From: Acidobacteriota bacterium
GTDB taxonomy: Bacteria > Acidobacteriota > Terriglobia > Acidiferrales > UBA7541
DNA length: 59,089 nucleotides
NCBI GenBank assembly: GCA_003223295.1
Contig: QHYM01000115.1
Span: forward strand, 1-59,089
Direction of reading: 5' to 3'
Part shown: in pieces, positions 1 through 59,089 of the stretch
Numbering within the stretch: position 1 is the stretch's first letter
Layout of the letters: each line of letters begins with the position of its first letter
Made by a program: the position numbers and the translations under genes
The notes under the pieces: model-generated
Told to the model about the DNA's origin: nothing
What the model saw: only the letters and a program-made list of their open reading frames with translations
Database searches by the model: none

Positions 1-47
1 CCTCTACCGTGTCAAGGTAGCGCTCTAACCAACTGAGCTACGGGCCT
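1..47 (-). tRNA. tRNA-Val (GAC), 3' end missing
   Basis: Read on the minus strand, positions 47-1 give a 7-nt acceptor strand, the TA at tRNA positions 8-9, a D-arm with GCTC/GAGC stem and AGTTGGTTA loop, and an anticodon arm with CTACC/GGTAG stem and loop TTGACAC. The anticodon is GAC, which reads GUC/GUU valine codons. The variable loop, T-arm and 3' acceptor strand lie beyond the left edge. Confidence 0.9.
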
Positions 48-230
48 GCAATTCATAAAGCTTAACACGGGTGGCGCATCAAACGCAGTGCTCGGCGCCT
101 CCAAGGTATGTGATCAAATTCCAATCCCCAACGCAGTGGCGCTCATCTTTTCGCATCTTTGTACCTTTCACTGAGTTCAAAAGACACACCTAGTCGAAAT
201 TGGTTCTCGTAACCCGCATCACGCGGGAGC

Positions 231-244
231 GTGACGCCCATCAC
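231..244. promoter_or_regulatory. Putative CRP/FNR-family operator upstream of the regulator gene
   Basis: GTGACGCCCATCAC is an inverted repeat of GTGAC and ATCAC arms around 4 bases, with one mismatch between the arms. It fits GTGA-N6-TCAC, the core of CRP-type sites. Two better copies of the same pattern lie on the other side of the regulator gene at 1142-1155 and 1164-1177. It sits 85 bp upstream of the first start codon of the regulator, so autoregulation is a reasonable inference. Confidence 0.5.
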
Positions 245-315
245 AGCCGGCAGACAGTCGATTTCAGTAGAAACGTGCGGATTGCGACCTAGTTGTCTCT
301 ACGAGACGGCTGCCT

Positions 316-1095
316 ATGCCAAACGGGTTTCGTTTTGTGTCCCGTAAAAAAGGAGGTAGACTCCTGGGCAGTGATTTCATGCGAGCCCCCTACGGTCTAG
401 AGATTATTGAGAGCTGCCTGTCTTGCCCTTACCGCGAAGACCGTCTTTTCTGCAGTCTCTCTCCTCCAGCGGTGCAGAAGTTAGCAACCATCACTTCGGC
501 CGCGGCGTATCCGAAGGGAGCGACTCTCTTTCTTGAAGGGCAGTCACCGCGGGGAGTCTTCGTTTTATGCAGCGGCCGGGTCAAGCTCTCCACGTCATCC
601 GCGGATGGGAGAAGCCTCATTCTTAGAATCTCGGAATCCGGGGAAGTTCTGGGCTTGCCCGCTACGGTGACGGGTAAACCCTACGAGCTTACGGCCGACG
701 TAATCGAACCTACTCAGGCTAATTTCATTTCTAGGAAGGATTTTCTCTGCTTCTTGCGTGAGCACGGCGAGGCAGCGCTCCGCGTGGCGCAACATCTCGG
801 TGAAACCTATCATTCGGCGATCGCGGAAATGCGCACCATTGGCCTCTCTCACTCCGCGGCCGAGAAGATGGCGCGCTTCCTGCTGGACCTCTCTGCGAAT
901 CAGGACGAACAAAAGGGCGAGGTCAGGCTCACGCTCACGCTGACGCACGAAGAAATCGCCCAGATGATAGGAGCTTCCCGAGAGACCGTGACTCGGGTGT
1001 TCGCTGATTTCAAGAAAAAACAGCTCTTGCGCGTTACTGGTTCCTCTCTCATCATCGCTAATAGAGCTGGGCTCGAAAAGGTCTTGGGCTCTTAG
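316..1095 (+). CDS. CRP/FNR-family transcription regulator
   Basis: 259 aa. A cyclic-nucleotide-binding-type beta-roll (about residues 50-150), a dimerisation helix (about 150-185), and a C-terminal winged helix with the helix-turn-helix around LTHEEIAQMIGASRETVTR (about 208-226). Cysteines C34, C37 and C46 (CxxC-x8-C) with C85 in the beta-roll could ligate an FNR-like iron-sulfur cluster, making this a candidate oxygen or redox sensor. The recognition helix reads RETVTR, close to the RETVGR of CRP, which in CRP contacts GTGA half-sites; this agrees with the GTGA-N6-TCAC palindromes on both sides of the gene. The start is uncertain: ATG 316 has no clear ribosome site, and AAGGAGGT at about 350 is oddly far from the in-frame ATG at 379. 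It probably controls the cytochrome genes downstream. Confidence 0.88.
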   Translation: MPNGFRFVSRKKGGRLLGSDFMRAPYGLEIIESCLSCPYREDRLFCSLSPPAVQKLATITSAAAYPKGATLFLEGQSPRGVFVLCSGRVKLSTSSADGRSLILRISESGEVLGLPATVTGKPYELTADVIEPTQANFISRKDFLCFLREHGEAALRVAQHLGETYHSAIAEMRTIGLSHSAAEKMARFLLDLSANQDEQKGEVRLTLTLTHEEIAQMIGASRETVTRVFADFKKKQLLRVTGSSLIIANRAGLEKVLGS

Positions 1096-1141
1096 CCCTT
1101 GTTTCTCCTTCCCGGAATTTGCCTCTTCCAAAATTCGCCGC

Positions 1142-1155
1142 GTGACGTCCGTCAC
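1142..1155. promoter_or_regulatory. Putative CRP/FNR operator 1, upstream of the decaheme gene
   Basis: GTGACGTCCGTCAC has perfect GTGAC/GTCAC arms around 4 bases. It lies between the regulator gene and the decaheme cytochrome gene, and its centre is 22 bp from that of the second copy (1164-1177), about two helical turns, so two dimers could bind the same face of the DNA. Confidence 0.6.
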
Positions 1156-1163
1156 ATCAGTGC

Positions 1164-1177
1164 GTGACGCGTGTCAC
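1164..1177. promoter_or_regulatory. Putative CRP/FNR operator 2, upstream of the decaheme gene
   Basis: GTGACGCGTGTCAC again has perfect GTGAC/GTCAC arms with a 4-base spacer. It ends 146 bp before the decaheme start codon. I could not place a convincing -10 element at a standard class I or class II distance from it, so the promoter itself remains uncalled. Confidence 0.6.
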
Positions 1178-1323
1178 CGAGCTTGGCCTTTAGATCAGCA
1201 AGACTTTACCGGTATTTAGGCTGCGTAAGACGAAAGGATCTGAAATGAAGCTACCGAGCCCAGTTCTCTGCCTATCGCGATTGGAACAATGATTTTGATT
1301 CTCGGGTTGGTAAAGGAGGGGAA

Positions 1324-2346
1324 ATGCTCACAAAAATCTCCCGCGCTTCCAGAAGCCCACTCCTCACTCTTCTTCCTTTCTTGGTTTCGTTTGGCGTAGC
1401 CGCCGGGCTGAATGCAAGGCCGCCTGCCCAGGATGCCCCGAAACCACCCACCGAGCAGGAAAAGACTAAGGCTGTAGCACCCTCAGCCGCAGATGGCGAT
1501 TATGTGGGCAGCGAAACCTGCATCACGTGCCATCAGGATCAAGATCATCGCTTCAAGAACACCCCCATGGGCAGAGTGATGGCCCATCCAAGGACTCCCG
1601 AGGAGGCCCGCGGCTGCGAGGCCTGCCATGCGCCGGGCCGGGCACACGTGGAAGCCGGCGGAGGCAAAGAAACGATTCCGATGCGCTTCGGCAAGGAATC
1701 CAAGAACTCCGTAGCGGAGCAAAACGCGGTATGCGAGACCTGCCACACGCGCGGAACGCACCTGTTCTGGAAAGGCAGCCCGCATGAATCGCGGGGAATG
1801 GCCTGCGTTGACTGCCATCAGGTGAAGCAAGTTGTGAATGTGGCGCTGTCCTCCGAGGGCCGCTATAACTCCCCGCTGTCGGACGTCCGAGGATTGAAGA
1901 AATCGCAACCGGAATTGTGCTTACAGTGCCACCAGATGCGGCGCGCCCAGTTGCAGCGCTCGTCGCACATGCCCTACCGCGAAGGAAAGGTGACCTGCAC
2001 GAGCTGCCATAATCCGCATGGCACACCGAATCCTAAGCAGCTTATTCAAAGCACGACCAACGAGAACTGCTTGAGCTGCCACACGGAGCGGCGCGGCCCC
2101 TTCTTGTGGGAACACCCGCCGGTGATGGAAAACTGCGCGAACTGCCATGAACCGCACGGTACCAGCAACCCGCAGTTGCTGAAGACACGCATGCCGCGCG
2201 TGTGTGACTCTTGCCACGTCGCGACGCGACACCCGACCCAAGCCCAGCCCCTTGGTTCCATCAAGAATTTCAATCGCGGCTGCACCAACTGCCATTCCGC
2301 CATCCACGGGTCCAATCACCCGTCTGGCGACAAGTTCCTACGCTAG
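1324..2346 (+). CDS. Periplasmic decaheme c-type cytochrome, DmsE/MtrA type
   Basis: 340 aa with an N-terminal signal peptide (hydrophobic stretch about residues 12-29). Exactly ten CxxCH motifs are visible in order: CITCH, CEACH, CETCH, CVDCH, CLQCH, CTSCH, CLSCH, CANCH, CDSCH, CTNCH. Length and heme number match the MtrA/DmsE/PioA family, a heme wire that sits inside an outer-membrane barrel and passes electrons between the periplasm and the outside. The next gene, 19 bp downstream, encodes the matching barrel. The ribosome site AAAGGAGGGG lies just before the ATG. Two GTGAC-N4-GTCAC palindromes lie upstream. Whether the wire serves reduction of outside acceptors or oxidation of outside donors cannot be read from the sequence. 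Confidence 0.93.
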   Translation: MLTKISRASRSPLLTLLPFLVSFGVAAGLNARPPAQDAPKPPTEQEKTKAVAPSAADGDYVGSETCITCHQDQDHRFKNTPMGRVMAHPRTPEEARGCEACHAPGRAHVEAGGGKETIPMRFGKESKNSVAEQNAVCETCHTRGTHLFWKGSPHESRGMACVDCHQVKQVVNVALSSEGRYNSPLSDVRGLKKSQPELCLQCHQMRRAQLQRSSHMPYREGKVTCTSCHNPHGTPNPKQLIQSTTNENCLSCHTERRGPFLWEHPPVMENCANCHEPHGTSNPQLLKTRMPRVCDSCHVATRHPTQAQPLGSIKNFNRGCTNCHSAIHGSNHPSGDKFLR

Positions 2347-2365
2347 CGAGGGAGGGCGCACGAAC

Positions 2366-4978
2366 ATGAAAAAAGTCCATCGACTCGCGACTCTTGCAGT
2401 TTTTGCGGTTTTGTTGCTCCCCGCCGGCGTGTTGGCCCAGGATAAGACGGAAGAGCACGGCAGCATCGATTTCGGACTCCGCTACGCCTGGGGTGACGTT
2501 TATGGCCGCCCGGATCTTCAGACCGGTCAATGCCTGGGTTGCGGAAGTCCGTTCGATCCCGCCTTGAAAACTTCGAAATTCAACGAGTATCGTGACGTGC
2601 GGAATGGCTTCTATGTGCGCCGCTTCGACGCGAAGTGGGAGCACGTGCTCAACTCGAAGAATAATTACGTCTCCCTGAAATCGCAGAGGACGCTTTACCG
2701 GGACCAGAGTTACCTTGCGACATTCGGCGAGTACGGCAAATTCAAACTCCAATTCCGCTACGATGAGATCCCGCACATTTACAGCGACACCGCGCGCACC
2801 TTGTTTACAGAAACCGCGCCCGGAGTATGGGGCTTCCCAGCAGCGATTCGCTCGGCACTGCAAGCCAGCACTCCCTCCAATCTTCCCTCCCTGCTCGCCG
2901 GAACCGGCGCCAACGCGGGGCAGGGCATCGTGACCGATTTTGATTTCATCACGCCGTCCATCATCCGCAAGGCAGGAACCGCCCTGTTCTCCTACAACCC
3001 GACGGCAAAGTGGAACCTGAATCTCTTGTTCTGGCGTGAGAGCGAAAGAGGCACGCGGCCGCTCGGGCTGATCATGAATCCTAGCCCCAGCGCCAGCGCC
3101 ACGGCCGGCTATGGCGTGGAGCTTCCGGAACCCATCAATTACTTCAACAACAGGCTGCAATTCGGCACCGAATACGGCAACCGCAGCCGGGCTATTCAGA
3201 TCGCCTACATAGGATCTTTCTTGCAGAACAACACGGGCGTCCTGACGTGGGACAATCCCTTTCGTCTCACGAACGAAACGGTTGGCAACCCACTCACTGG
3301 GCGCATGGATTTGTATCCCGACAATAAGGCGCAATACCTGAGTTTTGCGGGCGCGACAAATGTCACCAAGTACATGCGCCTCATGGGGAGCGTCAGCCCG
3401 GGTTGGCTGAGGCAGAACGACGCGTTTCTTCCCTACACCACGAACACAGCGAATGTTACTTGCGGAGACGGAACTCAGGCTTGCACTTCACTTTCCTCGC
3501 TGCCTGCAGCTAGCCTTGGCGGAAGCAAGCAGACTCTGGCCATGAACTTCACGTTAGTAACCACGGCCTGGAAGAGCGTGGAAGCCAAGGCCGCTTACCG
3601 TCACTACGACTATACCAACAACACCCCGGTCCACACGTTCACGCCGGTCGAAGGGGATGCCGGCGGTCCCGTACTGACTCCGACTGATAACACGCCGTTC
3701 AGTTTCAACCGCAAAAACCTGGAATTGACCGGCAACTGGTTCTTCGCCAAGCGCAGTTCGTTCAAGCTCGGCTATGAAGCCGAGTGGATGGATCGGTCGC
3801 AACGCGACGCGTCTCACTCGCTGGAAAACTCTATCGTCAGCGCCTTGGACTATAGCCCGACCAAGAATTGGCTCTTGCGGCTCTCGTACCGCCACTCGGA
3901 TCGCAAACCTGACCTTTATCTGGATGACGTTTCGGAGGAAATTTCCGGCGGCATCCCCGTCGATAGTCCCTTCGCAAGGCGCTTTGACGAAGCCGCCAGG
4001 TTGCGGGACCGCGCCGATGGATTGATTCAGTACAATGCAACCGACAAACTGACCGTGTCGGCTTTCGGCGGAACCCTGCAAGACAATTACAACCAGCCCG
4101 GTGGGTCAAACAACGCCACGCCGCTGAACTTCCTCACCGGCACCACCGCCGCCACCAATCCTTATTATCTCTACGGAGTGCTAAAGGATCTCTCGTACAA
4201 TTGGGGCCTCGACCTCGACTACGCGGTCTTGGCGCAGATGACCGTGTTTGCCGAGTACTCCCATGAGCGCTACCACAAGCGCATGATCACCCGTTACCGC
4301 GCCCCAGAGTCAACTTCGGGGACCGGTGGGTGCGGACCGAACACCCTGGGAACGGCCAACCAAGGGGCCTGTGACACAGCTAACAACGACTGGGAAAGCA
4401 CTTCGCGCGAACTGGTAGACATCACGTCCGCGGGCGTGGACTTCTATTTCGGCAAAAAGGTGTACCTCACAACCTATTACTCGCTATCTGCGGTGAAAGG
4501 CAATGTCTTCTCAAGGTTCCTGGGCGATCCGCTTGGCCATCCCAACCAGCCGCCCGCCGATGATCCAGATCGTTTCATGCTGGTCGGCACAAACGCGGCC
4601 GTGGACTACCCCGAGACCGTCAACCGGACTCACGAAGTTGCCATCATCTTCAAATACAAACTGACGGCCAACCTCACGCCGCGATTCGAGTACCGCTACC
4701 AGCAATGGGATAACAAGGACTACCAGACTTCCCCAATGACACAGTACATGGGGTGCGTAAGCCCGATTCCCAACGCGAATCCCCCAAGCAATTCCGTGCC
4801 GGGCTGCACTACGCCCGTCTTGACCAGCAACACGCCAACACCCGTGGCCGTGCCGAGTTCTTTCTATCCCTACTTTGTGGTTGGTGACACCTCGGCGGCC
4901 CGCTACCTGTTCATGGGGACGGACCAGCCTTCGTACAAGGCTCATACCCTGCTGGCCACGCTGGAGTATCGCTTTTAG
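2366..4978 (+). CDS. MtrB/PioB-type outer-membrane beta-barrel partner of the decaheme cytochrome
   Basis: 870 aa from the ATG at 2366, chosen because GAGGGAGG precedes it and a signal peptide follows (residues 1-24, ending VLAQ); the open frame itself runs further upstream into the cytochrome gene. The rest is rich in alternating, aromatic beta strands and ends in LEYRF, the C-terminal aromatic signature of outer-membrane barrels. A CxxC (C56, C59) lies near the mature N-terminus, a feature reported for MtrB-type porins of metal-respiring bacteria. It is longer than Shewanella MtrB (about 700 aa), suggesting larger loops. The adjacent decaheme gene supports a porin-cytochrome complex. Confidence 0.88.
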   Translation: MKKVHRLATLAVFAVLLLPAGVLAQDKTEEHGSIDFGLRYAWGDVYGRPDLQTGQCLGCGSPFDPALKTSKFNEYRDVRNGFYVRRFDAKWEHVLNSKNNYVSLKSQRTLYRDQSYLATFGEYGKFKLQFRYDEIPHIYSDTARTLFTETAPGVWGFPAAIRSALQASTPSNLPSLLAGTGANAGQGIVTDFDFITPSIIRKAGTALFSYNPTAKWNLNLLFWRESERGTRPLGLIMNPSPSASATAGYGVELPEPINYFNNRLQFGTEYGNRSRAIQIAYIGSFLQNNTGVLTWDNPFRLTNETVGNPLTGRMDLYPDNKAQYLSFAGATNVTKYMRLMGSVSPGWLRQNDAFLPYTTNTANVTCGDGTQACTSLSSLPAASLGGSKQTLAMNFTLVTTAWKSVEAKAAYRHYDYTNNTPVHTFTPVEGDAGGPVLTPTDNTPFSFNRKNLELTGNWFFAKRSSFKLGYEAEWMDRSQRDASHSLENSIVSALDYSPTKNWLLRLSYRHSDRKPDLYLDDVSEEISGGIPVDSPFARRFDEAARLRDRADGLIQYNATDKLTVSAFGGTLQDNYNQPGGSNNATPLNFLTGTTAATNPYYLYGVLKDLSYNWGLDLDYAVLAQMTVFAEYSHERYHKRMITRYRAPESTSGTGGCGPNTLGTANQGACDTANNDWESTSRELVDITSAGVDFYFGKKVYLTTYYSLSAVKGNVFSRFLGDPLGHPNQPPADDPDRFMLVGTNAAVDYPETVNRTHEVAIIFKYKLTANLTPRFEYRYQQWDNKDYQTSPMTQYMGCVSPIPNANPPSNSVPGCTTPVLTSNTPTPVAVPSSFYPYFVVGDTSAARYLFMGTDQPSYKAHTLLATLEYRF

Positions 4979-5130
4979 CGTTGTGGGAGGAGCAAGAATC
5001 GATGCCATGCGCCAGTGAGGCAAGTTGGCGAAAAAATCGCTCTCTGCTCGCCGCGGTTAGATATGATTACGACTTGTAAAACGGTGAGCGGCATTCGATG
5101 CTCGCTGCTATCTCAAACAGGGAGAGGAAC

Positions 5131-5478
5131 ATGCGCAAGACAACCAGTTGGATCGCAGGAATCACAGTCATTGCCGTTGTGCTGGCAACGATCGTTTTCC
5201 TGAGCGCACCGGCAAACGCGGACACCGCTGCTGCCGAAGCAACGTTCAAGGCCAAGTGCGCCGCGTGTCACGGTGCGGATGGCAAGGGCGAAACCGCCAC
5301 GGGCAAGATGATGAAGGTGAAGGATTTTTCGTCCGAGGAAGTTCAGAAGATGACCGATGCGGACTTGACCGCCGCCATCACCGCCGGCAAGGGCAAGATG
5401 CCGCCGTATAAGACTCTCTCGGCGGACCAGGTGAAAGACCTAGTGGCGTATATCCGGGCGTTCGGAAAGAAAAAGTAA
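5131..5478 (+). CDS. Small periplasmic monoheme cytochrome c (class I)
   Basis: 115 aa. A signal peptide (about residues 1-31, ending ANADT) is followed by one heme motif, CAACH, and a downstream KMPPY whose methionine is the likely second heme-iron ligand. The C-terminal helix reads DLVAYIRAF, typical of class I cytochromes c. The start at 5131 is preceded by GGGAGAGG; an upstream in-frame ATG at 5098 lacks one. It lies 152 bp after the barrel gene and 128 bp before the membrane cytochrome gene, so a role as soluble electron shuttle between the NapC-like protein and the decaheme wire is likely (inference). Confidence 0.9.
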   Translation: MRKTTSWIAGITVIAVVLATIVFLSAPANADTAAAEATFKAKCAACHGADGKGETATGKMMKVKDFSSEEVQKMTDADLTAAITAGKGKMPPYKTLSADQVKDLVAYIRAFGKKK

Positions 5479-5482
5479 GCTG

Positions 5483-5533
5483 GCACAGATCAAGAAGCTG
5501 GCGGCGTATATTCGCTCGATGGCCAAAACCCTG
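5483..5533 (+). pseudogene. Relic of a duplicated cytochrome c C-terminal helix
   Basis: Just after the stop of the monoheme cytochrome, this stretch reads AQIKKLAAYIRSMAKT in the frame beginning at 5483, closely matching DQVKDLVAYIRAFGKK at the end of the cytochrome. It has no heme motif or start codon of its own. It looks like the remnant of a second cytochrome c gene or a partial tandem duplication. Confidence 0.45.
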
Positions 5534-5606
5534 AGGAACGAGACAGAACTCGCCGGAATTCGGGAAATGCGCTCAGCTTTCAGAGCAACCCAGAGGAATT
5601 TCGCTG

Positions 5607-6239
5607 ATGACGATGCCCCTTGCTTTGTTGCGGTTGCTGATCCTCACGAGCGTTATCTTGATCGGCGCGCTCATCTGGCGGCCAGGCATTACCGTTTCCC
5701 GCGGCGGCAAGATCCTTGCCTTCCTCATTCTGTTCTGTCTGCCGGTTCTTTGCCTTACCATGGGCTTTTCCAATGAGTTGGAAAGATCAAAAAGCACGGA
5801 GTTCTGCCTGTCGTGCCACATAATGGAGCCGTACGGAAAGAGCCTCCATGTGGACGATCCGTCTTATCTCGCCGCCGCTCACTTCCAGAATCATCGGGTA
5901 CCGGCCGGAGAGGCGTGTTACACCTGCCACACGAACTACACGATGTTCGGCACGTTCAAGGCGAAGATGCATGGTTTGCGCCATGTTTACGTCTATTACT
6001 TCACCACCCCCCCGTCTCCGGAAAAGATCAAACTCTACGAGCCGTATAACAACCGGGAATGTCTGCATTGTCACGAAAGCGCGAGATCATTTGAGCAGGG
6101 CGCAGTGCACAATGCCGACCCGGATTTGCTTCCGGCAGTGAAATCCAACCAGAGATCCTGCATTTCAAGCGGGTGTCATGAAGTGGTGCATAACGTGGCC
6201 ACGCTGGGGAACGTCAAGTTCTGGAATGGAGGCCAGTAA
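5607..6239 (+). CDS. NapC/NirT-type membrane-anchored multiheme cytochrome (quinol dehydrogenase)
   Basis: 210 aa. Two N-terminal hydrophobic helices (about residues 5-24 and 36-53) are followed by a periplasmic domain with three CxxCH motifs (CLSCH, CYTCH, CLHCH) and a fourth, spaced motif CISSGCH (CX4CH). The first motif continues CHIM, the CxxCHxM arrangement that supplies methionine to heme 1 in NrfH/NapC proteins. NapC, NrfH and CymA take electrons from membrane quinols and pass them to periplasmic cytochromes, so this is the likely inner-membrane entry point of the pathway encoded here. Most relatives have one anchor helix; here a second one is predicted. GAGG precedes the ATG. The stop overlaps the start of the next gene (TAATG), suggesting coupled translation. 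Confidence 0.85.
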   Translation: MTMPLALLRLLILTSVILIGALIWRPGITVSRGGKILAFLILFCLPVLCLTMGFSNELERSKSTEFCLSCHIMEPYGKSLHVDDPSYLAAAHFQNHRVPAGEACYTCHTNYTMFGTFKAKMHGLRHVYVYYFTTPPSPEKIKLYEPYNNRECLHCHESARSFEQGAVHNADPDLLPAVKSNQRSCISSGCHEVVHNVATLGNVKFWNGGQ

Positions 6240-6442
6240 TGCTTGTCGGCAATGCCCTCGAACGGCGCATGCAGCTCTCCGGCATACTCCTTATTCTTGG
6301 CCTGCTGGTGGAAACACTCTGCCTGGCGTGGAAGGGACCGTTGGCGTTTCTCGTGTTTGCAGGACTGGGCGGACTGCTGTTCTTCTCTGGAATCGTTCTT
6401 TACCTCCTTTCCCTGGTCTCCGTCCGACACCGCCAAGAATGA
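6239..6442 (+). CDS. Small two-helix membrane protein of the cytochrome locus
   Basis: 67 aa with two hydrophobic segments (about residues 13-31 and 35-58) and a basic C-terminus. It overlaps the NapC-like gene by one base (TAATG), which argues strongly that it is translated and works with that protein, perhaps as an assembly or anchor subunit. I do not recognise the family. Confidence 0.7.
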   Translation: MLVGNALERRMQLSGILLILGLLVETLCLAWKGPLAFLVFAGLGGLLFFSGIVLYLLSLVSVRHRQE

Positions 6443-6555
6443 AGGCCGTATGCCGCGGTCCTGTAGCCCCCCGGCGAGCATGATTCGCGGAACACGTTCT
6501 GGCTGTAGAATGCGCCTTGCATCCCGTAAATTCATGAGGCAGATTCACACTAACA

Positions 6556-7215
6556 GTGAAAATTCAAGTTGACGCAAACCTAAAGAAGAAGTGCCCGCGG
6601 ACGGCACTGGGGTGCCTTACCGCGCGTGTGCGACCCGGCGCCTCTCCGGTGACGCTGCTCGGGGAAATGAATCAGAGAGAACTCGAAATCCAGGAGCTGC
6701 CCTTTCCTCGCGGCGTCTTGGAGGCGCCACAAGTTGAGACGGTCCGCAAAGCTTACAAGGCCCTGGGAAAGGACCCCGCAAGGTATCGTGGTTCAGCAGA
6801 AGCCCTTCTTCGGAGAATCGTGGCTGGCAAAGGCTTCCCGCAAATCAACGTTGTGGTGGATGTTATCAATCTCGTTTCGGTCGAAAGCCGGCTGCCCGTC
6901 GGCCTTTATGACCTGGCGCACGTCGTGGGAGACATCGTGTTTCGTGCTGGACGCGCGGGCGAAACCTATAAGGGCATCGGCAAATATGATTTGAATCTCG
7001 AGGGTTTGCCACTGTTCGCGGATGACGTGGGACCGCACCGCAGCGCGACGAGCGATTCCGAACGCACCATGGTCACCTCGAAAACCGAGGGCATTCTTGC
7101 CGTCATTGTCTCTTTCGGAGGGCCGGAGGACCTCGATCGCTGGACGCAGCGCATGTCTGCTCTGCTGACGCAATTTGCCGCCGCGCAAAATGTGGAGATT
7201 CGTATTGTCCAGTAA
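6556..7215 (+). CDS. B3/B4 domain protein (PheT editing-domain-like)
   Basis: 219 aa from a GTG start. The middle (about residues 60-190), with VVDVINLVSVESRLPVGLYD, resembles the B3/B4 domain of phenylalanyl-tRNA synthetase beta chain, the domain that edits Tyr-tRNA(Phe) in the full enzyme. Free-standing B3/B4 proteins are widespread and of unclear function. It follows the cytochrome genes by 113 bp on the same strand but has no obvious link to them. A complete pheT lies at 26086-28188. Confidence 0.75.
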   Translation: MKIQVDANLKKKCPRTALGCLTARVRPGASPVTLLGEMNQRELEIQELPFPRGVLEAPQVETVRKAYKALGKDPARYRGSAEALLRRIVAGKGFPQINVVVDVINLVSVESRLPVGLYDLAHVVGDIVFRAGRAGETYKGIGKYDLNLEGLPLFADDVGPHRSATSDSERTMVTSKTEGILAVIVSFGGPEDLDRWTQRMSALLTQFAAAQNVEIRIVQ

Positions 7216-7441
7216 ACACGCGCCAACGCAATAAAACGGGCTCCAATTCCCACCAACAGACTGTGTCGGTTTCATTTTCCTACCAAAACCCCCAATCGCT
7301 GGGCGAAGGACAGTAGCATTTCCGTCACAGAATCCTCGCAGTTCCATTGCTTGCAAACAGTTTTGCGCGGGACCATGAGGATGGTGGCCTATTTCCCTCT
7401 CGGGTTTGCGCCTCGACCCGCGGGGAAGAGCGAAGACAAGC

Positions 7442-8206
7442 ATGTCGACCCTGAATCGCGCGGAATTGGACCGGCTCGAAAAGCGTGAGCTGCAGCTCAC
7501 CATCCTGGCCGCGGTGTTTGTGCTTGTGCTCGCCGGCGGCCTGACGGCGTTCATGTATCCGCTGGTTTTCCTCCATCCCGTGGGCAACAAGTGGACTCTG
7601 CGCGTGGCGTTTTTCGGCTTTTGCGGACTAACGCTGCTGTTTGTCGGCTACCTCCTGGAGCGGCAGCGCACGGTGCGCCAGTTGAAGCAGCAACTGCTGG
7701 CGGAGCTGGAGCGCAACGTGACGTTGCAGCATCAGGCCAGCGTGGATTTGCTGCACTCCATGCCGGACCAGAATTATTTTTGGGACCGTCTGACCATGGA
7801 ATTCCGCCGGGCCATGACCATGCAGAAAACACTTTCGCTGCTGCTGCTAAAAGGCAAGGCTGCCGCGGGCTCAGGGAAGCTGAACGAGGACGCCGACGCC
7901 GCGTGGAGCGATGCGGCAAAAGCGATGTCCCGCAAGCTGCGGCCCACGGATTCCATTTACCGGCTCGGACCTGACATTTTCGCGCTGGTCCTGCCGGAAA
8001 CGGATGCGTTGAATGCGAAGCGCGTTGCTGTTCGTCTGCAGGAAGAGCTGCAAGACGTCCGAACGAAGTACGGCAAAGCGTTTGACATCACCACGCACAA
8101 CTACCCACAGGATGCTCAGAGCGCTCACGAGTTGGAAGACATCGTGAAGTCGCTGCTTCCCCAGCAGGAAGAGTGGGAAGCTCCCGTTCCCGCCGAAGCG
8201 AAGTAG
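7442..8206 (+). CDS. Membrane protein with degenerate GGDEF-like domain
   Basis: 254 aa from ATG 7442; an upstream in-frame TTG at 7406 is less likely. Two transmembrane helices (about residues 16-37 and 49-66) flank a short loop, then a coiled region and a domain resembling diguanylate cyclase. The signature loop reads RLGPDIF where active enzymes have R-x-G-G-D/E-E-F, so two of the key positions are altered and cyclic-di-GMP synthesis is unlikely. It may bind nucleotide or act as a scaffold. It stands alone, 226 bp from the gene before it. Confidence 0.65.
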   Translation: MSTLNRAELDRLEKRELQLTILAAVFVLVLAGGLTAFMYPLVFLHPVGNKWTLRVAFFGFCGLTLLFVGYLLERQRTVRQLKQQLLAELERNVTLQHQASVDLLHSMPDQNYFWDRLTMEFRRAMTMQKTLSLLLLKGKAAAGSGKLNEDADAAWSDAAKAMSRKLRPTDSIYRLGPDIFALVLPETDALNAKRVAVRLQEELQDVRTKYGKAFDITTHNYPQDAQSAHELEDIVKSLLPQQEEWEAPVPAEAK

Positions 8207-8264
8207 AAGGCTCGTAGCGCTCTTTCGATCCCTCCAACTCCAGCTTGTAACTCTGAGTGCGTGT

Positions 8265-8362
8265 CATCCTGAGCGAAGGATCTCAACTAGCGCTCGGCTC
8301 ATTGCTTGAGATCGCTTGAGATTCTTCGCCCATCCTCTTCGGATGCGCTCAGAATGACAACC
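8265..8362. repeat. Dispersed GTCATCCTGAGC-type repeat
   Basis: Intergenic DNA containing GTCATCCTGAGCGAAGGATC and, about 60 bp on, the near-inverted GATGCGCTCAGAATGACAAC, so the ends can pair around a central section with two copies of CTTGAGAT. Related sequences occur at about 10310-10365 and 51661-51715. It lies between two genes and after the stop of the GGDEF-like gene. Confidence 0.55.
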
Positions 8363-8393
8363 TTTTCAGCCTATCGCCAAGTTTCAGCAAGCA

Positions 8394-9578
8394 TCAGTCA
8401 AGCGCATGCTTTAAGTCGTCGATCAAATCTTCTTTGTCTTCCAGGCCCATGGAGACGCGAACAGTGCCCGGGCTGACGCCGGCGCGGCGCAATTCTTCGT
8501 CACTCATGTTGTAGTGCGAGCTGTAGGCGGGCAGAATGACGAGCGACTCGACGCCGCCGAGACTCGCCGCCAGCAGAAACAGACGCACGCGATCGCAGAA
8601 GCGCCGCGCGGCAGGCAAACCACCCTTCATATCAAACGCGAGCATCGAACCGAATCCACGCATCTGTTTGGCAGCAAGTTGGTGATCGGGATGGGACTGC
8701 AATCCGGGATAGTGCACGCGCTCGACTTTCGGATGCCTTTCCAAAAATGTTGCGACGGTCATGGCATTCTCGCACTGCCGCTGGACGCGCACGCCGAGCG
8801 TCTTGACGCCGCGAATAAGAAGGTACGCCGCGCCGGGATCCATGGACCCGCCAAGATAAATGATCATGTGGCGCACTTTGTCCATCCACTCTTCGTTGCC
8901 GACGGAAACTCCCGCGATGATGTCCGAATGGCCGGCGAGGGCTTTCGTGGCGCTGTGCACGACCATGTCGTAGCCCAGCGCGATGGGGTTCTGCAACACG
9001 GGCGTGGCAAAGGTGTTGTCGATGAGGGAGACGAGCTTGTGTTTCTTGGCGAAGGCTACGGCTTTTTCAATGTCCACGAGGCGCAGAGTGGGATTCGTGG
9101 GCGTCTCGACATAGAGGGCCTTGGTGCGCGGCGTGACAAGTTTCTCGACGCCGCAGAGGTCGGGGCCCACGTGGTGAACGGTAATGCCCATGTTGGGAAA
9201 AACGTCGCGCATCAGCCTGTAGGTGCCGCCGTAAAGCTGCGCGGTGGAGATGAGCTCGTCGCCAGCTTTCAGCGCCGCTAGGAGCGAGTGGGAAATGGCG
9301 GCCATGCCGGAGGCGGCGACGACGGCGGCTTCCGCGCCTTCGAGCGCGGCGATTTTCTTTTCCGCGACGCTTAGAGTGGGATTGCCGTAGCGCGTATAGA
9401 TGTAGGCCTTGTTCTTCCCTTCCGCCCACTCCTTCATTTCTTCCGTGTTGGAGAAAGTGAACGTGGAAGAGCGAATGATCTCCGTCACGATGGGGCCGTT
9501 GACGCCATAGCGATCGGGCTCGCCGCCGTGAATCGCTTTTGTTTGTGGACCGAGGCTGGACTGTTTTCCGGTTTTCAT
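8394..9578 (-). CDS. Trans-sulfuration PLP enzyme (cystathionine gamma-synthase / gamma-lyase / methionine gamma-lyase family)
   Basis: 394 aa. Cys/Met-metabolism PLP fold: the N-terminal TKAIHGGEPDRYG, YTRYGNPT (phosphate and active-site loop from the partner subunit), and the PLP-binding lysine in HSATKALAGHSD (about residue 208). The start at 9578 was chosen because family members begin shortly before the TKAIH motif; an open frame continues 67 codons upstream through low-complexity DNA. Family members interconvert cysteine, homocysteine and methionine precursors; which reaction is catalysed cannot be told by eye. No SAM riboswitch is visible upstream, but a G-rich tract with G-quadruplex potential is. 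Confidence 0.88.
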   Translation of the reverse strand: MKTGKQSSLGPQTKAIHGGEPDRYGVNGPIVTEIIRSSTFTFSNTEEMKEWAEGKNKAYIYTRYGNPTLSVAEKKIAALEGAEAAVVAASGMAAISHSLLAALKAGDELISTAQLYGGTYRLMRDVFPNMGITVHHVGPDLCGVEKLVTPRTKALYVETPTNPTLRLVDIEKAVAFAKKHKLVSLIDNTFATPVLQNPIALGYDMVVHSATKALAGHSDIIAGVSVGNEEWMDKVRHMIIYLGGSMDPGAAYLLIRGVKTLGVRVQRQCENAMTVATFLERHPKVERVHYPGLQSHPDHQLAAKQMRGFGSMLAFDMKGGLPAARRFCDRVRLFLLAASLGGVESLVILPAYSSHYNMSDEELRRAGVSPGTVRVSMGLEDKEDLIDDLKHALD

Positions 9579-9714
9579 GGAAGCCAGTTTGCGCTCAGTG
9601 GAGGAAGGAAAACAGGCTCCAAATTGGCGGGCGGGACGGGAGTGATTCGTTTTTAGTTCTAAGTTGTAAGCAGAGGAGGAGAGCGGAGAGGCAAGGAAGG
9701 TGGAGTGGAGAGGG

Positions 9715-9740
9715 CCCCCCACCCACCCCCCAGCCACCCC
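9715..9740 (-). promoter_or_regulatory. Potential G-quadruplex in the leader of the PLP-enzyme gene
   Basis: On the minus strand, which is the coding strand of the PLP-enzyme gene, there are G-tracts of 4, 6, 3 and 6 bases separated by 5, 1 and 1 bases, satisfying the four-tract G3+N1-7 rule. It lies about 137 bp upstream of the start codon. Confidence 0.4.
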
Positions 9741-10425
9741 GGGTACCGTTTGATGGTTATCAAAACAAAGGACTTGCAAATTGGGCAGTTCGTAATTAGT
9801 TGAAAAGAAAGAAGTTCAGAAAGTGTGGCAAAACGAGGGCAATTCGTAACTTGTTAAAAAGAGAGCGAGGGCAAAGTGCCTAACGGGTGAGCAAGCGGAG
9901 CGAACAGACCAGCAGTGGGAGTTGTTTTGAGAGACCGCGGGGCGGGGACGCATAAAATGCAGGCCTGAACCTGCAAACCTTAGGGAAGGATAGCAGGTTA
10001 TCAGCCATTGGTTAAATATTATGTGGGGAACGGGCGAAATCGAGGGTTGAATGGCAAGAATGGCCGGGTGCGTGGTTTCCGGAGACAAGAGGACGCGAGT
10101 AATGGCCTTCGCGTCCATGGGGCGGAAGGATAACACGGTGGACGTAGGGAGGGGCACGATTAGGGGAATTGGGCAGTGGCCAGTTTGAATTTTGACCCCT
10201 ATCGTCACGATCTAGAAAACTCAGACTCACTCGCTACCGGGAATTGGCAAGCAGGGAGCGGCAATGCTGAGCCGCTACAGATGTTCTCAGTGGCCGTGCT
10301 GACGCTTAGATCAAGCCAGGATCCTTCGCTTCGCCTGCTTGCCGCAGGCAGGCTCGGGATGACAGTTTTGAGCGGTGGTGGGAAAAGGGAGTGGGATGTG
10401 GCTGTGGCCTACAGGGATCGGAAGC

Positions 10426-10450
10426 GGGCGGGGCAAAACCCCGCCCCTAC
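10426..10450. repeat. Hairpin repeat ending CCCCTAC
   Basis: GGGCGGGG-CAAAA-CCCCGCCC is a perfect 8-bp stem followed by CTAC. Hairpins with the same CCCCTACA-type end occur at 29552-29579, 30176-30200, 37655-37676 and 56963-56987, always between genes. Confidence 0.55.
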
Positions 10451-10554
10451 AAGGGACAAGGCGGCCGCCGGGCAAAAGGTAACCTCACCGAGGATGGCGG
10501 CACATGGAGGGCGCAGCAATGCTGCGCGCCAACAAATGACAACCTGCCTTTAGG

Positions 10555-11817
10555 TCAGATTTTCAGGAACAGCTTCCGGCGGTACATCCAGAGCAGCATG
10601 AGCCAATAGCACAGCAGAACCGCGGCCCCGGTGAAAAATGGTTGCAGGCCTGCGCCGGCAAAGCGGAAGAAGTTCGGACCCAGGTGGATCCGGAAGCTGC
10701 TAACAAAAAACTCCTCGAAGAAGTGCGCAATGCAGTAGGCCGCAATCGAGTTCATGCCGATGACCACCAGCGGGAACGCCCACTCTTTGTAGCCTTTCAC
10801 GTCAATCACCCAGCTGAAAGCAGCCAGGAACAAAAAGCAGACGCCACCGCTGAAGATGGTCCAGGAGGGCGTCCAGATGCGCTTCACGACAGGGCAAATG
10901 CCTGAGTAATGCAGTGCCAAACCGAGAACAATTCCTGCCAGGCCAGCAATCAACAACTTTTCCATCGGGATGTTCGGCCGGGATCCGCGCAGCCAACTCC
11001 CCGCAATCAAGCCGAGGATCATCGTCCCCAGTGTAGGGATAAAACTCAATGTGAGGTAACCGCCCTCGTTGTAAACAAACGGATGCTCGCGAGGAAAGAG
11101 ATTCAGGAACCACTGGTCGAAACGGTTTCCGAAATTGTAGTTCTTGTTCCAATGCGCAGCGAATCCCGCATAGTTGTGCTGCGCGTTCCACTCCGCCGAA
11201 ACGCCGACGCTTGGCCAGTCGAAATTCCCAGGCGCTGCAGGATACACGGCCCAAAGCAGCCAATATCCCACAAGAATGATCGCGAGCGTGACCCAGACCC
11301 ACTTCAGCGATTGCACTTTAAAGGAAAAATATCCAAGCAGAAACAAGAACGGATAGCCGAAGCCGATCTGCGAGAGGGTATCCTCAAAAGTGAAATACGT
11401 AATGGAATGGTTCATCGAGCGAAGGAACACGCCTAGCGCAGCCAGCGCGAAGGAACGCCACAGCGTGTGCCGGAATAATTCCGCGAAGCTCGTGCCTTTG
11501 GCCATGCGGCTGGCGATGGAATACGGCAGCGCCACGCCGACAAGGAAAGAGAATCCCGGTTGAATCGTATCGTGCAGGGAGCAGCCGAACCACTCCGTAT
11601 GCGTTTGATTGAAAGCCAGGACTTTCCAAAACAAGCTGTTGGGGTAGGCCGCCGACACGCGCGAAAGCTGCAGCACCTCCGCCATCATCAGCAGCATGAC
11701 CAATCCGCGGTACGCGTCAACGGAAACGTTTCGGGCTGACGCGACTCCGGGAGGCGTCGTCTGCCGCGCGATGGGCGGCGTTTCCGTGACGGGCGTTGTT
11801 TGAGTCACTGTAGCCAT
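10555..11817 (-). CDS. DUF5009 / heparan-alpha-glucosaminide N-acetyltransferase-like membrane protein
   Basis: 420 aa, about ten transmembrane helices after a 30-residue polar N-terminus. The motif [18 protein letters not shown] at the first helix, [20 protein letters not shown] soon after, and an overall layout of short loops match the NagX/HGSNAT group, membrane proteins that move acetyl groups across the membrane onto sugars. The usual family start (RxxSxDxxRG) is present as [10 protein letters not shown]. The substrate is unknown; a role in cell-wall or exopolysaccharide acetylation is plausible. It is single, 80 bp below the end of the EF-G-like gene on the same strand. Confidence 0.8.
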
Positions 11818-11897
11818 AAGAGCTCACCCACCTTCTACGCAACAATCTTGGTCCCTTGCGCCGATCGGTTTACGTCGTGGCCGCAAAGAAGAAGAAA

Positions 11898-14039
11898 TCA
11901 TGCTTCTTCTTCGACCAGGGCTTCGCCGTGCGCCATCTTGTGCGCGGCGATAACTTTTTCCGCGAGTTCGTTGGGCACGTAATCGTAGTGCGAGAACTCC
12001 ATCGAATAAGTGGCACGGCCCTGCGTTTTGGAAGTGAGGTCGGTCGCGTAGCTGAGCATCTCGGCGAGCGGCACCTGGCCCTTGATGATCACGTTGTGGC
12101 CGCGGGCTTCGCTGCCGGAAATGCGGCCGCGCCGCGAGCTGAGGTCGCCCATCAAGTCCCCGGAATATTGATCCGGCGCGTAGACTTCGACGTTCATGAT
12201 GGGTTCGAGGAGCGCGGGGCGCGCCTGCTTCATGGCTTCCTTGAACGCGAGGGAGCCGGCAATCTTGAAGGCGATGTCGGAAGAATCCACATCGTGGTAT
12301 TTGCCGTCGTAGAGAATGGCACGGAAATCCGTGACCGGGAACCCAGCGAGATAGCCGCGTGCCGCGGAATCGCGAATTCCCTTCTCGACGGACGGAATCC
12401 AGTTTTTCGGGATGGCGCCGCCGAAAATGTCGTCGACAAATTCGATGCCCTTGCCGCGCTCGACGGGCTCCATCTTGACGCGGCACACACCGAATTGCCC
12501 GTGCCCGCCGGATTGCTTCTTGTGCTTGCCTTCGGCGTCGGCCTTTCCGCGGATGGTTTCGCGATAAGGAACTTTCGGAGGCTTGAGCGTGAGATTGACG
12601 TTGTAGCGCTTCTGGAGCTTGGCGACGACAACTTCGATGTGCTGCTGGCCGGAGCCGGCGAGCAGAAATTCCTTAGTCTGCGGGTCGCGGGAGAAGCGCA
12701 GGGCGCCGTCTTCCTCGAGAATTTTATGGATGCCCACGCCAATCTTGTCTTCGTCGGCGCGGCTCTTGGGCTCAATCGCAAAAGTGATGGACGGCTCCGG
12801 CAAACGCGCCGGCGTGTAATAAATCGGTGCGCCTTTATCGCCCAGCGTTTCGCCGGTGGTGGTTTCCTTCAGCTTGGCGATGGCGCCGATGTCACCGGCG
12901 TGGAGCTCGCCGGTTTCGGTGAGCTGTTTGCCCTGCACCGACTGGATATGCTGAAAGCGTTCGGGAAGATTGCGATGGTAGTTGAAAAGTGTGGCGTCGT
13001 TTTTGAGCACGCCGCTTTTGACCTTGAAATAATTGATGCGGCCAGCAAAAGGATCGGCAAGCGTTTTAAAGACGAAGAGAGAGAGGGGCTGGCTGTCGTC
13101 GTATTTGCGTTCGACACGATCGGCCTTGCCGGCGGGATCTTTGTAACCGACCTGCGCGTGCTCGTCGGGATGAGGAAAAGCATCGGCAAGAAACGTGAGC
13201 AGGCTGGCGGTGCCGATATTGTGCAGCGCGGAGGTCATCAGCACAGGAAAGATTTTTTCGGCGACGATGGCTTTGCGCACGGCGGGAATCAGGTCGTGAA
13301 TGGGGATGGTGCCTTCGCGGAAGAATTCCTCCATCATCGCGTCGTCGCCTTCGGCAATCATTTCCACGAGTTGCTCGTGGGCTTCCTTGGCTTCGTCGGC
13401 GAGCGCGGCGGGAATTTCCTCGATGGTTGGCTTGCCATCGCCATCGGGCTTGTAGGTGTGGGCCTTCATGGCCACCAAGTCGATCACGCCGCGAAATCCT
13501 TTCTCCGAGCCAATCGGCAACTGCAAAGCGACGACGTTGCGGCCAAATACATCCTGGAGCGATTCCATCGAGCGTTCGAAGCTCGAAAGCTCGCGGTCCA
13601 TCCAGGTGAGCACAAACGCGCGGGGGATATCGTACTCGGTGCAGTAATCCCAGACTTTCTCCGTGGTGACCTGCGCGCCCACGTGCGCGTCCACGGTGAT
13701 GAGCGCGGCGTCCGCGGCGATCAGCGAGGCCTTGGCTTCGGTAATGAACGTGGAATAGCCGGGAAGATCGATAAAATTAATTCTGACTTTGTCGGACGAG
13801 CCGGAGGGGCCTGTCGGCGTCGCGGGCCACTCGGCGAAAGCCAGGCCCGTTTGAATGGATATTTTTCGCGCCACTTCTTCATCGTCCCAATCGGTAGTGG
13901 CGGTGCCTTCCGCAACTTTTCCCCACCGCGGCGTCATGCCCGCGGTGTGCAGCAACGACGACACCAGTTGCGTCTTGCCGGTGCCGCCGTGACCTACAAT
14001 GCCAACGTTTCGAATGTCCTTGGTGAGATAGGATTTCAT
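11898..14039 (-). CDS. EF-G paralogue (translational GTPase-like) with degenerate G domain
   Basis: 713 aa from ATG 14039, preceded by AAAGGTGGAG. The full EF-G architecture is present: G domain (P-loop GHGGTGKT), domain II, III, IV (around SGGHGQFGVC) and V. Several G-domain signatures deviate: switch II reads DLPGYSTF instead of DTPGHVDF, losing the catalytic histidine; the guanine-specificity motif is TWMD instead of NKMD; and switch I has RKIS where EF-G has RGIT. It therefore belongs to the accessory EF-G2-like group rather than the main elongation factor, and may bind GTP weakly or hydrolyse it slowly. It stands apart from rpsL/rpsG/tuf genes, where the main EF-G gene normally lies. Confidence 0.85.
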   Translation of the reverse strand: MKSYLTKDIRNVGIVGHGGTGKTQLVSSLLHTAGMTPRWGKVAEGTATTDWDDEEVARKISIQTGLAFAEWPATPTGPSGSSDKVRINFIDLPGYSTFITEAKASLIAADAALITVDAHVGAQVTTEKVWDYCTEYDIPRAFVLTWMDRELSSFERSMESLQDVFGRNVVALQLPIGSEKGFRGVIDLVAMKAHTYKPDGDGKPTIEEIPAALADEAKEAHEQLVEMIAEGDDAMMEEFFREGTIPIHDLIPAVRKAIVAEKIFPVLMTSALHNIGTASLLTFLADAFPHPDEHAQVGYKDPAGKADRVERKYDDSQPLSLFVFKTLADPFAGRINYFKVKSGVLKNDATLFNYHRNLPERFQHIQSVQGKQLTETGELHAGDIGAIAKLKETTTGETLGDKGAPIYYTPARLPEPSITFAIEPKSRADEDKIGVGIHKILEEDGALRFSRDPQTKEFLLAGSGQQHIEVVVAKLQKRYNVNLTLKPPKVPYRETIRGKADAEGKHKKQSGGHGQFGVCRVKMEPVERGKGIEFVDDIFGGAIPKNWIPSVEKGIRDSAARGYLAGFPVTDFRAILYDGKYHDVDSSDIAFKIAGSLAFKEAMKQARPALLEPIMNVEVYAPDQYSGDLMGDLSSRRGRISGSEARGHNVIIKGQVPLAEMLSYATDLTSKTQGRATYSMEFSHYDYVPNELAEKVIAAHKMAHGEALVEEEA

Positions 14040-14649
14040 GCGAACTCCACCTTTTCTGCGATCGATGGGCGATCGCGGCGAAAGTCCGCCACCTGGTTCT
14101 TCAAGCGCGGGCCTGCGCCTGAGCAAGTTTTCAACTTAGGAGGAAGAGCGTGCCTTCGTTCACGGCGAACGCTTTGCGGTTCTTTTCCCCCGGTGTTCGA
14201 GGGTCCCTGGGTCTCCGAGCGGGCGGAGGCGAAGGAGAATCGAAAGATTCCCTGGAACGCTCTTCTTTCACGGCGGATGCTAGCACAGGGGTTTGCCGGC
14301 GGCAACGAAGGTCGTAGAAAAAAGCGGCAGAATTCTTTGCGGGCAGCGAAATTTTCTCAGATTGGAACTGTGGAAAGTCGTGCTGAACGAGGACAAAATT
14401 GCAGGGACTAGTACCAGGGAAACATTCGTATTCGTCGCTCTCACGCCTGTTAGTTGTTGGCAGCGCGAGAGTTAGCCGCGGACAGGAATTGCATCCTTGG
14501 GCCACGCTTTTGCAATGCAGGTAGGGGGTCTTCGGGTGAAGACGCAAACCACACAGCAGGGTTCATGATCAGCGTAAGAAAAGGGTGCGGAAGATTTCTG
14601 CCTGAGTAGCGTCGCGAGATGGAGCCGAGAAATTCGAGGAGGAACGAGA
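14040..14649. other. 610-bp divergent intergenic region
   Basis: Lies between the divergent EF-G-like and coiled-coil genes. A perfect GTCTTC-GGGT-GAAGAC palindrome is at 14528-14543. No clear promoter, RNA gene or open frame of quality is seen. Confidence 0.5.
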
Positions 14650-15609
14650 ATGGAAGAGAACCGGGAGAACCAAGAGATTCAGAAAGAAAGCGGGTGGGAA
14701 AGCGGGCTGAGCGGAATTAACCGCTGGCTGGTAATCGGAGCAGTGGCTCTGCTGATCGCGGCGGGTGTCGCGTTTGGCTATGGTTACCGGCAGCAACTCA
14801 CCGTCGGCCACCTGACCGCACAACAGTCCGTGGCCACAGCAACGATCGACCAACTGCAGAACCAGCTCAACAACGTGAATGCAAAGCTGAATGACATGGC
14901 GGCTGCGCAACAGGCCGCCGCGCAAGAGGCAGAGCAAAAGAAGGCCCGTGCGGCAGCAGCAGCAAAGCACGGCGCGCCGGTGGATAAGCGCTACAAGCAG
15001 TTGCAAGCGCAATTGGAAGACCAGGAAAAGCAGTTGAAGGACACGCAAGACCTGGTGGCGAAGAACAGGACAGAGCTCGAGACGAGCCTCAGTTCGACGA
15101 AGGACGAGCTCAACGGGTCTATCGCTAAAACGCATGACGACTTGGTGGTGTTGCAACGGCGCGGCGAGCGCGACTATTTCGAATTCGACCTGAGCAAATC
15201 GAAACAGTTCCAGCGCTTCGGCCCGCTGACGCTGTCGCTGCGCAGGACTGACGCCAAGCACATGAACTACGACTTGATGATGGTGGTGGACGACAACCAG
15301 CTCAACAAGAAGAGAGTGAATCTCTACGAGCCGATCTGGATCCACGCGGAGAGCAGTGGACAGCCGGTACAAATCGTGGTGAACAAGATCGGGAGGAACG
15401 AAGTCCACGGCTACATCAGCGCGCCGAAGTACAAGGAATCTGAACTGGCTGCGGCTTCTGCGAGCCCAGCGACCCTGACTCCAGTCTCTGACAAAACGCA
15501 AACGGACCCGAATCGGCCGAATCAGCAACCCGATCAGCCGCAGACACAACAGCCACCGACACCGCAGACACCGCCTCCGCAGCCGGAGTCCCCGCGGCCA
15601 CAGTTGTAG
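14650..15609 (+). CDS. Membrane-anchored coiled-coil protein of unknown function
   Basis: 319 aa. One transmembrane helix (about residues 26-46) after a polar cytoplasmic N-terminus, then a long Gln/Ala/Lys-rich coiled coil (about 55-165), a compact domain (about 170-265, around DYFEFDLSKSKQFQRFGPLTL) and a Pro/Gln-rich tail. The domain order suggests an envelope-spanning scaffold or a sensor stalk. GAGGAGG precedes the ATG. It has no operon partner: the neighbour downstream is a decayed gene on the other strand. I do not recognise a named family. Confidence 0.7.
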   Translation: MEENRENQEIQKESGWESGLSGINRWLVIGAVALLIAAGVAFGYGYRQQLTVGHLTAQQSVATATIDQLQNQLNNVNAKLNDMAAAQQAAAQEAEQKKARAAAAAKHGAPVDKRYKQLQAQLEDQEKQLKDTQDLVAKNRTELETSLSSTKDELNGSIAKTHDDLVVLQRRGERDYFEFDLSKSKQFQRFGPLTLSLRRTDAKHMNYDLMMVVDDNQLNKKRVNLYEPIWIHAESSGQPVQIVVNKIGRNEVHGYISAPKYKESELAAASASPATLTPVSDKTQTDPNRPNQQPDQPQTQQPPTPQTPPPQPESPRPQL

Positions 15610-15727
15610 AGTCGAATCGTCAATTCATTTGACTTGTATGGCAGGGCGTTGCATAGACGCCCTGCTTTTGTTTTGCGCGATTCCCGAAACTCGATTTCCA
15701 AAAACACTCTTCAAGCAAAAACGGGGG

Positions 15728-17087
<1,360 letters not shown>

Positions 17088-17554
17088 GAGCAAACCTCCC
17101 CGGAGGATGACCCCAGGCTGCCATTATCATATAGCTACTACACAAGGGAAGTGCCCCAGGACTTTAGACATCCTCGCTCAGGTTTTTAGGAGAGAGAGAA
17201 CTATGCGATCGAGTCCTTCCTCTCGTAGCCAGCGCACGAAAGGACAGGAAGCCGGGGATACTTCGAGAATTGGGGATCGCTGAGTGACAGTTTGCAAAAA
17301 ATAAAGGCGGAACCGCGCGAGGATTCGATTCGGCGGCAATGCACGCACGTGCCGCAGAGACCAGGTTGCTGCTCGGATCTTGCAGAAGTTGCAATTTCTT
17401 TCACGGAAACAGAATAGCTCAGGGCATCACTAAAGTGCCAAACTGGAGCTGTGCGGTTGCTTTAGGCCAAGGGCCGTGACTTACTCGAACCTAGCCCACG
17501 GCACAATCGTCACAAGCTTACCCACGCACTGCTAGACTTTCTTTGGCATCCAAG
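17088..17554. other. 467-bp intergenic region
   Basis: Lies between the decayed protease and the outer-membrane protein gene, which diverge. A 26-codon open frame at 17203-17283 has a fair AGGAGAG ribosome site but no recognisable features. Nothing else is supported. Confidence 0.4.
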
Positions 17555-18430
17555 ATGACACTCTCCTTCAGTCCACGCTTACTGCGTAGAGTAATCGCGC
17601 TTTTCCTTTTTGGATTTGCCGTTCGAGCGAACGCGCTTGCGCAAGAAGCCGGGGGACAACAGGGACAGTCCTCGGAGCAAAGCAAACCCGGCGATTCAGG
17701 AGAGCAGGAAAACACTTCTGGAGACATTGCCGCCGTTCCGAACCGGCCTACGTTTGCCTCCACGGCGGAAATGGTGCAACTCGGCGTGTTCGAGATTGAA
17801 TACGGACTGGAAGCGGCCGATGGACATCAAAATATCAACGGACTTTTGAAGTGGGGCGCCGTCAAGAATCTTGAACTGTGGTTTCTCAATAACCCAATCG
17901 AACGGGATGCCGGAACCGCAGGGCTGGGCGATTCCGGAGCGGGGTTCAAATACAAATTGTTTCCACAGAAAAAGGCGCGGCCAACCCTGTCGTTTCTCTA
18001 CGTGGCCACCATTCCGACGGCGCGGCCGCAACTTGGAGCAGGGGCCGTGCAGCACTTAGCTCAGTTTCTGGTCAGCAAGGATTTCGGCAAACATCATTTT
18101 GATGTCAACGAAGGTGTGCAGTTTGTTGGAAGACCGGGCACCTCCGGATTTGACCGCAGGTATTTCAGCGCCCTTTCCTACTTTCATCCCATCAGAGGGA
18201 AGTGGGGATACACGGCCGAAATTGCAGGATACAGCCGCGCGAGCGCTGCAAACCCAGCGACGATGACCATCCTTGTCGCGCCAACTTACAACCTGTCCTC
18301 TCGTCTGGTTTTCGATGGAGGCGTGTACGTCGGAGCCTATGGAAGCTTGCCCCGCGTCACATTTTTCTTTGGGTTAACCTATTCCTTCGCCGATCTTTAC
18401 CATCGGCATCACGCTTCCCGAACTCCGTGA
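17555..18430 (+). CDS. Putative outer-membrane beta-barrel / transporter-like protein
   Basis: About 291 aa. A signal peptide (hydrophobic core LFLFGFAVRANALA) is followed by a Gln/Ser-rich linker and then alternating beta strands (for example NLELWFLNNPIE, KWGYTAEIAGYSR, RVTFFFGLTYSF), consistent with an outer-membrane barrel of the kind annotated as transporter or MetA-pathway phenol-degradation family. The ATG at 17555 is used; an in-frame TTG four codons upstream is possible, and neither has a good ribosome site. It converges with the next gene (30 bp between stops). No substrate can be proposed. Confidence 0.6.
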   Translation: MTLSFSPRLLRRVIALFLFGFAVRANALAQEAGGQQGQSSEQSKPGDSGEQENTSGDIAAVPNRPTFASTAEMVQLGVFEIEYGLEAADGHQNINGLLKWGAVKNLELWFLNNPIERDAGTAGLGDSGAGFKYKLFPQKKARPTLSFLYVATIPTARPQLGAGAVQHLAQFLVSKDFGKHHFDVNEGVQFVGRPGTSGFDRRYFSALSYFHPIRGKWGYTAEIAGYSRASAANPATMTILVAPTYNLSSRLVFDGGVYVGAYGSLPRVTFFFGLTYSFADLYHRHHASRTP

Positions 18431-18460
18431 ACTCTTCTCGATAGCGCAAGTCTCCCCCAG

Positions 18461-19234
18461 CTATGGCTTGCTAGCAGCAGGAGCAGCGGCCGCGGGTGCT
18501 TTCGATACAGCGGGTTTGGCAAAGTGCGACTCGTCGATCTTTGGATTGATTTCGACTTTCTCGATGCTGAGCGTTTGTTTGTATTCCGTGCCGGGGCTGC
18601 CCTGATCAATCCTAAAGGGGAACTTCAAGCCTTGGACTTCGCGGTAATCGGAAAGGGTGCACTCCCAAGGCAGGTCTTGGTCCCCTACCTTTCGAATCCC
18701 TTCCCATTTCGTCGTCAGGAAAGTAGAGCCGTCAATCAGATAAGAGCGTACTTCCCCACTCTTGCCAGTTATTTTCAGCCGGTAGACAGTTTTGCCGCTT
18801 GCATCTTCTTTTCCGGCCAGTTCCACTTGCGATCCTTTGGTTTTGTAATCCACCAAGGGGCCGTCCAGGTCCGATTCATCGGGCATGCCTTTCAGTTCGT
18901 CTGCGGACATTTCGACGGCGTCCTGGTTCTCCGAGAAAGGATTCACCGTCCATCCGGCGGCCTTGCCGTCGTAAACGCGTAGGACCTTCTGTCCGTTAAC
19001 GATGATTTCGGAATACAATTTGTGGGGACGCTTCAGCTCCAGAACCAGCGTGCCCTCGAAGCCCTGTGAAAAAGAGACGCGCCCGTTGATTCGCTCGGAT
19101 TGAACTGCTCTGATCTTGTCGATTCCACCGCGCGCGTCGATGGATTTTTTTATGATTTCGTCGAGCGTCTGCGCCGGTAAAGAACGCAGCGGCAAAAGAC
19201 ACAAGAAAATGGCAAGTAGAAGTTTGGTTTTCAT
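18461..19234 (-). CDS. Periplasmic LolA-like outer-membrane lipoprotein-sorting family protein
   Basis: 257 aa from ATG 19234, where a clear signal peptide begins (MKTKLLLAIFLCLLPLRSL); a start 16 codons upstream would bury it. The body contains LDEIIKKSIDARGGIDKIRAV, then successive beta strands and TTKWEGIRKVGDQDLPWE, resembling the half-barrel fold of LolA/LolB-type proteins common in Acidobacteria. An Ala/Pro-rich tail ends the protein. Family members bind lipid or lipoprotein acyl chains in the periplasm. Single gene, divergent from the phosphoesterase gene. Confidence 0.65.
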   Translation of the reverse strand: MKTKLLLAIFLCLLPLRSLPAQTLDEIIKKSIDARGGIDKIRAVQSERINGRVSFSQGFEGTLVLELKRPHKLYSEIIVNGQKVLRVYDGKAAGWTVNPFSENQDAVEMSADELKGMPDESDLDGPLVDYKTKGSQVELAGKEDASGKTVYRLKITGKSGEVRSYLIDGSTFLTTKWEGIRKVGDQDLPWECTLSDYREVQGLKFPFRIDQGSPGTEYKQTLSIEKVEINPKIDESHFAKPAVSKAPAAAAPAASKP

Positions 19235-19451
19235 TCGAAACCCATCGTCCCTCTTATTTGGCGGCTGAGGACCACGGGACATTCATCCTAAAAGGCGGCA
19301 GCGCTTCCGGTCAAACTCATTCCGGCTGGATAGGCCCCGCGAGAGTTCAAAGTAATGAAACAATTTTCCCTTAGGCTCGGTTGCAGGTACATTTAGAGCC
19401 GCATGCAATGCGATGCGGCAATGAATACTCAAGGTTTGCCAAGGTGAATTC

Positions 19452-22400
19452 ATGACACTGAGATTTCCTGTGCGACTTTTGCTGACGGCACTTCTTTTTT
19501 GCGGGATTACCAAGGGCCAGCAGGAACCCGCGGGAGAAGGCCGCCCGATCACGCCAGCGGGCATTCTGGTGATGGACGCCTCGACGCGCCTCCCCGCCGT
19601 CGGCGCCATGCCCATGAACATGCTGCGCAGCCCGGATAGGCTGGGGCACGGCGGCAAGGGCCGCTACCTCCTTGTGATGAACAGCGGCTACGGCGTGCAG
19701 TTCAGCGAAGAAACGAATAAAGCGCAGCAGTCCATTGCGGTGGTTGACTTAAACGCAAGTCCCGAGCCCTCGGTGATTCAAAACGTCTATTTCCCTACGC
19801 CGCAAAGCGCTAATGTTGGCTTCGCTTTTGCGCCTGCAGCGTCCGCCGATGGAACTTTGGCGCTGTACGTGTCGGGCGGATTCGAGAATAAAGTTTGGAT
19901 CTTCCGCTTCGATCCCAAAGCCGCCGCCCCGATCCAGCCTGCCTCGCCCGGCCCGGACACGAAGGTCACCGCGCCGTTCTTCGTGATCAGTAATCCGGGC
20001 GAAGTTTCACCGAAGGACTACAACGGGGGGAAGGCAGCCCTCTACCCCACGGGATTGGCGGTGAAAAGGGACGGCAGCACACTCGTGACCGCGAATAACC
20101 TCGGTGACAGCATGACCATCGTCCGCGAGCTAAATGGCGCGCGTCGAATGCAGCGAGTGGATTTGCATCACCAGGGGAAACTCAACGAGAACATCTATCC
20201 GTACGGAGTTGTCTTGCTGGAAACCGGGAAGAAGGCGCGTGCTTACGTTTCCTGCTGGAATGACTCCTCGGTCGCGGTCATTTCGCTCAACGGCAAGGCC
20301 GCCGTGGAGAAATACATTGGCGTGGACCGGCACCCGACCGCGATGCTCTTGAATTCCGAAGGGACGCGGGTGTTTGTCGCCAATTCGAACGCGGACAGCA
20401 TTTCCGTCATCGATACGGCCTCCGAGGAAGAGATCGAACGAATTGATGTACGGCTGGCGGAGAATGCCCTGACCGGATCAAGTCCTGAAGGCGTGGCCCT
20501 CAGCGAGGATGAAAAGATGCTTTATGTCGCGAACGCGCACAGCAATGCCGTCGCAGTCGTGGCGCTTTCGGAAAAAGCTCGCGGAGGAAAACCGCAGCCG
20601 AAAAAAGAAGACGCAGAGAAATCGAAGATCCTGGGATTCATTCCCACTGGCCAGTACCCTTCCGCTGTGGCAGTGGCGGACGGACGGCTTTTCATCGGAA
20701 ATGGCAAAGGGACAGGATTCGAACCATCCTCGATGCGCGTGAGCAACAGCGGACTCACGCCAAACCCGCCAAACCCTGCTTTTCCTGCCAACAAGGAGAA
20801 AAACCGTCAGGGGGGGCAGTACAGCGGCTCGATTGTCTCGGGAAATATCAGCATGTTGGCGCTGCCCGACGATCCTGCCCTGGCTCGCTATACGCAACAA
20901 GCCATGCAAAACGATGGCCTGATGGATTTTGCTCCGCCGAAGCTTTTTGCCGGCGAGAGCCCCATCAAGCACGTGGTCTACATCATCAAGGAGAATCGCA
21001 CCTACGACCAGGTGTTCGGCGACGTGAAAACGTCGGGTGACGGCCACGCTGCCGACGGCGAGCCTGCGTTTACAATATTTGGGAATAGCGACACCGCGCG
21101 TCGGCACAATGGCACGGCGCAGACGGTTACGCCCAATCATCACGCGCTCGCGCAGCGGTTTGGCCTCTTCGACCGCTTTTTCGTGAACTCCGAAGCCAGC
21201 CCCGACGGGCACAACTGGTCGACGGCGGCATTTTCGACCGACTATGTGGATAAAAGCTTTCGCTGGAACTATTCCGACCGCGGGCGCACGTATGATTTTG
21301 AAGGCTACAACCGCCTGCCGGATTATGAGCCGCCCAGCGAATTGCAACTCGACAAGTTCAAAGGCGATGCTTTGGCCGCGTTGACGGATTTGTTGGAAAA
21401 GCATCTGCCCTACCGCCAGGGATTCACGGATCTCGGCGAGCCGAAAACCCTTTATCTCTGGGACGCCGCGGCGCGCGCGGGGCTGACCTACCGGAATTAC
21501 GGCGAATTCGTGACCGTGATTTCTTCAAACGATGTGGAGGCGGCAAAACAGAAACGCCACAAAGAGTATCCGGATATTTCGAAAGCTGTCCGCGACATTT
21601 CCAACAAACCTTCTCTCGCGAACCATCACAGCGCGAGCTTTCGCAGTTTCGACGTTACGGCGCCGGACAGCATGACCGTGGATTGCTACAAGGCTGCGCT
21701 CGCCGCCCCTCAGACTGCGGACGCCGCGGTGACGCAAGACAATTCGAATGCCAACTGCAAGGGGAATTCCCGGCTGGGCGAGTGGCTCGCGGAGTTTCGC
21801 GAGTTCGTGGCGCAGCGTGAAGCAGGCAAACCGGATCCCATGCCGGCGCTTACTGTGATGCGTTTTCCCAATGACCATACGACGGGAATCAAGAAAGGAT
21901 TTCCGACGCCACAATTCATGGTAGCGGACAACGACTATGCGGTTGGCCGTCTGGTCGAAGCGATTTCCTCCAGCGTGTATTGGAAAGACACGGCGGTTTT
22001 TGTGGTGGAGGACGACGCGCAGTCCGGACCGGATCATGTGGATTCACACCGTTCCGTGGGCTTGGCCATCAGCGCTTACAGCAAGCCGGGCGCGCTGATT
22101 CACAAATTTCACAATACGGTCAGCATGATTCGAACGATCGAACTACTCCTCGGGATTGCCCCGATGAACCAACTGGACGCTTCCGCCATTCCCATGGACA
22201 TTTTTCAGGACAAGCCCGATTTGACGCCTTACAAAGCGGTGCTGCCGACCATCGCGGCCGACAATTTGATGACCGGGAAGCCAAAGGACCGGGCCACGGC
22301 GGAATGGATGAAAAAGACAATGCAGCAGGATTTTGCCCACGCGGATATGGCCGATCCGCAGACTCTGAATGCCATCATCTGGTTTGCGTGCAGGGGAAAT

Positions 22401-22514
22401 GGTTCGAGCGTGCCGCAATCCGCCGCGCTGCCGGCCTATGAGGCCATGCGCCTGGGAATCTCAGTTGTAGAAGAAGTCTCCGCAGGCCGCAAGAAAAAAG
22501 ACGACGACGATTGA
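19452..22514 (+). CDS. Exported YVTN beta-propeller plus phosphoesterase (phospholipase C/acid phosphatase family)
   Basis: 1020 aa. A signal peptide (residues 1-22, ending TKGQQ) is followed by a beta-propeller (about residues 50-450) with YVTN-type repeats such as YVANAHSNAVAVVAL and FVANSNADSISVIDT. From about residue 505 comes a phosphoesterase domain with KHVVYIIKENRTYDQVFGD, SEASPDGHNWSTAAFSTDYV and, near 850, VVEDDAQSGPDHVDSHRS; the Asp and His residues in these would bind the metals. This layout is common in soil Acidobacteria and is secreted or periplasmic, probably for phosphate release from organic esters. Substrate unknown. It converges with the asparaginase-like gene. Confidence 0.85.
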   Translation: MTLRFPVRLLLTALLFCGITKGQQEPAGEGRPITPAGILVMDASTRLPAVGAMPMNMLRSPDRLGHGGKGRYLLVMNSGYGVQFSEETNKAQQSIAVVDLNASPEPSVIQNVYFPTPQSANVGFAFAPAASADGTLALYVSGGFENKVWIFRFDPKAAAPIQPASPGPDTKVTAPFFVISNPGEVSPKDYNGGKAALYPTGLAVKRDGSTLVTANNLGDSMTIVRELNGARRMQRVDLHHQGKLNENIYPYGVVLLETGKKARAYVSCWNDSSVAVISLNGKAAVEKYIGVDRHPTAMLLNSEGTRVFVANSNADSISVIDTASEEEIERIDVRLAENALTGSSPEGVALSEDEKMLYVANAHSNAVAVVALSEKARGGKPQPKKEDAEKSKILGFIPTGQYPSAVAVADGRLFIGNGKGTGFEPSSMRVSNSGLTPNPPNPAFPANKEKNRQGGQYSGSIVSGNISMLALPDDPALARYTQQAMQNDGLMDFAPPKLFAGESPIKHVVYIIKENRTYDQVFGDVKTSGDGHAADGEPAFTIFGNSDTARRHNGTAQTVTPNHHALAQRFGLFDRFFVNSEASPDGHNWSTAAFSTDYVDKSFRWNYSDRGRTYDFEGYNRLPDYEPPSELQLDKFKGDALAALTDLLEKHLPYRQGFTDLGEPKTLYLWDAAARAGLTYRNYGEFVTVISSNDVEAAKQKRHKEYPDISKAVRDISNKPSLANHHSASFRSFDVTAPDSMTVDCYKAALAAPQTADAAVTQDNSNANCKGNSRLGEWLAEFREFVAQREAGKPDPMPALTVMRFPNDHTTGIKKGFPTPQFMVADNDYAVGRLVEAISSSVYWKDTAVFVVEDDAQSGPDHVDSHRSVGLAISAYSKPGALIHKFHNTVSMIRTIELLLGIAPMNQLDASAIPMDIFQDKPDLTPYKAVLPTIAADNLMTGKPKDRATAEWMKKTMQQDFAHADMADPQTLNAIIWFACRGNGSSVPQSAALPAYEAMRLGISVVEEVSAGRKKKDDDD

Positions 22515-22540
22515 AGAAGCGAAAAGCCTGCAGGGAGATG

Positions 22541-23476
22541 CTAAACGGCGGTGACGAAATTTCCGTCTAGCGCCACGTAGCCGTAGGCCATGCGCGGCGT
22601 GTTGAACGCGAAGCCGGGATTGCCGTGGCGGTCGAGAAGAATCAGGCCGCCAGTCGCATGCGTGCGTTTAGCGAGCAGATGAACGGCTTCTCGCGCAGCG
22701 AGTTGCGCAGAAGAAGGTTCGCAAGACGCGCCGTGCGGAGAATCCACGCAAACGACAGACTGGCGCAGAAAATCGACGGCGGTTTTTGCCATCACGATTT
22801 TCATGATTGCTTCGCCGTAGCCGGTGCAGGAGACGCCGCCTGCTTCGGAGTCGGCATAGCAGCCGCAACCAATCAGCGGCGAATCGCCAACGCGTCCCGG
22901 GAGCTTGCAGCAGGTGCCGCCCGTGGAAGTGGCGGCAAACAAATTCCCGTTTTGATCGATCGCCACGGCGCCGACGGTTCCCTGTTCGTGTCCACGATGA
23001 TGCTCGGCGGCATGCTTATCCAGCCTGCACTTGAGCCAAGCCTCGCGCTCGGTTTCGCTGATGAGGTCCTCGGGATTGCACAGCGCGATTCCCTGCTCTC
23101 TTGCGAAGCGCTCCGCCCCCTCTGCAACCAACATCATGTGCGGGCAGTTCTCCAGGATTGCTCGAGCGACTCGAATGGGATTCTTCATCCCATGCAGCGT
23201 GGAAACCGCACCGGCGTGCAGAGTTGCGCCGTTCATGACGATGGCGTCGCACTCCACGCGGCCGTCAAGATTCAGATGCGAGCCGTAACCCGCGTCGAAA
23301 ACCGGATCATCTTCCAGAACGATGATCGCGGCCTCGATAGCGTCGAGAGCGTGGCCACCGCGTGAGAGGGTGGACCAGCCGGCGGCGAGCGCGCGCTGAC
23401 AGCCGTTTTTACAAGCGTCGGTAAGTTCTTCAGGAATGTCCCAGGCGCCGCCGTGAACGATCAGAGCAGGTTTCAT
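22541..23476 (-). CDS. Isoaspartyl peptidase / type III L-asparaginase (Ntn hydrolase)
   Basis: 311 aa. Begins PALIVHGGAWDIPEE, typical of the family, and contains GTVGAVAIDQNGNLFAATSTGG, where the threonine of GTVG becomes the N-terminal nucleophile after self-cleavage (about residue 168), followed by GRVGDSPLIGCGCYAD. The proenzyme would split into alpha and beta chains. Such enzymes remove beta-aspartyl residues from dipeptides and have asparaginase activity. No signal peptide, so cytoplasmic. Single gene. Confidence 0.9.
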   Translation of the reverse strand: MKPALIVHGGAWDIPEELTDACKNGCQRALAAGWSTLSRGGHALDAIEAAIIVLEDDPVFDAGYGSHLNLDGRVECDAIVMNGATLHAGAVSTLHGMKNPIRVARAILENCPHMMLVAEGAERFAREQGIALCNPEDLISETEREAWLKCRLDKHAAEHHRGHEQGTVGAVAIDQNGNLFAATSTGGTCCKLPGRVGDSPLIGCGCYADSEAGGVSCTGYGEAIMKIVMAKTAVDFLRQSVVCVDSPHGASCEPSSAQLAAREAVHLLAKRTHATGGLILLDRHGNPGFAFNTPRMAYGYVALDGNFVTAV

Positions 23477-23550
23477 CGAAACGAGAATCGCAAAGCGAGT
23501 TCGATTTGTCCACCGCGGGCGAGAATCAAAGTTCGAAAACGAAGAAGAAG

Positions 23551-23592
23551 ATTTAACACGGAGAACGCAGAGAACTCAGAGGACACTGAGAG
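23551..23592. repeat. Dispersed TTAACRCRGAGRRCGCAGAG-type repeat
   Basis: Starts ATTTAACACGGAGAACGCAG and continues with further CAGAG repeats. A second copy, starting ATTTAACGCAGAGGGCGCAG, is at 28283-28328. Both lie between minus-strand genes. It resembles purine-rich interspersed repeats seen in many soil bacterial genomes. Confidence 0.5.
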
Positions 23593-23622
23593 TGCAGCGG
23601 AACCATCGCGACAGAAAATGAC

Positions 23623-23943
23623 TCAAATATAAAAATCGAGCACGAAGAGCAGCAAGCCTATGAGGAGAAGGACGGCGCCCCCATTAATACTCGTGCGCAA
23701 AAACCGCGAGAGAGAATTCAACACATAATTTGGAACTTCTTTGAAGCGGGATTGCGACCGGGGAATGTAGAAAGGGCCGGCAGGCGTGTAGCGTGAAAAG
23801 CTGCGGTGGAAGAAGGAAATCTCGTCGTGAACCCACACCAAGAAGTTGTTTCGGTTGCGCCACACGATGGCGGCACCGAATAAACAAAGCAAATAACCGC
23901 AAAAGGTAAGAAGCCCGAGCGCCGGGCCGATCCCCCAGATCAT
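23623..23943 (-). CDS. Small membrane protein, unknown
   Basis: 106 aa from ATG 23943, preceded by GGGAGGG at good spacing. Two hydrophobic helices (about residues 5-28 and 85-104) surround a polar, aromatic central part (HDEISFFHRSFSRYTPAGPF). It lies 56 bp after greA on the same strand and may be co-transcribed. Not recognised. Confidence 0.6.
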   Translation of the reverse strand: MIWGIGPALGLLTFCGYLLCLFGAAIVWRNRNNFLVWVHDEISFFHRSFSRYTPAGPFYIPRSQSRFKEVPNYVLNSLSRFLRTSINGGAVLLLIGLLLFVLDFYI

Positions 23944-23999
23944 GAAGCCCTCCCATGGCTGGCGCGACAAGCAATAAGACGCGGGGACAGAAAAGAAGG

Positions 24000-24479
24000 T
24001 TACTCGCCCTCGTGAATGGTTACAAGCCGAACGACTTCAAATTCCTTCTTGCCAGCGGGCGTGGCGACTTCGATCTCATCGCCGACTTTGCGATTCAGCA
24101 GGGCGCGGCCGATCGGAGAATTGGTTGAGATTAACCCTTTTTCGGCGTCCGCCTCTTCGCTGCTAACCAGCTTGTATTCGACTTTCACATCGCGAGTGAG
24201 GTCGAGAACGACAATGCGTGAGCCGTACCCGGAGCGGTCTTTGGGAATGTTGTTGAGATTGAGCATGCCAAGGTCGCCCATGCGCTTCTTGAGTTGCGCG
24301 ATTTTGGCGTTGACGTAAGTCTGGCGCTCCTTTGCAAATTTGTACTCGGCGTTTTCGGAAAGGTCGCCGTGCGCACGGGCGACGGCGATTTCCTTGGGAA
24401 GCTCGACATTGAGCTCGTGGGAGAGCTGGTCGATTTCTTCCTGGAGCTTCCTTTTAACTTTTGCCAGCGGATCGGACAT
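24000..24479 (-). CDS. greA: Transcription elongation factor GreA
   Basis: 159 aa from ATG 24479. The N-terminal coiled coil carries ARAHGDLSENAEYKFAKERQ, with the acidic Asp and Glu of the GDLSENAEY tip that stimulate transcript cleavage by backtracked RNA polymerase, and the C-terminal FKBP-like domain contains SPIGRALLNRKVGDEIEV. Normal family length. A promoter and a strong hairpin with U-run lie in its leader (24516-24603), suggesting control by transcription attenuation. Confidence 0.95.
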   Translation of the reverse strand: MSDPLAKVKRKLQEEIDQLSHELNVELPKEIAVARAHGDLSENAEYKFAKERQTYVNAKIAQLKKRMGDLGMLNLNNIPKDRSGYGSRIVVLDLTRDVKVEYKLVSSEEADAEKGLISTNSPIGRALLNRKVGDEIEVATPAGKKEFEVVRLVTIHEGE

Positions 24480-24515
24480 GGTCGTTTGTCTGCTGCGCAC
24501 TGCACCCTTGCGCTG

Positions 24516-24564
24516 AAAAAGATGGCGGAGTCCGGGAAGCACGGACCGTGCCCCCGGACTCCGC
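24516..24564 (-). terminator. Leader hairpin plus U-run upstream of greA (possible attenuator)
   Basis: On the minus strand GCGGAGTCCGGG (24564-24553) pairs perfectly with CCCGGACTCCGC (24536-24525), a 12-bp stem. Inside it GCACGG and CCGTGC form a second stem across a 2x1 internal loop. Five T residues follow four bases after the stem. It lies between the predicted promoter and greA, so it would release a roughly 50-nt RNA unless RNA polymerase reads through. Confidence 0.65.
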
Positions 24565-24574
24565 GTAAAGAACC

Positions 24575-24604
24575 ATTATAGATGCGAGCCAAGCTAAGCC
24601 ACAA
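24575..24604 (-). promoter_or_regulatory. Predicted greA promoter
   Basis: TTGTGG (24604-24599), 18 bp, then a perfect TATAAT (24580-24575) on the minus strand. Transcription would begin near 24567, just before the leader hairpin, giving a leader of about 90 nt. Confidence 0.5.
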
Positions 24605-24677
24605 GGGCTGACAGAAGAGTGAAGCCCTGTCACATCGTATCCCCGATTCTCCCCATTCTGGCGCCCGCCCATCCACG

Positions 24678-24683
24678 TATAAT
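24678..24683 (+). promoter_or_regulatory. Predicted -10 element of the aldo/keto reductase gene
   Basis: Perfect TATAAT 27 bp upstream of the ATG at 24711, with AGAGGGG as the ribosome site between them. No good -35 is seen at 16-18 bp. Confidence 0.4.
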
Positions 24684-24710
24684 GGCCGCTCGAACTCAAG
24701 AGGGGACTTC

Positions 24711-25706
24711 ATGCGCTATCGCCGTTTTGGCCGAACCGGATGGAATGTCAGCGAAATTGGTTATGGAATGTGGGGCATGGCCGGCTGGACCGGCTCGGAC
24801 GACAAGGAATCGCTCGACGCCCTCCAGCGCGCGGTTGATCTCGGTTGCAATTTCTTCGATACGGCGTGGGCCTACGGTGACGGCCACAGCGAGCAGCTAC
24901 TCGGAAAAACTCTTCGCGCCAACAAAAGCAACTCCGCGGCCGGCGGGCCCGACAAGAAACTCTATATCGCCACCAAGGTTCCTCCGAAAAACCGCCGCTG
25001 GCCCGCCCGCCCCGACTATTCTCTCGACGACAGCTACGCGCCTGACTACATTTTCGAGTACGTCGACAAAAGCCTCAAGAATCTCGGAGTCGAAACACTT
25101 GACCTGATTCAGCTTCACACCTGGGAAGATGTGTGGCTCAACGATGAGCGGATTTCGCGCACCATCGAAGAACTGCGCAGCAGCGGCAAAGTGCAGGCCT
25201 TCGGCCTCAGCCTCAACCGCTGGGAACCTGCCAACGGCATCCGCGCAGTCCGCACTGGCCGTATCGACGCCGTTCAGGTCATCTACAACATTTTCGACCA
25301 GAATCCCGAGGACGAGCTCTTTCCCGCGTGCCGCGAAAAAGATGTCGCCGTCATCGCGCGCGTGCCCTTCGACGAAGGTTCTCTCACCGGCACATTGACG
25401 TTCAACAGCACCTGGCCCATGAGCGACTGGCGCAGCACGTATTTCGTTCCGGAAAATCTCCAAGCCAGTGTCGCGCGCGCCGACGCGCTCAAGCCGCTTT
25501 TGCGCGACGGCATGACTCTGCCCCAAATGGCTCTGCGCTTTATCCTGAACAATTCCGATGTGCACACCACCATTCCCGGCATGCGCAAGCGCAAACACGT
25601 GGAATCCGATCTGGCCGCCAGCGACAAGGGCCCGCTGCCCGCGGACCTCCACGCGCAGCTTCGCCCGCATCGCTGGGTTCGAACGCCAACGAAGTGGAGC
25701 CAGTGA
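24711..25706 (+). CDS. Aldo/keto reductase
   Basis: 331 aa, (beta/alpha)8 NADPH-dependent oxidoreductase family. Visible signatures: GYGMWGMAGW near the N-terminus; FFDTAWAYGDGHSEQLLG (about residues 45-63) with the catalytic Asp and Tyr; the catalytic Lys in YIATKV; and the His in LIQLHTWEDVW. The C-terminal part (TIPGMRKRKHVESDLAASD) forms the cofactor site. Substrate unknown. It converges with zapA, 12 bp between stops. Confidence 0.92.
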   Translation: MRYRRFGRTGWNVSEIGYGMWGMAGWTGSDDKESLDALQRAVDLGCNFFDTAWAYGDGHSEQLLGKTLRANKSNSAAGGPDKKLYIATKVPPKNRRWPARPDYSLDDSYAPDYIFEYVDKSLKNLGVETLDLIQLHTWEDVWLNDERISRTIEELRSSGKVQAFGLSLNRWEPANGIRAVRTGRIDAVQVIYNIFDQNPEDELFPACREKDVAVIARVPFDEGSLTGTLTFNSTWPMSDWRSTYFVPENLQASVARADALKPLLRDGMTLPQMALRFILNNSDVHTTIPGMRKRKHVESDLAASDKGPLPADLHAQLRPHRWVRTPTKWSQ

Positions 25707-25718
25707 CGGATCAAAAGT

Positions 25719-26009
25719 TCACGCGGTTTGTTTCAGAGCGCGCTCAACGAGGGTGAGGCAGCGCTCGGCCTGTTCGCGCAGCAATTCTTCCTCGTCGCTG
25801 CGCTCGCGCTGCATGCTGTGAAGTTCATCGGCGATGGCCAAGGCCGCGAGGACTGCGAGTTTCTGCGTGTCCACGATCCCTGTCGCGTCGCCGATGGCCT
25901 GCATTTTTTCATCCACGTATTTCGCGAGCTTCTGCACATACTTCTCTTCCAGCTCTCCACGGATGGAATAAATCTGCCCAAAAATGTGCACTTTTACTGG
26001 TGTACTCAT
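25719..26009 (-). CDS. zapA: Cell division protein ZapA
   Basis: 96 aa from ATG 26009. Starts VKVHIFGQIYSIRGELEEKYVQKLAKYVDEKM, the N-terminal globular domain of ZapA, followed by a C-terminal coiled coil (ADELHSMQRERSDEEELLREQAERC). ZapA cross-links FtsZ filaments at the division site. The position directly after pheT is conserved in many bacteria. Confidence 0.9.
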   Translation of the reverse strand: MSTPVKVHIFGQIYSIRGELEEKYVQKLAKYVDEKMQAIGDATGIVDTQKLAVLAALAIADELHSMQRERSDEEELLREQAERCLTLVERALKQTA

Positions 26010-26085
26010 GGACCCGCATTGTAGCGCAGGGCGAGGCCACACAGAACAATTCTTGCGGAAGGTCAAGAATGTGTCGAGTGACCTT

Positions 26086-28188
26086 CTAGCTGGCGCGGAG
26101 CTGCGCGCCGTGGCGGTGCTCGAGAATAGAAATAACTTTTCCCACGAAATGATTAATCTGCGCGTCCATCAACGTAGCTTCGCGGCTTTGGAAGGTGACT
26201 CGAATGAGCAAAGAAACTTTTCCGGCGGGAACATTCTTCCCGCGGAAGAGATCGACTGTCTCGATAGAAGTAATTTCCGGGATGTTGAGCGAACGAATGG
26301 ATTCCACAATCTGAGCGAAAGTGATTCCATCGGCAAGCAGCAAGGAGAAATCGCGTTCCACCGCAGGGAAGCGCGGAAGCGGTTCGTAGCGCCGGGAGGT
26401 TTTCGCAGCTTTGATCGCGGCATAAAGAGCGTCGAGCTCGAGCTCAGCGAAAAACACATCCTGGCGCAGTTTCAAGCGGTCGGCAACACGGCGCGCGAGC
26501 TGGCCGGCAACGCCTAGTTCGGTTTTAGCGATAGACATTTTTCCACGCTTGGCGGCATGGAGCCAATCCGTGCCGCCGTCGTGCCAATCGAATCCGCGAG
26601 CGTCATGCCCGGAGCCGACCAGTTGACCGATGGCATCAAGGTCACCTTTCAAGTCCGCAAAAGAAAATTCACGTGCCGAATCGTAGAGTCCTTTTTCGCG
26701 GGCTTCGCCGGTTGCCCCGAGAGTGAGCACGCGCGTCTCGAGGGATTGGTTTCCCTCCAAGCGATAGTGGCGGCCGATTTCGAACAGGCGCGCGTTGCGC
26801 TGGCCGTGGTTGAGGTTCCACTCGAGAGCCGCGGCCATGGTAACGATTCCCGTGGACTTGAGCACCCCGGCTTCTTCGGAGAGCGGATTAGAAAGCCGCG
26901 CGGGCAAAACTCCTGCGGGACGGAAAAGCGCATCGCGCTCTTCGGCCACGTGCGGAATGGTGACAATTTCGCGATAGCCCAGGCCGATGAGGCGCTCGCG
27001 CAAACGCGTTTCCGCTTCGTGATGCGGCAGGCGCGACGCTCCCTGCCGGGCGGCCGGCAAGCGCGGAGGAAATTTTTCGAGGCCGTAAATTCGCGCGATT
27101 TCCTCGATCAAGTCGATTTCGCGCTCGACTTCGGCGCGCCAGGAAGGCTGCGTGCATTCCCACGTGGCGAGGAGCGAACCTTCCGCGCCGCGGTTGTGGT
27201 CGATGCGAACGGGGGCAAAGCCCAGCGCCGTGAGGCTAGCTTCGATTTGCTTGTCAGGAACGTCCGCACCCATGACGCGGAGAATTTCCGCCCGCGTAAC
27301 CCGGATTTTCTTGGGCACGCGCTTGCCGGGATACACGTCCACGACACCCGCGAGCAGTTCACCACCGGCAAGTTGGAGAATCAGTTCGGCGCAGCGGCGC
27401 GAGGCGAGTTCGGCCATTTCCGGGTCGGCGCCGCGCCCAAACCGAGTGGACGCTTCGGTGTGCAACTTCAGAAAGCGCGTGGCGCGGCGAATGGCTATGG
27501 GATCGAACCAGGCGCATTCAATCAAAACGTTCTTGGTGGAAAAAGAGATCTCCGTTTCCGCGCCGCCCATGATGCCGCCGATGCCGACGGTGCGCGAGCC
27601 GTCCCCATCGCAAATCATGCACATACCGGAATCCAGCTGGCGTTCGACACCGTCAAGCGTTCGGATTTTTTCACTCGGTTTCGCTTTGCGGACGACGATC
27701 TTGTGATCGCGGACCTTGTCGTAATCAAAAGTGTGGAGGGCGTGGCCGAGTTCGAGCATGACGTAATTTGAAATATCCACAACGTTGCTGATACTGGCGA
27801 CGCCGGATGCCTCGAGGCGATCTTTCAGCCACTTTGGCGAGGGCTGAATCTTGACGTTGCGAATCACGCGCGCGGTGAAGCGGCCACAAAGCTCGGGCGA
27901 CTGAATTTCAACTTTGATGGCATCGCCGGCCTTGGCGGCGCTCTCTGCGGGCTTTAGCGAAACGTGTTTCAACGCCAGCTTGTAGATGGCGGCGACTTCG
28001 CGCGCGATCCCGTAGTGGCCCAGGCAGTCGGGGCGGTTGGAACCGACCTCCGCATCAATCACCGCACCGTGCGGGCCGTTTTCGACGCTGCCGACGTTGG
28101 TGCCTGAAAGGGCGAGGCGCGAGGCAAGTTCCTGCGGCGGCGCGGTGAGGTCCACGAAGTCTTTCAGCCAGTTGTAGACGACTTTCAT
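26086..28188 (-). CDS. pheT: Phenylalanyl-tRNA synthetase beta subunit, short form
   Basis: 700 aa. N-terminal B1-like part, B3/B4 editing region (around VASISNVVDISNYVMLELGHALHTFD), B5 DNA-binding-like domain, catalytic-like core and C-terminal FDX-ACB anticodon-binding domain (ending EATLMDAQINHFVGKVISILE). The residues that in E. coli PheT (about 795 aa) form the inserted OB-fold tRNA-binding domain (about residues 40-155) are missing: SGTNVGSVEN runs almost directly into VIDAEVGSNRPDCLGHYGIARE. With PheS it forms the alpha2-beta2 enzyme that charges tRNA-Phe. 163 bp, including a dispersed repeat, separate it from pheS. Confidence 0.95.
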   Translation of the reverse strand: MKVVYNWLKDFVDLTAPPQELASRLALSGTNVGSVENGPHGAVIDAEVGSNRPDCLGHYGIAREVAAIYKLALKHVSLKPAESAAKAGDAIKVEIQSPELCGRFTARVIRNVKIQPSPKWLKDRLEASGVASISNVVDISNYVMLELGHALHTFDYDKVRDHKIVVRKAKPSEKIRTLDGVERQLDSGMCMICDGDGSRTVGIGGIMGGAETEISFSTKNVLIECAWFDPIAIRRATRFLKLHTEASTRFGRGADPEMAELASRRCAELILQLAGGELLAGVVDVYPGKRVPKKIRVTRAEILRVMGADVPDKQIEASLTALGFAPVRIDHNRGAEGSLLATWECTQPSWRAEVEREIDLIEEIARIYGLEKFPPRLPAARQGASRLPHHEAETRLRERLIGLGYREIVTIPHVAEERDALFRPAGVLPARLSNPLSEEAGVLKSTGIVTMAAALEWNLNHGQRNARLFEIGRHYRLEGNQSLETRVLTLGATGEAREKGLYDSAREFSFADLKGDLDAIGQLVGSGHDARGFDWHDGGTDWLHAAKRGKMSIAKTELGVAGQLARRVADRLKLRQDVFFAELELDALYAAIKAAKTSRRYEPLPRFPAVERDFSLLLADGITFAQIVESIRSLNIPEITSIETVDLFRGKNVPAGKVSLLIRVTFQSREATLMDAQINHFVGKVISILEHRHGAQLRAS

Positions 28189-28282
28189 AGGTGCGGTGAC
28201 TCGTGGAAGAGGCCGTCCGACAGCGATCTTTGTCGTCTCCCCAAAGCAAGGTCCTCAAATTGGCATGCCCGAAAAGAAAAGG

Positions 28283-28328
28283 ATTTAACGCAGAGGGCGC
28301 AGAGTAAAGAGCGCAGAGAGCACGGAGA
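28283..28328. repeat. Dispersed TTAACRCRGAG-type repeat, second copy
   Basis: Starts ATTTAACGCAGAGGGCGCAG and continues with further CAGAG runs, in the 163-bp gap between pheS and pheT. The other copy is at 23551-23592. Confidence 0.5.
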
Positions 28329-28351
28329 AACTTGAGTTGGCGTAAATGTGA

Positions 28352-29530
<1,179 letters not shown>

Positions 29531-29551
29531 GATCGCGAGATAGATTACACC

Positions 29552-29579
29552 GTAGGGGCCTGATCTATTGTGCCCCTAC
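29552..29579. repeat. GTAGGGGC/GCCCCTAC hairpin repeat
   Basis: GTAGGGGC (29552-29559) and GCCCCTAC (29572-29579) form a perfect 8-bp inverted repeat around 12 bases, between rplT and pheS. Same family as the CCCCTACA repeats at 10426, 30176, 37655 and 56963. Confidence 0.5.
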
Positions 29580-29632
29580 AGGAAAAAGTTGGCAGCGACG
29601 CTACAGATGAGCGGACGCCACAATTCGTTAAG

Positions 29633-30013
29633 CTAGGATTTCTTCGCCTTGGCTGGCGGCGCGGCGGCGGCCTTGGCTTTTTCCGAGAGCTGCGCAAAGC
29701 CGGCAGCGTCCTTGACGGCAATGTCCGCGAGGACTTTGCGGTCGAGCGCCACACCAGCGGCCTTGAGGCCATGAATCAACTGGCCATAGGTCAAGCCGTT
29801 GAGCCGGGCAGCAGCACCGATGCGCTGAATCCACAGGCGGCGATACTGGCGTTTCTTGTTGCGGCGGTCGCGGAAAGCATAGCGATCGGCGCGATTGGCT
29901 GCTTCCTGAGCGGATTGATAGAGCTTGCTCTTGGTGAGGAAAAAGCCCTTCGTCCTCTTGAGGTACTTCTTACGCCGAGCCCGGCGCTTGGTGCCGCGCT
30001 TTACGCGTGCCAT
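29633..30013 (-). CDS. rplT: Ribosomal protein L20
   Basis: 126 aa from ATG 30013, preceded by [67 protein letters not shown] and [17 protein letters not shown] are hallmark L20 segments. A short Ala/Lys tail extends the usual 117-120 aa. L20 is needed for early 50S assembly and in many bacteria binds its own mRNA to control this operon; a stem-loop lies just upstream here. Confidence 0.97.
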
Positions 30014-30034
30014 GGATTTGCTCCTTTTATGTTG

Positions 30035-30098
30035 GGAAACAAAACGGGTTGCATGGACGCGCAGCGAAACGCACGCTTCACGCAACGGGTTTGTTTCC
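30035..30098 (-). promoter_or_regulatory. Stem-loop in the rplT leader (possible L20 autoregulatory site)
   Basis: GGAAACAAA (30098-30090 on the minus strand) pairs perfectly with TTTGTTTCC (30043-30035), and inside it GTTGC pairs with GCAAC (positions 30048-30052 and 30082-30086). The lower stem ends about 9 bases before the rplT ribosome site. L20 of other bacteria represses its operon by binding leader RNA that mimics its 23S site; whether this fold is such a mimic is an inference from position. Confidence 0.4.
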
Positions 30099-30175
30099 GG
30101 TTGGTACAAGTAGGCGTCGCGGTGCGACCGTATAGCGGGCCGGATCAACGAAGTCGTCCGCGGTTCGCGGGCGAT

Positions 30176-30223
30176 GCCGGGCTAAAGCCTGACCCCTACA
30201 AAGGCTCCGGCAAGGCCGGAGCC
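30176..30223. repeat. Dispersed repeat GCCGGGCTAAAGCCTGACCCCTACA plus hairpin, split notation in evidence
   Basis: Begins GCCGGGCTAAAGCC, continues TGACCCCTACA, then GGCTCCGGC-AAG-GCCGGAGCC (30203-30223), a perfect 9-bp stem. On the minus transcript the hairpin is followed by TTTGT, so it could cause partial termination between rpmI and rplT. A close relative without the hairpin is at 56963-56987. Confidence 0.5.
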
Positions 30224-30319
30224 GATCGGCCGGCAGGCACCCGTGAAGCGCTGCCTGGCACGAAAATCGAATAGCGAAATTCGAACTGCGAAACTCGAAA
30301 CTGCGTCGCCTAAGGCGCT

Positions 30320-30541
30320 CTAGCCGTAGGGCAGCATCTGCTTGATGCTGGCGACGTCGGACGGGCTGACCGTCGTAAGCTTCTTGAGCTTGCGCATGCG
30401 CCCGGAGGCCTTGAGGCCTGTAAAGTGGCGCTTGGCGGTATGTCCCCGCAAGATCTTGCCGCCCGCAGTGACTTTAAAGCGCTTGCGTGCGCCGCGATGG
30501 GTCTTCAACTTCATTTTCGGTTTCGAAGCGTTTCTTGGCAT
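30320..30541 (-). CDS. rpmI: Ribosomal protein L35
   Basis: 73 aa. KPKMKLKTHRGARKRFKVTAG, GKILRGHTAKRHF and LKKLTTVSPSDVASIKQMLPY match L35. ATG 30541 has AGAGGA upstream; the internal ATG at codon 10 would give the more usual length of about 64 aa, so nine extra residues are possible. Second gene of the infC operon. Confidence 0.93.
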   Translation of the reverse strand: MPRNASKPKMKLKTHRGARKRFKVTAGGKILRGHTAKRHFTGLKASGRMRKLKKLTTVSPSDVASIKQMLPYG

Positions 30542-30625
30542 TGCGAAAATCCTCTCTGGAGTCCAACACAGGCGGCCTACGAAGACCGGCCCTACAGAAT
30601 CTGTTTGCGCGGTGAAACGCGCGGG

Positions 30626-31216
30626 TTACTGCGACTGCTGCGCGCCGGAGGCCGTTTGTCCAGCCGAGGGCCGGGAGGCGCCGGTACCCTTCTTGGGCGC
30701 CAGAAGAGCCACGAGAACGTTGCCTTCCATGCGCGGCATGGTCTCGATCTGCCCCTGATCACCGATCTCGAGCAGCAAGCGGTCCATCTTGGCGCGTCCC
30801 ACTTCCTGGTGCGCCATTTCGCGGCCGCGATGAAAAATCATGGCGCGCACTTTGTGGCCCTCCCCGAGGAAGCGGAGGATCTGGTTTTTGCGAACCTGAT
30901 AATCGTGCTCTGCGGTGTTGGGCCGAAACTTGACTTCCTTCAGTTGCGAACCGCGGCTGCTCTTGCGCTGCTCGTGCGCCTTCTTGTTGAGCTGGTACTG
31001 ATATTTTCCGTAATCGGTGATTTTGCAGACCGGGGGGTCGGCGGTGGGAGAGATTTCCACCAGGTCCAGGCCCTTTTCGCGCGCCAGTTTCATGGCCTCG
31101 AACGGTTGCATGACACCGAGCTGGCCGCCATCCTCGTCAATCACCCGGATTTCGCGTGCGCGGATGCGCTCGTTGACGCGCGTGCGGTCACTCGGCCGGA
31201 AGTTGCGTTCAGCGAT
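30626..31216 (-). CDS. infC: Translation initiation factor IF-3, apparent AUC start
   Basis: 196 aa if begun at ATC 31216. The protein reads FRPSDRTRVNERIRAREIRVIDEDG, then GVMQPFEAMKLAREKGLDLVEISP, covering both IF-3 domains and a Gln/Ser-rich tail. Conserved N-terminal residues (RVNERIRA) lie upstream of the first ATG, GTG or TTG in frame (GTG 31144), and the frame is closed by TGA eight codons above that region, so no normal start codon can give a full-length protein. ATC 31216 lies 4 bases after GAGGGGG. E. coli infC uses the rare AUU start, which IF-3 itself discriminates against to control its level; AUC would work likewise. First gene of the infC-rpmI-rplT-pheS-pheT-zapA order. Confidence 0.92.
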   Translation of the reverse strand: MAERNFRPSDRTRVNERIRAREIRVIDEDGGQLGVMQPFEAMKLAREKGLDLVEISPTADPPVCKITDYGKYQYQLNKKAHEQRKSSRGSQLKEVKFRPNTAEHDYQVRKNQILRFLGEGHKVRAMIFHRGREMAHQEVGRAKMDRLLLEIGDQGQIETMPRMEGNVLVALLAPKKGTGASRPSAGQTASGAQQSQ

Positions 31217-31328
31217 AAATCCCCCTCAAAAGCGATAGGCACCTGCCTTCCCCGAAACAACCAGGAGCTGGCCCCGAATCCAAAAACACCGGTCCACGGG
31301 GCAAAACGCCACCCGGGACAGGTTTCAA

Positions 31329-31337
31329 AGTATAGCA
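31329..31337 (-). promoter_or_regulatory. Predicted extended -10 promoter of the infC operon
   Basis: TGCTATACT on the minus strand is an extended -10 (TGN then TATACT); no strong -35 is seen. Transcription would start near 31322, about 105 nt before the infC start. Confidence 0.45.
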
Positions 31338-31430
31338 TGCACAGCTGGCGGAGCAGCAAGAGACAAAAAGGGCGGAGTGGGTCCATTTCCAAACGGACCC
31401 ACTACCAAAAGGGCAGGTGGTGGCGATAGC

Positions 31431-32138
31431 TCAGGATGAGAAAGCCCATTGACCCTTTGGGCCGACAAAAAGCGCATGCAGTTGAGGTGTTTTTGCATAT
31501 TCGACTGTAGTATCCAATTCGAGGAGTGCGGCGAGTTTGGTTAACTCCTGCACTTCCGGCGTGAATGCACCAAAACGACCGAGACTGCAGCCGGAAGGCG
31601 CGTCCACGGAAGGGTGAATGGAGTCCTCACTCCATTCGATGAAAAACGGAAGCACGCCGCGGTGATCGTCTTTCAGCCTGAGCGCTTTCCAGCGCAGGAG
31701 TTTGCCGTCCGGGCGCCGGCGTGAACCGGGCTGAGGACCTGCGAACTCGATTCCCTCTTGGCGCAGTCGTGCGGCGAATTGATCCAAATCGTCGCGATGC
31801 GCGGCCCAGCCGATGAGCTGTGGCTCCGTTAGCTTGGTAATGGCGGAGTACTGCTGCACGCCGGGCTGCTCGGGGTCGGGCGCGATGATTTCAAGGTAGT
31901 GGCGCGTGCCGAGCGAAAGAAGTGCGTTTTGTGTGCCGCGGCCGGGATGGACGCCGCCGAAAACGGCGCGCACACCGGTGTGCTCCTCGACGAAGGCGAC
32001 GCCGCGATCGAGATCGCTGCAGCCGAGAAGAATGTGATCGAGCAAAGAAGGTGCGCCCTCCGCTGCCCAAGAGATGGACGGCGCGATGGCCGCTCCTGCG
32101 GTGACGGCAAGGAAAGTCCGGCGCGATAAGTTTTGCAT
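31431..32138 (-). CDS. Tat-exported glyoxalase-like (VOC fold) protein
   Basis: 235 aa. The N-terminus NLSRRTFLAVTAGAAIAPSISWA is a twin-arginine signal. The mature part starts LLDHILLGCSDLDRGVAFVEEHTG and continues with ALLSLGTRHYLEIIAPDP, matching the glyoxalase-like domain of the vicinal oxygen chelate superfamily, which binds a metal through His and Glu residues. Reaction unknown. One of five unrelated genes lying between infC and thrS. Confidence 0.75.
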   Translation of the reverse strand: MQNLSRRTFLAVTAGAAIAPSISWAAEGAPSLLDHILLGCSDLDRGVAFVEEHTGVRAVFGGVHPGRGTQNALLSLGTRHYLEIIAPDPEQPGVQQYSAITKLTEPQLIGWAAHRDDLDQFAARLRQEGIEFAGPQPGSRRRPDGKLLRWKALRLKDDHRGVLPFFIEWSEDSIHPSVDAPSGCSLGRFGAFTPEVQELTKLAALLELDTTVEYAKTPQLHALFVGPKGQWAFSS

Positions 32139-32219
32139 TTCGGCTTCGTCCTCGTACGGGAGATTACACTTTTGAACGGAGAAAGTGGAGTCGCAGCATA
32201 GCCCGGGAATTCGCGGGGG

Positions 32220-32879
32220 CTAGGGTTGCGCGAGCTTGCGAGCGAGGATGTAGGCTCGACGACTTTGGTATTCGACTTCCGGCGCGTAAGGATTGCGCTC
32301 GATCGAATCTTCGATGGCAAACCCGGCAGCGGCGAGATAGCGCTCGACCTCTTTCCTGCCGAAGAAGACGAGGTCCAACGAGACTTGATGCCCCCACAAG
32401 TTCTCCTCGCGCAGAACTTCGATGCCCACATGAAAAGCAAGGAAGACAAGACCGCCGCGCCGGAGAACGCGGAACATTTCACCGAATACCTGGGGAATAT
32501 CGGCTTTGGGAATGTGCACGATGGAGTAGAAGGCCACGATGGCGGCCCACGCGCCGTCTCCGATGTCGAGTGCCAACATGTTTCCCTGACGAAATTCGAT
32601 GGCCGGACTCAGTTTGCGGGCTTGCTCGAGCATGCCCGGAGAGAGATCGATGCCGAAGATGTCCACGCCGCGGTCGCGCAAGTAGCGCGCCACGTGGCCC
32701 GGACCACAGCCGAGTTCGCAGACGCGGCCAGCACCTTTGATACGAGCGGCGAAGTCGTCGAGAACCATGCGGTCCATCGGCTTGTGTTCGAGTTCGCCAG
32801 AGATTCTTGCGGTGTATTCCTCGGCGATGCGGTCGTAGCTGGATTGACAGTCAGAAAGTTTCTGAGGATCCATGGGCAC
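32220..32879 (-). CDS. Class I SAM-dependent methyltransferase
   Basis: 219 aa. The SAM-binding motif VCELGCGPGHVARYL (about residues 53-67) is followed by GIDLSPGMLEQARKL and FRVLRRGGLVFLAFHV, the usual Rossmann-like order. The N-terminus SYDRIAEEYTARI resembles small-molecule methyltransferases of the UbiE/Methyltransf_11 type. Substrate unknown. ATG 32873, two codons downstream, is an alternative start. Confidence 0.85.
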   Translation of the reverse strand: MPMDPQKLSDCQSSYDRIAEEYTARISGELEHKPMDRMVLDDFAARIKGAGRVCELGCGPGHVARYLRDRGVDIFGIDLSPGMLEQARKLSPAIEFRQGNMLALDIGDGAWAAIVAFYSIVHIPKADIPQVFGEMFRVLRRGGLVFLAFHVGIEVLREENLWGHQVSLDLVFFGRKEVERYLAAAGFAIEDSIERNPYAPEVEYQSRRAYILARKLAQP

Positions 32880-32924
32880 CCTTGAGAGTTTGTACGACCC
32901 TTCGGGATTATGTCAGATTTTGCG

Positions 32925-33584
32925 CTACAAGCTAACCGTGGAGGACTTCAGCCCGCGCTTGGAAAGATACGCGTACCAGAAGAGGCGGGCGGCGACGGCG
33001 CGCCAGGGACGCCAGGGTGCGCTGAGGGCCTCGAGTTTCTCCGGAGAGGGGCGCTTGCGGAGGCGCTTCACTTCCTGCACGGCGGTGGCGAGTGCGAGAT
33101 CGCCGATGGGCCAGATGTCGGGACGGCGGAGTGCGCTCAGAAGATAAATGTCGGCAGTCCAGCGGCCAATGCCCTTGAAAGCGATGAGCATCTTGCGAGC
33201 TGAGTCGTCGTGGAGATCGTGGAGGTAGCGCAGGTCGAAGTGGCGGCGGGCGAGAGATTCGGCGAGCAGGCGCGTGTAGAGAGTTTTTTGACGGCTGAAA
33301 CCGATGCGCAGCAATTCGGCGTCGGTGAGTTTCAGGAAACGCACGGGAGTAAGCGGGCGGACGGCGGCGTTCAGCCGATCGAAAGCGGCTTTCGCGGAAG
33401 CCAGAGAAACCTGCTGCTCGAGGATGATGTAAACGAGTGTGGGAAAGCCTGGCTCGCGGACCCAGAGCGGAGGTCGGCCATAAGTCTGCACGACTTCCGC
33501 CAAGTGCTCGTCGCGCTCTGCGAGGAAATCCACGCCTTGAGCGAACAGCTCTTCATTCAAGAGCATGTGAGTTCGGCACGGCAA
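32925..33584 (-). CDS. DNA-3-methyladenine glycosylase II family (HhH-GPD)
   Basis: 219 aa. YIILEQQVSLASAKAAFDRL, the helix-hairpin-helix LIAFKGIGRWTADIYLL and the catalytic aspartate in WPIGDLAL match the AlkA/HhH-GPD superfamily, which removes alkylated bases from DNA for base excision repair. The N-terminal beta domain of E. coli AlkA is missing, as in the shorter archaeal and Gram-positive type enzymes. ATG 33566 is a possible alternative start. Confidence 0.88.
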   Translation of the reverse strand: MPCRTHMLLNEELFAQGVDFLAERDEHLAEVVQTYGRPPLWVREPGFPTLVYIILEQQVSLASAKAAFDRLNAAVRPLTPVRFLKLTDAELLRIGFSRQKTLYTRLLAESLARRHFDLRYLHDLHDDSARKMLIAFKGIGRWTADIYLLSALRRPDIWPIGDLALATAVQEVKRLRKRPSPEKLEALSAPWRPWRAVAARLFWYAYLSKRGLKSSTVSL

Positions 33585-33724
33585 TTACAATAGATGCATG
33601 CAGAGAATTCACATTGCTGCCAGATGCCCACATGGGCCAAAGGAATGCCGCAGCTCATGGGATTTCCTCTGCTTGGCTCACTTCGAATTTTTCCATCCTT
33701 CGGCCAGCAAAACACCAAGCTTTA

Positions 33725-34792
33725 CTACTGCTGTCCAAAACCTTGAGTCGGTATCAAATAAAGCACGCTTCCCAGCGCGGCCAAAACGAAAACATAGTAC
33801 ACGGCAATCTTTGGGCTGGGCATCGGTGGCAAATCCCTGGTAAACAATCGATAGGTCACACCTCCGGCAACGAGAAAGAAAAGGCCGTTGCCAGTAATGG
33901 CCCACAAGGCGAGGCACGAGGCCAAAAGCACAAATCTCTCTGTCTTGGAAAGTGCGTTGGCCGCCTGTCCGCCATCCAGAACCCAGATGGGGATCAGGTT
34001 CAGGATATTCAGCCAAGCGGTCGCGCTCGCCAGCGCTGCCCAAACACCACTTCCGGTCTTGTACCACATGACAGCGCAGACTGCGGCGCCAAGAAATCCG
34101 GCCAAGGGCCCCGCGAGGCTCACGGCGGCGCGAGTTGTCCGCGTGACCCCGAGTGCCTGCCACCGAACGTAAGCCCCGAGCCCTGGAAGGAATACCGGCA
34201 TATCCGCCGGAAGGCCGCGGCGCCGGATGTCGATGTAGTGCCCCATCTCGTGTACAAAAATCAAAAGCACGAATCCGACACCGAACGCCGCGCCATAAAG
34301 ACTCCAGTACAGGGCCATGAAGGCGCCCAGACTTAGAAGGAATTTCAGCTTGAACAACGCAGTCAACAGTACTTTGCTTTTTGCGAGAAGAATCGCGACT
34401 GGGGCAAGCGGGCCGAGCTTCTTTGCCCACTCATTTTTTGGATGCGCTGGCGCGTGCTTTGCGGCAAGCTCCAGCTTGTAAACTTTGCCCCGAATCCATT
34501 CGGCTTGCGTCGAAGTTGGAGGAAGCAGCGGCAGGGCCTTGAGCCACTCCTCCCGCGCTTGCGTCAAATTGTCTTGTTCTTCGAGCGAGTTCGCGCGAGT
34601 TGAAATGCGGGCCAATTCTTCACTGTAGAGAAGAGCCTGACACTTCTCACAGGCAAGGGCTCCTAGCGGCACATCCTGACCGCAATTGTGGCAGTTGCGG
34701 ATTGGTTCAATAGGAGGAGGCGCCGACACGGGAATGAATTCACTAAGTGGAGGCAGGAGTCGCGGGCGCTCGAGATTGGAATGGCCCGACAA
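33725..34792 (-). CDS. M50-family site-2 protease-like membrane metalloprotease with zinc ribbon
   Basis: Up to 355 aa. An N-terminal zinc ribbon (CHNCGQDVPLGALACEKC, about residues 34-51) and a short helical stretch precede several membrane helices. The metal motif is FVHEMGHY, and the second conserved motif NLIPIWVLDGGQ supplies the third ligand. M50 proteases cut membrane-embedded substrates such as anti-sigma factors. The start is uncertain: TTG 34792 overlaps the gene upstream by 50 bp, while GTG 34729 avoids overlap; neither has a clear ribosome site. The upstream neighbour also starts with a zinc-ribbon-like motif. Confidence 0.82.
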   Translation of the reverse strand: MSGHSNLERPRLLPPLSEFIPVSAPPPIEPIRNCHNCGQDVPLGALACEKCQALLYSEELARISTRANSLEEQDNLTQAREEWLKALPLLPPTSTQAEWIRGKVYKLELAAKHAPAHPKNEWAKKLGPLAPVAILLAKSKVLLTALFKLKFLLSLGAFMALYWSLYGAAFGVGFVLLIFVHEMGHYIDIRRRGLPADMPVFLPGLGAYVRWQALGVTRTTRAAVSLAGPLAGFLGAAVCAVMWYKTGSGVWAALASATAWLNILNLIPIWVLDGGQAANALSKTERFVLLASCLALWAITGNGLFFLVAGGVTYRLFTRDLPPMPSPKIAVYYVFVLAALGSVLYLIPTQGFGQQ

Positions 34793-35516
34793 TGTCTATC
34801 TTGGGCGCGCCAGTTTGTTGCCACGCAAATCTTATCCCAACGAATAAGATTACCAGTCCAATCGCGCCGCCGACCGAATTCTGCAGCTCGAGAAATGGGG
34901 AAGCGAGTCCGAGCAATGCAAGGGCTCCCAGGGCCGCAAGAAAGTTCATTTTCGGTTTGCTATCGGAAGCGGCCGGATTGTCGGGCTTCGCCGGAGCGGA
35001 ACCAGAACTGCTCGCGTCTATGCTATTGGATGGCGCGCTTGACGGAGCAGTTTGAACCTGGGGAGGTTTGGCGGCTTTTTCCTTTGAAACCTGCGAAATG
35101 TAGATGGGAACAGCAGCCATAGAAACCGCGGCATACGTCAATCCAGCCGCCACGATCTGATAGCGGCGTCCGCCGACGCCATTGGACCCCTTCCGCATGG
35201 CTTTCCCAATTAGCCACCCCACCGCCAGAGAAACATATCCAATCTCAATGCCAGTGATGATTCCAAACGCAGCATAGAGAATCAGACCGAGAATTGCCGC
35301 GCCGACGCCGAATAAAAGCGCTCTAACAAAGGCCGCATGGCTGTCTTTTGGAATCTGGCTTTGCAGCTGATTGGTGCAGCGCTCGCAAGCCATAACACCA
35401 TTAATACGATAGTACGTGCCAGTGATCGGCTGCTTACAGGATTTGCATGAGTCGCCACTCGCAGCGTACTCCGCGGTTGCAAATTGCGGGGTAGGGGTGT
35501 TGGGCGGCGTGGACAT
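34743..35516 (-). CDS. Membrane protein with N-terminal zinc-ribbon-like motif, unknown
   Basis: 257 aa from ATG 35516. CKSCKQPITGTYYRINGVMA then CERC (about residues 24-47) would bind zinc. Then four hydrophobic helices: two around LLFGVGAAILGLILYAAFGIITG, one or two near AAGLTYAAVSMAAVPIYI, and a C-terminal pair after a Ser/Pro-rich linker. It precedes the M50 protease gene and overlaps or abuts it, so the two may function together. Its open frame continues upstream inside thrS, which is only chance. Confidence 0.65.
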   Translation of the reverse strand: MSTPPNTPTPQFATAEYAASGDSCKSCKQPITGTYYRINGVMACERCTNQLQSQIPKDSHAAFVRALLFGVGAAILGLILYAAFGIITGIEIGYVSLAVGWLIGKAMRKGSNGVGGRRYQIVAAGLTYAAVSMAAVPIYISQVSKEKAAKPPQVQTAPSSAPSNSIDASSSGSAPAKPDNPAASDSKPKMNFLAALGALALLGLASPFLELQNSVGGAIGLVILFVGIRFAWQQTGAPKIDIVGPFQSRAPATPAST

Positions 35517-35586
35517 AGACGAAAACTTACTACAATACAGCAACAGCGCAAAAGTGGATTTTTGGGCGGCAAGCAATAGTGAGTTA

Positions 35587-37542
35587 CTAGTGTATCGCGC
35601 GGGAGGCGACTTCGCGCTGGAGCGACGCAATGACTTCCCCGAGCGGCTTGGGGCCAAGGTCGCCTTTGGAGCGATGGCGGACGGAAACGGTACCTGCTTC
35701 GGCTTCTTTGGCACCGACCACCAGCATGTAGGGAATTTTCTGAAGCTGCGCGTCGCGGATTTTGGCGGGCAGCTTTTCGTTGCGGTCGTCGAGGTGGACG
35801 CGCAGGTTGGTGCTCTTGAGAGTTTCGGCGACGTGCTTCGCGTACTCCGCCACTTTTTCGCTGACGGGGCAGATTTCCACCTGCACGGGCGCAAGCCAGA
35901 GCGGAAACGCGCCGGCGTAATGCTCGATGAGAATGCCGAAGAAGCGCTCGACCGAGCCGAGCAGCGCGCGGTGCACCATGAGCGGCTGATGCTTGGCGCC
36001 GTCTTCGGCAACGTATTGCAAGCCGAAACGCGCGGGCAAGTTGAAGTCGAATTGCACGGTCGTGAGCTGCCAGGGACGGCCGATGGCATCAATGAGCTTG
36101 ATGTCGATTTTTGGGCCGTAGAACGCCGCTTCGCCGGTGATGGTTTTGTAGCGAATGTTCATCTTCTTCATGGTCGCGGCGAGCGCGGCGGTGGCGCGGT
36201 ACCAGTCTTCGGGCTTGCCGGCGTAATTCTCCGGATGCGCGGCGTCCCAGTCGGAAAGCTCGACTTCGAATTTGTCGAAGCCGAAATTCTTCATGACCGC
36301 AAACGCAAAATCCACGCAGGCTTCGACTTCCGACTCGATTTGCGAAGGCATGCAGAAGATGTGGGCGTCGTCCTGGGTGAAGCCACGGACGCGCAGCAAG
36401 CCGTGAAGAACACCGCTGCGTTCGTAGCGATAAACCGTGCCAAGCTCGGCAAGACGCACGGGCAAATCGCGGTAGCTGTGCAGCTTGGATTTGTAAATGA
36501 GGATGTGGCCGGGGCAATTCATGGGCTTGAGCTGGTAATCCGCTTTTTCCACCTCGACCGGGCCAAACATGCTGTCCTTATAAAAGCCGGTATGGCCGCT
36601 GGTTTTCCAGAGGTCGCGACGCATGATATGTGGCGTGTAGACGAGGTCGTAGCCGCGCTTGAGGAGTTCATCGCGGAGCCAGTCCTCGACAATCTTTCGA
36701 ATGAGGCCGCCCTTGGGATGCCAGAAAATGAGGCCTGGGCCGGCCTCCTCCTCGATGCTGAAGAGATCGAGCTCGACGCCCAGCTTGCGATGATCGCGGC
36801 GCTTGGCTTCTTCCAGGCGATGCAGATATTCGTCCAGCTCTTTTTGCGTGAAGAAGGCCACGGCGTAAATGCGCTGAAGCTGGGGATTGCCTTCCTGCCC
36901 CTTCCAATAAGCGCCGGCGACGTTCATTAATTTGAAAGCCTGAATGCGCTTGGTGGACGGGATATGCGGGCCGCGGCAAAAGTCGATGAATTTCCCGGTG
37001 GTGTAGAAAGAAACCATCGGCTCAGCAGCTTTTTCCTCCACGAGCTCGCACTTGAAAACCTGATTGGATTTTTTATAGAGGTCGAGAGCTTCCGGCTTGG
37101 GAATCAGCTTGCGCTCGTTCGGCAGGTCTTGAGCGGCAAGCTCATGCATCTTTTTCTCAATGTTGGCGAGGTCTTCCTGGGTAAAAGGCTCGTCGCGCAG
37201 AAATTCGTAGAAAAAGCCGGTGTCGATGGGCGGGCCGATACCGAGTTTGACGTTAGGAAAGAGTTCCACCACCGCGGCGGCCAGCAGGTGGGCCGCAGAA
37301 TGCCGGAACACAAAAAGCGAGTCGGGATCTTTTTCGGTCAGGATTTGGAGCTTCACGTCGCGCTCGAGCGGGCGCCGCAGATCGATGAGTTCGCCTTCCC
37401 CGTCGTTGGGCTGGGCCACGCGTGCGACCAGCGCGGCGTCGGCAAGGCGCGGTGAGATGCTGCGGGCGATGTCCGCGGGCGTGGTGCCCTTGGGAACATC
37501 CTTGACGCTGCCGTCCGGCAATGTGATGTGAATCTGCTCCAT
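35587..37542 (-). CDS. thrS: Threonyl-tRNA synthetase
   Basis: 651 aa from ATG 37542 (GAAGG upstream; a GTG four codons earlier is possible). TGS domain (about 1-65), editing domain with HSAAHLLAAAVVELFP, then the catalytic core with the zinc-binding Cys and His in QLKPMNCPGHILIYK and GLLRVRGFTQDDAHIFC, and the anticodon-binding domain beginning LAPVQVEICPVS. Charges tRNA-Thr and clears mischarged Ser. In many bacteria thrS directly precedes infC; here 4.4 kb with five genes lie between. Confidence 0.96.
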   Translation of the reverse strand: MEQIHITLPDGSVKDVPKGTTPADIARSISPRLADAALVARVAQPNDGEGELIDLRRPLERDVKLQILTEKDPDSLFVFRHSAAHLLAAAVVELFPNVKLGIGPPIDTGFFYEFLRDEPFTQEDLANIEKKMHELAAQDLPNERKLIPKPEALDLYKKSNQVFKCELVEEKAAEPMVSFYTTGKFIDFCRGPHIPSTKRIQAFKLMNVAGAYWKGQEGNPQLQRIYAVAFFTQKELDEYLHRLEEAKRRDHRKLGVELDLFSIEEEAGPGLIFWHPKGGLIRKIVEDWLRDELLKRGYDLVYTPHIMRRDLWKTSGHTGFYKDSMFGPVEVEKADYQLKPMNCPGHILIYKSKLHSYRDLPVRLAELGTVYRYERSGVLHGLLRVRGFTQDDAHIFCMPSQIESEVEACVDFAFAVMKNFGFDKFEVELSDWDAAHPENYAGKPEDWYRATAALAATMKKMNIRYKTITGEAAFYGPKIDIKLIDAIGRPWQLTTVQFDFNLPARFGLQYVAEDGAKHQPLMVHRALLGSVERFFGILIEHYAGAFPLWLAPVQVEICPVSEKVAEYAKHVAETLKSTNLRVHLDDRNEKLPAKIRDAQLQKIPYMLVVGAKEAEAGTVSVRHRSKGDLGPKPLGEVIASLQREVASRAIH

Positions 37543-37601
37543 GTGCGCCTTCACTCGGAAGGAGAAACAATAAGCTTATCGGCGGCCTCTCGTTGGGTCA
37601 A

Positions 37602-37629
37602 GGCGAAGGCTGTATGGCGAAGGCTGTAT
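37602..37629. repeat. 14-bp tandem duplication
   Basis: GGCGAAGGCTGTAT occurs twice in direct succession between thrS and the BNR pseudogene. Probably a replication-slippage product. Confidence 0.6.
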
Positions 37630-37654
37630 GGTAATTGGATGGCCGAAAAACACG

Positions 37655-37676
37655 GGGGCGGACGCAAGTCTGCCCC
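37655..37676. repeat. GGGGCGGAC/GTCTGCCCC hairpin repeat
   Basis: GGGGCGGAC-GCAA-GTCTGCCCC, a 9-bp stem with one G-T pair and a 4-base loop, lies just after the stop of the BNR pseudogene on its strand and could also act as a transcript end. Member of the CCCC-ending hairpin family. Confidence 0.5.
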
Positions 37677-37714
37677 TGGAGAAAAGCGCTAGAGCTGGGC
37701 GCGCAGAACGAAGG

Positions 37715-40128
37715 CTAGGGATGGATCTCCCAAACTCCGCGGCCGAACGTGGCGATGCGAAGGAAACTGCCATCGGGCGATAGATACAGGTCATCCACTT
37801 CCACCATCGGCAGACCCGCGCCGAAGCGAGACCACGAAGCACCGGCATCCGAAGAACGATAGACGCCCAAGAAAGTAGCAGCGTACGGAACGAACAAACG
37901 AAACGCCGCCGTTCGTGGACTTGGCCACACGGGCGGCGGAATTCGGACTCTCCGAAGCGATATACAGAGTGTTGTTGTCGACCCATTCGACGTTGGAGTT
38001 GAAGCCCGCCCATCCGGACACAGTTCCTATGAGGCCCGTTTGCGACCAACTGACTCCGCCATTGTGCGTCACGACGACGAAGCCGCCGTTGCAAACCACG
38101 GCGACGTGCGCAAGGCCTTCTACGGCCGGACTGACGCCAATGCCGTGCGGGGTATCACGGAAGATGCGAGTGGCACCGATTCCGGGCGAGGGAGGCGTAT
38201 CCGGAATCGGCGGATTGGCACTGGGGTTCCCAGGGATCGTGGTGTGCCCGATGTCCGTCCAGAGCGAGCCGGCACTCGAAGTAGCGTAAATCTGGCGGCT
38301 CGTGTAGGTGAAGAAGTCCTGGCCCGAGGGGTGGCCTGCGGCGCTAGGCGTGGCGTAAGCAGAGAAGAAATTTCCAAACGTTCGGTTGTTGATTCCATTT
38401 CCAGCAAAACTCCACTTGGCTTGCGTGTTCGGTGGATTGTTGGTGGAGCGGCGCACCCTCGTGCCGGGGAAGCTGGTGAAGGCCACGTCAAAGTTATTGT
38501 CTGACATGCTCCAGGCCGTGCCGACGCCGTCGCCGCCGAGGGTCTGCTCCCAGAAACTGGTGCCTGCCACGCGCGTGAAGGTGCCATTGTCCTGCGTGCC
38601 GATGATGGAAATGCTCGGAGTGTGGGGAGAAGTAGCGATGGAATAAGCGAGAGTACTGACGATGCCTTCGTTCTTGCCATCGTCCCAAGTCGCGCCGCCG
38701 TCGCTGCTGATGAACAACCCACCGTCCGTTCCGAAGAGGAGCGACTTTGTCACCGGCGAGATGGCCGCCGCATGATAGTCCGCGTGAACATAAGGCATCT
38801 TGAAGAGGGCGAGCCAGTCGGCAAGAATCCGCCAGGTATTGCCGCCGTCCACCGTCTTTGCAGAACTGAGTTGCCCGCCAATGTAGACGGTGTTGCGATT
38901 GGCATCGTTGGGGTCAACCAGCAACATGTGGTTGTAAAACGCCTGGCCCCCCATGATGTTCATGTTCGCGGCGTCGGGATTGGGGTTCACAGGCGTTTTG
39001 AAAGGGAGACCGATGGGTGTCCAGGAAGCCCCGCTGTCCAGGGAGCGGAACAGATCGAGTTGGCTTCCATCACCCTGTCTCGCGGCGAAGGCATAGACGG
39101 CGGAGTCGCCCGGCGCGCCCACGCCGAGGGTAGTGCGGCCTGCAGACACGGTCACAGGAGTCGGCGTGGACGGAAAAGTTTCCTGCAAAGCCGAGAGGGG
39201 CGCCCAAGTGGCGCCATGGTCGGTTGAAATCACGAGTTTGCCCAATCCGTCGGTCGAAAAGCCAGCAAAGGGAGACTCGATCGAAGCCACCCAGCCCCTG
39301 CTGGTGTGGACGATACTCCAAACCGTTTGGCTGAAAGTCCCCGCAGAAGTGGGGTAGAGGAAAACGGCGCTTGACGTCGCGGACGCTTGCCGCGCTGCTG
39401 GAGCCAAGCGTGAGTCGTACAGCGGGGCTCCAAGTATCGCCCCCATCCGTGGTTTTTAGGACGTAAGCGCCGGCGGCGGCGTTTCCATCGAAGGGGTCTC
39501 CGAGCCCGAGATAAATCGTATTGGCGTCCCGGCCGAATGCAGCCGCTCCTCCGGAGGTGGTGCCCAGAAAATCGGTCTTCGACGTCCAGTGAGGCTTGTT
39601 CGAGGAGAAATCGTTCGTTTTCCAGAGTCCTCCCGACGAAGTAAGCAAATACATCGTATTTGGGTCCGACGGATGCGGCAGGATCGTGCGCATGCGGCCG
39701 CTGTCCACGACCGTGCGCAAGACGCCGTTTTGAATATGGTTCGATTTGGTGGGCCCGATCGAAAACCAGACGGGAGTGCCGGGAGCCAGCGAAGCAGCTC
39801 CAACGAGCTGCGGGAACAAAGACCGCTGCTGCTGTGCTTCAAGCATCACGTCGCCGGCAAACCCGGTGTTCCCGCCGCGACGCTGCAGATTAGCCTCAGT
39901 ACGAAGCATGGCGTCGTCGGCATCGTCTTCCGTTGTCCAATCAGGGGTGAGCAGGTACGGACTGGCGTATCCGGAATCGTTGGCATCCGAGGAACCCGTC
40001 CCCTGCGAGGCGGCTAGGGGCAAAGGCTGAGGCACCACAGGCGAGTCCAGGCTGCCCGGATCCTGGGCAGCTCCTTGAATCAGAAAAGCCAGAAGGAAAA
40101 CAAAAAGAATGGCTGGGATTGCGCGCAT
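37715..40128 (-). pseudogene. Frameshifted exported BNR/sortilin-like beta-propeller protein
   Basis: From ATG 40128 a signal peptide (MRAIPAILFVFLLAFLIQGA) leads to a propeller with BNR/Asp-box-like turns such as TDGGDTWSP. The frame breaks near 39365, after GSSSAASVRDV, and goes on in another frame (VFLYPTSAGTFSQ, STDHGATWAPL, SLDSGASWTP, TVDGGNTWRI, SSDGGATWDD); it breaks again near 37900, after KSTNGG, and continues RLFVPYAATFLGVYRSSDAG to a stop at 37715. About 800 aa would be encoded if both shifts were repaired. Such proteins resemble exo-sialidase or photosynthesis-assembly-like propellers; function unknown. Two shifts suggest a dying gene, but sequence errors are possible. Confidence 0.65.
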
Positions 40129-40278
40129 AGGAGTAGAACCTCCGTTGGGCAGAATGGGCCGCAGCGCCGGGGGAGTTAGCTGAGCGACTGGCGAGCGAGA
40201 TTCTACTCCGGGTTCAGGGAGTACGGCAACAACCTCGAAGTGAAAGTAGAGTCCTAATTTGCGCCGAGCTGGAAAACT

Positions 40279-41937
40279 CTATGACTCGAACGTCCAGCGT
40301 CCGCCGGCTATGGTGCGCTCGACGGGAATGTTGACGAGCGTTGAAGGATTCTCTTTCAACGGATCGCGGCCGAGAACGACCAGGTCCGCGAGCTTGCCCA
40401 CTTCGATCGAGCCTTTCAAATTTTCTTCGTACGAGGCATAAGCCCCGTTCAGCGTTCCAACTCGAATCGCTTCCTCCACGGTAATACGCTGTTTCGGTCC
40501 CCAGACGTTGCCTTTCGTGTCGGTGCGCGTGACTTCCGACTGCAGCGCCATCATGGGAATGAATTCTCCCGGAGGATAGTCGGAAGCCTGCGTGGCGCGA
40601 ATGCCGGCATCAAGAAAACTCCGCAGCGCAAACATGTGATTGAGTCGGTCGGCACCGTAATAGCGCATTTTTTCGCCATGATAATAGACGTAGGTTGAAA
40701 AAGGCGTGGGAATGGCCCCCAGAGCCTTCATTCGCGCGATGAGACGGTCATTCACCACGGTGCAATGTTCAAGGCGAAACCGCGGATCGCGGCGCGGGCT
40801 CTCTTTTTGCAGGCGCTCGTAAACACGCAGCGTGGTGTCGATGCCCACGTCTCCATTAGCGTGCGTGCCGATCTGCCAACCCGCCAAATGCGCCTTGCGG
40901 CCGTGCGTGTAGAGTTCTTCCTCAGTCATGACTAGGATGCCGTAGTCGTTCGGACGGCCTTCGTAAGGTGTTGAGAGGCGCGCGGTGCGCTCGGAAATCG
41001 ACCCGTCGCAAACCAGCTTGACCGCGCCGATGCGCACCCATTCATCGCCAAGCCCGGTGCGATTGCCTGCGGCGATCATGGCATCCAGAAAATGAAAATT
41101 GATGAAGCAATAGGCGCGATAAAGCAAATCGCCCGATTCATAGGCGTCCTGATAGGCGCGAAGATCCGTAGGACTGCCCTGCGCTTCGGTGCCGGAAGTA
41201 ATTCCCGTGCGCGCCAGCATTTTGGAAATGAGCTTCACGCCCTCGCGATGATCGTCGCGCGTGAAATTCTGTGGAATGGCTTTATCGAAGAGAGCGTTGC
41301 CGCTCTCTGCGACTCGCCCCGTTAGTTTTCCTGTCGCCGGATCGCGATCGATTTTGCCGCCTGGCGGATCAGCGGTCTTTTCGTCAATCCCCGCCTTTCG
41401 AAACGCGAGGGAATTCGAATAGGTGGTATGCCCGCCGCGATGTGCGACGTGCACAGGATGATCGGGAACCGCTGCGTCCAGATCGGCAACCGTGAGCGGG
41501 CGGCCTTCTTCGGTTTTAGTATCATCATATTTGAAGCCGAGAACCCACTCGCCCGGAGGCGTTTTTGCCGCGCGCTCGCGCAGGGCGGCCTGAATCGCGG
41601 AAATTGAGCGCAGGTCGCAGTCCACCATGCGGAGATGCATCAAGCCGGCCTCGGCGGGATGCGAGTGCGCGTCAATGAAACCCGGGATGACAGTTTTTCG
41701 GCCGAGGTCGATTTTCTTGGAAGCGGCACTAGCAAGATTCAAAACGTCGGAATCGCTCCCCACGGCAAGAAATCGGCCTCGCGCAATAGCCACGGCCTGG
41801 GCGCGCGGCTCCCGGTCATTCACCGTCAGAATGTTTCCGTTATAAAGGATAAGTTCCGGCTTTTCTTGTTCCAGCGGGAAGAGCGAGAACGCGGCGAGTG
41901 TGCCGAGAAATTCGCGGCGCGAAGTTCCATCGTTCAT
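40279..41937 (-). CDS. Tat-exported amidohydrolase (YtcJ-like)
   Basis: 552 aa. GTSRREFLGTLAAFSLFP is a twin-arginine signal. The metal-dependent hydrolase fold follows: LILYNGNILTVN, VIPGFIDAHSHPAEAG (metal-binding HxH, about residues 90-92), then FRLEHCTVV with a further metal ligand and ASDYPPGEFIPMM near the C-terminus. YtcJ-like enzymes split N-formyl or other amide bonds in small molecules; the substrate here is unknown. It is the last gene below tyrA, 99 bp apart, and probably separate from it. Confidence 0.88.
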   Translation of the reverse strand: MNDGTSRREFLGTLAAFSLFPLEQEKPELILYNGNILTVNDREPRAQAVAIARGRFLAVGSDSDVLNLASAASKKIDLGRKTVIPGFIDAHSHPAEAGLMHLRMVDCDLRSISAIQAALRERAAKTPPGEWVLGFKYDDTKTEEGRPLTVADLDAAVPDHPVHVAHRGGHTTYSNSLAFRKAGIDEKTADPPGGKIDRDPATGKLTGRVAESGNALFDKAIPQNFTRDDHREGVKLISKMLARTGITSGTEAQGSPTDLRAYQDAYESGDLLYRAYCFINFHFLDAMIAAGNRTGLGDEWVRIGAVKLVCDGSISERTARLSTPYEGRPNDYGILVMTEEELYTHGRKAHLAGWQIGTHANGDVGIDTTLRVYERLQKESPRRDPRFRLEHCTVVNDRLIARMKALGAIPTPFSTYVYYHGEKMRYYGADRLNHMFALRSFLDAGIRATQASDYPPGEFIPMMALQSEVTRTDTKGNVWGPKQRITVEEAIRVGTLNGAYASYEENLKGSIEVGKLADLVVLGRDPLKENPSTLVNIPVERTIAGGRWTFES

Positions 41938-42036
41938 GACGGTCCTTTGTACGACATGGAAAGAATGCTGCGGATGCTACGACGGCGCTGGGCAAACGTC
42001 AACGTGCCAACCCGCAAAGCAGAAGGGGAGCTGGCG

Positions 42037-42909
42037 TCACAAGCCGCGGAGGAGTTTGTAGAGTTCGTTGGCGGCATCGAAGTCGCCTTCGAGTTCGCGA
42101 GAGCCGAGTTTTTCGCGAAGGTCGTCGAGCCGGCGCGCGAAGAGGTCGAGGGCCGCGGAGAGAACTTCCTGATTGGTGAGGACGATATCGCGCCAAGTGC
42201 CATAGGAACTGCCGGCGAGGCGCAGCGAATCGCGCAGGCCGGGACCAGCCAGCGTAATGGGCAGGCCGTTTTCGTCGAGGCGGTCGTAGAGGAATCCAGC
42301 GAGAGCGACGGCCATGAGCTGTGGTAGATGCGAGGCAAGGCCGACGGCGTAATCATGCTGCGGCGCACCGAGCCAGAGCGGCCGCGCGCCAATTTTCTCC
42401 AGGATTTTCGCGAAAGCGGACACGCGCGGATTTTCTTGCGCGGCCGACGCGCCAATGAGTGCGTAAGTGTTGCCGCGGAAGAGGTCGGCGTCAGCGTGGG
42501 CGACGCCGGAGAGTTCGCGGCCGGCCATGGGATGGCCGCCCAAAAAGAGTGGGCCTCGCTCATTTGAAAAATGCTCTTCCGCGGATTCCGTGATGCGGAC
42601 TTTGGTGCTGCACGCGTCGGTGACGAGCGCATGGGCGGGAGCATGGCGCGCGATTTCGGGAAGAAGATCGAGCGTCGCGGCGATGGGAAGAGCAATATAA
42701 ATCAAGTCGGAGTTTTCGAGGGCTGGAGCGAGATCGCCAGAGAAAGATTGGTCGATAGCCGCCCGAAATTGCGCTTCGCGGACGACTTCGGGACGGTCCC
42801 AGCCAAAAACATGGATATTTGTCGTGTATTTGCGCAGAGCCAGCCCGAAGGAGCCGCCGATGAGGCCGGTGCCAAGGATAGTGACGCGGGAGATGAGATG
42901 GGCCGTCAT
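42037..42909 (-). CDS. tyrA: Prephenate dehydrogenase
   Basis: 290 aa. The NAD-binding motif VTILGTGLIGGSFGLAL is at the N-terminus; SDLIYIALPI, TDACSTKV and LGGHPMAGRE follow, the last containing the histidine that aids hydride transfer and decarboxylation of prephenate. The C-terminal helical domain carries GLASHLPQLMAVAL. Makes 4-hydroxyphenylpyruvate for tyrosine. No ACT domain. It follows aroF by 23 bp in the aromatic cluster. Confidence 0.93.
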   Translation of the reverse strand: MTAHLISRVTILGTGLIGGSFGLALRKYTTNIHVFGWDRPEVVREAQFRAAIDQSFSGDLAPALENSDLIYIALPIAATLDLLPEIARHAPAHALVTDACSTKVRITESAEEHFSNERGPLFLGGHPMAGRELSGVAHADADLFRGNTYALIGASAAQENPRVSAFAKILEKIGARPLWLGAPQHDYAVGLASHLPQLMAVALAGFLYDRLDENGLPITLAGPGLRDSLRLAGSSYGTWRDIVLTNQEVLSAALDLFARRLDDLREKLGSRELEGDFDAANELYKLLRGL

Positions 42910-42932
42910 CGGAAGTCAATAGTTTGCATCGT

Positions 42933-43952
42933 TCAGGCAACGCGGCGGCCGATGGCGGGGGCGATGATACGAAGCTCAGCCATCAACTGCGTAAAAGTGG
43001 ACGGCTCAAGCGACTGCGCGCCGTCGGAGAGGGCGCGGTCGGGATCATTGTGAACTTCGATGAGCAAGCCGTCAGCCCCAGCAGCGACGGCGGCGCGAGC
43101 CATCGGCGGAACTTTGTCGCGGCGGCCAGTGCCGTGCGAAGGATCGGCAAGCATGGGCAGATGCGAAAGCTTTTTGATGACGGGGATCGCAGCGATATCG
43201 AGGGTGTTGCGCGTGTAGGTTTCGAACGTGCGGATGCCGCGCTCGCAAAGCACCACGTTGTAATTGCCGCCGGCAAGAATATATTCGGCGCTGAGCAGCA
43301 GCTCTTCCATGGTGGCGGAAAGGCCGCGTTTGAGGAGCACCGGTTTGCGGATTTCGCCGAGCGCTCGGAGCAGGTAGTAGTTCTGCATGTTGCGCGCGCC
43401 GACTTGGAACATGTCCACATATTGCATCATCATGGGGATTTGTGACGGGTCCATGACTTCGCTGACGGTGAAAAGATGGAATTTGTCCGCGGCTTCGCGC
43501 ATGAGTTTGAGCCCCGGCTCACCCATGCCCTGAAAAGCGTACGGAGACGTACGCGGCTTGAAGGCACCCGCGCGCAGTATTTTTGCTCCAGCTTTCGCGA
43601 CGCTCTCAGCGACACAAAGAATCTGTTCGCGGGATTCAACGGAGCAGGGACCGGCTGCCACTACGACTTCCGGGCCGCCAATTTTCACACCACGCCCAAG
43701 ATCGACGATGGTTCCTTCGGGGCGAAACTGGCGGCTGGCCAGCTTGAAGGGCTGGGTGATGCGCATGACTTCGCGCACGCCTTCGAGCAACTCGAAGTCG
43801 CGATGATCGAAATCGCGGTGCACGCCGACGGCGCCCAGTACGGTATGCGACTCACCCGTCGAGCGGTGAACGTTGAAACCGCTGGCAACTAGACGGTCGA
43901 TAACATGCTGGATTTGGGCCTCCGTTGCCCCTTCTTGCATCACAATGACCAT
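42933..43952 (-). CDS. aroF: 3-deoxy-7-phosphoheptulonate (DAHP) synthase with N-terminal regulatory domain
   Basis: 339 aa. The N-terminal ferredoxin-like domain (about 1-70, starting MVIVMQEGATEAQIQHVIDR) resembles the regulatory domain of Thermotoga-type enzymes. The barrel has VVVAAGPCSVESREQIL, ILRAGAFKPRTSPYAFQG, PVLLKRGLSATMEELL, CERGIRTFETYTRNTLDI and LPMLADPSHGTGRRDKV, with the metal and substrate residues of type I-beta DAHP synthase. Joins PEP and erythrose-4-phosphate, the first step of the shikimate pathway; feedback inhibition by Tyr or Phe through the N-terminal domain is likely. Confidence 0.95.
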   Translation of the reverse strand: MVIVMQEGATEAQIQHVIDRLVASGFNVHRSTGESHTVLGAVGVHRDFDHRDFELLEGVREVMRITQPFKLASRQFRPEGTIVDLGRGVKIGGPEVVVAAGPCSVESREQILCVAESVAKAGAKILRAGAFKPRTSPYAFQGMGEPGLKLMREAADKFHLFTVSEVMDPSQIPMMMQYVDMFQVGARNMQNYYLLRALGEIRKPVLLKRGLSATMEELLLSAEYILAGGNYNVVLCERGIRTFETYTRNTLDIAAIPVIKKLSHLPMLADPSHGTGRRDKVPPMARAAVAAGADGLLIEVHNDPDRALSDGAQSLEPSTFTQLMAELRIIAPAIGRRVA

Positions 43953-44072
43953 AAGAGTGTCCTGTTTCCTTCCACTTTGCGTTCAATCTACCCGAATCTC
44001 TTTGGAAATCCGAAAATTGCCGAATAAACGCCCAAGGTCCAAACCCTTGCTAACTCAGACCGCGAAAACCGC

Positions 44073-44372
44073 TCATTTCTTCCCTTTCTTCTCACTGGCG
44101 CCATCGGGATGCATGGCGTCGCGTTCGGCCGCGCGCGCCTCGTCAATGATGCGCTCAAACAAACGGCGAATAGCGGCGTCGGCCAGCGGCCCGGAATTGT
44201 TGCTTTCCGCGTTGGCCAGCACTTCGATTTCACGCTCCGGCTGATACAGCGGGATGTTTGCCTCTTGCTTGAGCTTGCCGATTTCGAGCGCGCAGCGAGA
44301 GCGCTCGTTGAGAAGCTCAACGAGCTTCTTGTCGATTTCGTCGATGCGGCGGCGCCAATCGGCGAGATTCAT
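44073..44372 (-). CDS. aroQ: Chorismate mutase, AroQ type
   Basis: 99 aa. LADWRRRIDEIDKKLVELLNERSR, ALEIGKLKQE and YQPEREIEVLA are typical of the all-helical AroQ mutase; the Arg, Lys and Glu in them line the active site. Converts chorismate to prephenate, feeding tyrA next to it. Its ATG overlaps the trpA stop (ATGA), so translation is coupled. Lysine-rich C-terminus. Confidence 0.93.
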   Translation of the reverse strand: MNLADWRRRIDEIDKKLVELLNERSRCALEIGKLKQEANIPLYQPEREIEVLANAESNNSGPLADAAIRRLFERIIDEARAAERDAMHPDGASEKKGKK

Positions 44373-45244
44373 GGCGCCACCTTCCCGAAAAAGCTCCCGG
44401 GACCTTCGGCGCGACGGGAAAGACCGTGGCGGGCGGCCTGCTTCAAGACGCGAACTTTTTCGGATAGAGCGGACGCGGCAGCATCGATGGCGCTCGCAGA
44501 TGCGCCGGACTTGGTAGCCTTTTCGATTTCGGAGACGAGCGCGGAGCCGACTACAGCAGCATCGGCGAGGCCGCCGAGAACGGAAACGTGACCGGGGAGC
44601 GAAATGCCAAAACCCACAGCGAGAGGAAGCTGCGTGACCGCGCGGGCGCGACGCAAGAGCGCGGGAAGGTCGTCGGGGAGCGCGTCCTTCGCGCCGGTGA
44701 CGCCGGTGCGGGAAATGAGATAGAGAAAACCCGAAGAGCAGGCGGCGATCTTCGCGAGGCGCTCGTTAGTGGATGTGGGTGCTCCAAGAAAAATCGTGCT
44801 GAGATGATGAGCGCCAAGAATACGGCGGTAGTCCGCCGATTCTTCCGGCGTGAGGTCGGTCGCCAGAACACCATCCGCGCCTGCGGCTTCAGCCGTCGAA
44901 GCAAATTTCTCAAGGCCCATTTGCAGGATGGGGTTGTAATAGCTGAACAGAACCAGCGGGACTTGCGAAGACAGGCGAATGCGGCTGACCAGATCGAGGA
45001 CGCCGGCGAGAGTCGTTCCTGATTTCAAAGCGCGCTCGGAGGCGCGCTGAATCGTGGGGCCATCGGCGAGGGGATCACTGAAAGGCACGCCGAGCTCGAT
45101 AACATCGGCGCCCGCCGCTGCGAGAGTGAGGACAAATTTCAGTGTAGCGTCACGCGACGGATCGCCTGCCGTGATGTAGGCGACGATGCCGAGTTCGCCG
45201 GCTTCGCGCAGGGCTTTAAACCGTTCGTAGATTCTCTTTTTCAA
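44369..45244 (-). CDS. trpA: Tryptophan synthase alpha subunit
   Basis: 291 aa. The TIM barrel carries VIELGVPFSDPLADGPTIQ with catalytic Glu and Asp (about residues 49 and 60), GVLATDLTPEES, YLISRTGVTGAK and PLAVGFGIS. Splits indole-3-glycerol phosphate into indole for TrpB. It is 40 bp below a lipoprotein gene that separates it from trpB and overlaps aroQ by 4 bp. A C-terminal stretch of about 20 residues beyond the usual end is present. Confidence 0.96.
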   Translation of the reverse strand: MKKRIYERFKALREAGELGIVAYITAGDPSRDATLKFVLTLAAAGADVIELGVPFSDPLADGPTIQRASERALKSGTTLAGVLDLVSRIRLSSQVPLVLFSYYNPILQMGLEKFASTAEAAGADGVLATDLTPEESADYRRILGAHHLSTIFLGAPTSTNERLAKIAACSSGFLYLISRTGVTGAKDALPDDLPALLRRARAVTQLPLAVGFGISLPGHVSVLGGLADAAVVGSALVSEIEKATKSGASASAIDAAASALSEKVRVLKQAARHGLSRRAEGPGSFFGKVAP

Positions 45245-45284
45245 GAATAACCTTACGCAAGAAAGTTCGTGCGATTACAGGCAA

Positions 45285-45887
45285 TCAATAGTGCCACGTG
45301 CACGTGCCAACGTCCTTCGCCTCTTCCCATCGACCGGCGTTCTTCACCAACAGATGGTACCCGCCCCACCCGCAAAGATTCCCGCAGAGATAGTTCTCGT
45401 AGGCAATCGCGTGAGTGTGATTGGCGTCAAATCCCACGGGCGAGAGATAAAAAGCCCCGTTCGCAATTTTCTCCGCAATATCCTTGTCGGTCGTGAAGGC
45501 AGGCTTGCGAGCGGATCCCAGGATACGAGTTTCACCGACCAGGTCGTATGGCGTCCTCATTGCAAACTTTTTCTTTAGCACCAGGGCCGTTTTCGCCCTT
45601 CGCTCGTAATCATTCGCCGCCTCACGGAATTCTTCGGGGACTTTCAAACAGTCCTCCAAAGAATGTGCCCCGCTCACGGATTCCACGTGCGTCACCATGT
45701 TGATTCGAATGGACGCGGCATGCGTTTCCTGACCTGCGCCGGCCAAAAGCATCGACAGCACCGCGTACCCTTCTGAATCGTCATAAACGCTTGCATTGGC
45801 CGGAATGTGATTCTGGATTCGTTCGTGCGCGCTGCATCCGCAAAGAAGCAGGCTCACTGTAAGAGCGCTGGAAAGGGCGATTTTCAT
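45285..45887 (-). CDS. Lipoprotein of unknown function inside the trp cluster
   Basis: 200 aa from ATG 45887. The signal peptide MKIALSSALTVSLLLCGC ends in a lipobox (LCGC), so the mature protein is probably lipid-anchored. The rest has no family I recognise. Cysteine pairs and aromatic residues near the end (CGNLCGWGGYHLLVKNAGRW) suggest a structured C-terminal domain with a GWGGxH motif. It lies 64 bp below trpB and 40 bp above trpA on the same strand, so it is probably transcribed with them, though a link to tryptophan is not obvious. Confidence 0.65.
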   Translation of the reverse strand: MKIALSSALTVSLLLCGCSAHERIQNHIPANASVYDDSEGYAVLSMLLAGAGQETHAASIRINMVTHVESVSGAHSLEDCLKVPEEFREAANDYERRAKTALVLKKKFAMRTPYDLVGETRILGSARKPAFTTDKDIAEKIANGAFYLSPVGFDANHTHAIAYENYLCGNLCGWGGYHLLVKNAGRWEEAKDVGTCTWHY

Positions 45888-45951
45888 GGAATCCTGTGTC
45901 TGAAAAATAGTACACCAACCGTTCCGCTTTCCCACGTGTCCACAGGGCGGA

Positions 45952-47163
45952 TTAGAGGAGGCGCGAGTACGTGTCCATGTCCTTGTCGCCGCGGCCAGAG
46001 AGGTTGAGGATAACGAAGTCGTTTTTGCTCAATTTGGGGAGGCGCTCGACCAGGCCGGCAATCGCGTGGGCGGATTCCAGCGCGGGAATAATGCCTTCGG
46101 TGCGCGAGAGCAGACGAGCAGCGTCGAGTGCAGCTTGATCGGAAACAGCAAAGTATTCAACGCGGCGCTGGTCAGCAAGCCAGGCGTGCTCCGGGCCGAT
46201 AGCAGGATAGTCGAGCCCCGCAGAAATCGAATGCGTGGTGGCGATTTGCCCGTCTTCATTTTGCAAAACGTACGTGTACGTTCCTTGCAGTACGCCTGGG
46301 CGCGCTCCCGTAAAGCCCTGATGCGCCGCCAGCCGCGCGGCGTGCTCGCCCAGCTGGCCCCCGCGGCCCCCAGCCTCGATGCCAATCATCTTGACGCTCG
46401 CGTCGCGCAAAAACTCATAGAACAGGCCAATGGAATTCGAGCCTCCGCCAACACAAGCGAAAAGATGGGTGGGTAGACGCTTTTCCGCGGCCAGGATTTG
46501 CTCGCGCGCCTCGCGGCCAATAACCGCCTGAAAATCCCGCACCATCAGCGGATAGGGATGCGCCCCGAGAACAGAACCGAGAAGATAATGCGTGCTGCGG
46601 ACGTTGGTCACCCAATCGCGCATGGCTTCGTTGATGGCATCCTTGAGCGTGCGGCTGCCGGAGTCCACCCCCACGACTTGCGCGCCCAGCATGCGCATGC
46701 GGGCAACATTGAGCGCCTGCCGCGCCATGTCTTCGGTGCCCATGTAGACGACGCATTCCAGGCCAAGATGAGCCGCGACGGTAGCGGAAGCAACGCCGTG
46801 CTGCCCGGCCCCGGTTTCCGCAATGATCCGCGGCTTGCCCATCTTCACGGCGAGCAGTCCCTGGCCGATGGCATTATTAATTTTGTGCGCGCCGGTGTGC
46901 AGCAAATCTTCGCGCTTCAAATAAATCCGTGGCCCGCCCAGCTTTTCGGTGAGGCGCCACGCGAATTGCAGCGGCGTAGGCCGGCCGGCAAAGTTTTTCA
47001 GCAAATAATGGAATTGCCCCTGAAAAGAAACATCCGCCTTAGCAAGTTCGTAGGCCCGCTCCAGTTCGAAGAGTGGCACCATGAGCGTTTCCGGAACATA
47101 GCGTCCCCCGTAGGGGCCGAAGCGTCCCGGCGCTGTGGTTGTGGATTGAAGCAGCGTGCCCAT
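45952..47163 (-). CDS. trpB: Tryptophan synthase beta subunit
   Basis: 403 aa from ATG 47163. [14 protein letters not shown] at the N-terminus, the PLP lysine in [29 protein letters not shown], the phosphate-binding [10 protein letters not shown] and ALESAHA near the C-terminus are all present. Condenses indole with serine. The open frame extends 43 codons upstream, but family length and start favour 47163. 25 bp below trpF. Confidence 0.97.
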
Positions 47164-47188
47164 GGTTTGTGTTCGTTCTCTTGAAGAG

Positions 47189-47818
47189 TTACTTTCTCTC
47201 CGCCCGTCGTACTTCCTGAATAAACTCGCGCAGCAGTCCGTGATCCTTTTTGCCGGGGCTGGTTTCCACTCCGCTGGCAACATCAATCCCATAAGGACGC
47301 ACGATTCGAACCGCCGCCGCTACGTTTTCCACCTTCAAGCCGCCAGCCAAAATAATACGGCGGCTCGACGAAGCGCGGCGAGCAACGTCCCAATCGGTGG
47401 TGCGGCCCGTACCACCATATTGGTCGGTGTGCGCGGCGTCAAACAAAAAGGCAAAAGCCCGGGCGTATTTGTCGAGTGTGGTAAGCGGGAATTCAGGTTC
47501 GACGCGGAAGGCCTTGATGACCGGCACAACGGGGGCGATTTCAGCAACAGTTTCAGGGGACTCGTCGCCATGGAGCTGGACGGCGTCGAGTTCCAGAGAA
47601 CCTCGCAGGGCGATCACGTCAGCAGGCAGCCGGTTGACGAAAATGCCCACGGCTTTGATTTTCTTCGGAAGCCGGGCCCGGATTTCCGCGGCTTGGTCTT
47701 CAGCAATGTGGCGAGGACTCTTTTCGTAGAAATTGAAGCCGAGGAGATTTGCTCCAGCCTCGATGGCCGCCTGGGCATCCGCTGCGCTGGTGATGCCGCA
47801 AATTTTTACGCGCACCAT
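47189..47818 (-). CDS. trpF: Phosphoribosylanthranilate isomerase
   Basis: 209 aa. The catalytic cysteine is in [12 protein letters not shown] (residue 7), the catalytic aspartate in FLFDAAHTD and the phosphate-binding GGTGRTTDW follows; [14 protein letters not shown] closes the barrel. It catalyses the isomerisation before TrpC. Six bases separate it from trpC. Confidence 0.96.
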
Positions 47819-47824
47819 GGGCGT

Positions 47825-48637
47825 CTATTTCCCGTGAGCGGCGTCGCCCAAAAGTTCCGAAAGAACGGCTGCGGGATCGGAAGAGAGCATGAGGCGCGTG
47901 CCAACGAGAAACGCGTCAAATCCCGCGGCGCGAAGCTTGACCAACTCACCGTTTGTGCGGATGCCGGATTCACTGATCGCAATGCAGCTTTCGGGAATGT
48001 GGTCGACGAGTTCAAAGGAAGTTTCCGTACGCACCTCCAGCGTCTTTAGGTTACGATTGTTGACGCCGATGATGCACGCTTCCGCCGCGATCGCGCGATC
48101 CAACTCCTCACGCGTGTGAATTTCCACGAGCGGCTCCATGCCAAGTTCCCGGCCGAGGAGGATCAGCTCTTTTAACAGATCATCCCTTAGCGTGGCGACA
48201 ATGAGGAGAAAACTGTCCGCGTCATTGGCCCGTGCCTCCCACACCTGCCATGGATCAAAGATAAAATCCTTGCGCAGGACGGGAAGCTGAATGCTTTTTC
48301 GCGCGTCGCGAAGGTTCTTGAGCGAGCCGCGGAAAAATTCCGGTTCGGTGAGAACCGAAAGGGCCGCGGCGCCGGCGGCCTCGAGCGATTGCGCAAGCGC
48401 GACAGGATCAAACGGCTCTCGAAGCACACCCCGGCTCGGCGACGCCGGCTTGAGTTCAGCCATAATGTTAATGCCGGGCCGCGTGAGGGCACCCGTGAAA
48501 TCGCGGAGCGGAGTAGCAGCCTTAACGCCGTATTTCAACGCCGTCTCGGGAAGGACTTTCTTCCGGTGTTCGACCTCGGCCCGCCGCGATTCCAGGATGC
48601 GGTCGAGGACGGTTCCGGTATTGGCTTGAGCACACAT
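47825..48637 (-). CDS. trpC: Indole-3-glycerol phosphate synthase
   Basis: 270 aa. INIMAELKPASPSRG carries the Glu and Lys of the family, with SVLTEPEFFRGSL, PVLRKDFIFDPWQVWEAR, IIGVNNRNLKTLEV and AISESGIRTNGE. Makes indole-3-glycerol phosphate. First gene of the aromatic cluster; a TTGACT-17-TAGCAT promoter sits right above the ATG, leaving a leader of only about nine bases. trpE, trpG and trpD are not in this window. Confidence 0.96.
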   Translation of the reverse strand: MCAQANTGTVLDRILESRRAEVEHRKKVLPETALKYGVKAATPLRDFTGALTRPGINIMAELKPASPSRGVLREPFDPVALAQSLEAAGAAALSVLTEPEFFRGSLKNLRDARKSIQLPVLRKDFIFDPWQVWEARANDADSFLLIVATLRDDLLKELILLGRELGMEPLVEIHTREELDRAIAAEACIIGVNNRNLKTLEVRTETSFELVDHIPESCIAISESGIRTNGELVKLRAAGFDAFLVGTRLMLSSDPAAVLSELLGDAAHGK

Positions 48638-48652
48638 TGGGGTAACTTTTGT

Positions 48653-48681
48653 ATGCTAGAGAGAGACAGGAAGGGAGTCAA
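48653..48681 (-). promoter_or_regulatory. Predicted promoter of the trp/aro cluster
   Basis: TTGACT (48681-48676), 17 bp, TAGCAT (48658-48653) on the minus strand. The start point would be near 48646, nine bases from the trpC ATG, with no ribosome-binding sequence and no room for a leader-peptide attenuator. Confidence 0.5.
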
Positions 48682-48776
48682 ATCAGAAGAAGCAGAAAGG
48701 CGACATTGATCTCCGATTGTCGAAAGGCAGAGCAAGCCAAGCAGAAGCTCTTGGCTGCTGGAAGCTAGAGGGATTC

Positions 48777-49571
48777 ATGAGCAAGATTGCGGGATATGTC
48801 GAGATCTACGGCGTATTGCTGAATGAAATCGCGGAGGAAGCGGACGCGATTGCGATGCGCTATTTCCGTTCGAATGGGCTGCAGGTCGACAGGAAAGGCG
48901 ACGGCACAGCCGTGACGCAAGCGGACCGCGCCGTCGAGGAGATGGCGCGAAGCAAAGTGGCGAAGAGCGGGCTTGCGCTGGACGTGTTGGGCGAGGAAAT
49001 GGGAGGAGCGAACCCGAAGGCCGCAAGCAATGGAGAGCGCGCGCGAATGATTATTGATCCAATCGACGGGACCGAAGAGTTTTCCCGCGGGATTCCCACG
49101 TTTGGGACATTGATGGCCATTGAGCAGGATGCCGACATCGTAGCCGCAATGATCAGCGCGCCGGGATTGCGTTCGCGTTGGTGGGCCTATCGAGGCGAAG
49201 GCGCCTACCGGGATGGGAAAAAGCTGCGCGTTTCCAAGGTGGACAAGCTCAGCAACGCGATGGTGTTCACCACCGGCACGGGCCCGAGCAAGAATGCCGC
49301 CGACCAGGCAAAAATTCGTGGGCTGCTGGACGCCTCGCGAAATAGCCGGTCGTTCGGCGGATTCTGGCAGCACATGCTCGTGGCAGAGGGAGCCATCGAG
49401 GCTGCCTTGGACTGGACCTCAAAACCTTGGGATCTTGCCCCTCTCGGAATCATCGTCGAAGAAGCTGGCGGGCGCTCCACGAACGCAAAAGGTGAACGAA
49501 CCATTTACACCGGGCAATTGATCAGCACCAACGGAAGGATTCATGACGAGGTTTTGAAGCTCTTGCAGTGA
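48777..49571 (+). CDS. Inositol-monophosphatase-family phosphatase (possible histidinol-phosphatase)
   Basis: 264 aa from ATG 48777 (AGAGGG upstream). The family motifs are GTAVTQADRAVEEM, VLGEEMGG, IDPIDGTEEFSRGIPTFGT and WDLAPLGIIVEEAGG, supplying the metal-binding Glu and Asp residues. Members remove phosphate from inositol phosphate, histidinol phosphate, PAP or sugar phosphates. Proximity to amino-acid genes mildly favours HisN-type histidinol-phosphatase, but this is a guess. Divergent from trpC. Confidence 0.88.
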   Translation: MSKIAGYVEIYGVLLNEIAEEADAIAMRYFRSNGLQVDRKGDGTAVTQADRAVEEMARSKVAKSGLALDVLGEEMGGANPKAASNGERARMIIDPIDGTEEFSRGIPTFGTLMAIEQDADIVAAMISAPGLRSRWWAYRGEGAYRDGKKLRVSKVDKLSNAMVFTTGTGPSKNAADQAKIRGLLDASRNSRSFGGFWQHMLVAEGAIEAALDWTSKPWDLAPLGIIVEEAGGRSTNAKGERTIYTGQLISTNGRIHDEVLKLLQ

Positions 49572-49578
49572 GCAAAAA

Positions 49579-49926
49579 ATGATCCGCACCAAGCGTATCT
49601 ACGAAAAGGCTGATGCCAAAGATGGCTACCGCGTGCTGATCGATCGCTTGTGGCCAAGAGGAATGAAAAAGGAAGCCGCCAAGATTGATTTGTGGATGAA
49701 AGACGTAGCGCCCAGCGACGCGCTGCGCAAGTCCTTCCATCATGAGGCAATGAAGTGGCCCGACTTCGAAACGAAATACCGCGGTGAGTTAAAAAAGAAA
49801 ACGGATCTGCTGGCGAAATTGCGAAAGAAAGAGAAGGAGCACAGGACGTTGACTCTTCTCTTTGGCACACGCGATCTGGAGCACAACCAGGCGGTCGTCC
49901 TGGCAGAAGCACTCAAGGCGAAGTAA
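49579..49926 (+). CDS. DUF488 (YeaO-like) protein
   Basis: 115 aa. IRTKRIYEKADAKDGYRVLIDRLWPRG and LTLLFGTRDLEHNQAVVLAE are typical of the DUF488 family, small cytoplasmic proteins of unknown function. It begins 7 bp after the phosphatase gene and is probably co-transcribed with it. Confidence 0.9.
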   Translation: MIRTKRIYEKADAKDGYRVLIDRLWPRGMKKEAAKIDLWMKDVAPSDALRKSFHHEAMKWPDFETKYRGELKKKTDLLAKLRKKEKEHRTLTLLFGTRDLEHNQAVVLAEALKAK

Positions 49927-50045
49927 GGGATCAGCTCGAGAGTTAGAATCCTTAGAAACAACTCTCCAATTTGGATGTTTCTTCCGCGGCTGGCAACACC
50001 TAGGCTCCATCGCATCTTGACTGCTGCCCCCGCGGAGGTTCTCCA

Positions 50046-50894
50046 ATGGACATTCGAGCGCAAGCCCAAAAAGCCGAGCAATTCCGAAAACTGCATCACG
50101 GTCCGCGAATGTTGGTGCTCCCGAACGCGTGGGACGTGGTGAGCGCACGCATTCTGGAAGAATGTGGGCATCCCGCGATTGCCACCAGCAGCGCAGCTGT
50201 GGCCTTTTCTCGCGGCTATCCCGACGGCCAGCGAATCTCCCGTGACGAAATGCTCGATGTAGTGGGGCGGATTGCCCGCGCAGTGCGCGTTCCAGTAACC
50301 GCGGATCTGGAGTCAGGCTACTGCACAACGGTCAAAGACATGGCCGAAACCACGAAAGCTGCCATTGAGGCCGGAGCGATAGGAATGAACCTGGAAGACG
50401 TGACCGGAGACGAGGAAAGCTCACACGTCGAAACATCGCTTCAGGTAGAAAAAATTCGTGCCATCCGCGAGACAGCAAAATCGCTGGGCGTTCCTTTCGT
50501 GTTAAACGCGCGGACGGACATTTATCTGTTGCCAATCGGTCCGGAAGCCACGCGTTTCGAACGCACCGTGGAGCGGCTGTGCGCCTACCGCGATGCGGGC
50601 GCCGATTGCCTTTTCGCGCCGGGATTGCAAGATCGCGAAACGATCGTAACGCTGGTGAACGCGCTGGACGCTCCGCTCAACATCCTGGCGACGTCGGGAT
50701 GTCCTTCGCTTGGAGAATTGGAAAGAATGGGCGTGGCCCGAGTGAGCGCTGGCTCGACCGTCATGCGCGCGGCGCTTGGACTTGTGCGGCGCATTGGAAA
50801 AGAAATGCTGGAGTCGCGGTCCTGCGAGTCGCTGTTCGCCGGCGCGATTCCCTGGTCGGACCTCAATGGCATGATGGCCCGTCAGCTATCCTAG
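50046..50894 (+). CDS. Isocitrate lyase / PEP mutase superfamily protein
   Basis: 282 aa. The TIM-barrel signature begins MLVLPNAWDVVSARILEE and includes PVTADLESGY, IGMNLEDV, FVLNARTD and PLNILA, the metal- and substrate-binding strands. The KKCGH-type catalytic loop of isocitrate lyase is missing, so it is of the PEP mutase-like/methylisocitrate-lyase-like branch often annotated as carboxyphosphonoenolpyruvate mutase. Substrate unknown. Four bases separate it from the glycosylase gene, so the two are probably one transcript. Confidence 0.88.
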   Translation: MDIRAQAQKAEQFRKLHHGPRMLVLPNAWDVVSARILEECGHPAIATSSAAVAFSRGYPDGQRISRDEMLDVVGRIARAVRVPVTADLESGYCTTVKDMAETTKAAIEAGAIGMNLEDVTGDEESSHVETSLQVEKIRAIRETAKSLGVPFVLNARTDIYLLPIGPEATRFERTVERLCAYRDAGADCLFAPGLQDRETIVTLVNALDAPLNILATSGCPSLGELERMGVARVSAGSTVMRAALGLVRRIGKEMLESRSCESLFAGAIPWSDLNGMMARQLS

Positions 50895-50898
50895 GCAC

Positions 50899-51594
50899 AT
50901 GCCCGAAACATCTGCACAGCTTCGCGTTTTGAAAGAAGAAATTGTCTCCTGCCGGAAGTGCCCGCGCTTGGTGAACTATCGAGAAAAAGTCGCGCACGAA
51001 AAGCGCCGCGCGTATCGCGAATGGGAGTATTGGGGCAAACCCGTGCCGGGATTCGGGGACGCGCAGGCACAACTTTTGATTCTTGGGTTGGCCCCCGCAG
51101 CGCATGGGGCAAACCGCACGGGGCGGATGTTCACTGGCGATCGTTCCGGCGATTTTTTGTACGCTGCCCTGCACAAGGCAGGCTTCGCAAATCAAGCCAT
51201 TTCCCTTCACCGCGACGACGGATTGCATCTCACTCAAGCCTACATCACCGCAACCTGCCGGTGCGCTCCGCCGGACAACAAGCCTCTGCCGAAAGAGATC
51301 GCGAATTGCCGCAGTTACTTTGAGCGCGAACTGGAAATTCTGAGGCCCAAAGCGATTTTGGCATTGGGAAGAATCGCTTGGGACGGCTACCTCGAAATCC
51401 TGAAGCAGCGCGGAGTACTTGCTTCGCGCGCGCTGTACAAATTCGCTCACGGAGCCGAAGCCGAAGTTGCTCTGGGAACACCGCGCCTATTTGGTGTCTA
51501 TCACCCTAGCCAGCAAAATACCCAGACCGGCCGCGTCACCCCTGCAATGTACGCCACGGTCCTGCGCCGGATTCAGCGCTTCCTCGAAAAGTAG
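50899..51594 (+). CDS. Family 5 uracil-DNA glycosylase (UdgB)
   Basis: 231 aa. The iron-sulfur cysteines are CRKC near the N-terminus plus later cysteines in TATCRCAPP and IANCRSYF. The active-site motif GLAPAAHGANRTGR is characteristic of family 5, whose members lack the catalytic Asp of family 1 and act on uracil, hypoxanthine and other deaminated bases; the second motif is VYHPSQQNTQTGR. Repairs deaminated DNA. Confidence 0.92.
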   Translation: MPETSAQLRVLKEEIVSCRKCPRLVNYREKVAHEKRRAYREWEYWGKPVPGFGDAQAQLLILGLAPAAHGANRTGRMFTGDRSGDFLYAALHKAGFANQAISLHRDDGLHLTQAYITATCRCAPPDNKPLPKEIANCRSYFERELEILRPKAILALGRIAWDGYLEILKQRGVLASRALYKFAHGAEAEVALGTPRLFGVYHPSQQNTQTGRVTPAMYATVLRRIQRFLEK

Positions 51595-51931
51595 CGGCTC
51601 CCCTTTCAACTCAACCTGGATTTCGAAGTGGGGGTGCTCCTGATCGCGGGCACCACGCGCTGTCATCCCGACCCTCAGGACGCCGTCATCTGCGGCCTGA
51701 AGCGGAGGGATCTGTTTCTGAATTCGGAATCTAGGCTAACCCGAGGTGTCGGTAGGGCCTTACATCCCCGTGCCGGGAATTGCCGACAGTCCTTGAAGCC
51801 CCGTTCCAAAGGCAGCCAGACAGTCCTGCCAAGTGTATGTATTTTCAGCCACTTGCAACCATCGGCGAGGCCAATCCATTGGCCTGGCAGGTGCACTGGC
51901 CAGCTAGTGAAGCATCCCGTTGGAGGGGAAC
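51595..51931. other. 337-bp intergenic region with repeat and palindrome
   Basis: Contains a GTCATCCCGACCCTCAGGA-type repeat (51661-51715), related to those at 8265 and 10310, and a perfect 8-bp palindrome at 51868-51885. No gene is supported. Confidence 0.5.
51868..51885. promoter_or_regulatory. Palindrome AGGCCAAT-CC-ATTGGCCT
   Basis: Perfect 8-bp arms around two bases, 46 bp upstream of the exported protein's start. It could be an operator for a dimeric regulator, or a hairpin in the leader RNA. Confidence 0.35.
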
Positions 51932-52660
51932 ATGAACTGTCTGGGAGTCCGACCATTCGTCGTCAGCACATCAATCCTTGCCATCGTTCTGAGTGGCGCA
52001 ATTGCATTGCGCGCGCAAGAACCCCCGAAAGAAACAACTTCGCAAGCGCCGGAGCAGCCGCGTCATCGCGCGGATGGCGAGCGGCATGGCTTGCCGCTGG
52101 AAACTTTCGCCGTGACCCCGGGAACCAAGTTCCTGGTGCGGCTGGAAGCCGAATTGGGCACCAAGAGCACACAAGAGAATTCCAAATTTAGAGTGAAAAC
52201 GCTCGAGCCGCTCGAAGCGGGCAGCGGGATCTACTTGCCCTCGGGAGCCGAGATTGTGGGACACGTCAGCCGCGTCGAACCGGCGGGAGTGGCGGGACGA
52301 GCCAAGCTTTGGCTGACGTTTGACGAAATTCACACGAAGTTTGGCGATTTGCCAATCGTGGCAGAAGTCTCGAGTGTCCCCGGCGATCACAGCGTAAAAC
52401 CGGTTCCGAACCAGGAGGGCCTCATCGCCGGTCGCAGTAGCACGCAGCAAGACGCCGCCGCAGCCGCAGCGGCGGGCGCGGCCATCGGCGCGGTGAAAGG
52501 CGTAAAAGATAAGGACAAGAAAGAAGCCGCAGAGGGCGCGGCCCTGGGCGCCATCACAGCGTATTTGATGGAATCCGGCCGCGGCCACGAATTGAATCTT
52601 CCCAAAGGCGCGAAGCTCGAACTCGAATTGGAGCGCGCGTTGTATTTAGTGAAAGAGTGA
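51932..52660 (+). CDS. Exported protein with glycine/alanine-rich zipper segment
   Basis: 242 aa from ATG 51932 (GGAGGGG upstream). Signal peptide ending ALRAQ. A beta-rich middle (about 55-150, VTPGTKFLVRLEAELGTKS ... YLPSGAEIVGHVSRVEP) resembles a TrbI/VirB10-like or SH3-like fold, then an Ala/Gly-rich stretch DAAAAAAAGAAIGAVKG and EGAALGAITAYLM, separated by KDKDKKEA, as in membrane-inserting glycine-zipper proteins. Function unknown. Confidence 0.65.
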   Translation: MNCLGVRPFVVSTSILAIVLSGAIALRAQEPPKETTSQAPEQPRHRADGERHGLPLETFAVTPGTKFLVRLEAELGTKSTQENSKFRVKTLEPLEAGSGIYLPSGAEIVGHVSRVEPAGVAGRAKLWLTFDEIHTKFGDLPIVAEVSSVPGDHSVKPVPNQEGLIAGRSSTQQDAAAAAAAGAAIGAVKGVKDKDKKEAAEGAALGAITAYLMESGRGHELNLPKGAKLELELERALYLVKE

Positions 52661-52883
52661 GTAGTCACATTTGAAAAGCAATCGAAGAGTTTGATTGTTT
52701 AGTCGAGTAAGGACGGCCGGCGCATCCTGTTGCGTCGGCCGTTTATTGTTTAGGATGCAACTCGTAGCCCTATACGAAATGCGCGGCTTGGCAACGTCGC
52801 GGGGGCTTGCTAGAGTCGAAGGGTTCAGCAAAACTACTCGAAGACCGATTCACCAAGAGAAAGCCCAAGAGAGGCTGAGACCC

Positions 52884-54308
52884 ATGGGGGAAGAAACGCG
52901 TGCGGCTGTAAGGGCCGTCGAAACCCTGGAACGCAAGGACCGCGTGCTCATCGTCGAGGACGAGGACAACGCGCGGAAGGGGTACGAGCAACTGCTCCAG
53001 CGCTGGGGTTACGACGTCCTTGGAGTAGGCTCCGCGGAGGAAGTTCTTGCCAAATTCGCGGGATACCAACCGGACACGTTGATTGCCGACGTCGAATTGC
53101 CGGGAATGAATGGTCTGGACCTTCTCAAGCAGTTGGGTCCGGACCTCCACGGCGTCCCCGCCATTATCATCACCGGAAAAGGAAACGATGAGCGCGCAGT
53201 CGCCGCGATCGAAGCCGGGGCTTTCTGGTACATCGAAAAGCCGCTAAAAGGACCGGTCCTACGCGCGCTGCTCGACCGCGCTCTAAGCAAGGCCCGCGAT
53301 TCCCGGCAACTCGCGGTGCTGCAGCGGCAACTAAGAGAGTCAGGCCGCCTTGGTGACTTGGTGGGCGGCACAAAACCGATGCAGGAAGTGATGCGCATTG
53401 TGGAAATGGCCGCGCCAAGTTCGGCATCCGTTCTAATCACCGGAGAGACCGGAGCAGGCAAAGAGATTGTGGCACGCACCATTCACCGCCTGTCGCCGCG
53501 CGCCGGCGGCCCGTTCGTAGCCATCAACTGCTCGGCCATCCCGGAATCCTTGATGGAGAGCGAAATCTTCGGGCATGAGCGCGGCGCATTCACCGGCGCG
53601 GCGGAGCGCCGCATCGGTTGCTTCGAATTGGCAGACGGCGGAACTCTCCTGCTGGACGAAATCGGCGAAATGCCCGCGCCCACGCAGGCGAAACTCTTGC
53701 GCGTCTTGGAAGACCGCAAAGTGAGGCGCTTGGGGAGCAAAACGGAAACGCCGGTGGACGTGCGCGTGGTAGCGGCGACCAACAAAGACCCTGAGCAAGC
53801 CGTAGGCAACGGGCAGTTGCGGCAGGACCTCTACTTCCGCTTGAACGTGTTTCACATCCATCTGCCGCCGCTGCGCGAACACAAAGACGACATCCCGCTT
53901 CTCGTCGAGTACATTTTGCGCGAAGTCAACGTAAAACACGGCAAGCATGTTCGCGGGATTGGCGCGGAAGTCCTGGACATTTTCATGGGGCACACCTGGC
54001 CCGGAAATATTCGCGAGCTGCGCAACGCTTTGGAGCGCGCGGCCATCATGTGCGAGAAAGACCTGATCACGCGCGCGTGTCTCCCGTCCGAATTCGGCAA
54101 GATGGCCGCAAAAGGCCCCAGCGATCTCTCGACCATCAAGTTTCCCGTGGGCACCACCGTGGATGCCATGGAACGGGAACTCATCCTGCAAACTCTCAGT
54201 GCCACGGGAAACAACAAGACGCGCGCTGCCGAACTGCTGGGGATCAGCTTGAAGACGCTCCACAACAAGCTCAAGGAATACGGCGGCGATCGCGCTGAAA
54301 CGGAATAG
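52884..54308 (+). CDS. NtrC-family sigma-54-dependent response regulator
   Basis: 474 aa from ATG 52884; the frame is open much further up but only by chance. Receiver domain (about 18-135) with VEDEDN and the phospho-acceptor Asp in LIADVELPGMNG and Lys in YIEKPL. AAA+ domain with Walker A GETGAGKE, the sigma-54-contacting loop GAFTGA, and LLLDEIGEM as Walker B. Fis-type helix-turn-helix at the end (NNKTRAAELLGISLKTLHNKL). Activates sigma-54 promoters when phosphorylated by the kinase encoded 9 bp downstream. Target genes unknown. Confidence 0.96.
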   Translation: MGEETRAAVRAVETLERKDRVLIVEDEDNARKGYEQLLQRWGYDVLGVGSAEEVLAKFAGYQPDTLIADVELPGMNGLDLLKQLGPDLHGVPAIIITGKGNDERAVAAIEAGAFWYIEKPLKGPVLRALLDRALSKARDSRQLAVLQRQLRESGRLGDLVGGTKPMQEVMRIVEMAAPSSASVLITGETGAGKEIVARTIHRLSPRAGGPFVAINCSAIPESLMESEIFGHERGAFTGAAERRIGCFELADGGTLLLDEIGEMPAPTQAKLLRVLEDRKVRRLGSKTETPVDVRVVAATNKDPEQAVGNGQLRQDLYFRLNVFHIHLPPLREHKDDIPLLVEYILREVNVKHGKHVRGIGAEVLDIFMGHTWPGNIRELRNALERAAIMCEKDLITRACLPSEFGKMAAKGPSDLSTIKFPVGTTVDAMERELILQTLSATGNNKTRAAELLGISLKTLHNKLKEYGGDRAETE

Positions 54309-54317
54309 GGACGCGGA

Positions 54318-56177
54318 ATGCAGCTACGGCTGCGAACAAAATTTACCTTGGTGATGACCAGCCTCGTGCTGCTTGTGGTCGCGGTTTTGTCCGTCGTTTT
54401 TGCCGCGCAGCTCCTGGACCAGTTGATTCAGGAAGCCGACAAACGCGCCAGCGACCTTGCGGAGCAAGTCTTTCTCCAGGCCAAACACGCGCTGACCGAA
54501 GCGGCGCAGCAAGGCTTGCGGCCAGCTTCAGACGCTCCCGAGGAAATCCATGACTACGTTAGGCATGCATTCGAAATCAGCGAAGGCTTGCGAACACAGC
54601 TGCGAGCCGCCAAGGAAAACCCGCTGATCTATGAAGTTTCCATCACCGACAGCGACGGTTTGGTCCTGGCCTCCACCGACGAGAATCTGCCAGGAACATT
54701 TTTGCCGCGAAGAACGCCTCTCGTCTCCCAGCTTGTGGGCAGAAATCTCCTCCACCAGATGAAAGTACTTTTTGGCCCTTCGAAAGTCTTCGAGCTTGAC
54801 TATCCCTTCAGCAATCTAAAGGAGCCGTTCGGAGAAGTGCGCATCGCCGTAGCTTCCGGGCTTCTCCTTAAGGAGATTCAGGCCGGCCTTCGCACCGGCG
54901 GAACCATTGTGTTCGTGGCGCTCGTCATTTCCGCATTGCTCGCCGCCATCGTGAGCGGCATTACCCTGGCTCCCCTGCGCGACATCGCCGCTCAGCTCGA
55001 CCGCATCTCCGCCGGCCAATTCGACGCGTCTGCTCCTGAAGTAAAAACGCTGGAGGGCAGCGGCGACGAGCTCGGCTTGGTAAGCCGCAAAATCTCTCAA
55101 GTCGGACAGCAACTGCGCGGAGTACACGAAATTTTCAGCACCATGCGCGAGAACATGAACTCCGTCATGGCCGGACTCGAAGACGGCTTGCTCCTCTTCA
55201 CCCGCGATGCGCGCGCCGTGATGGTGAGTCCCGCTGCAGAAAAATTCCTCGGCGCACCCTCGGGAGAATTTCTGGGCCGCCGCGTCACAGACATTTTTCC
55301 GCCGGGCCATCCGCTGCACAACGCCCTGCACATTGAAGGCGACGAACTGAGCGAAATCACCGCCGAAGTCAACTTGGAAACCAACGACGGCCCGAAGCGC
55401 GTCAACGTCAGCGTGCAAGCCATTCAGGAAGCCGGCGAGCGCATCGGCGCGCTGGTTACGCTCCGTGATCTCGATTCGCTTGAGAGCATTGACACCCAGC
55501 TCCAGGTCAGCGAACGACTCGCCGCGCTCGGCCGCATCACCGCGGGTGTGGCGCATGAAGTAAAAAACCCGCTGAATTCCATGCGCCTGTGGCTCGAAAA
55601 TCTCAAGGAATCCTTGTCACCCGAAAACGACGGCGCTTCGCAACAAGCCGTGCAAGTCCTCGACAAAGAAATCGACCGCCTCGACCAAGTCGTGAAGCGC
55701 TTTCTCGATTTTACCCGCCCCATGGATGTGCGCTTGGAAGCCACGCAACTCGCCGACCTGCTAAAAGAAGTCTTAGAAATCGCCAAGCCTCAATTGCAAA
55801 AGTCCAACATCCAGCTCGCTCAATTGCTGCCGATTGACGTTCCCGAAGTCTATGTTGATCGCGCCTTGCTCAAGCAGGCCGTGCTCAACCTAGTTCTCAA
55901 TGCCGCCGAAGCCATGCCCAACGGCGGACAATTGCGCTTGGTTCTGAGCCGCCGCGGGGAAATGGCGGAAATCACCGTGGGCGACACCGGCAAAGGCATC
56001 CCGCCGGAAAATCAGCAAAAAATTTTTCAGTTGTTCTTCACAACCAGGCCGGGGGGTAGCGGAATCGGACTGGCCAGCACGTTTCGAATTGTGCAGCTTC
56101 ACAACGGTTCGATAGACTTTACTTCGGAGGTTGGCCGGGGAACCACGTTTCGAATCGAATTGCCACTCGCGGCCTGA
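54318..56177 (+). CDS. Membrane histidine kinase of the NtrC-type pair
   Basis: 619 aa. Two membrane helices (about 12-33 and 195-217) enclose a periplasmic sensor domain of about 160 aa. Then HAMP, a PAS-like domain (around MAGLEDGLLLFTRDARAVMVS), the phosphorylated His in GVAHEVKNPLNSMRLW, and an ATPase domain with NLVLNAAEAMPNGG (N box), GDTGKGIPP, FFTTRPGGSGIGL. Partner of the regulator before it. Its stop is 5 bp before a lipoprotein gene. Confidence 0.95.
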   Translation: MQLRLRTKFTLVMTSLVLLVVAVLSVVFAAQLLDQLIQEADKRASDLAEQVFLQAKHALTEAAQQGLRPASDAPEEIHDYVRHAFEISEGLRTQLRAAKENPLIYEVSITDSDGLVLASTDENLPGTFLPRRTPLVSQLVGRNLLHQMKVLFGPSKVFELDYPFSNLKEPFGEVRIAVASGLLLKEIQAGLRTGGTIVFVALVISALLAAIVSGITLAPLRDIAAQLDRISAGQFDASAPEVKTLEGSGDELGLVSRKISQVGQQLRGVHEIFSTMRENMNSVMAGLEDGLLLFTRDARAVMVSPAAEKFLGAPSGEFLGRRVTDIFPPGHPLHNALHIEGDELSEITAEVNLETNDGPKRVNVSVQAIQEAGERIGALVTLRDLDSLESIDTQLQVSERLAALGRITAGVAHEVKNPLNSMRLWLENLKESLSPENDGASQQAVQVLDKEIDRLDQVVKRFLDFTRPMDVRLEATQLADLLKEVLEIAKPQLQKSNIQLAQLLPIDVPEVYVDRALLKQAVLNLVLNAAEAMPNGGQLRLVLSRRGEMAEITVGDTGKGIPPENQQKIFQLFFTTRPGGSGIGLASTFRIVQLHNGSIDFTSEVGRGTTFRIELPLAA

Positions 56178-56182
56178 CAATA

Positions 56183-56794
56183 ATGGAAAACCCAGCTCAC
56201 TTCCGCCCTCGATCCAGGCACTCGCTCCTCCGTCGAAGCGCGCCACTGCTTGTGTCTCTAACTTTTTCTTCACTCGCTTTTTTTCTGGGCGGCTGCATCT
56301 TCCGGAGAAAGCCGGCCATTCCCTGGGCAACAGCAACACAAGTGCGCCCGACGCTCCAGGCGCATACCGCATCAGACGACGTTGACTTGCAAGCTCCGCA
56401 AATTACCCTCGACCTGGCGCGCCTCGCGGCCCTGTTGGCTCCCGTGCGCAGCGCACCTCCCCGGCCCCGCACGAACCTGTCGACTTCGCCGGCGGCTTCC
56501 ACTCCCATAGCCGACGCTGAAAAACCGGAAGCTCCCAGCATCGCGCCGCAACTCACACAGCAAGAATCCGCCGCCGCGCAGCAGGAAACCAATCAGAGCC
56601 TCGACATCGCGGAGAAAAATCTCGCTTCCACGCGCGGCAAGCGCTTGTCCGCTTCGCAAACCGACCTCGTCTCCAAAATCAGGGGTTTCCTAAAGGACGC
56701 TCGCGAAGCCGCGCAGGCCGGCGACTGGGCCCGCGCGCGCAATTTTGCCAAGAAAGCGCAAGTCCTTTCCGAAGAACTCGTCCACTCGGCGTAG
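56183..56794 (+). CDS. Lipoprotein co-transcribed with the two-component pair
   Basis: 203 aa. A hydrophobic signal segment ends in a lipobox FFLGGC (about residue 38), so it is probably lipid-anchored. A Pro/Ser-rich low-complexity linker is followed by a helical C-terminal part (SASQTDLVSKIRGFLKDAREA) reminiscent of a tetratricopeptide-like or coiled-coil bundle. It starts 5 bp after the kinase stop; it may sense or signal to the kinase. Family not recognised. Confidence 0.65.
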   Translation: MENPAHFRPRSRHSLLRRSAPLLVSLTFSSLAFFLGGCIFRRKPAIPWATATQVRPTLQAHTASDDVDLQAPQITLDLARLAALLAPVRSAPPRPRTNLSTSPAASTPIADAEKPEAPSIAPQLTQQESAAAQQETNQSLDIAEKNLASTRGKRLSASQTDLVSKIRGFLKDAREAAQAGDWARARNFAKKAQVLSEELVHSA

Positions 56795-56962
56795 CATCCC
56801 GCCCCCGCGATGGCGACATCCTCGCTCTTCCTAGAATTAAAATGGCGCCGGGCTTCCGCGCGGCCTCTGTTCTTCTCGCGGGGCGTCTGGTCGATTCAGG
56901 ATGCGGGAAAATAGTTCGGATTTGGCCGCCAAACGAGTGCTCCAAAGAAATGAGAGAGAGAA

Positions 56963-56987
56963 GCCGGGCTAAAGTCCGGCCTCTACA
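56963..56987. repeat. GCCGGGCTAAAGTCCGGCCTCTACA repeat, given in parts
   Basis: GCCGGGCT then AAAGTCCGGC forms an imperfect hairpin, followed by CTCTACA. Close match to 30176-30200. Lies between the lipoprotein and ThiO-like genes. Confidence 0.5.
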
Positions 56988-57042
56988 GGAGTTGGCAAGA
57001 TGCACGCATGAAGCATGCTGCGACTTGCGCTAAGATGGCCGC

Positions 57043-58173
57043 ATGAAGAAATGTGACGTGGCCATCGCCGGCGGCGGAGTGATTGGCGGCTCCATCGCAT
57101 TCGAACTGGCGCGCGCCGGCTTGCGGGTTTCCGTGTTTGATCGCCAAAAACCGGGCCAGGAAGCTTCGTGGGCCAGTGCGGGAATCATTTCGCCTGCGCC
57201 GGAAAATCCCAGGATGATCGCCACCGTGGAACTGGCAAAACGCAGCGCGGCGCTGTATCCGGAATTTGTTGCGCTGGTGGAGGAAATTTCCGGGCAAAGC
57301 ACGGGCTTCCGTCGCAAGGGAACGCTGGAGGCGCTCTTTTCCCACACGAAGGTCGAGCTCAGCACGATCATCGCGCTACATCATGGTCTGGGGCTGAAGG
57401 CGGAGCCGCTGCGCGCCGAAGATGCCCGCGAAGTCGAACCAGCTCTTAGCGACGAAGTAGAAGCCGCCGTGCTTCGGCCTGACGAAGCGTCGATTGACAA
57501 CCGCGCCCTGACGTCTGCAGTACTGGAGGCCGCTCAGCGCAGCGGCGCTGAAATCTTTCCGGGGAGCGGCGTGAAAGCCATCTGGCGCGAAGGCGCACGC
57601 TGCCGCGGACTGGCTCTGCAGAACGAAAAAGTGGAAGCCAAGTGGACGATCATCGCCGCAGGCTGCTTCTCAGGAATGATTGAAGGAATTTCCGCGTATG
57701 CGCCGGTGCGGCCCGCTAAGGGGCAGATGGCCGCATTGCGCGCCGACGAACTGAAAATGGAACGCGTGCTCTGGTCGGAGAAAGTCTATCTGGTGCCCCG
57801 GAATGACGGACGGATTCTCGCCGGCGCCACCGTCGAGTACGTCGGTTTTGACAAACGCGTCACCGCGGGCGGCATCGAGAAAATTCTTGCCGCGGCCATC
57901 GAGCTGGCTCCTGGCCTCAAGGACGCGCGCATCGAGGAAACCTGGGCGGGCTTGCGGCCCGATTCCGCCGATCATCTTCCGATTCTCGGGCCAACCGATT
58001 TGGAAGGCTTGCTGATGGCCACCGGACATTTTCGCAGCGGCATTCTGCTCACGCCCATCACCGCGCGTCTCATCCGCGAATGGGTCACGGAGCTAAAAGT
58101 CAGCCTCGACTGGGATCGCTTCAGCCCACTGCGCTTTTACGCCTTGACTGTCGACAATCAATATTGTAGATAG
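57043..58173 (+). CDS. FAD-dependent amino-acid oxidase, ThiO (glycine oxidase)-like
   Basis: 376 aa. The FAD-binding motif CDVAIAGGGVIGGSIAFELARAG is at the N-terminus, with the family's ASWASAGIISP. VRPAKGQMAAL and ETWAGLRPDSADHLPILGP, GHFRSGILLTPITARLI close the DAO fold. ThiO oxidises glycine to the imine used for the thiazole of thiamine; other DAO family members act on sarcosine or D-amino acids. No other thi genes are near, so the role is unproven. The last codons overlap a palindrome that may control padR. Confidence 0.85.
   Translation: MKKCDVAIAGGGVIGGSIAFELARAGLRVSVFDRQKPGQEASWASAGIISPAPENPRMIATVELAKRSAALYPEFVALVEEISGQSTGFRRKGTLEALFSHTKVELSTIIALHHGLGLKAEPLRAEDAREVEPALSDEVEAAVLRPDEASIDNRALTSAVLEAAQRSGAEIFPGSGVKAIWREGARCRGLALQNEKVEAKWTIIAAGCFSGMIEGISAYAPVRPAKGQMAALRADELKMERVLWSEKVYLVPRNDGRILAGATVEYVGFDKRVTAGGIEKILAAAIELAPGLKDARIEETWAGLRPDSADHLPILGPTDLEGLLMATGHFRSGILLTPITARLIREWVTELKVSLDWDRFSPLRFYALTVDNQYCR
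58144..58172 (+). promoter_or_regulatory. Predicted leaderless padR promoter with operator-like palindrome
   Basis: TTGACT (58144-58149), 17 bp, TAGATA (58167-58172). The -35 to -10 interval holds TCGACAATCAATATTGTAGA (58151-58170), an inverted repeat with 7 of 8 matching bases in each arm. The start point would be about 58179, almost at the padR ATG (58181), and there is no ribosome site. PadR proteins usually bind such ATTGT-containing palindromes and repress their own promoter. Confidence 0.5.
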
Positions 58174-58180
58174 TCATGGT

Positions 58181-58510
58181 ATGGGCAAACCAAGCGACCT
58201 AGTGCAAGGAACTCTCGATCTTTTGATTCTTAAAACAATCTCGCTCGAACCGAAGCACGGTTGGGCTATCGCCAAGCGCATTCAACAGATCTCCAACGAA
58301 GTCCTTCAAGTCCAACAAGGCTCGCTCTACCCGGCTCTGCACCGCCTCGAACAGAGGGCCTGGATCAAAGCCAAATGGGCGGAAACCGACACCGGAAGGC
58401 AAGCCAAGTTCTATTCGTTGACCGCCACGGGACGCGCCCAGTTGGAGAAGGAGGCGGCCAACTGGAGCCGACTGTCCGGCGCGATCAATCTGGTCGTTGA
58501 ATCGACCTAG
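58181..58510 (+). CDS. PadR-family transcription regulator
   Basis: 109 aa. [29 protein letters not shown] and [21 protein letters not shown], with [15 protein letters not shown], are the winged helix of the PadR family (subfamily 1, short C-terminus). In Acidobacteria such regulators commonly precede genes for MacB-like ADOP permeases, as here (13 bp downstream). Probably represses its own promoter; the inducer is unknown. Confidence 0.95.
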
Positions 58511-58523
58511 GAGTCAAACGCCA

Positions 58524-59089
58524 ATGCAATGGCCTCGACAATTGTGGATGCGCCTCCAAGCGCTCTTCCACCGCGATCGCTTCGCGCAGAAACTAAGCGA
58601 TGAGATTCGCTTTCACCTCGACGAGCAAATGGAAGAAAACATTGCCGCCGGGATGAGCCCCGGCGAGGCCCGCCACGCCGCCGAGCGCCTTTTCGGCAAC
58701 TCCACATTGGTCAACGAAGAAACACGTGCGACATGGGGATGGACGTGGCTGGAAGAAATCACACAAGACCTGCGCTACGGCTTGCGGTTGCTGCGCAAAT
58801 CGCCGGGGTTCACTGCGGTTGCGGTACTGACCCTCGCGCTCGGCATCGGGGCGAACACCGCCATCTTCAGCGTGGTCAATGCAGTGCTATTGAAGTCTTT
58901 GCCTTTCAAAGACCCCGAGCAGTTGGTGATGGTTTGGAATCGAGCGGCGGCCGCGGCTGGCGGCGACCGCACACCCCTGGCTGTTGCCGACTTGCTGGAT
59001 TGGCGTGCTCAGAACCGCTCCTTCGCTGACATTGCGGCGTTTCATGGGGACAGCTTCAACTACGCCGGCGGCGACTTGCCCGAACAGCT
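58524..59089 (+). CDS. MacB/FtsX-type ADOP permease, 5' part
   Basis: Open from ATG 58524 (TAGGAG upstream) to the right edge, at least 188 codons. The N-terminal region has [23 protein letters not shown] and [16 protein letters not shown], typical of acidobacterial duplicated orphan permeases, then the first membrane helix [21 protein letters not shown] with the following [21 protein letters not shown]. Full proteins are about 800 aa with two FtsX domains and work with MacB ATPases or alone as orphan permeases. Confidence 0.93.

Follow-up and report, generated by a model that had tools for sequence, protein, structure and literature searches.

What kind of electron conduit do five adjacent genes at one end of an acidobacterial contig encode, in which direction would electrons pass through it, and how did the set come together? 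The genes lie near the start of the window, by which we mean the whole stretch of 59,089 nucleotides that was analysed (GCA_003223295.1, contig QHYM01000115.1). The source is a draft genome of 481 contigs (95% complete, 4.49% contamination), and the window begins at the contig end (base 1). The locus at 136-6442 is probably a minimal trans-envelope electron conduit, assembled as a mosaic and used in the outward direction under scarce oxygen. What is new is the build of the locus, namely the exchange of its A-B pair, a fixed slot at tRNA-Val, an imported regulator block with operators and a second barrel family in relatives.

Layout of the Locus

The locus and its borders comprise the following features.

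1-47, minus strand: tRNA-Val(GAC), 5' portion, truncated at the contig end and forming the slot's left border (96% by blastn to the whole tRNA-Val(gac) of L176)
136-1177, plus strand: regulator block, with gene, promoter and paired operators (blastn to L211, L212, L213, L214 and L217)
231-244, no strand: single operator GTGAC-N4-ATCAC, 5' of the regulator gene (same position before regulator homologues)
316-1095, plus strand: regulator of the CRP/FNR family, in which cysteines 34, 37, 46 and 85 are conserved (HTH_Crp_2, cNMP_binding)
1142-1155, no strand: first paired operator, GTGACGTCCGTCAC (predicted from sequence)
1164-1177, no strand: second paired operator, GTGACGCGTGTCAC, 22 bp from the first (predicted from sequence)
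1324-2346, plus strand: A1, secreted decaheme cytochrome, MtrA/DmsE family (TIGR03508; 6r2q_A; ten CxxCH)
2366-4978, plus strand: B1, outer-membrane barrel, MtrB/PioB family, 870 aa (PF11854, 268 bits; 26-strand model)
5131-5478, plus strand: c, exported monoheme cytochrome c (PF13442, 55.7 bits)
5607-6239, plus strand: NNT4, membrane-anchored, putatively tetraheme NapC/NirT-type cytochrome (PF03264)
6239-6442, plus strand: tm, 67-aa small membrane protein directly 3' of NNT4 (conserved; no named family)
6556-7215, plus strand: B3/4-domain gene, right border of the slot (PF03483; slot survey)
7442-8206, plus strand: GGDEF gene, right flank common to G008, G018 and G025 (PF00990)

ARAGORN found no complete tRNA in the window, and the part at 1-47 rests on blastn. 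A reading-frame check of the window confirmed the five conduit genes as intact frames, all on the plus strand and at the places given in the preliminary description. Third codon positions are the most divergent class in A, B, c, NNT4 and the regulator gene when compared with relatives, which is the pattern expected for genes under selection. Chance resemblance is excluded by the scores against TIGR03508 (241 bits, cut-off 192), PF11854 (268 bits, cut-off 23) and PF03264 (46 bits, cut-off 24).

The Decaheme Cytochrome and the Barrel

A1 is indeed the secreted protein of 340 aa with ten CxxCH motifs that had been described, and these motifs, together with a TIGR03508 score above the cut-off, place it in the MtrA/MtoA/PioA/DmsE group. 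Its PDB match is 6r2q_A (E 3.8e-58), from an entry titled 'Structure of the Mtr complex'; the PDB table gives this chain an odd molecule name, and its molecule type is our presumptive assignment. TIGR03508 is named for the DmsE family, which could suggest that the A-B pair works for a molybdopterin reductase outside the cell that uses a soluble acceptor, in a DmsEF-like manner, instead of minerals. The gene before the type-1 A-B pair of L011 would suit such a role, as PF00384 (118 bits) marks its product as a molybdopterin oxidoreductase, whose highest NCBIfam row is thiosulfate reductase PhsA (340 bits, below the cut-off of 694). We regard this role as improbable, as the DmsE name also spans MtrA, judging by the 6r2q_A match, L011 is the sole relative where a gene was tested for the molybdopterin family, and no molybdopterin gene was recognised by A-B in the window when its frames, most of them without a profile scan, were read.

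B1 has the length of 870 aa and the C-terminal Phe that were noted at the outset, and its score against PF11854 identifies it as an MtrB/PioB-family barrel, while TIGR03509 gives 228 bits, slightly below the cut-off of 240. The CxxC motif listed with these features is common to L009 and absent from the consensus of 17 homologues, and was hence rejected as a mark of the barrel family. By its predicted model (mean pLDDT 66), in which 26 strands were counted by hand in the element list, B1 appears to be a barrel like the solved MtrB, 6r2q_B (E 3.1e-33; Z 20.3, rmsd 3.2, 619 of 649 residues; next row Z 16.6), and not an unrelated transporter, which had been the proposed structural check; a sequence search of the PDB with the barrel gave zero rows. 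The splits of the A tree recur in the B tree, in line with the two proteins forming one complex; the structural comparisons covered single chains.

Relatives also carry type-2 barrels of ~860 residues, paired with MtrA-type cytochromes, for which no Pfam or NCBIfam model scored above its cut-off. B1 and B2 barrels align in hhalign with a probability of 53% (E 1e-4), and the GSU2204 model, with a cut-off of 350 bits, weakly matches one type-2 barrel out of three and B1 as well (21.7 and 29.6 bits), so that a clear call of both as one family was rejected.

A Probable Path From the Quinone Pool to the Cell Surface

The c protein is likely a periplasmic electron shuttle. NNT4 (210 aa) contains three CxxCH motifs and, as the fourth, one CX4CH, which is present in 21 of 22 aligned NNT4 sequences; it belongs to NapC/NirT by PF03264 (46.1 bits, cut-off 24.1), remains far under the cut-offs of the NCBIfam NapC/NirT and NrfH models and has one weak row in the PDB. 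The tm gene has no match in Pfam or NCBIfam, yet it follows NNT4 at each of the 21 further NNT4 loci inspected (identity 30-74%, E at most 4e-6). Of 151 genomes surveyed, 48 carry NNT4-type genes.

Electrons would be exchanged with the quinone pool by the membrane-anchored NNT4, together with tm, and carried across the periplasm to A1 by c, while A1 would sit within the 26-strand B1 and expose its outer heme directly, without a surface cytochrome. The protein families and the barrel fold support the original proposal of a conduit from the quinone side to the outer membrane in an acidobacterium. The lack of an MtrC/OmcA-like partner, first noted for the window, extends to the whole 95%-complete draft genome, where two family searches (PF22113 and PF09699) found no surface cytochrome of this type: both cut-offs were exceeded by A1 only, and the C411 gene of this genome stays below both.

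To our knowledge, the PioAB system of Rhodopseudomonas palustris, also an A-B conduit, works without MtrC. PioAB is required for electron uptake in the excerpt of PMC8805035, and PioC is described as a high-potential iron-sulfur protein in that of PMC10654088; in the window, c-type cytochromes occupy its place. The anatomy is indeed of the PioAB/MtoAB kind that had been suggested, as the Mto cluster of Sideroxydans lithotrophicus ES-1 (MtoA, MtoB, MtoD, PmcA, ImoA) likewise combines a decaheme cytochrome, a barrel, monoheme cytochromes and an inner-membrane tetraheme cytochrome, with none of the genes named in the available text being of MtrC type (PMC13390432). Compared by parts list, the window differs in having one monoheme cytochrome where Mto has two, and in the CX4CH of NNT4, in tm and in the regulator block. 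Since the parts list is that of Mto, the conduit is a device of known kind, and the claim of an undescribed system does not hold in kind, as far as the excerpt describes the cluster (PMC13390432).

In Shewanella MtrCAB, whose solved complex 6r2q is matched by A1 (chain A) and, in the model, by B1 (chain B), electrons are fed by CymA, a tetraheme NapC/NirT quinol cytochrome, according to excerpts of PMC6295460 and PMC8805035, and the difference lies in the surface cytochrome of MtrC/OmcA type, which the two family searches did not detect in the window's genome. Group 5 MtrCAB of Acidobacteriia, from the same phylum, shares the MtrAB core (Baker et al., 2022, PMC8805035). Group 5 includes MtrC and a periplasmic tetraheme cytochrome, with no putative quinone oxidoreductase nearby in the passages available (PMC8805035), whereas the window locus lacks MtrC and has NNT4 in the set. 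Some relatives' type-1 A-B loci encode a protein that combines multihaem and cytochrome b561 parts, along with a NapC/NirT protein having 5-6 CxxCH, and in this resemble CbcL and ImcH as described in part of PMC6295460, proteins of types absent from the window; the survey portion of that source lists 0 CymA and 19 ImcH homologues for Acidobacteria (PMC6295460).

A Regulator Block With Paired Operators

The regulator block is matched by blastn in five relatives. With L211, L212, L213 and L217 (71.6-78.6% over ~1,040 bp), the match always runs up to base 1177, and with L214 (76.7%) up to 1170; in four of the five comparisons, the match therefore stops at the final base of an operator. The four cysteines of the regulator are present in 37 of 38 sequences and lost altogether in the exception, L225, and are hence retained or lost together. 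Their spacing is, we assume, unlike that of E. coli FNR, and the recognition helix SRETVTR is presumably of CRP type.

Operator sites were found in 17 of 48 regions upstream of MtrA-type genes, whereas 11 control palindromes each scored 0 of 48. Among 72 loci, 21 pairs of sites lie 14-60 bp apart, and 20 of these pairs are spaced at 22 bp; the site count in this set is enriched by choice, because 20 of the loci were fetched mostly for having the regulator. Sites are not confined to A genes beside the regulator: they precede 11 of 40 A genes counted as lacking such a neighbour (L225 among them, scored by its second A gene, while its first has a regulator), and two of eight A genes with the regulator show none. 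A large regulon in the genome itself was rejected. The genome has 12 perfect sites against 3 for the control; two of the 12 are the pair in the window, and nine of the remaining ten fall within called frames.

In relatives, the block with its paired operators also precedes an operon for a monoheme-porin-like protein (one CxxCH, ~485 aa; no Pfam or NCBIfam match), whose N-terminus seems to us to resemble Cyc2. A phosphoketolase gene lies near regulator homologues; for other genes, the names acetate kinase, LysC and MetC are our presumptive assignments. A regulator gene adjoins a type-1 A gene in L017, L021 and L169 as well.

A Mosaic in a Fixed Slot

The conduit locus is a mosaic in a fixed slot, bordered by tRNA-Val(GAC) and the B3/4 gene. 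Bases 1-88 match the tRNA flanks of relatives, 1456-4978 match A1-B1 of L009 (77% over 3,535 bp) and 5205-8999 match L142 in five pieces (all by blastn). In the genus, 17 genomes whose tRNA points the same way were compared, and there the slot is empty, eroded or filled otherwise, as it holds a full conduit in four, a stump in three, a c-c-NNT6 set in one, a tryptophanase-family gene alone, whole or as a remnant, in four, and nothing in five; two of 19 genomes with reversed tRNA-Val (G006, G033) were set aside, and of the 20 stretches fetched, G012, G020, G032, G034 and G035, without tRNA-Val, are uncounted. As relatives have other versions of the wire or none at the same spot, it looks exchangeable. 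It is very improbable that the window stems from a chimeric contig or from mixed strains in the assembly: the 481-contig draft, its 4.49% contamination and the contig end at base 1 would allow for it, yet the contig runs from the left border of the slot to the right, so that a chimera would need two joins within one slot, the segments are closely matched in members of the same genus, and a regulator next to a type-1 A gene recurs in three other loci.

Gene trees are in conflict within the locus. NNT4 and c group with L141 and L142 (support 99/96 and 97/96), while A and B do not; keeping the three as one group is rejected for A at p-AU 1.1e-5 and for B at p-AU 3.4e-36. The A-B pairs of L141 and L142 also differ from each other (p 1.6e-5 for A, 5e-170 for B). 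By these AU tests, the A-B pair of the window belongs to another family than the pairs of the two relatives closest in their inner-membrane genes. The trees omit seven loci that duplicate others (L161, L163-L168); once near-duplicate or remote rows had been removed by hand, 56 of 69 rows remained in the A tree and 49 of 55 in the B tree, and 13 or 20 rows entered the AU tests. The type-2 loci were chosen largely for an NNT4 match, and their linkage to NNT4 is therefore biased upwards. The survey of gene order, proposed earlier as a check, gave a divided answer: the A-B order is kept in relatives, whereas conservation of the five-gene order is rejected by their loci, A1-B1 followed by this NapC/NirT gene being found only in the window among the loci compared.

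The type-1 A-B pair and the regulator block would have been placed in the slot ahead of a resident c-NNT4-tm set. In the excerpt of PMC8805035, the MtrAB core is relatively conserved and the support systems vary, while at this slot A-B changes and c-NNT4-tm stays. The wider reading, to which we give an even chance, is that the slot serves as an exchange site for electron conduits in the genus, where at least two A-B families, one of them with barrels below every Pfam and NCBIfam cut-off, are swapped as pairs and the periplasmic and quinone-side parts stay, and that one four-cysteine CRP/FNR-type regulator moves as a block with its 22-bp-spaced paired operators and can control MtrAB or monohaem-porin conduits.

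Old A-B pairs and differential loss could mimic part of this exchange. Several pairs would then be old residents, and the mosaic would stem from loss and local rearrangement without transfer between genomes, as might be read from L225, where two type-2 pairs flank one NNT4 gene, from L020, where two different A-B pairs adjoin each other, and from the slot stumps, which indicate that loss is common. We consider such an origin unlikely, though it deserves weight: ancestors would have had to keep at least three kinds of A-B in so small a slot, the nearest neighbours of the window on the B3/4 tree have a B1 stump or a c-c-NNT6 set, the wider clade of six genomes has an A2-like stump or an empty slot, and the regulator-block match stops, in four of five comparisons, exactly where an operator ends. 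The two pairs of L020 were rejected as an intermediate between types 2 and 1, the first A lying near Shewanella rows, outside type 2.

Direction of Electron Flow

We infer that electrons usually flow outward, and that the four-cysteine regulator would switch the locus on through the paired operators at scarce oxygen. The opposite direction is less probable, though a serious contender: Fe(II), Mn(II) or some other donor outside the cell would feed electrons into A1-B1, and c and NNT4 would deliver them to quinone or to an oxidase, in the way put forward for Mto and Pio. The parts list, which equals that of Mto in the available text (PMC13390432), the absence of a surface cytochrome from the two family searches, the three haem-copper oxidase genes of the genome and the use of the same regulator block before a monoheme-porin-like gene in relatives are consistent with uptake. 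So is the A tree, where the nearest rows beyond the phylum are Manganitrophus, reported in the excerpt as Mn(II)-oxidising chemolithoautotrophs (PMC9040806). Against uptake stand a search of the genome that found no RuBisCO large chain, the sole CO2-fixation marker searched, and the four-cysteine FNR-like regulator and the phosphoketolase beside its homologues, which suggest low-oxygen control; outward flow remains our preferred reading.

Significance

Acidobacteria abound in soils and have mostly escaped culture; their anaerobic respiration is poorly known. As type-2 barrels are missed by present family models, surveys built on MtrB models would undercount such conduits. If the exchange reading is true, the MtrA-MtrB wire is a self-contained plug-in part. 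The decaheme proteins of wires behind like monoheme and quinone cytochromes are ~36-43% identical, and the same monoheme and quinone cytochromes could then feed wires with such divergent decahemes. The long-standing question of whether substrate and direction are set by the A-B pair or by its partners would also become testable.

Conduit genes and barrel fold

The window is the entire contig C315 (59,089 bp), one of 481 that make up a draft genome of 6.03 Mb and 95.2% completeness, and the five conduit genes are real and intact where the preliminary description had placed them:

1324-2346, plus strand: A1 (P0001), decaheme cytochrome
2366-4978, plus strand: B1, barrel
5131-5478, plus strand: c, monoheme cytochrome
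5607-6239, plus strand: NNT4, NapC/NirT-type tetraheme cytochrome
6239-6442, plus strand: tm, small membrane protein of 67 residues

A1 scores 241 bits against the DmsE-family model (cut-off 192), and of all solved chains only 6r2q_A (E 3.8e-58; entry title 'Structure of the Mtr complex') matches it strongly. B1 matches PF11854 with 268 bits, and its AlphaFold2 model (built with 16 homologues, mean pLDDT 66) has 26 strands by manual count of the listed elements, a number also stated for PioB, MtoB and MtrB in an iron-oxidation paper (PMC10654088). The top fold match of the model is 6r2q_B (E 3.1e-33; Z 20.3, 3.2 A over 619 of 649 residues), the next barrel reaching 16.6. Because the model, with these 26 strands, fits 6r2q_B best, the predicted fold does not bear out the possibility, raised beforehand, that the barrel is an unrelated transporter. 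NNT4 carries three CxxCH motifs and one CX4CH, the latter conserved in 21 of 22 aligned sequences. The tm protein, which lacks a Pfam or NCBIfam match, is a constant partner of NNT4, since each of the 21 other loci inspected has a relative (30-74% identity) directly 3' of its NapC/NirT gene.

Two families of A-B pairs

Of 151 genomes of relatives, with the window's own genome counted in, 82 have a match to P0001 at E 1e-30 or better, and most such matches are of two kinds, with 53-88% (type 1) versus roughly 33-45% (type 2) identity to the window protein. In the A tree (56 rows), type 1 falls in a clade with the Manganitrophus rows, adjoining those of Shewanella, and type 2 forms a separate clade of 23 rows; the barrel tree (49 rows) shows the same split, hence A and B move as a pair. 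Three type-2 barrels, each paired with a type-2 MtrA, were scanned:

L142:4767-7466, type-2 barrel
L141:5998-8817, type-2 barrel
L222:10562-13150, type-2 barrel

All three stay under every Pfam and NCBIfam cut-off: none has a Pfam match at E 0.01, two have none in NCBIfam, and that of L222 has one weak GSU2204 row (21.7 bits versus a cut-off of 350), a model that B1 also touches weakly (29.6 bits). Profile comparison of both barrel families (probability 53%, E 1e-4, across most of the length) suggests that they are likely distant kin, and the type-2 barrels are probably a family of conduit barrels of ~860 residues that annotation has missed.

Mosaic make-up of the window locus

The NNT4 protein was found in 48 of the 151 genomes. 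In the fetched loci, which were partly selected by the NNT4 match itself, it lies behind type-2 pairs, mostly in the order A2-B2-c-NNT4-tm (L141, L142, L146-L150, L152-L156, L158), with c not called in L151 and L157, and in L225 one c-NNT4 set is flanked by two type-2 pairs. NNT4 was seen in none of 21 other type-1 loci, some of them truncated where the contig stops. Behind the type-1 pair come c, Rieske, cytochrome b and 9-haem genes in L016, L037 and L162, c and a multihaem-cytochrome-b gene in L015 and L019, and nothing recognised in, for example, L010, L011 and L025; among the loci compared, only the window joins a type-1 pair to c-NNT4-tm. On phylogenetic grounds, a single lineage of c-NNT4 is combined with three A-B pairs that differ from one another, because the NNT4 tree (20 rows; support 99/96) and the c tree (26 rows; 97/96) unite the window with L141 and L142, while the AU test rejects their union in A (p-AU 1.1e-5) and in B (3.4e-36), and the type-2 pairs of L141 and L142 also differ from each other (p 1.6e-5 and 5e-170).

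A proposed exchange slot beside a tRNA gene

The conduit is bounded on the right by a B3/4-domain gene (6556-7215) and on the left by a tRNA gene that occupies the same side of the A gene in L009, L023, L141, L142, L162 and L176:

1-47, minus strand: tRNA-Val(GAC), 5' part, 96% to the tRNA of L176

The slot between the two was surveyed in 19 genomes of the genus, of which 17 were counted and two, with the tRNA in opposite orientation, set aside. It holds a full conduit in four (the window, G008, G014 and G010, whose 18.7 kb consist mostly of cytochrome genes) and a stump in three, namely the beginning of an A gene nearest to type 2 (G018), the terminal part of a type-1 B gene (G025), and the last codons of a type-2 B with c (G027). 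G031 has c-c-NNT6; a tryptophanase-family gene stands alone in three of the 17 and has left remnants in one, and five slots are empty (gaps of 80 to 339 bp). Slot content varies between near relatives, since the B3/4 gene tree groups the window with G025 and G031 (93/78), within a six-genome clade (100/98) that includes G018. The tryptophanase-family gene (~452 aa) recurs in the conduit slot of L141, L265, L266, L270 and L273, with 86-90% identity to the L141 copy.

A probably moving regulator block and its operators

The CRP/FNR-family regulator (316-1095; domains HTH_Crp_2 and cNMP) lies in a segment, 136-1177, that is 78.6% identical over 1,044 bp to the block of G025 (L211). Against L211, L212, L213 and L217, similarity stops at base 1177, where the second operator ends, and against L214 at 1170; from such sequence comparison, the regulator block is probably an imported, moving one. 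In G025, G011, G017, G013, G008 and G018, the regulator adjoins another operon, the first gene of which encodes a protein of ~490 residues with one N-terminal haem motif, and in which, if the stretch reaches far enough, Rieske- and/or cytochrome-b-like genes come next:

L211:7717-13132 (also L212, L213, L217, L228), monoheme-protein operon under the same regulator block: monoheme protein of ~490 residues without family, cupredoxin-like protein, flavin/4Fe-4S protein, Rieske protein, cytochrome b

The monoheme protein matches no family model, and its N-terminus may resemble that of Cyc2; of 36 genomes of the genus, 14 have its gene (one weakly), which was not found in the window's genome. A phosphoketolase gene lies upstream of the regulator in L211.

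Of 38 regulator sequences, 37 have cysteines 34, 37, 46 and 85, and the exception (L225) lacks all four; being kept or lost together, these residues may jointly bind a metal cluster. Tandem regulator genes precede the A gene in L017, L021 and L169; in L017 and L021 the second gene aligns with the window regulator only from about residue 32 to 180 and may therefore lack the DNA-binding part.

A scan of 72 loci (1.04 Mb), partly chosen for the regulator, gives 91 copies of the palindrome GTGAY-N4-RTCAC, which is paired in the window (1142-1155 and 1164-1177), versus 0 to 7 for nine control palindromes, and where two copies lie 14-60 bp apart, the spacing is exactly 22 bp in 20 of 21 pairs. A fairer count, of regions before MtrA-type genes, gives 17/48, versus 0/48 for 11 control palindromes. 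Predicted sites accompany a neighbouring regulator gene, albeit not strictly: 6/8 regions with and 11/40 without one have a site (Fisher p 0.017), a count in which L225 is misplaced, its second A gene having been used and its first having the neighbouring regulator. Operator pairs near other genes (L218:5667-5702, just before a universal-stress-protein gene, and L211:543-578) imply that the regulon is wider than conduits.

Surface partner and direction of electron flow

Searches of the window's own genome for an MtrC-type surface cytochrome with PF22113 (MtrC domains) and PF09699 (paired CXXCH) returned only A1 itself above cut-off; likewise, only the window genes exceed the cut-offs of PF03264 (NapC/NirT) and PF11854 (barrel). 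Tested cytochromes of relatives' loci with 9, 11 and 19 haem motifs score far over the PF09699 cut-off, therefore close copies in this genome should have shown up. Contig C411 holds another multihaem system of the genome (L076:1483-9393): large reading frames are followed by a 462-aa protein that has ten CxxCH and stays under both the PF22113 and PF09699 cut-offs, and close by lies a 471-aa protein with four CxxCH. Some type-1 pairs (L162, L163, L169, L021) come with a protein of 17 to 19 haems that has an MtrC-like domain score (PF22113, 57 bits in L021) and may be their surface partner.

Beyond the parts, barrel fold, mosaic and operators established for the window locus, an electron path can be proposed, in which electrons would pass from quinol to NNT4, on to c and then to A1, which, seated in B1, would deliver them to an acceptor outside the cell. 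Among worked-out systems the closest is the Mto pathway, in which monoheme PmcA interacts with both MtoA and the inner-membrane tetraheme ImoA, and which itself runs inward (PMC13390432). This likeness, the affinity to Manganitrophus and the presence of a monoheme-porin-like gene under that regulator in relatives speak for inward flow in the window conduit as well, whereas the FNR-like nature of the regulator, the occurrence of phosphoketolase and stress-protein genes around it in relatives, and a search of the genome that found no RuBisCO tilt the balance modestly towards outward flow. In L011, a molybdopterin oxidoreductase gene (L011:1-2091; closest NCBIfam row PhsA; the contig starts inside the gene) directly precedes the type-1 pair, making a dedicated extracellular reductase possible there.

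Relation to known systems

Decaheme MtrA/DmsE-type genes in Acidobacteria were noted in 2013 (PMC3669403), followed by a porin-cytochrome complex in Holophaga in 2020 (PMC7399161) and, in 2022, by MtrCAB in Acidobacteriia, reported without a quinone oxidoreductase nearby (PMC8805035); a 2018 survey gives zero CymA homologues for Acidobacteria (PMC6295460). Searches of open-licence literature, judged by title and the beginning of the abstract, listed nothing on MtrAB exchange at a fixed slot or on a second barrel family, which is weak evidence of absence. The window conduit itself is a variant of an already known kind of system, and what deserves follow-up is the proposed exchange slot, together with the probably moving regulator block and the barrels that family models do not call.
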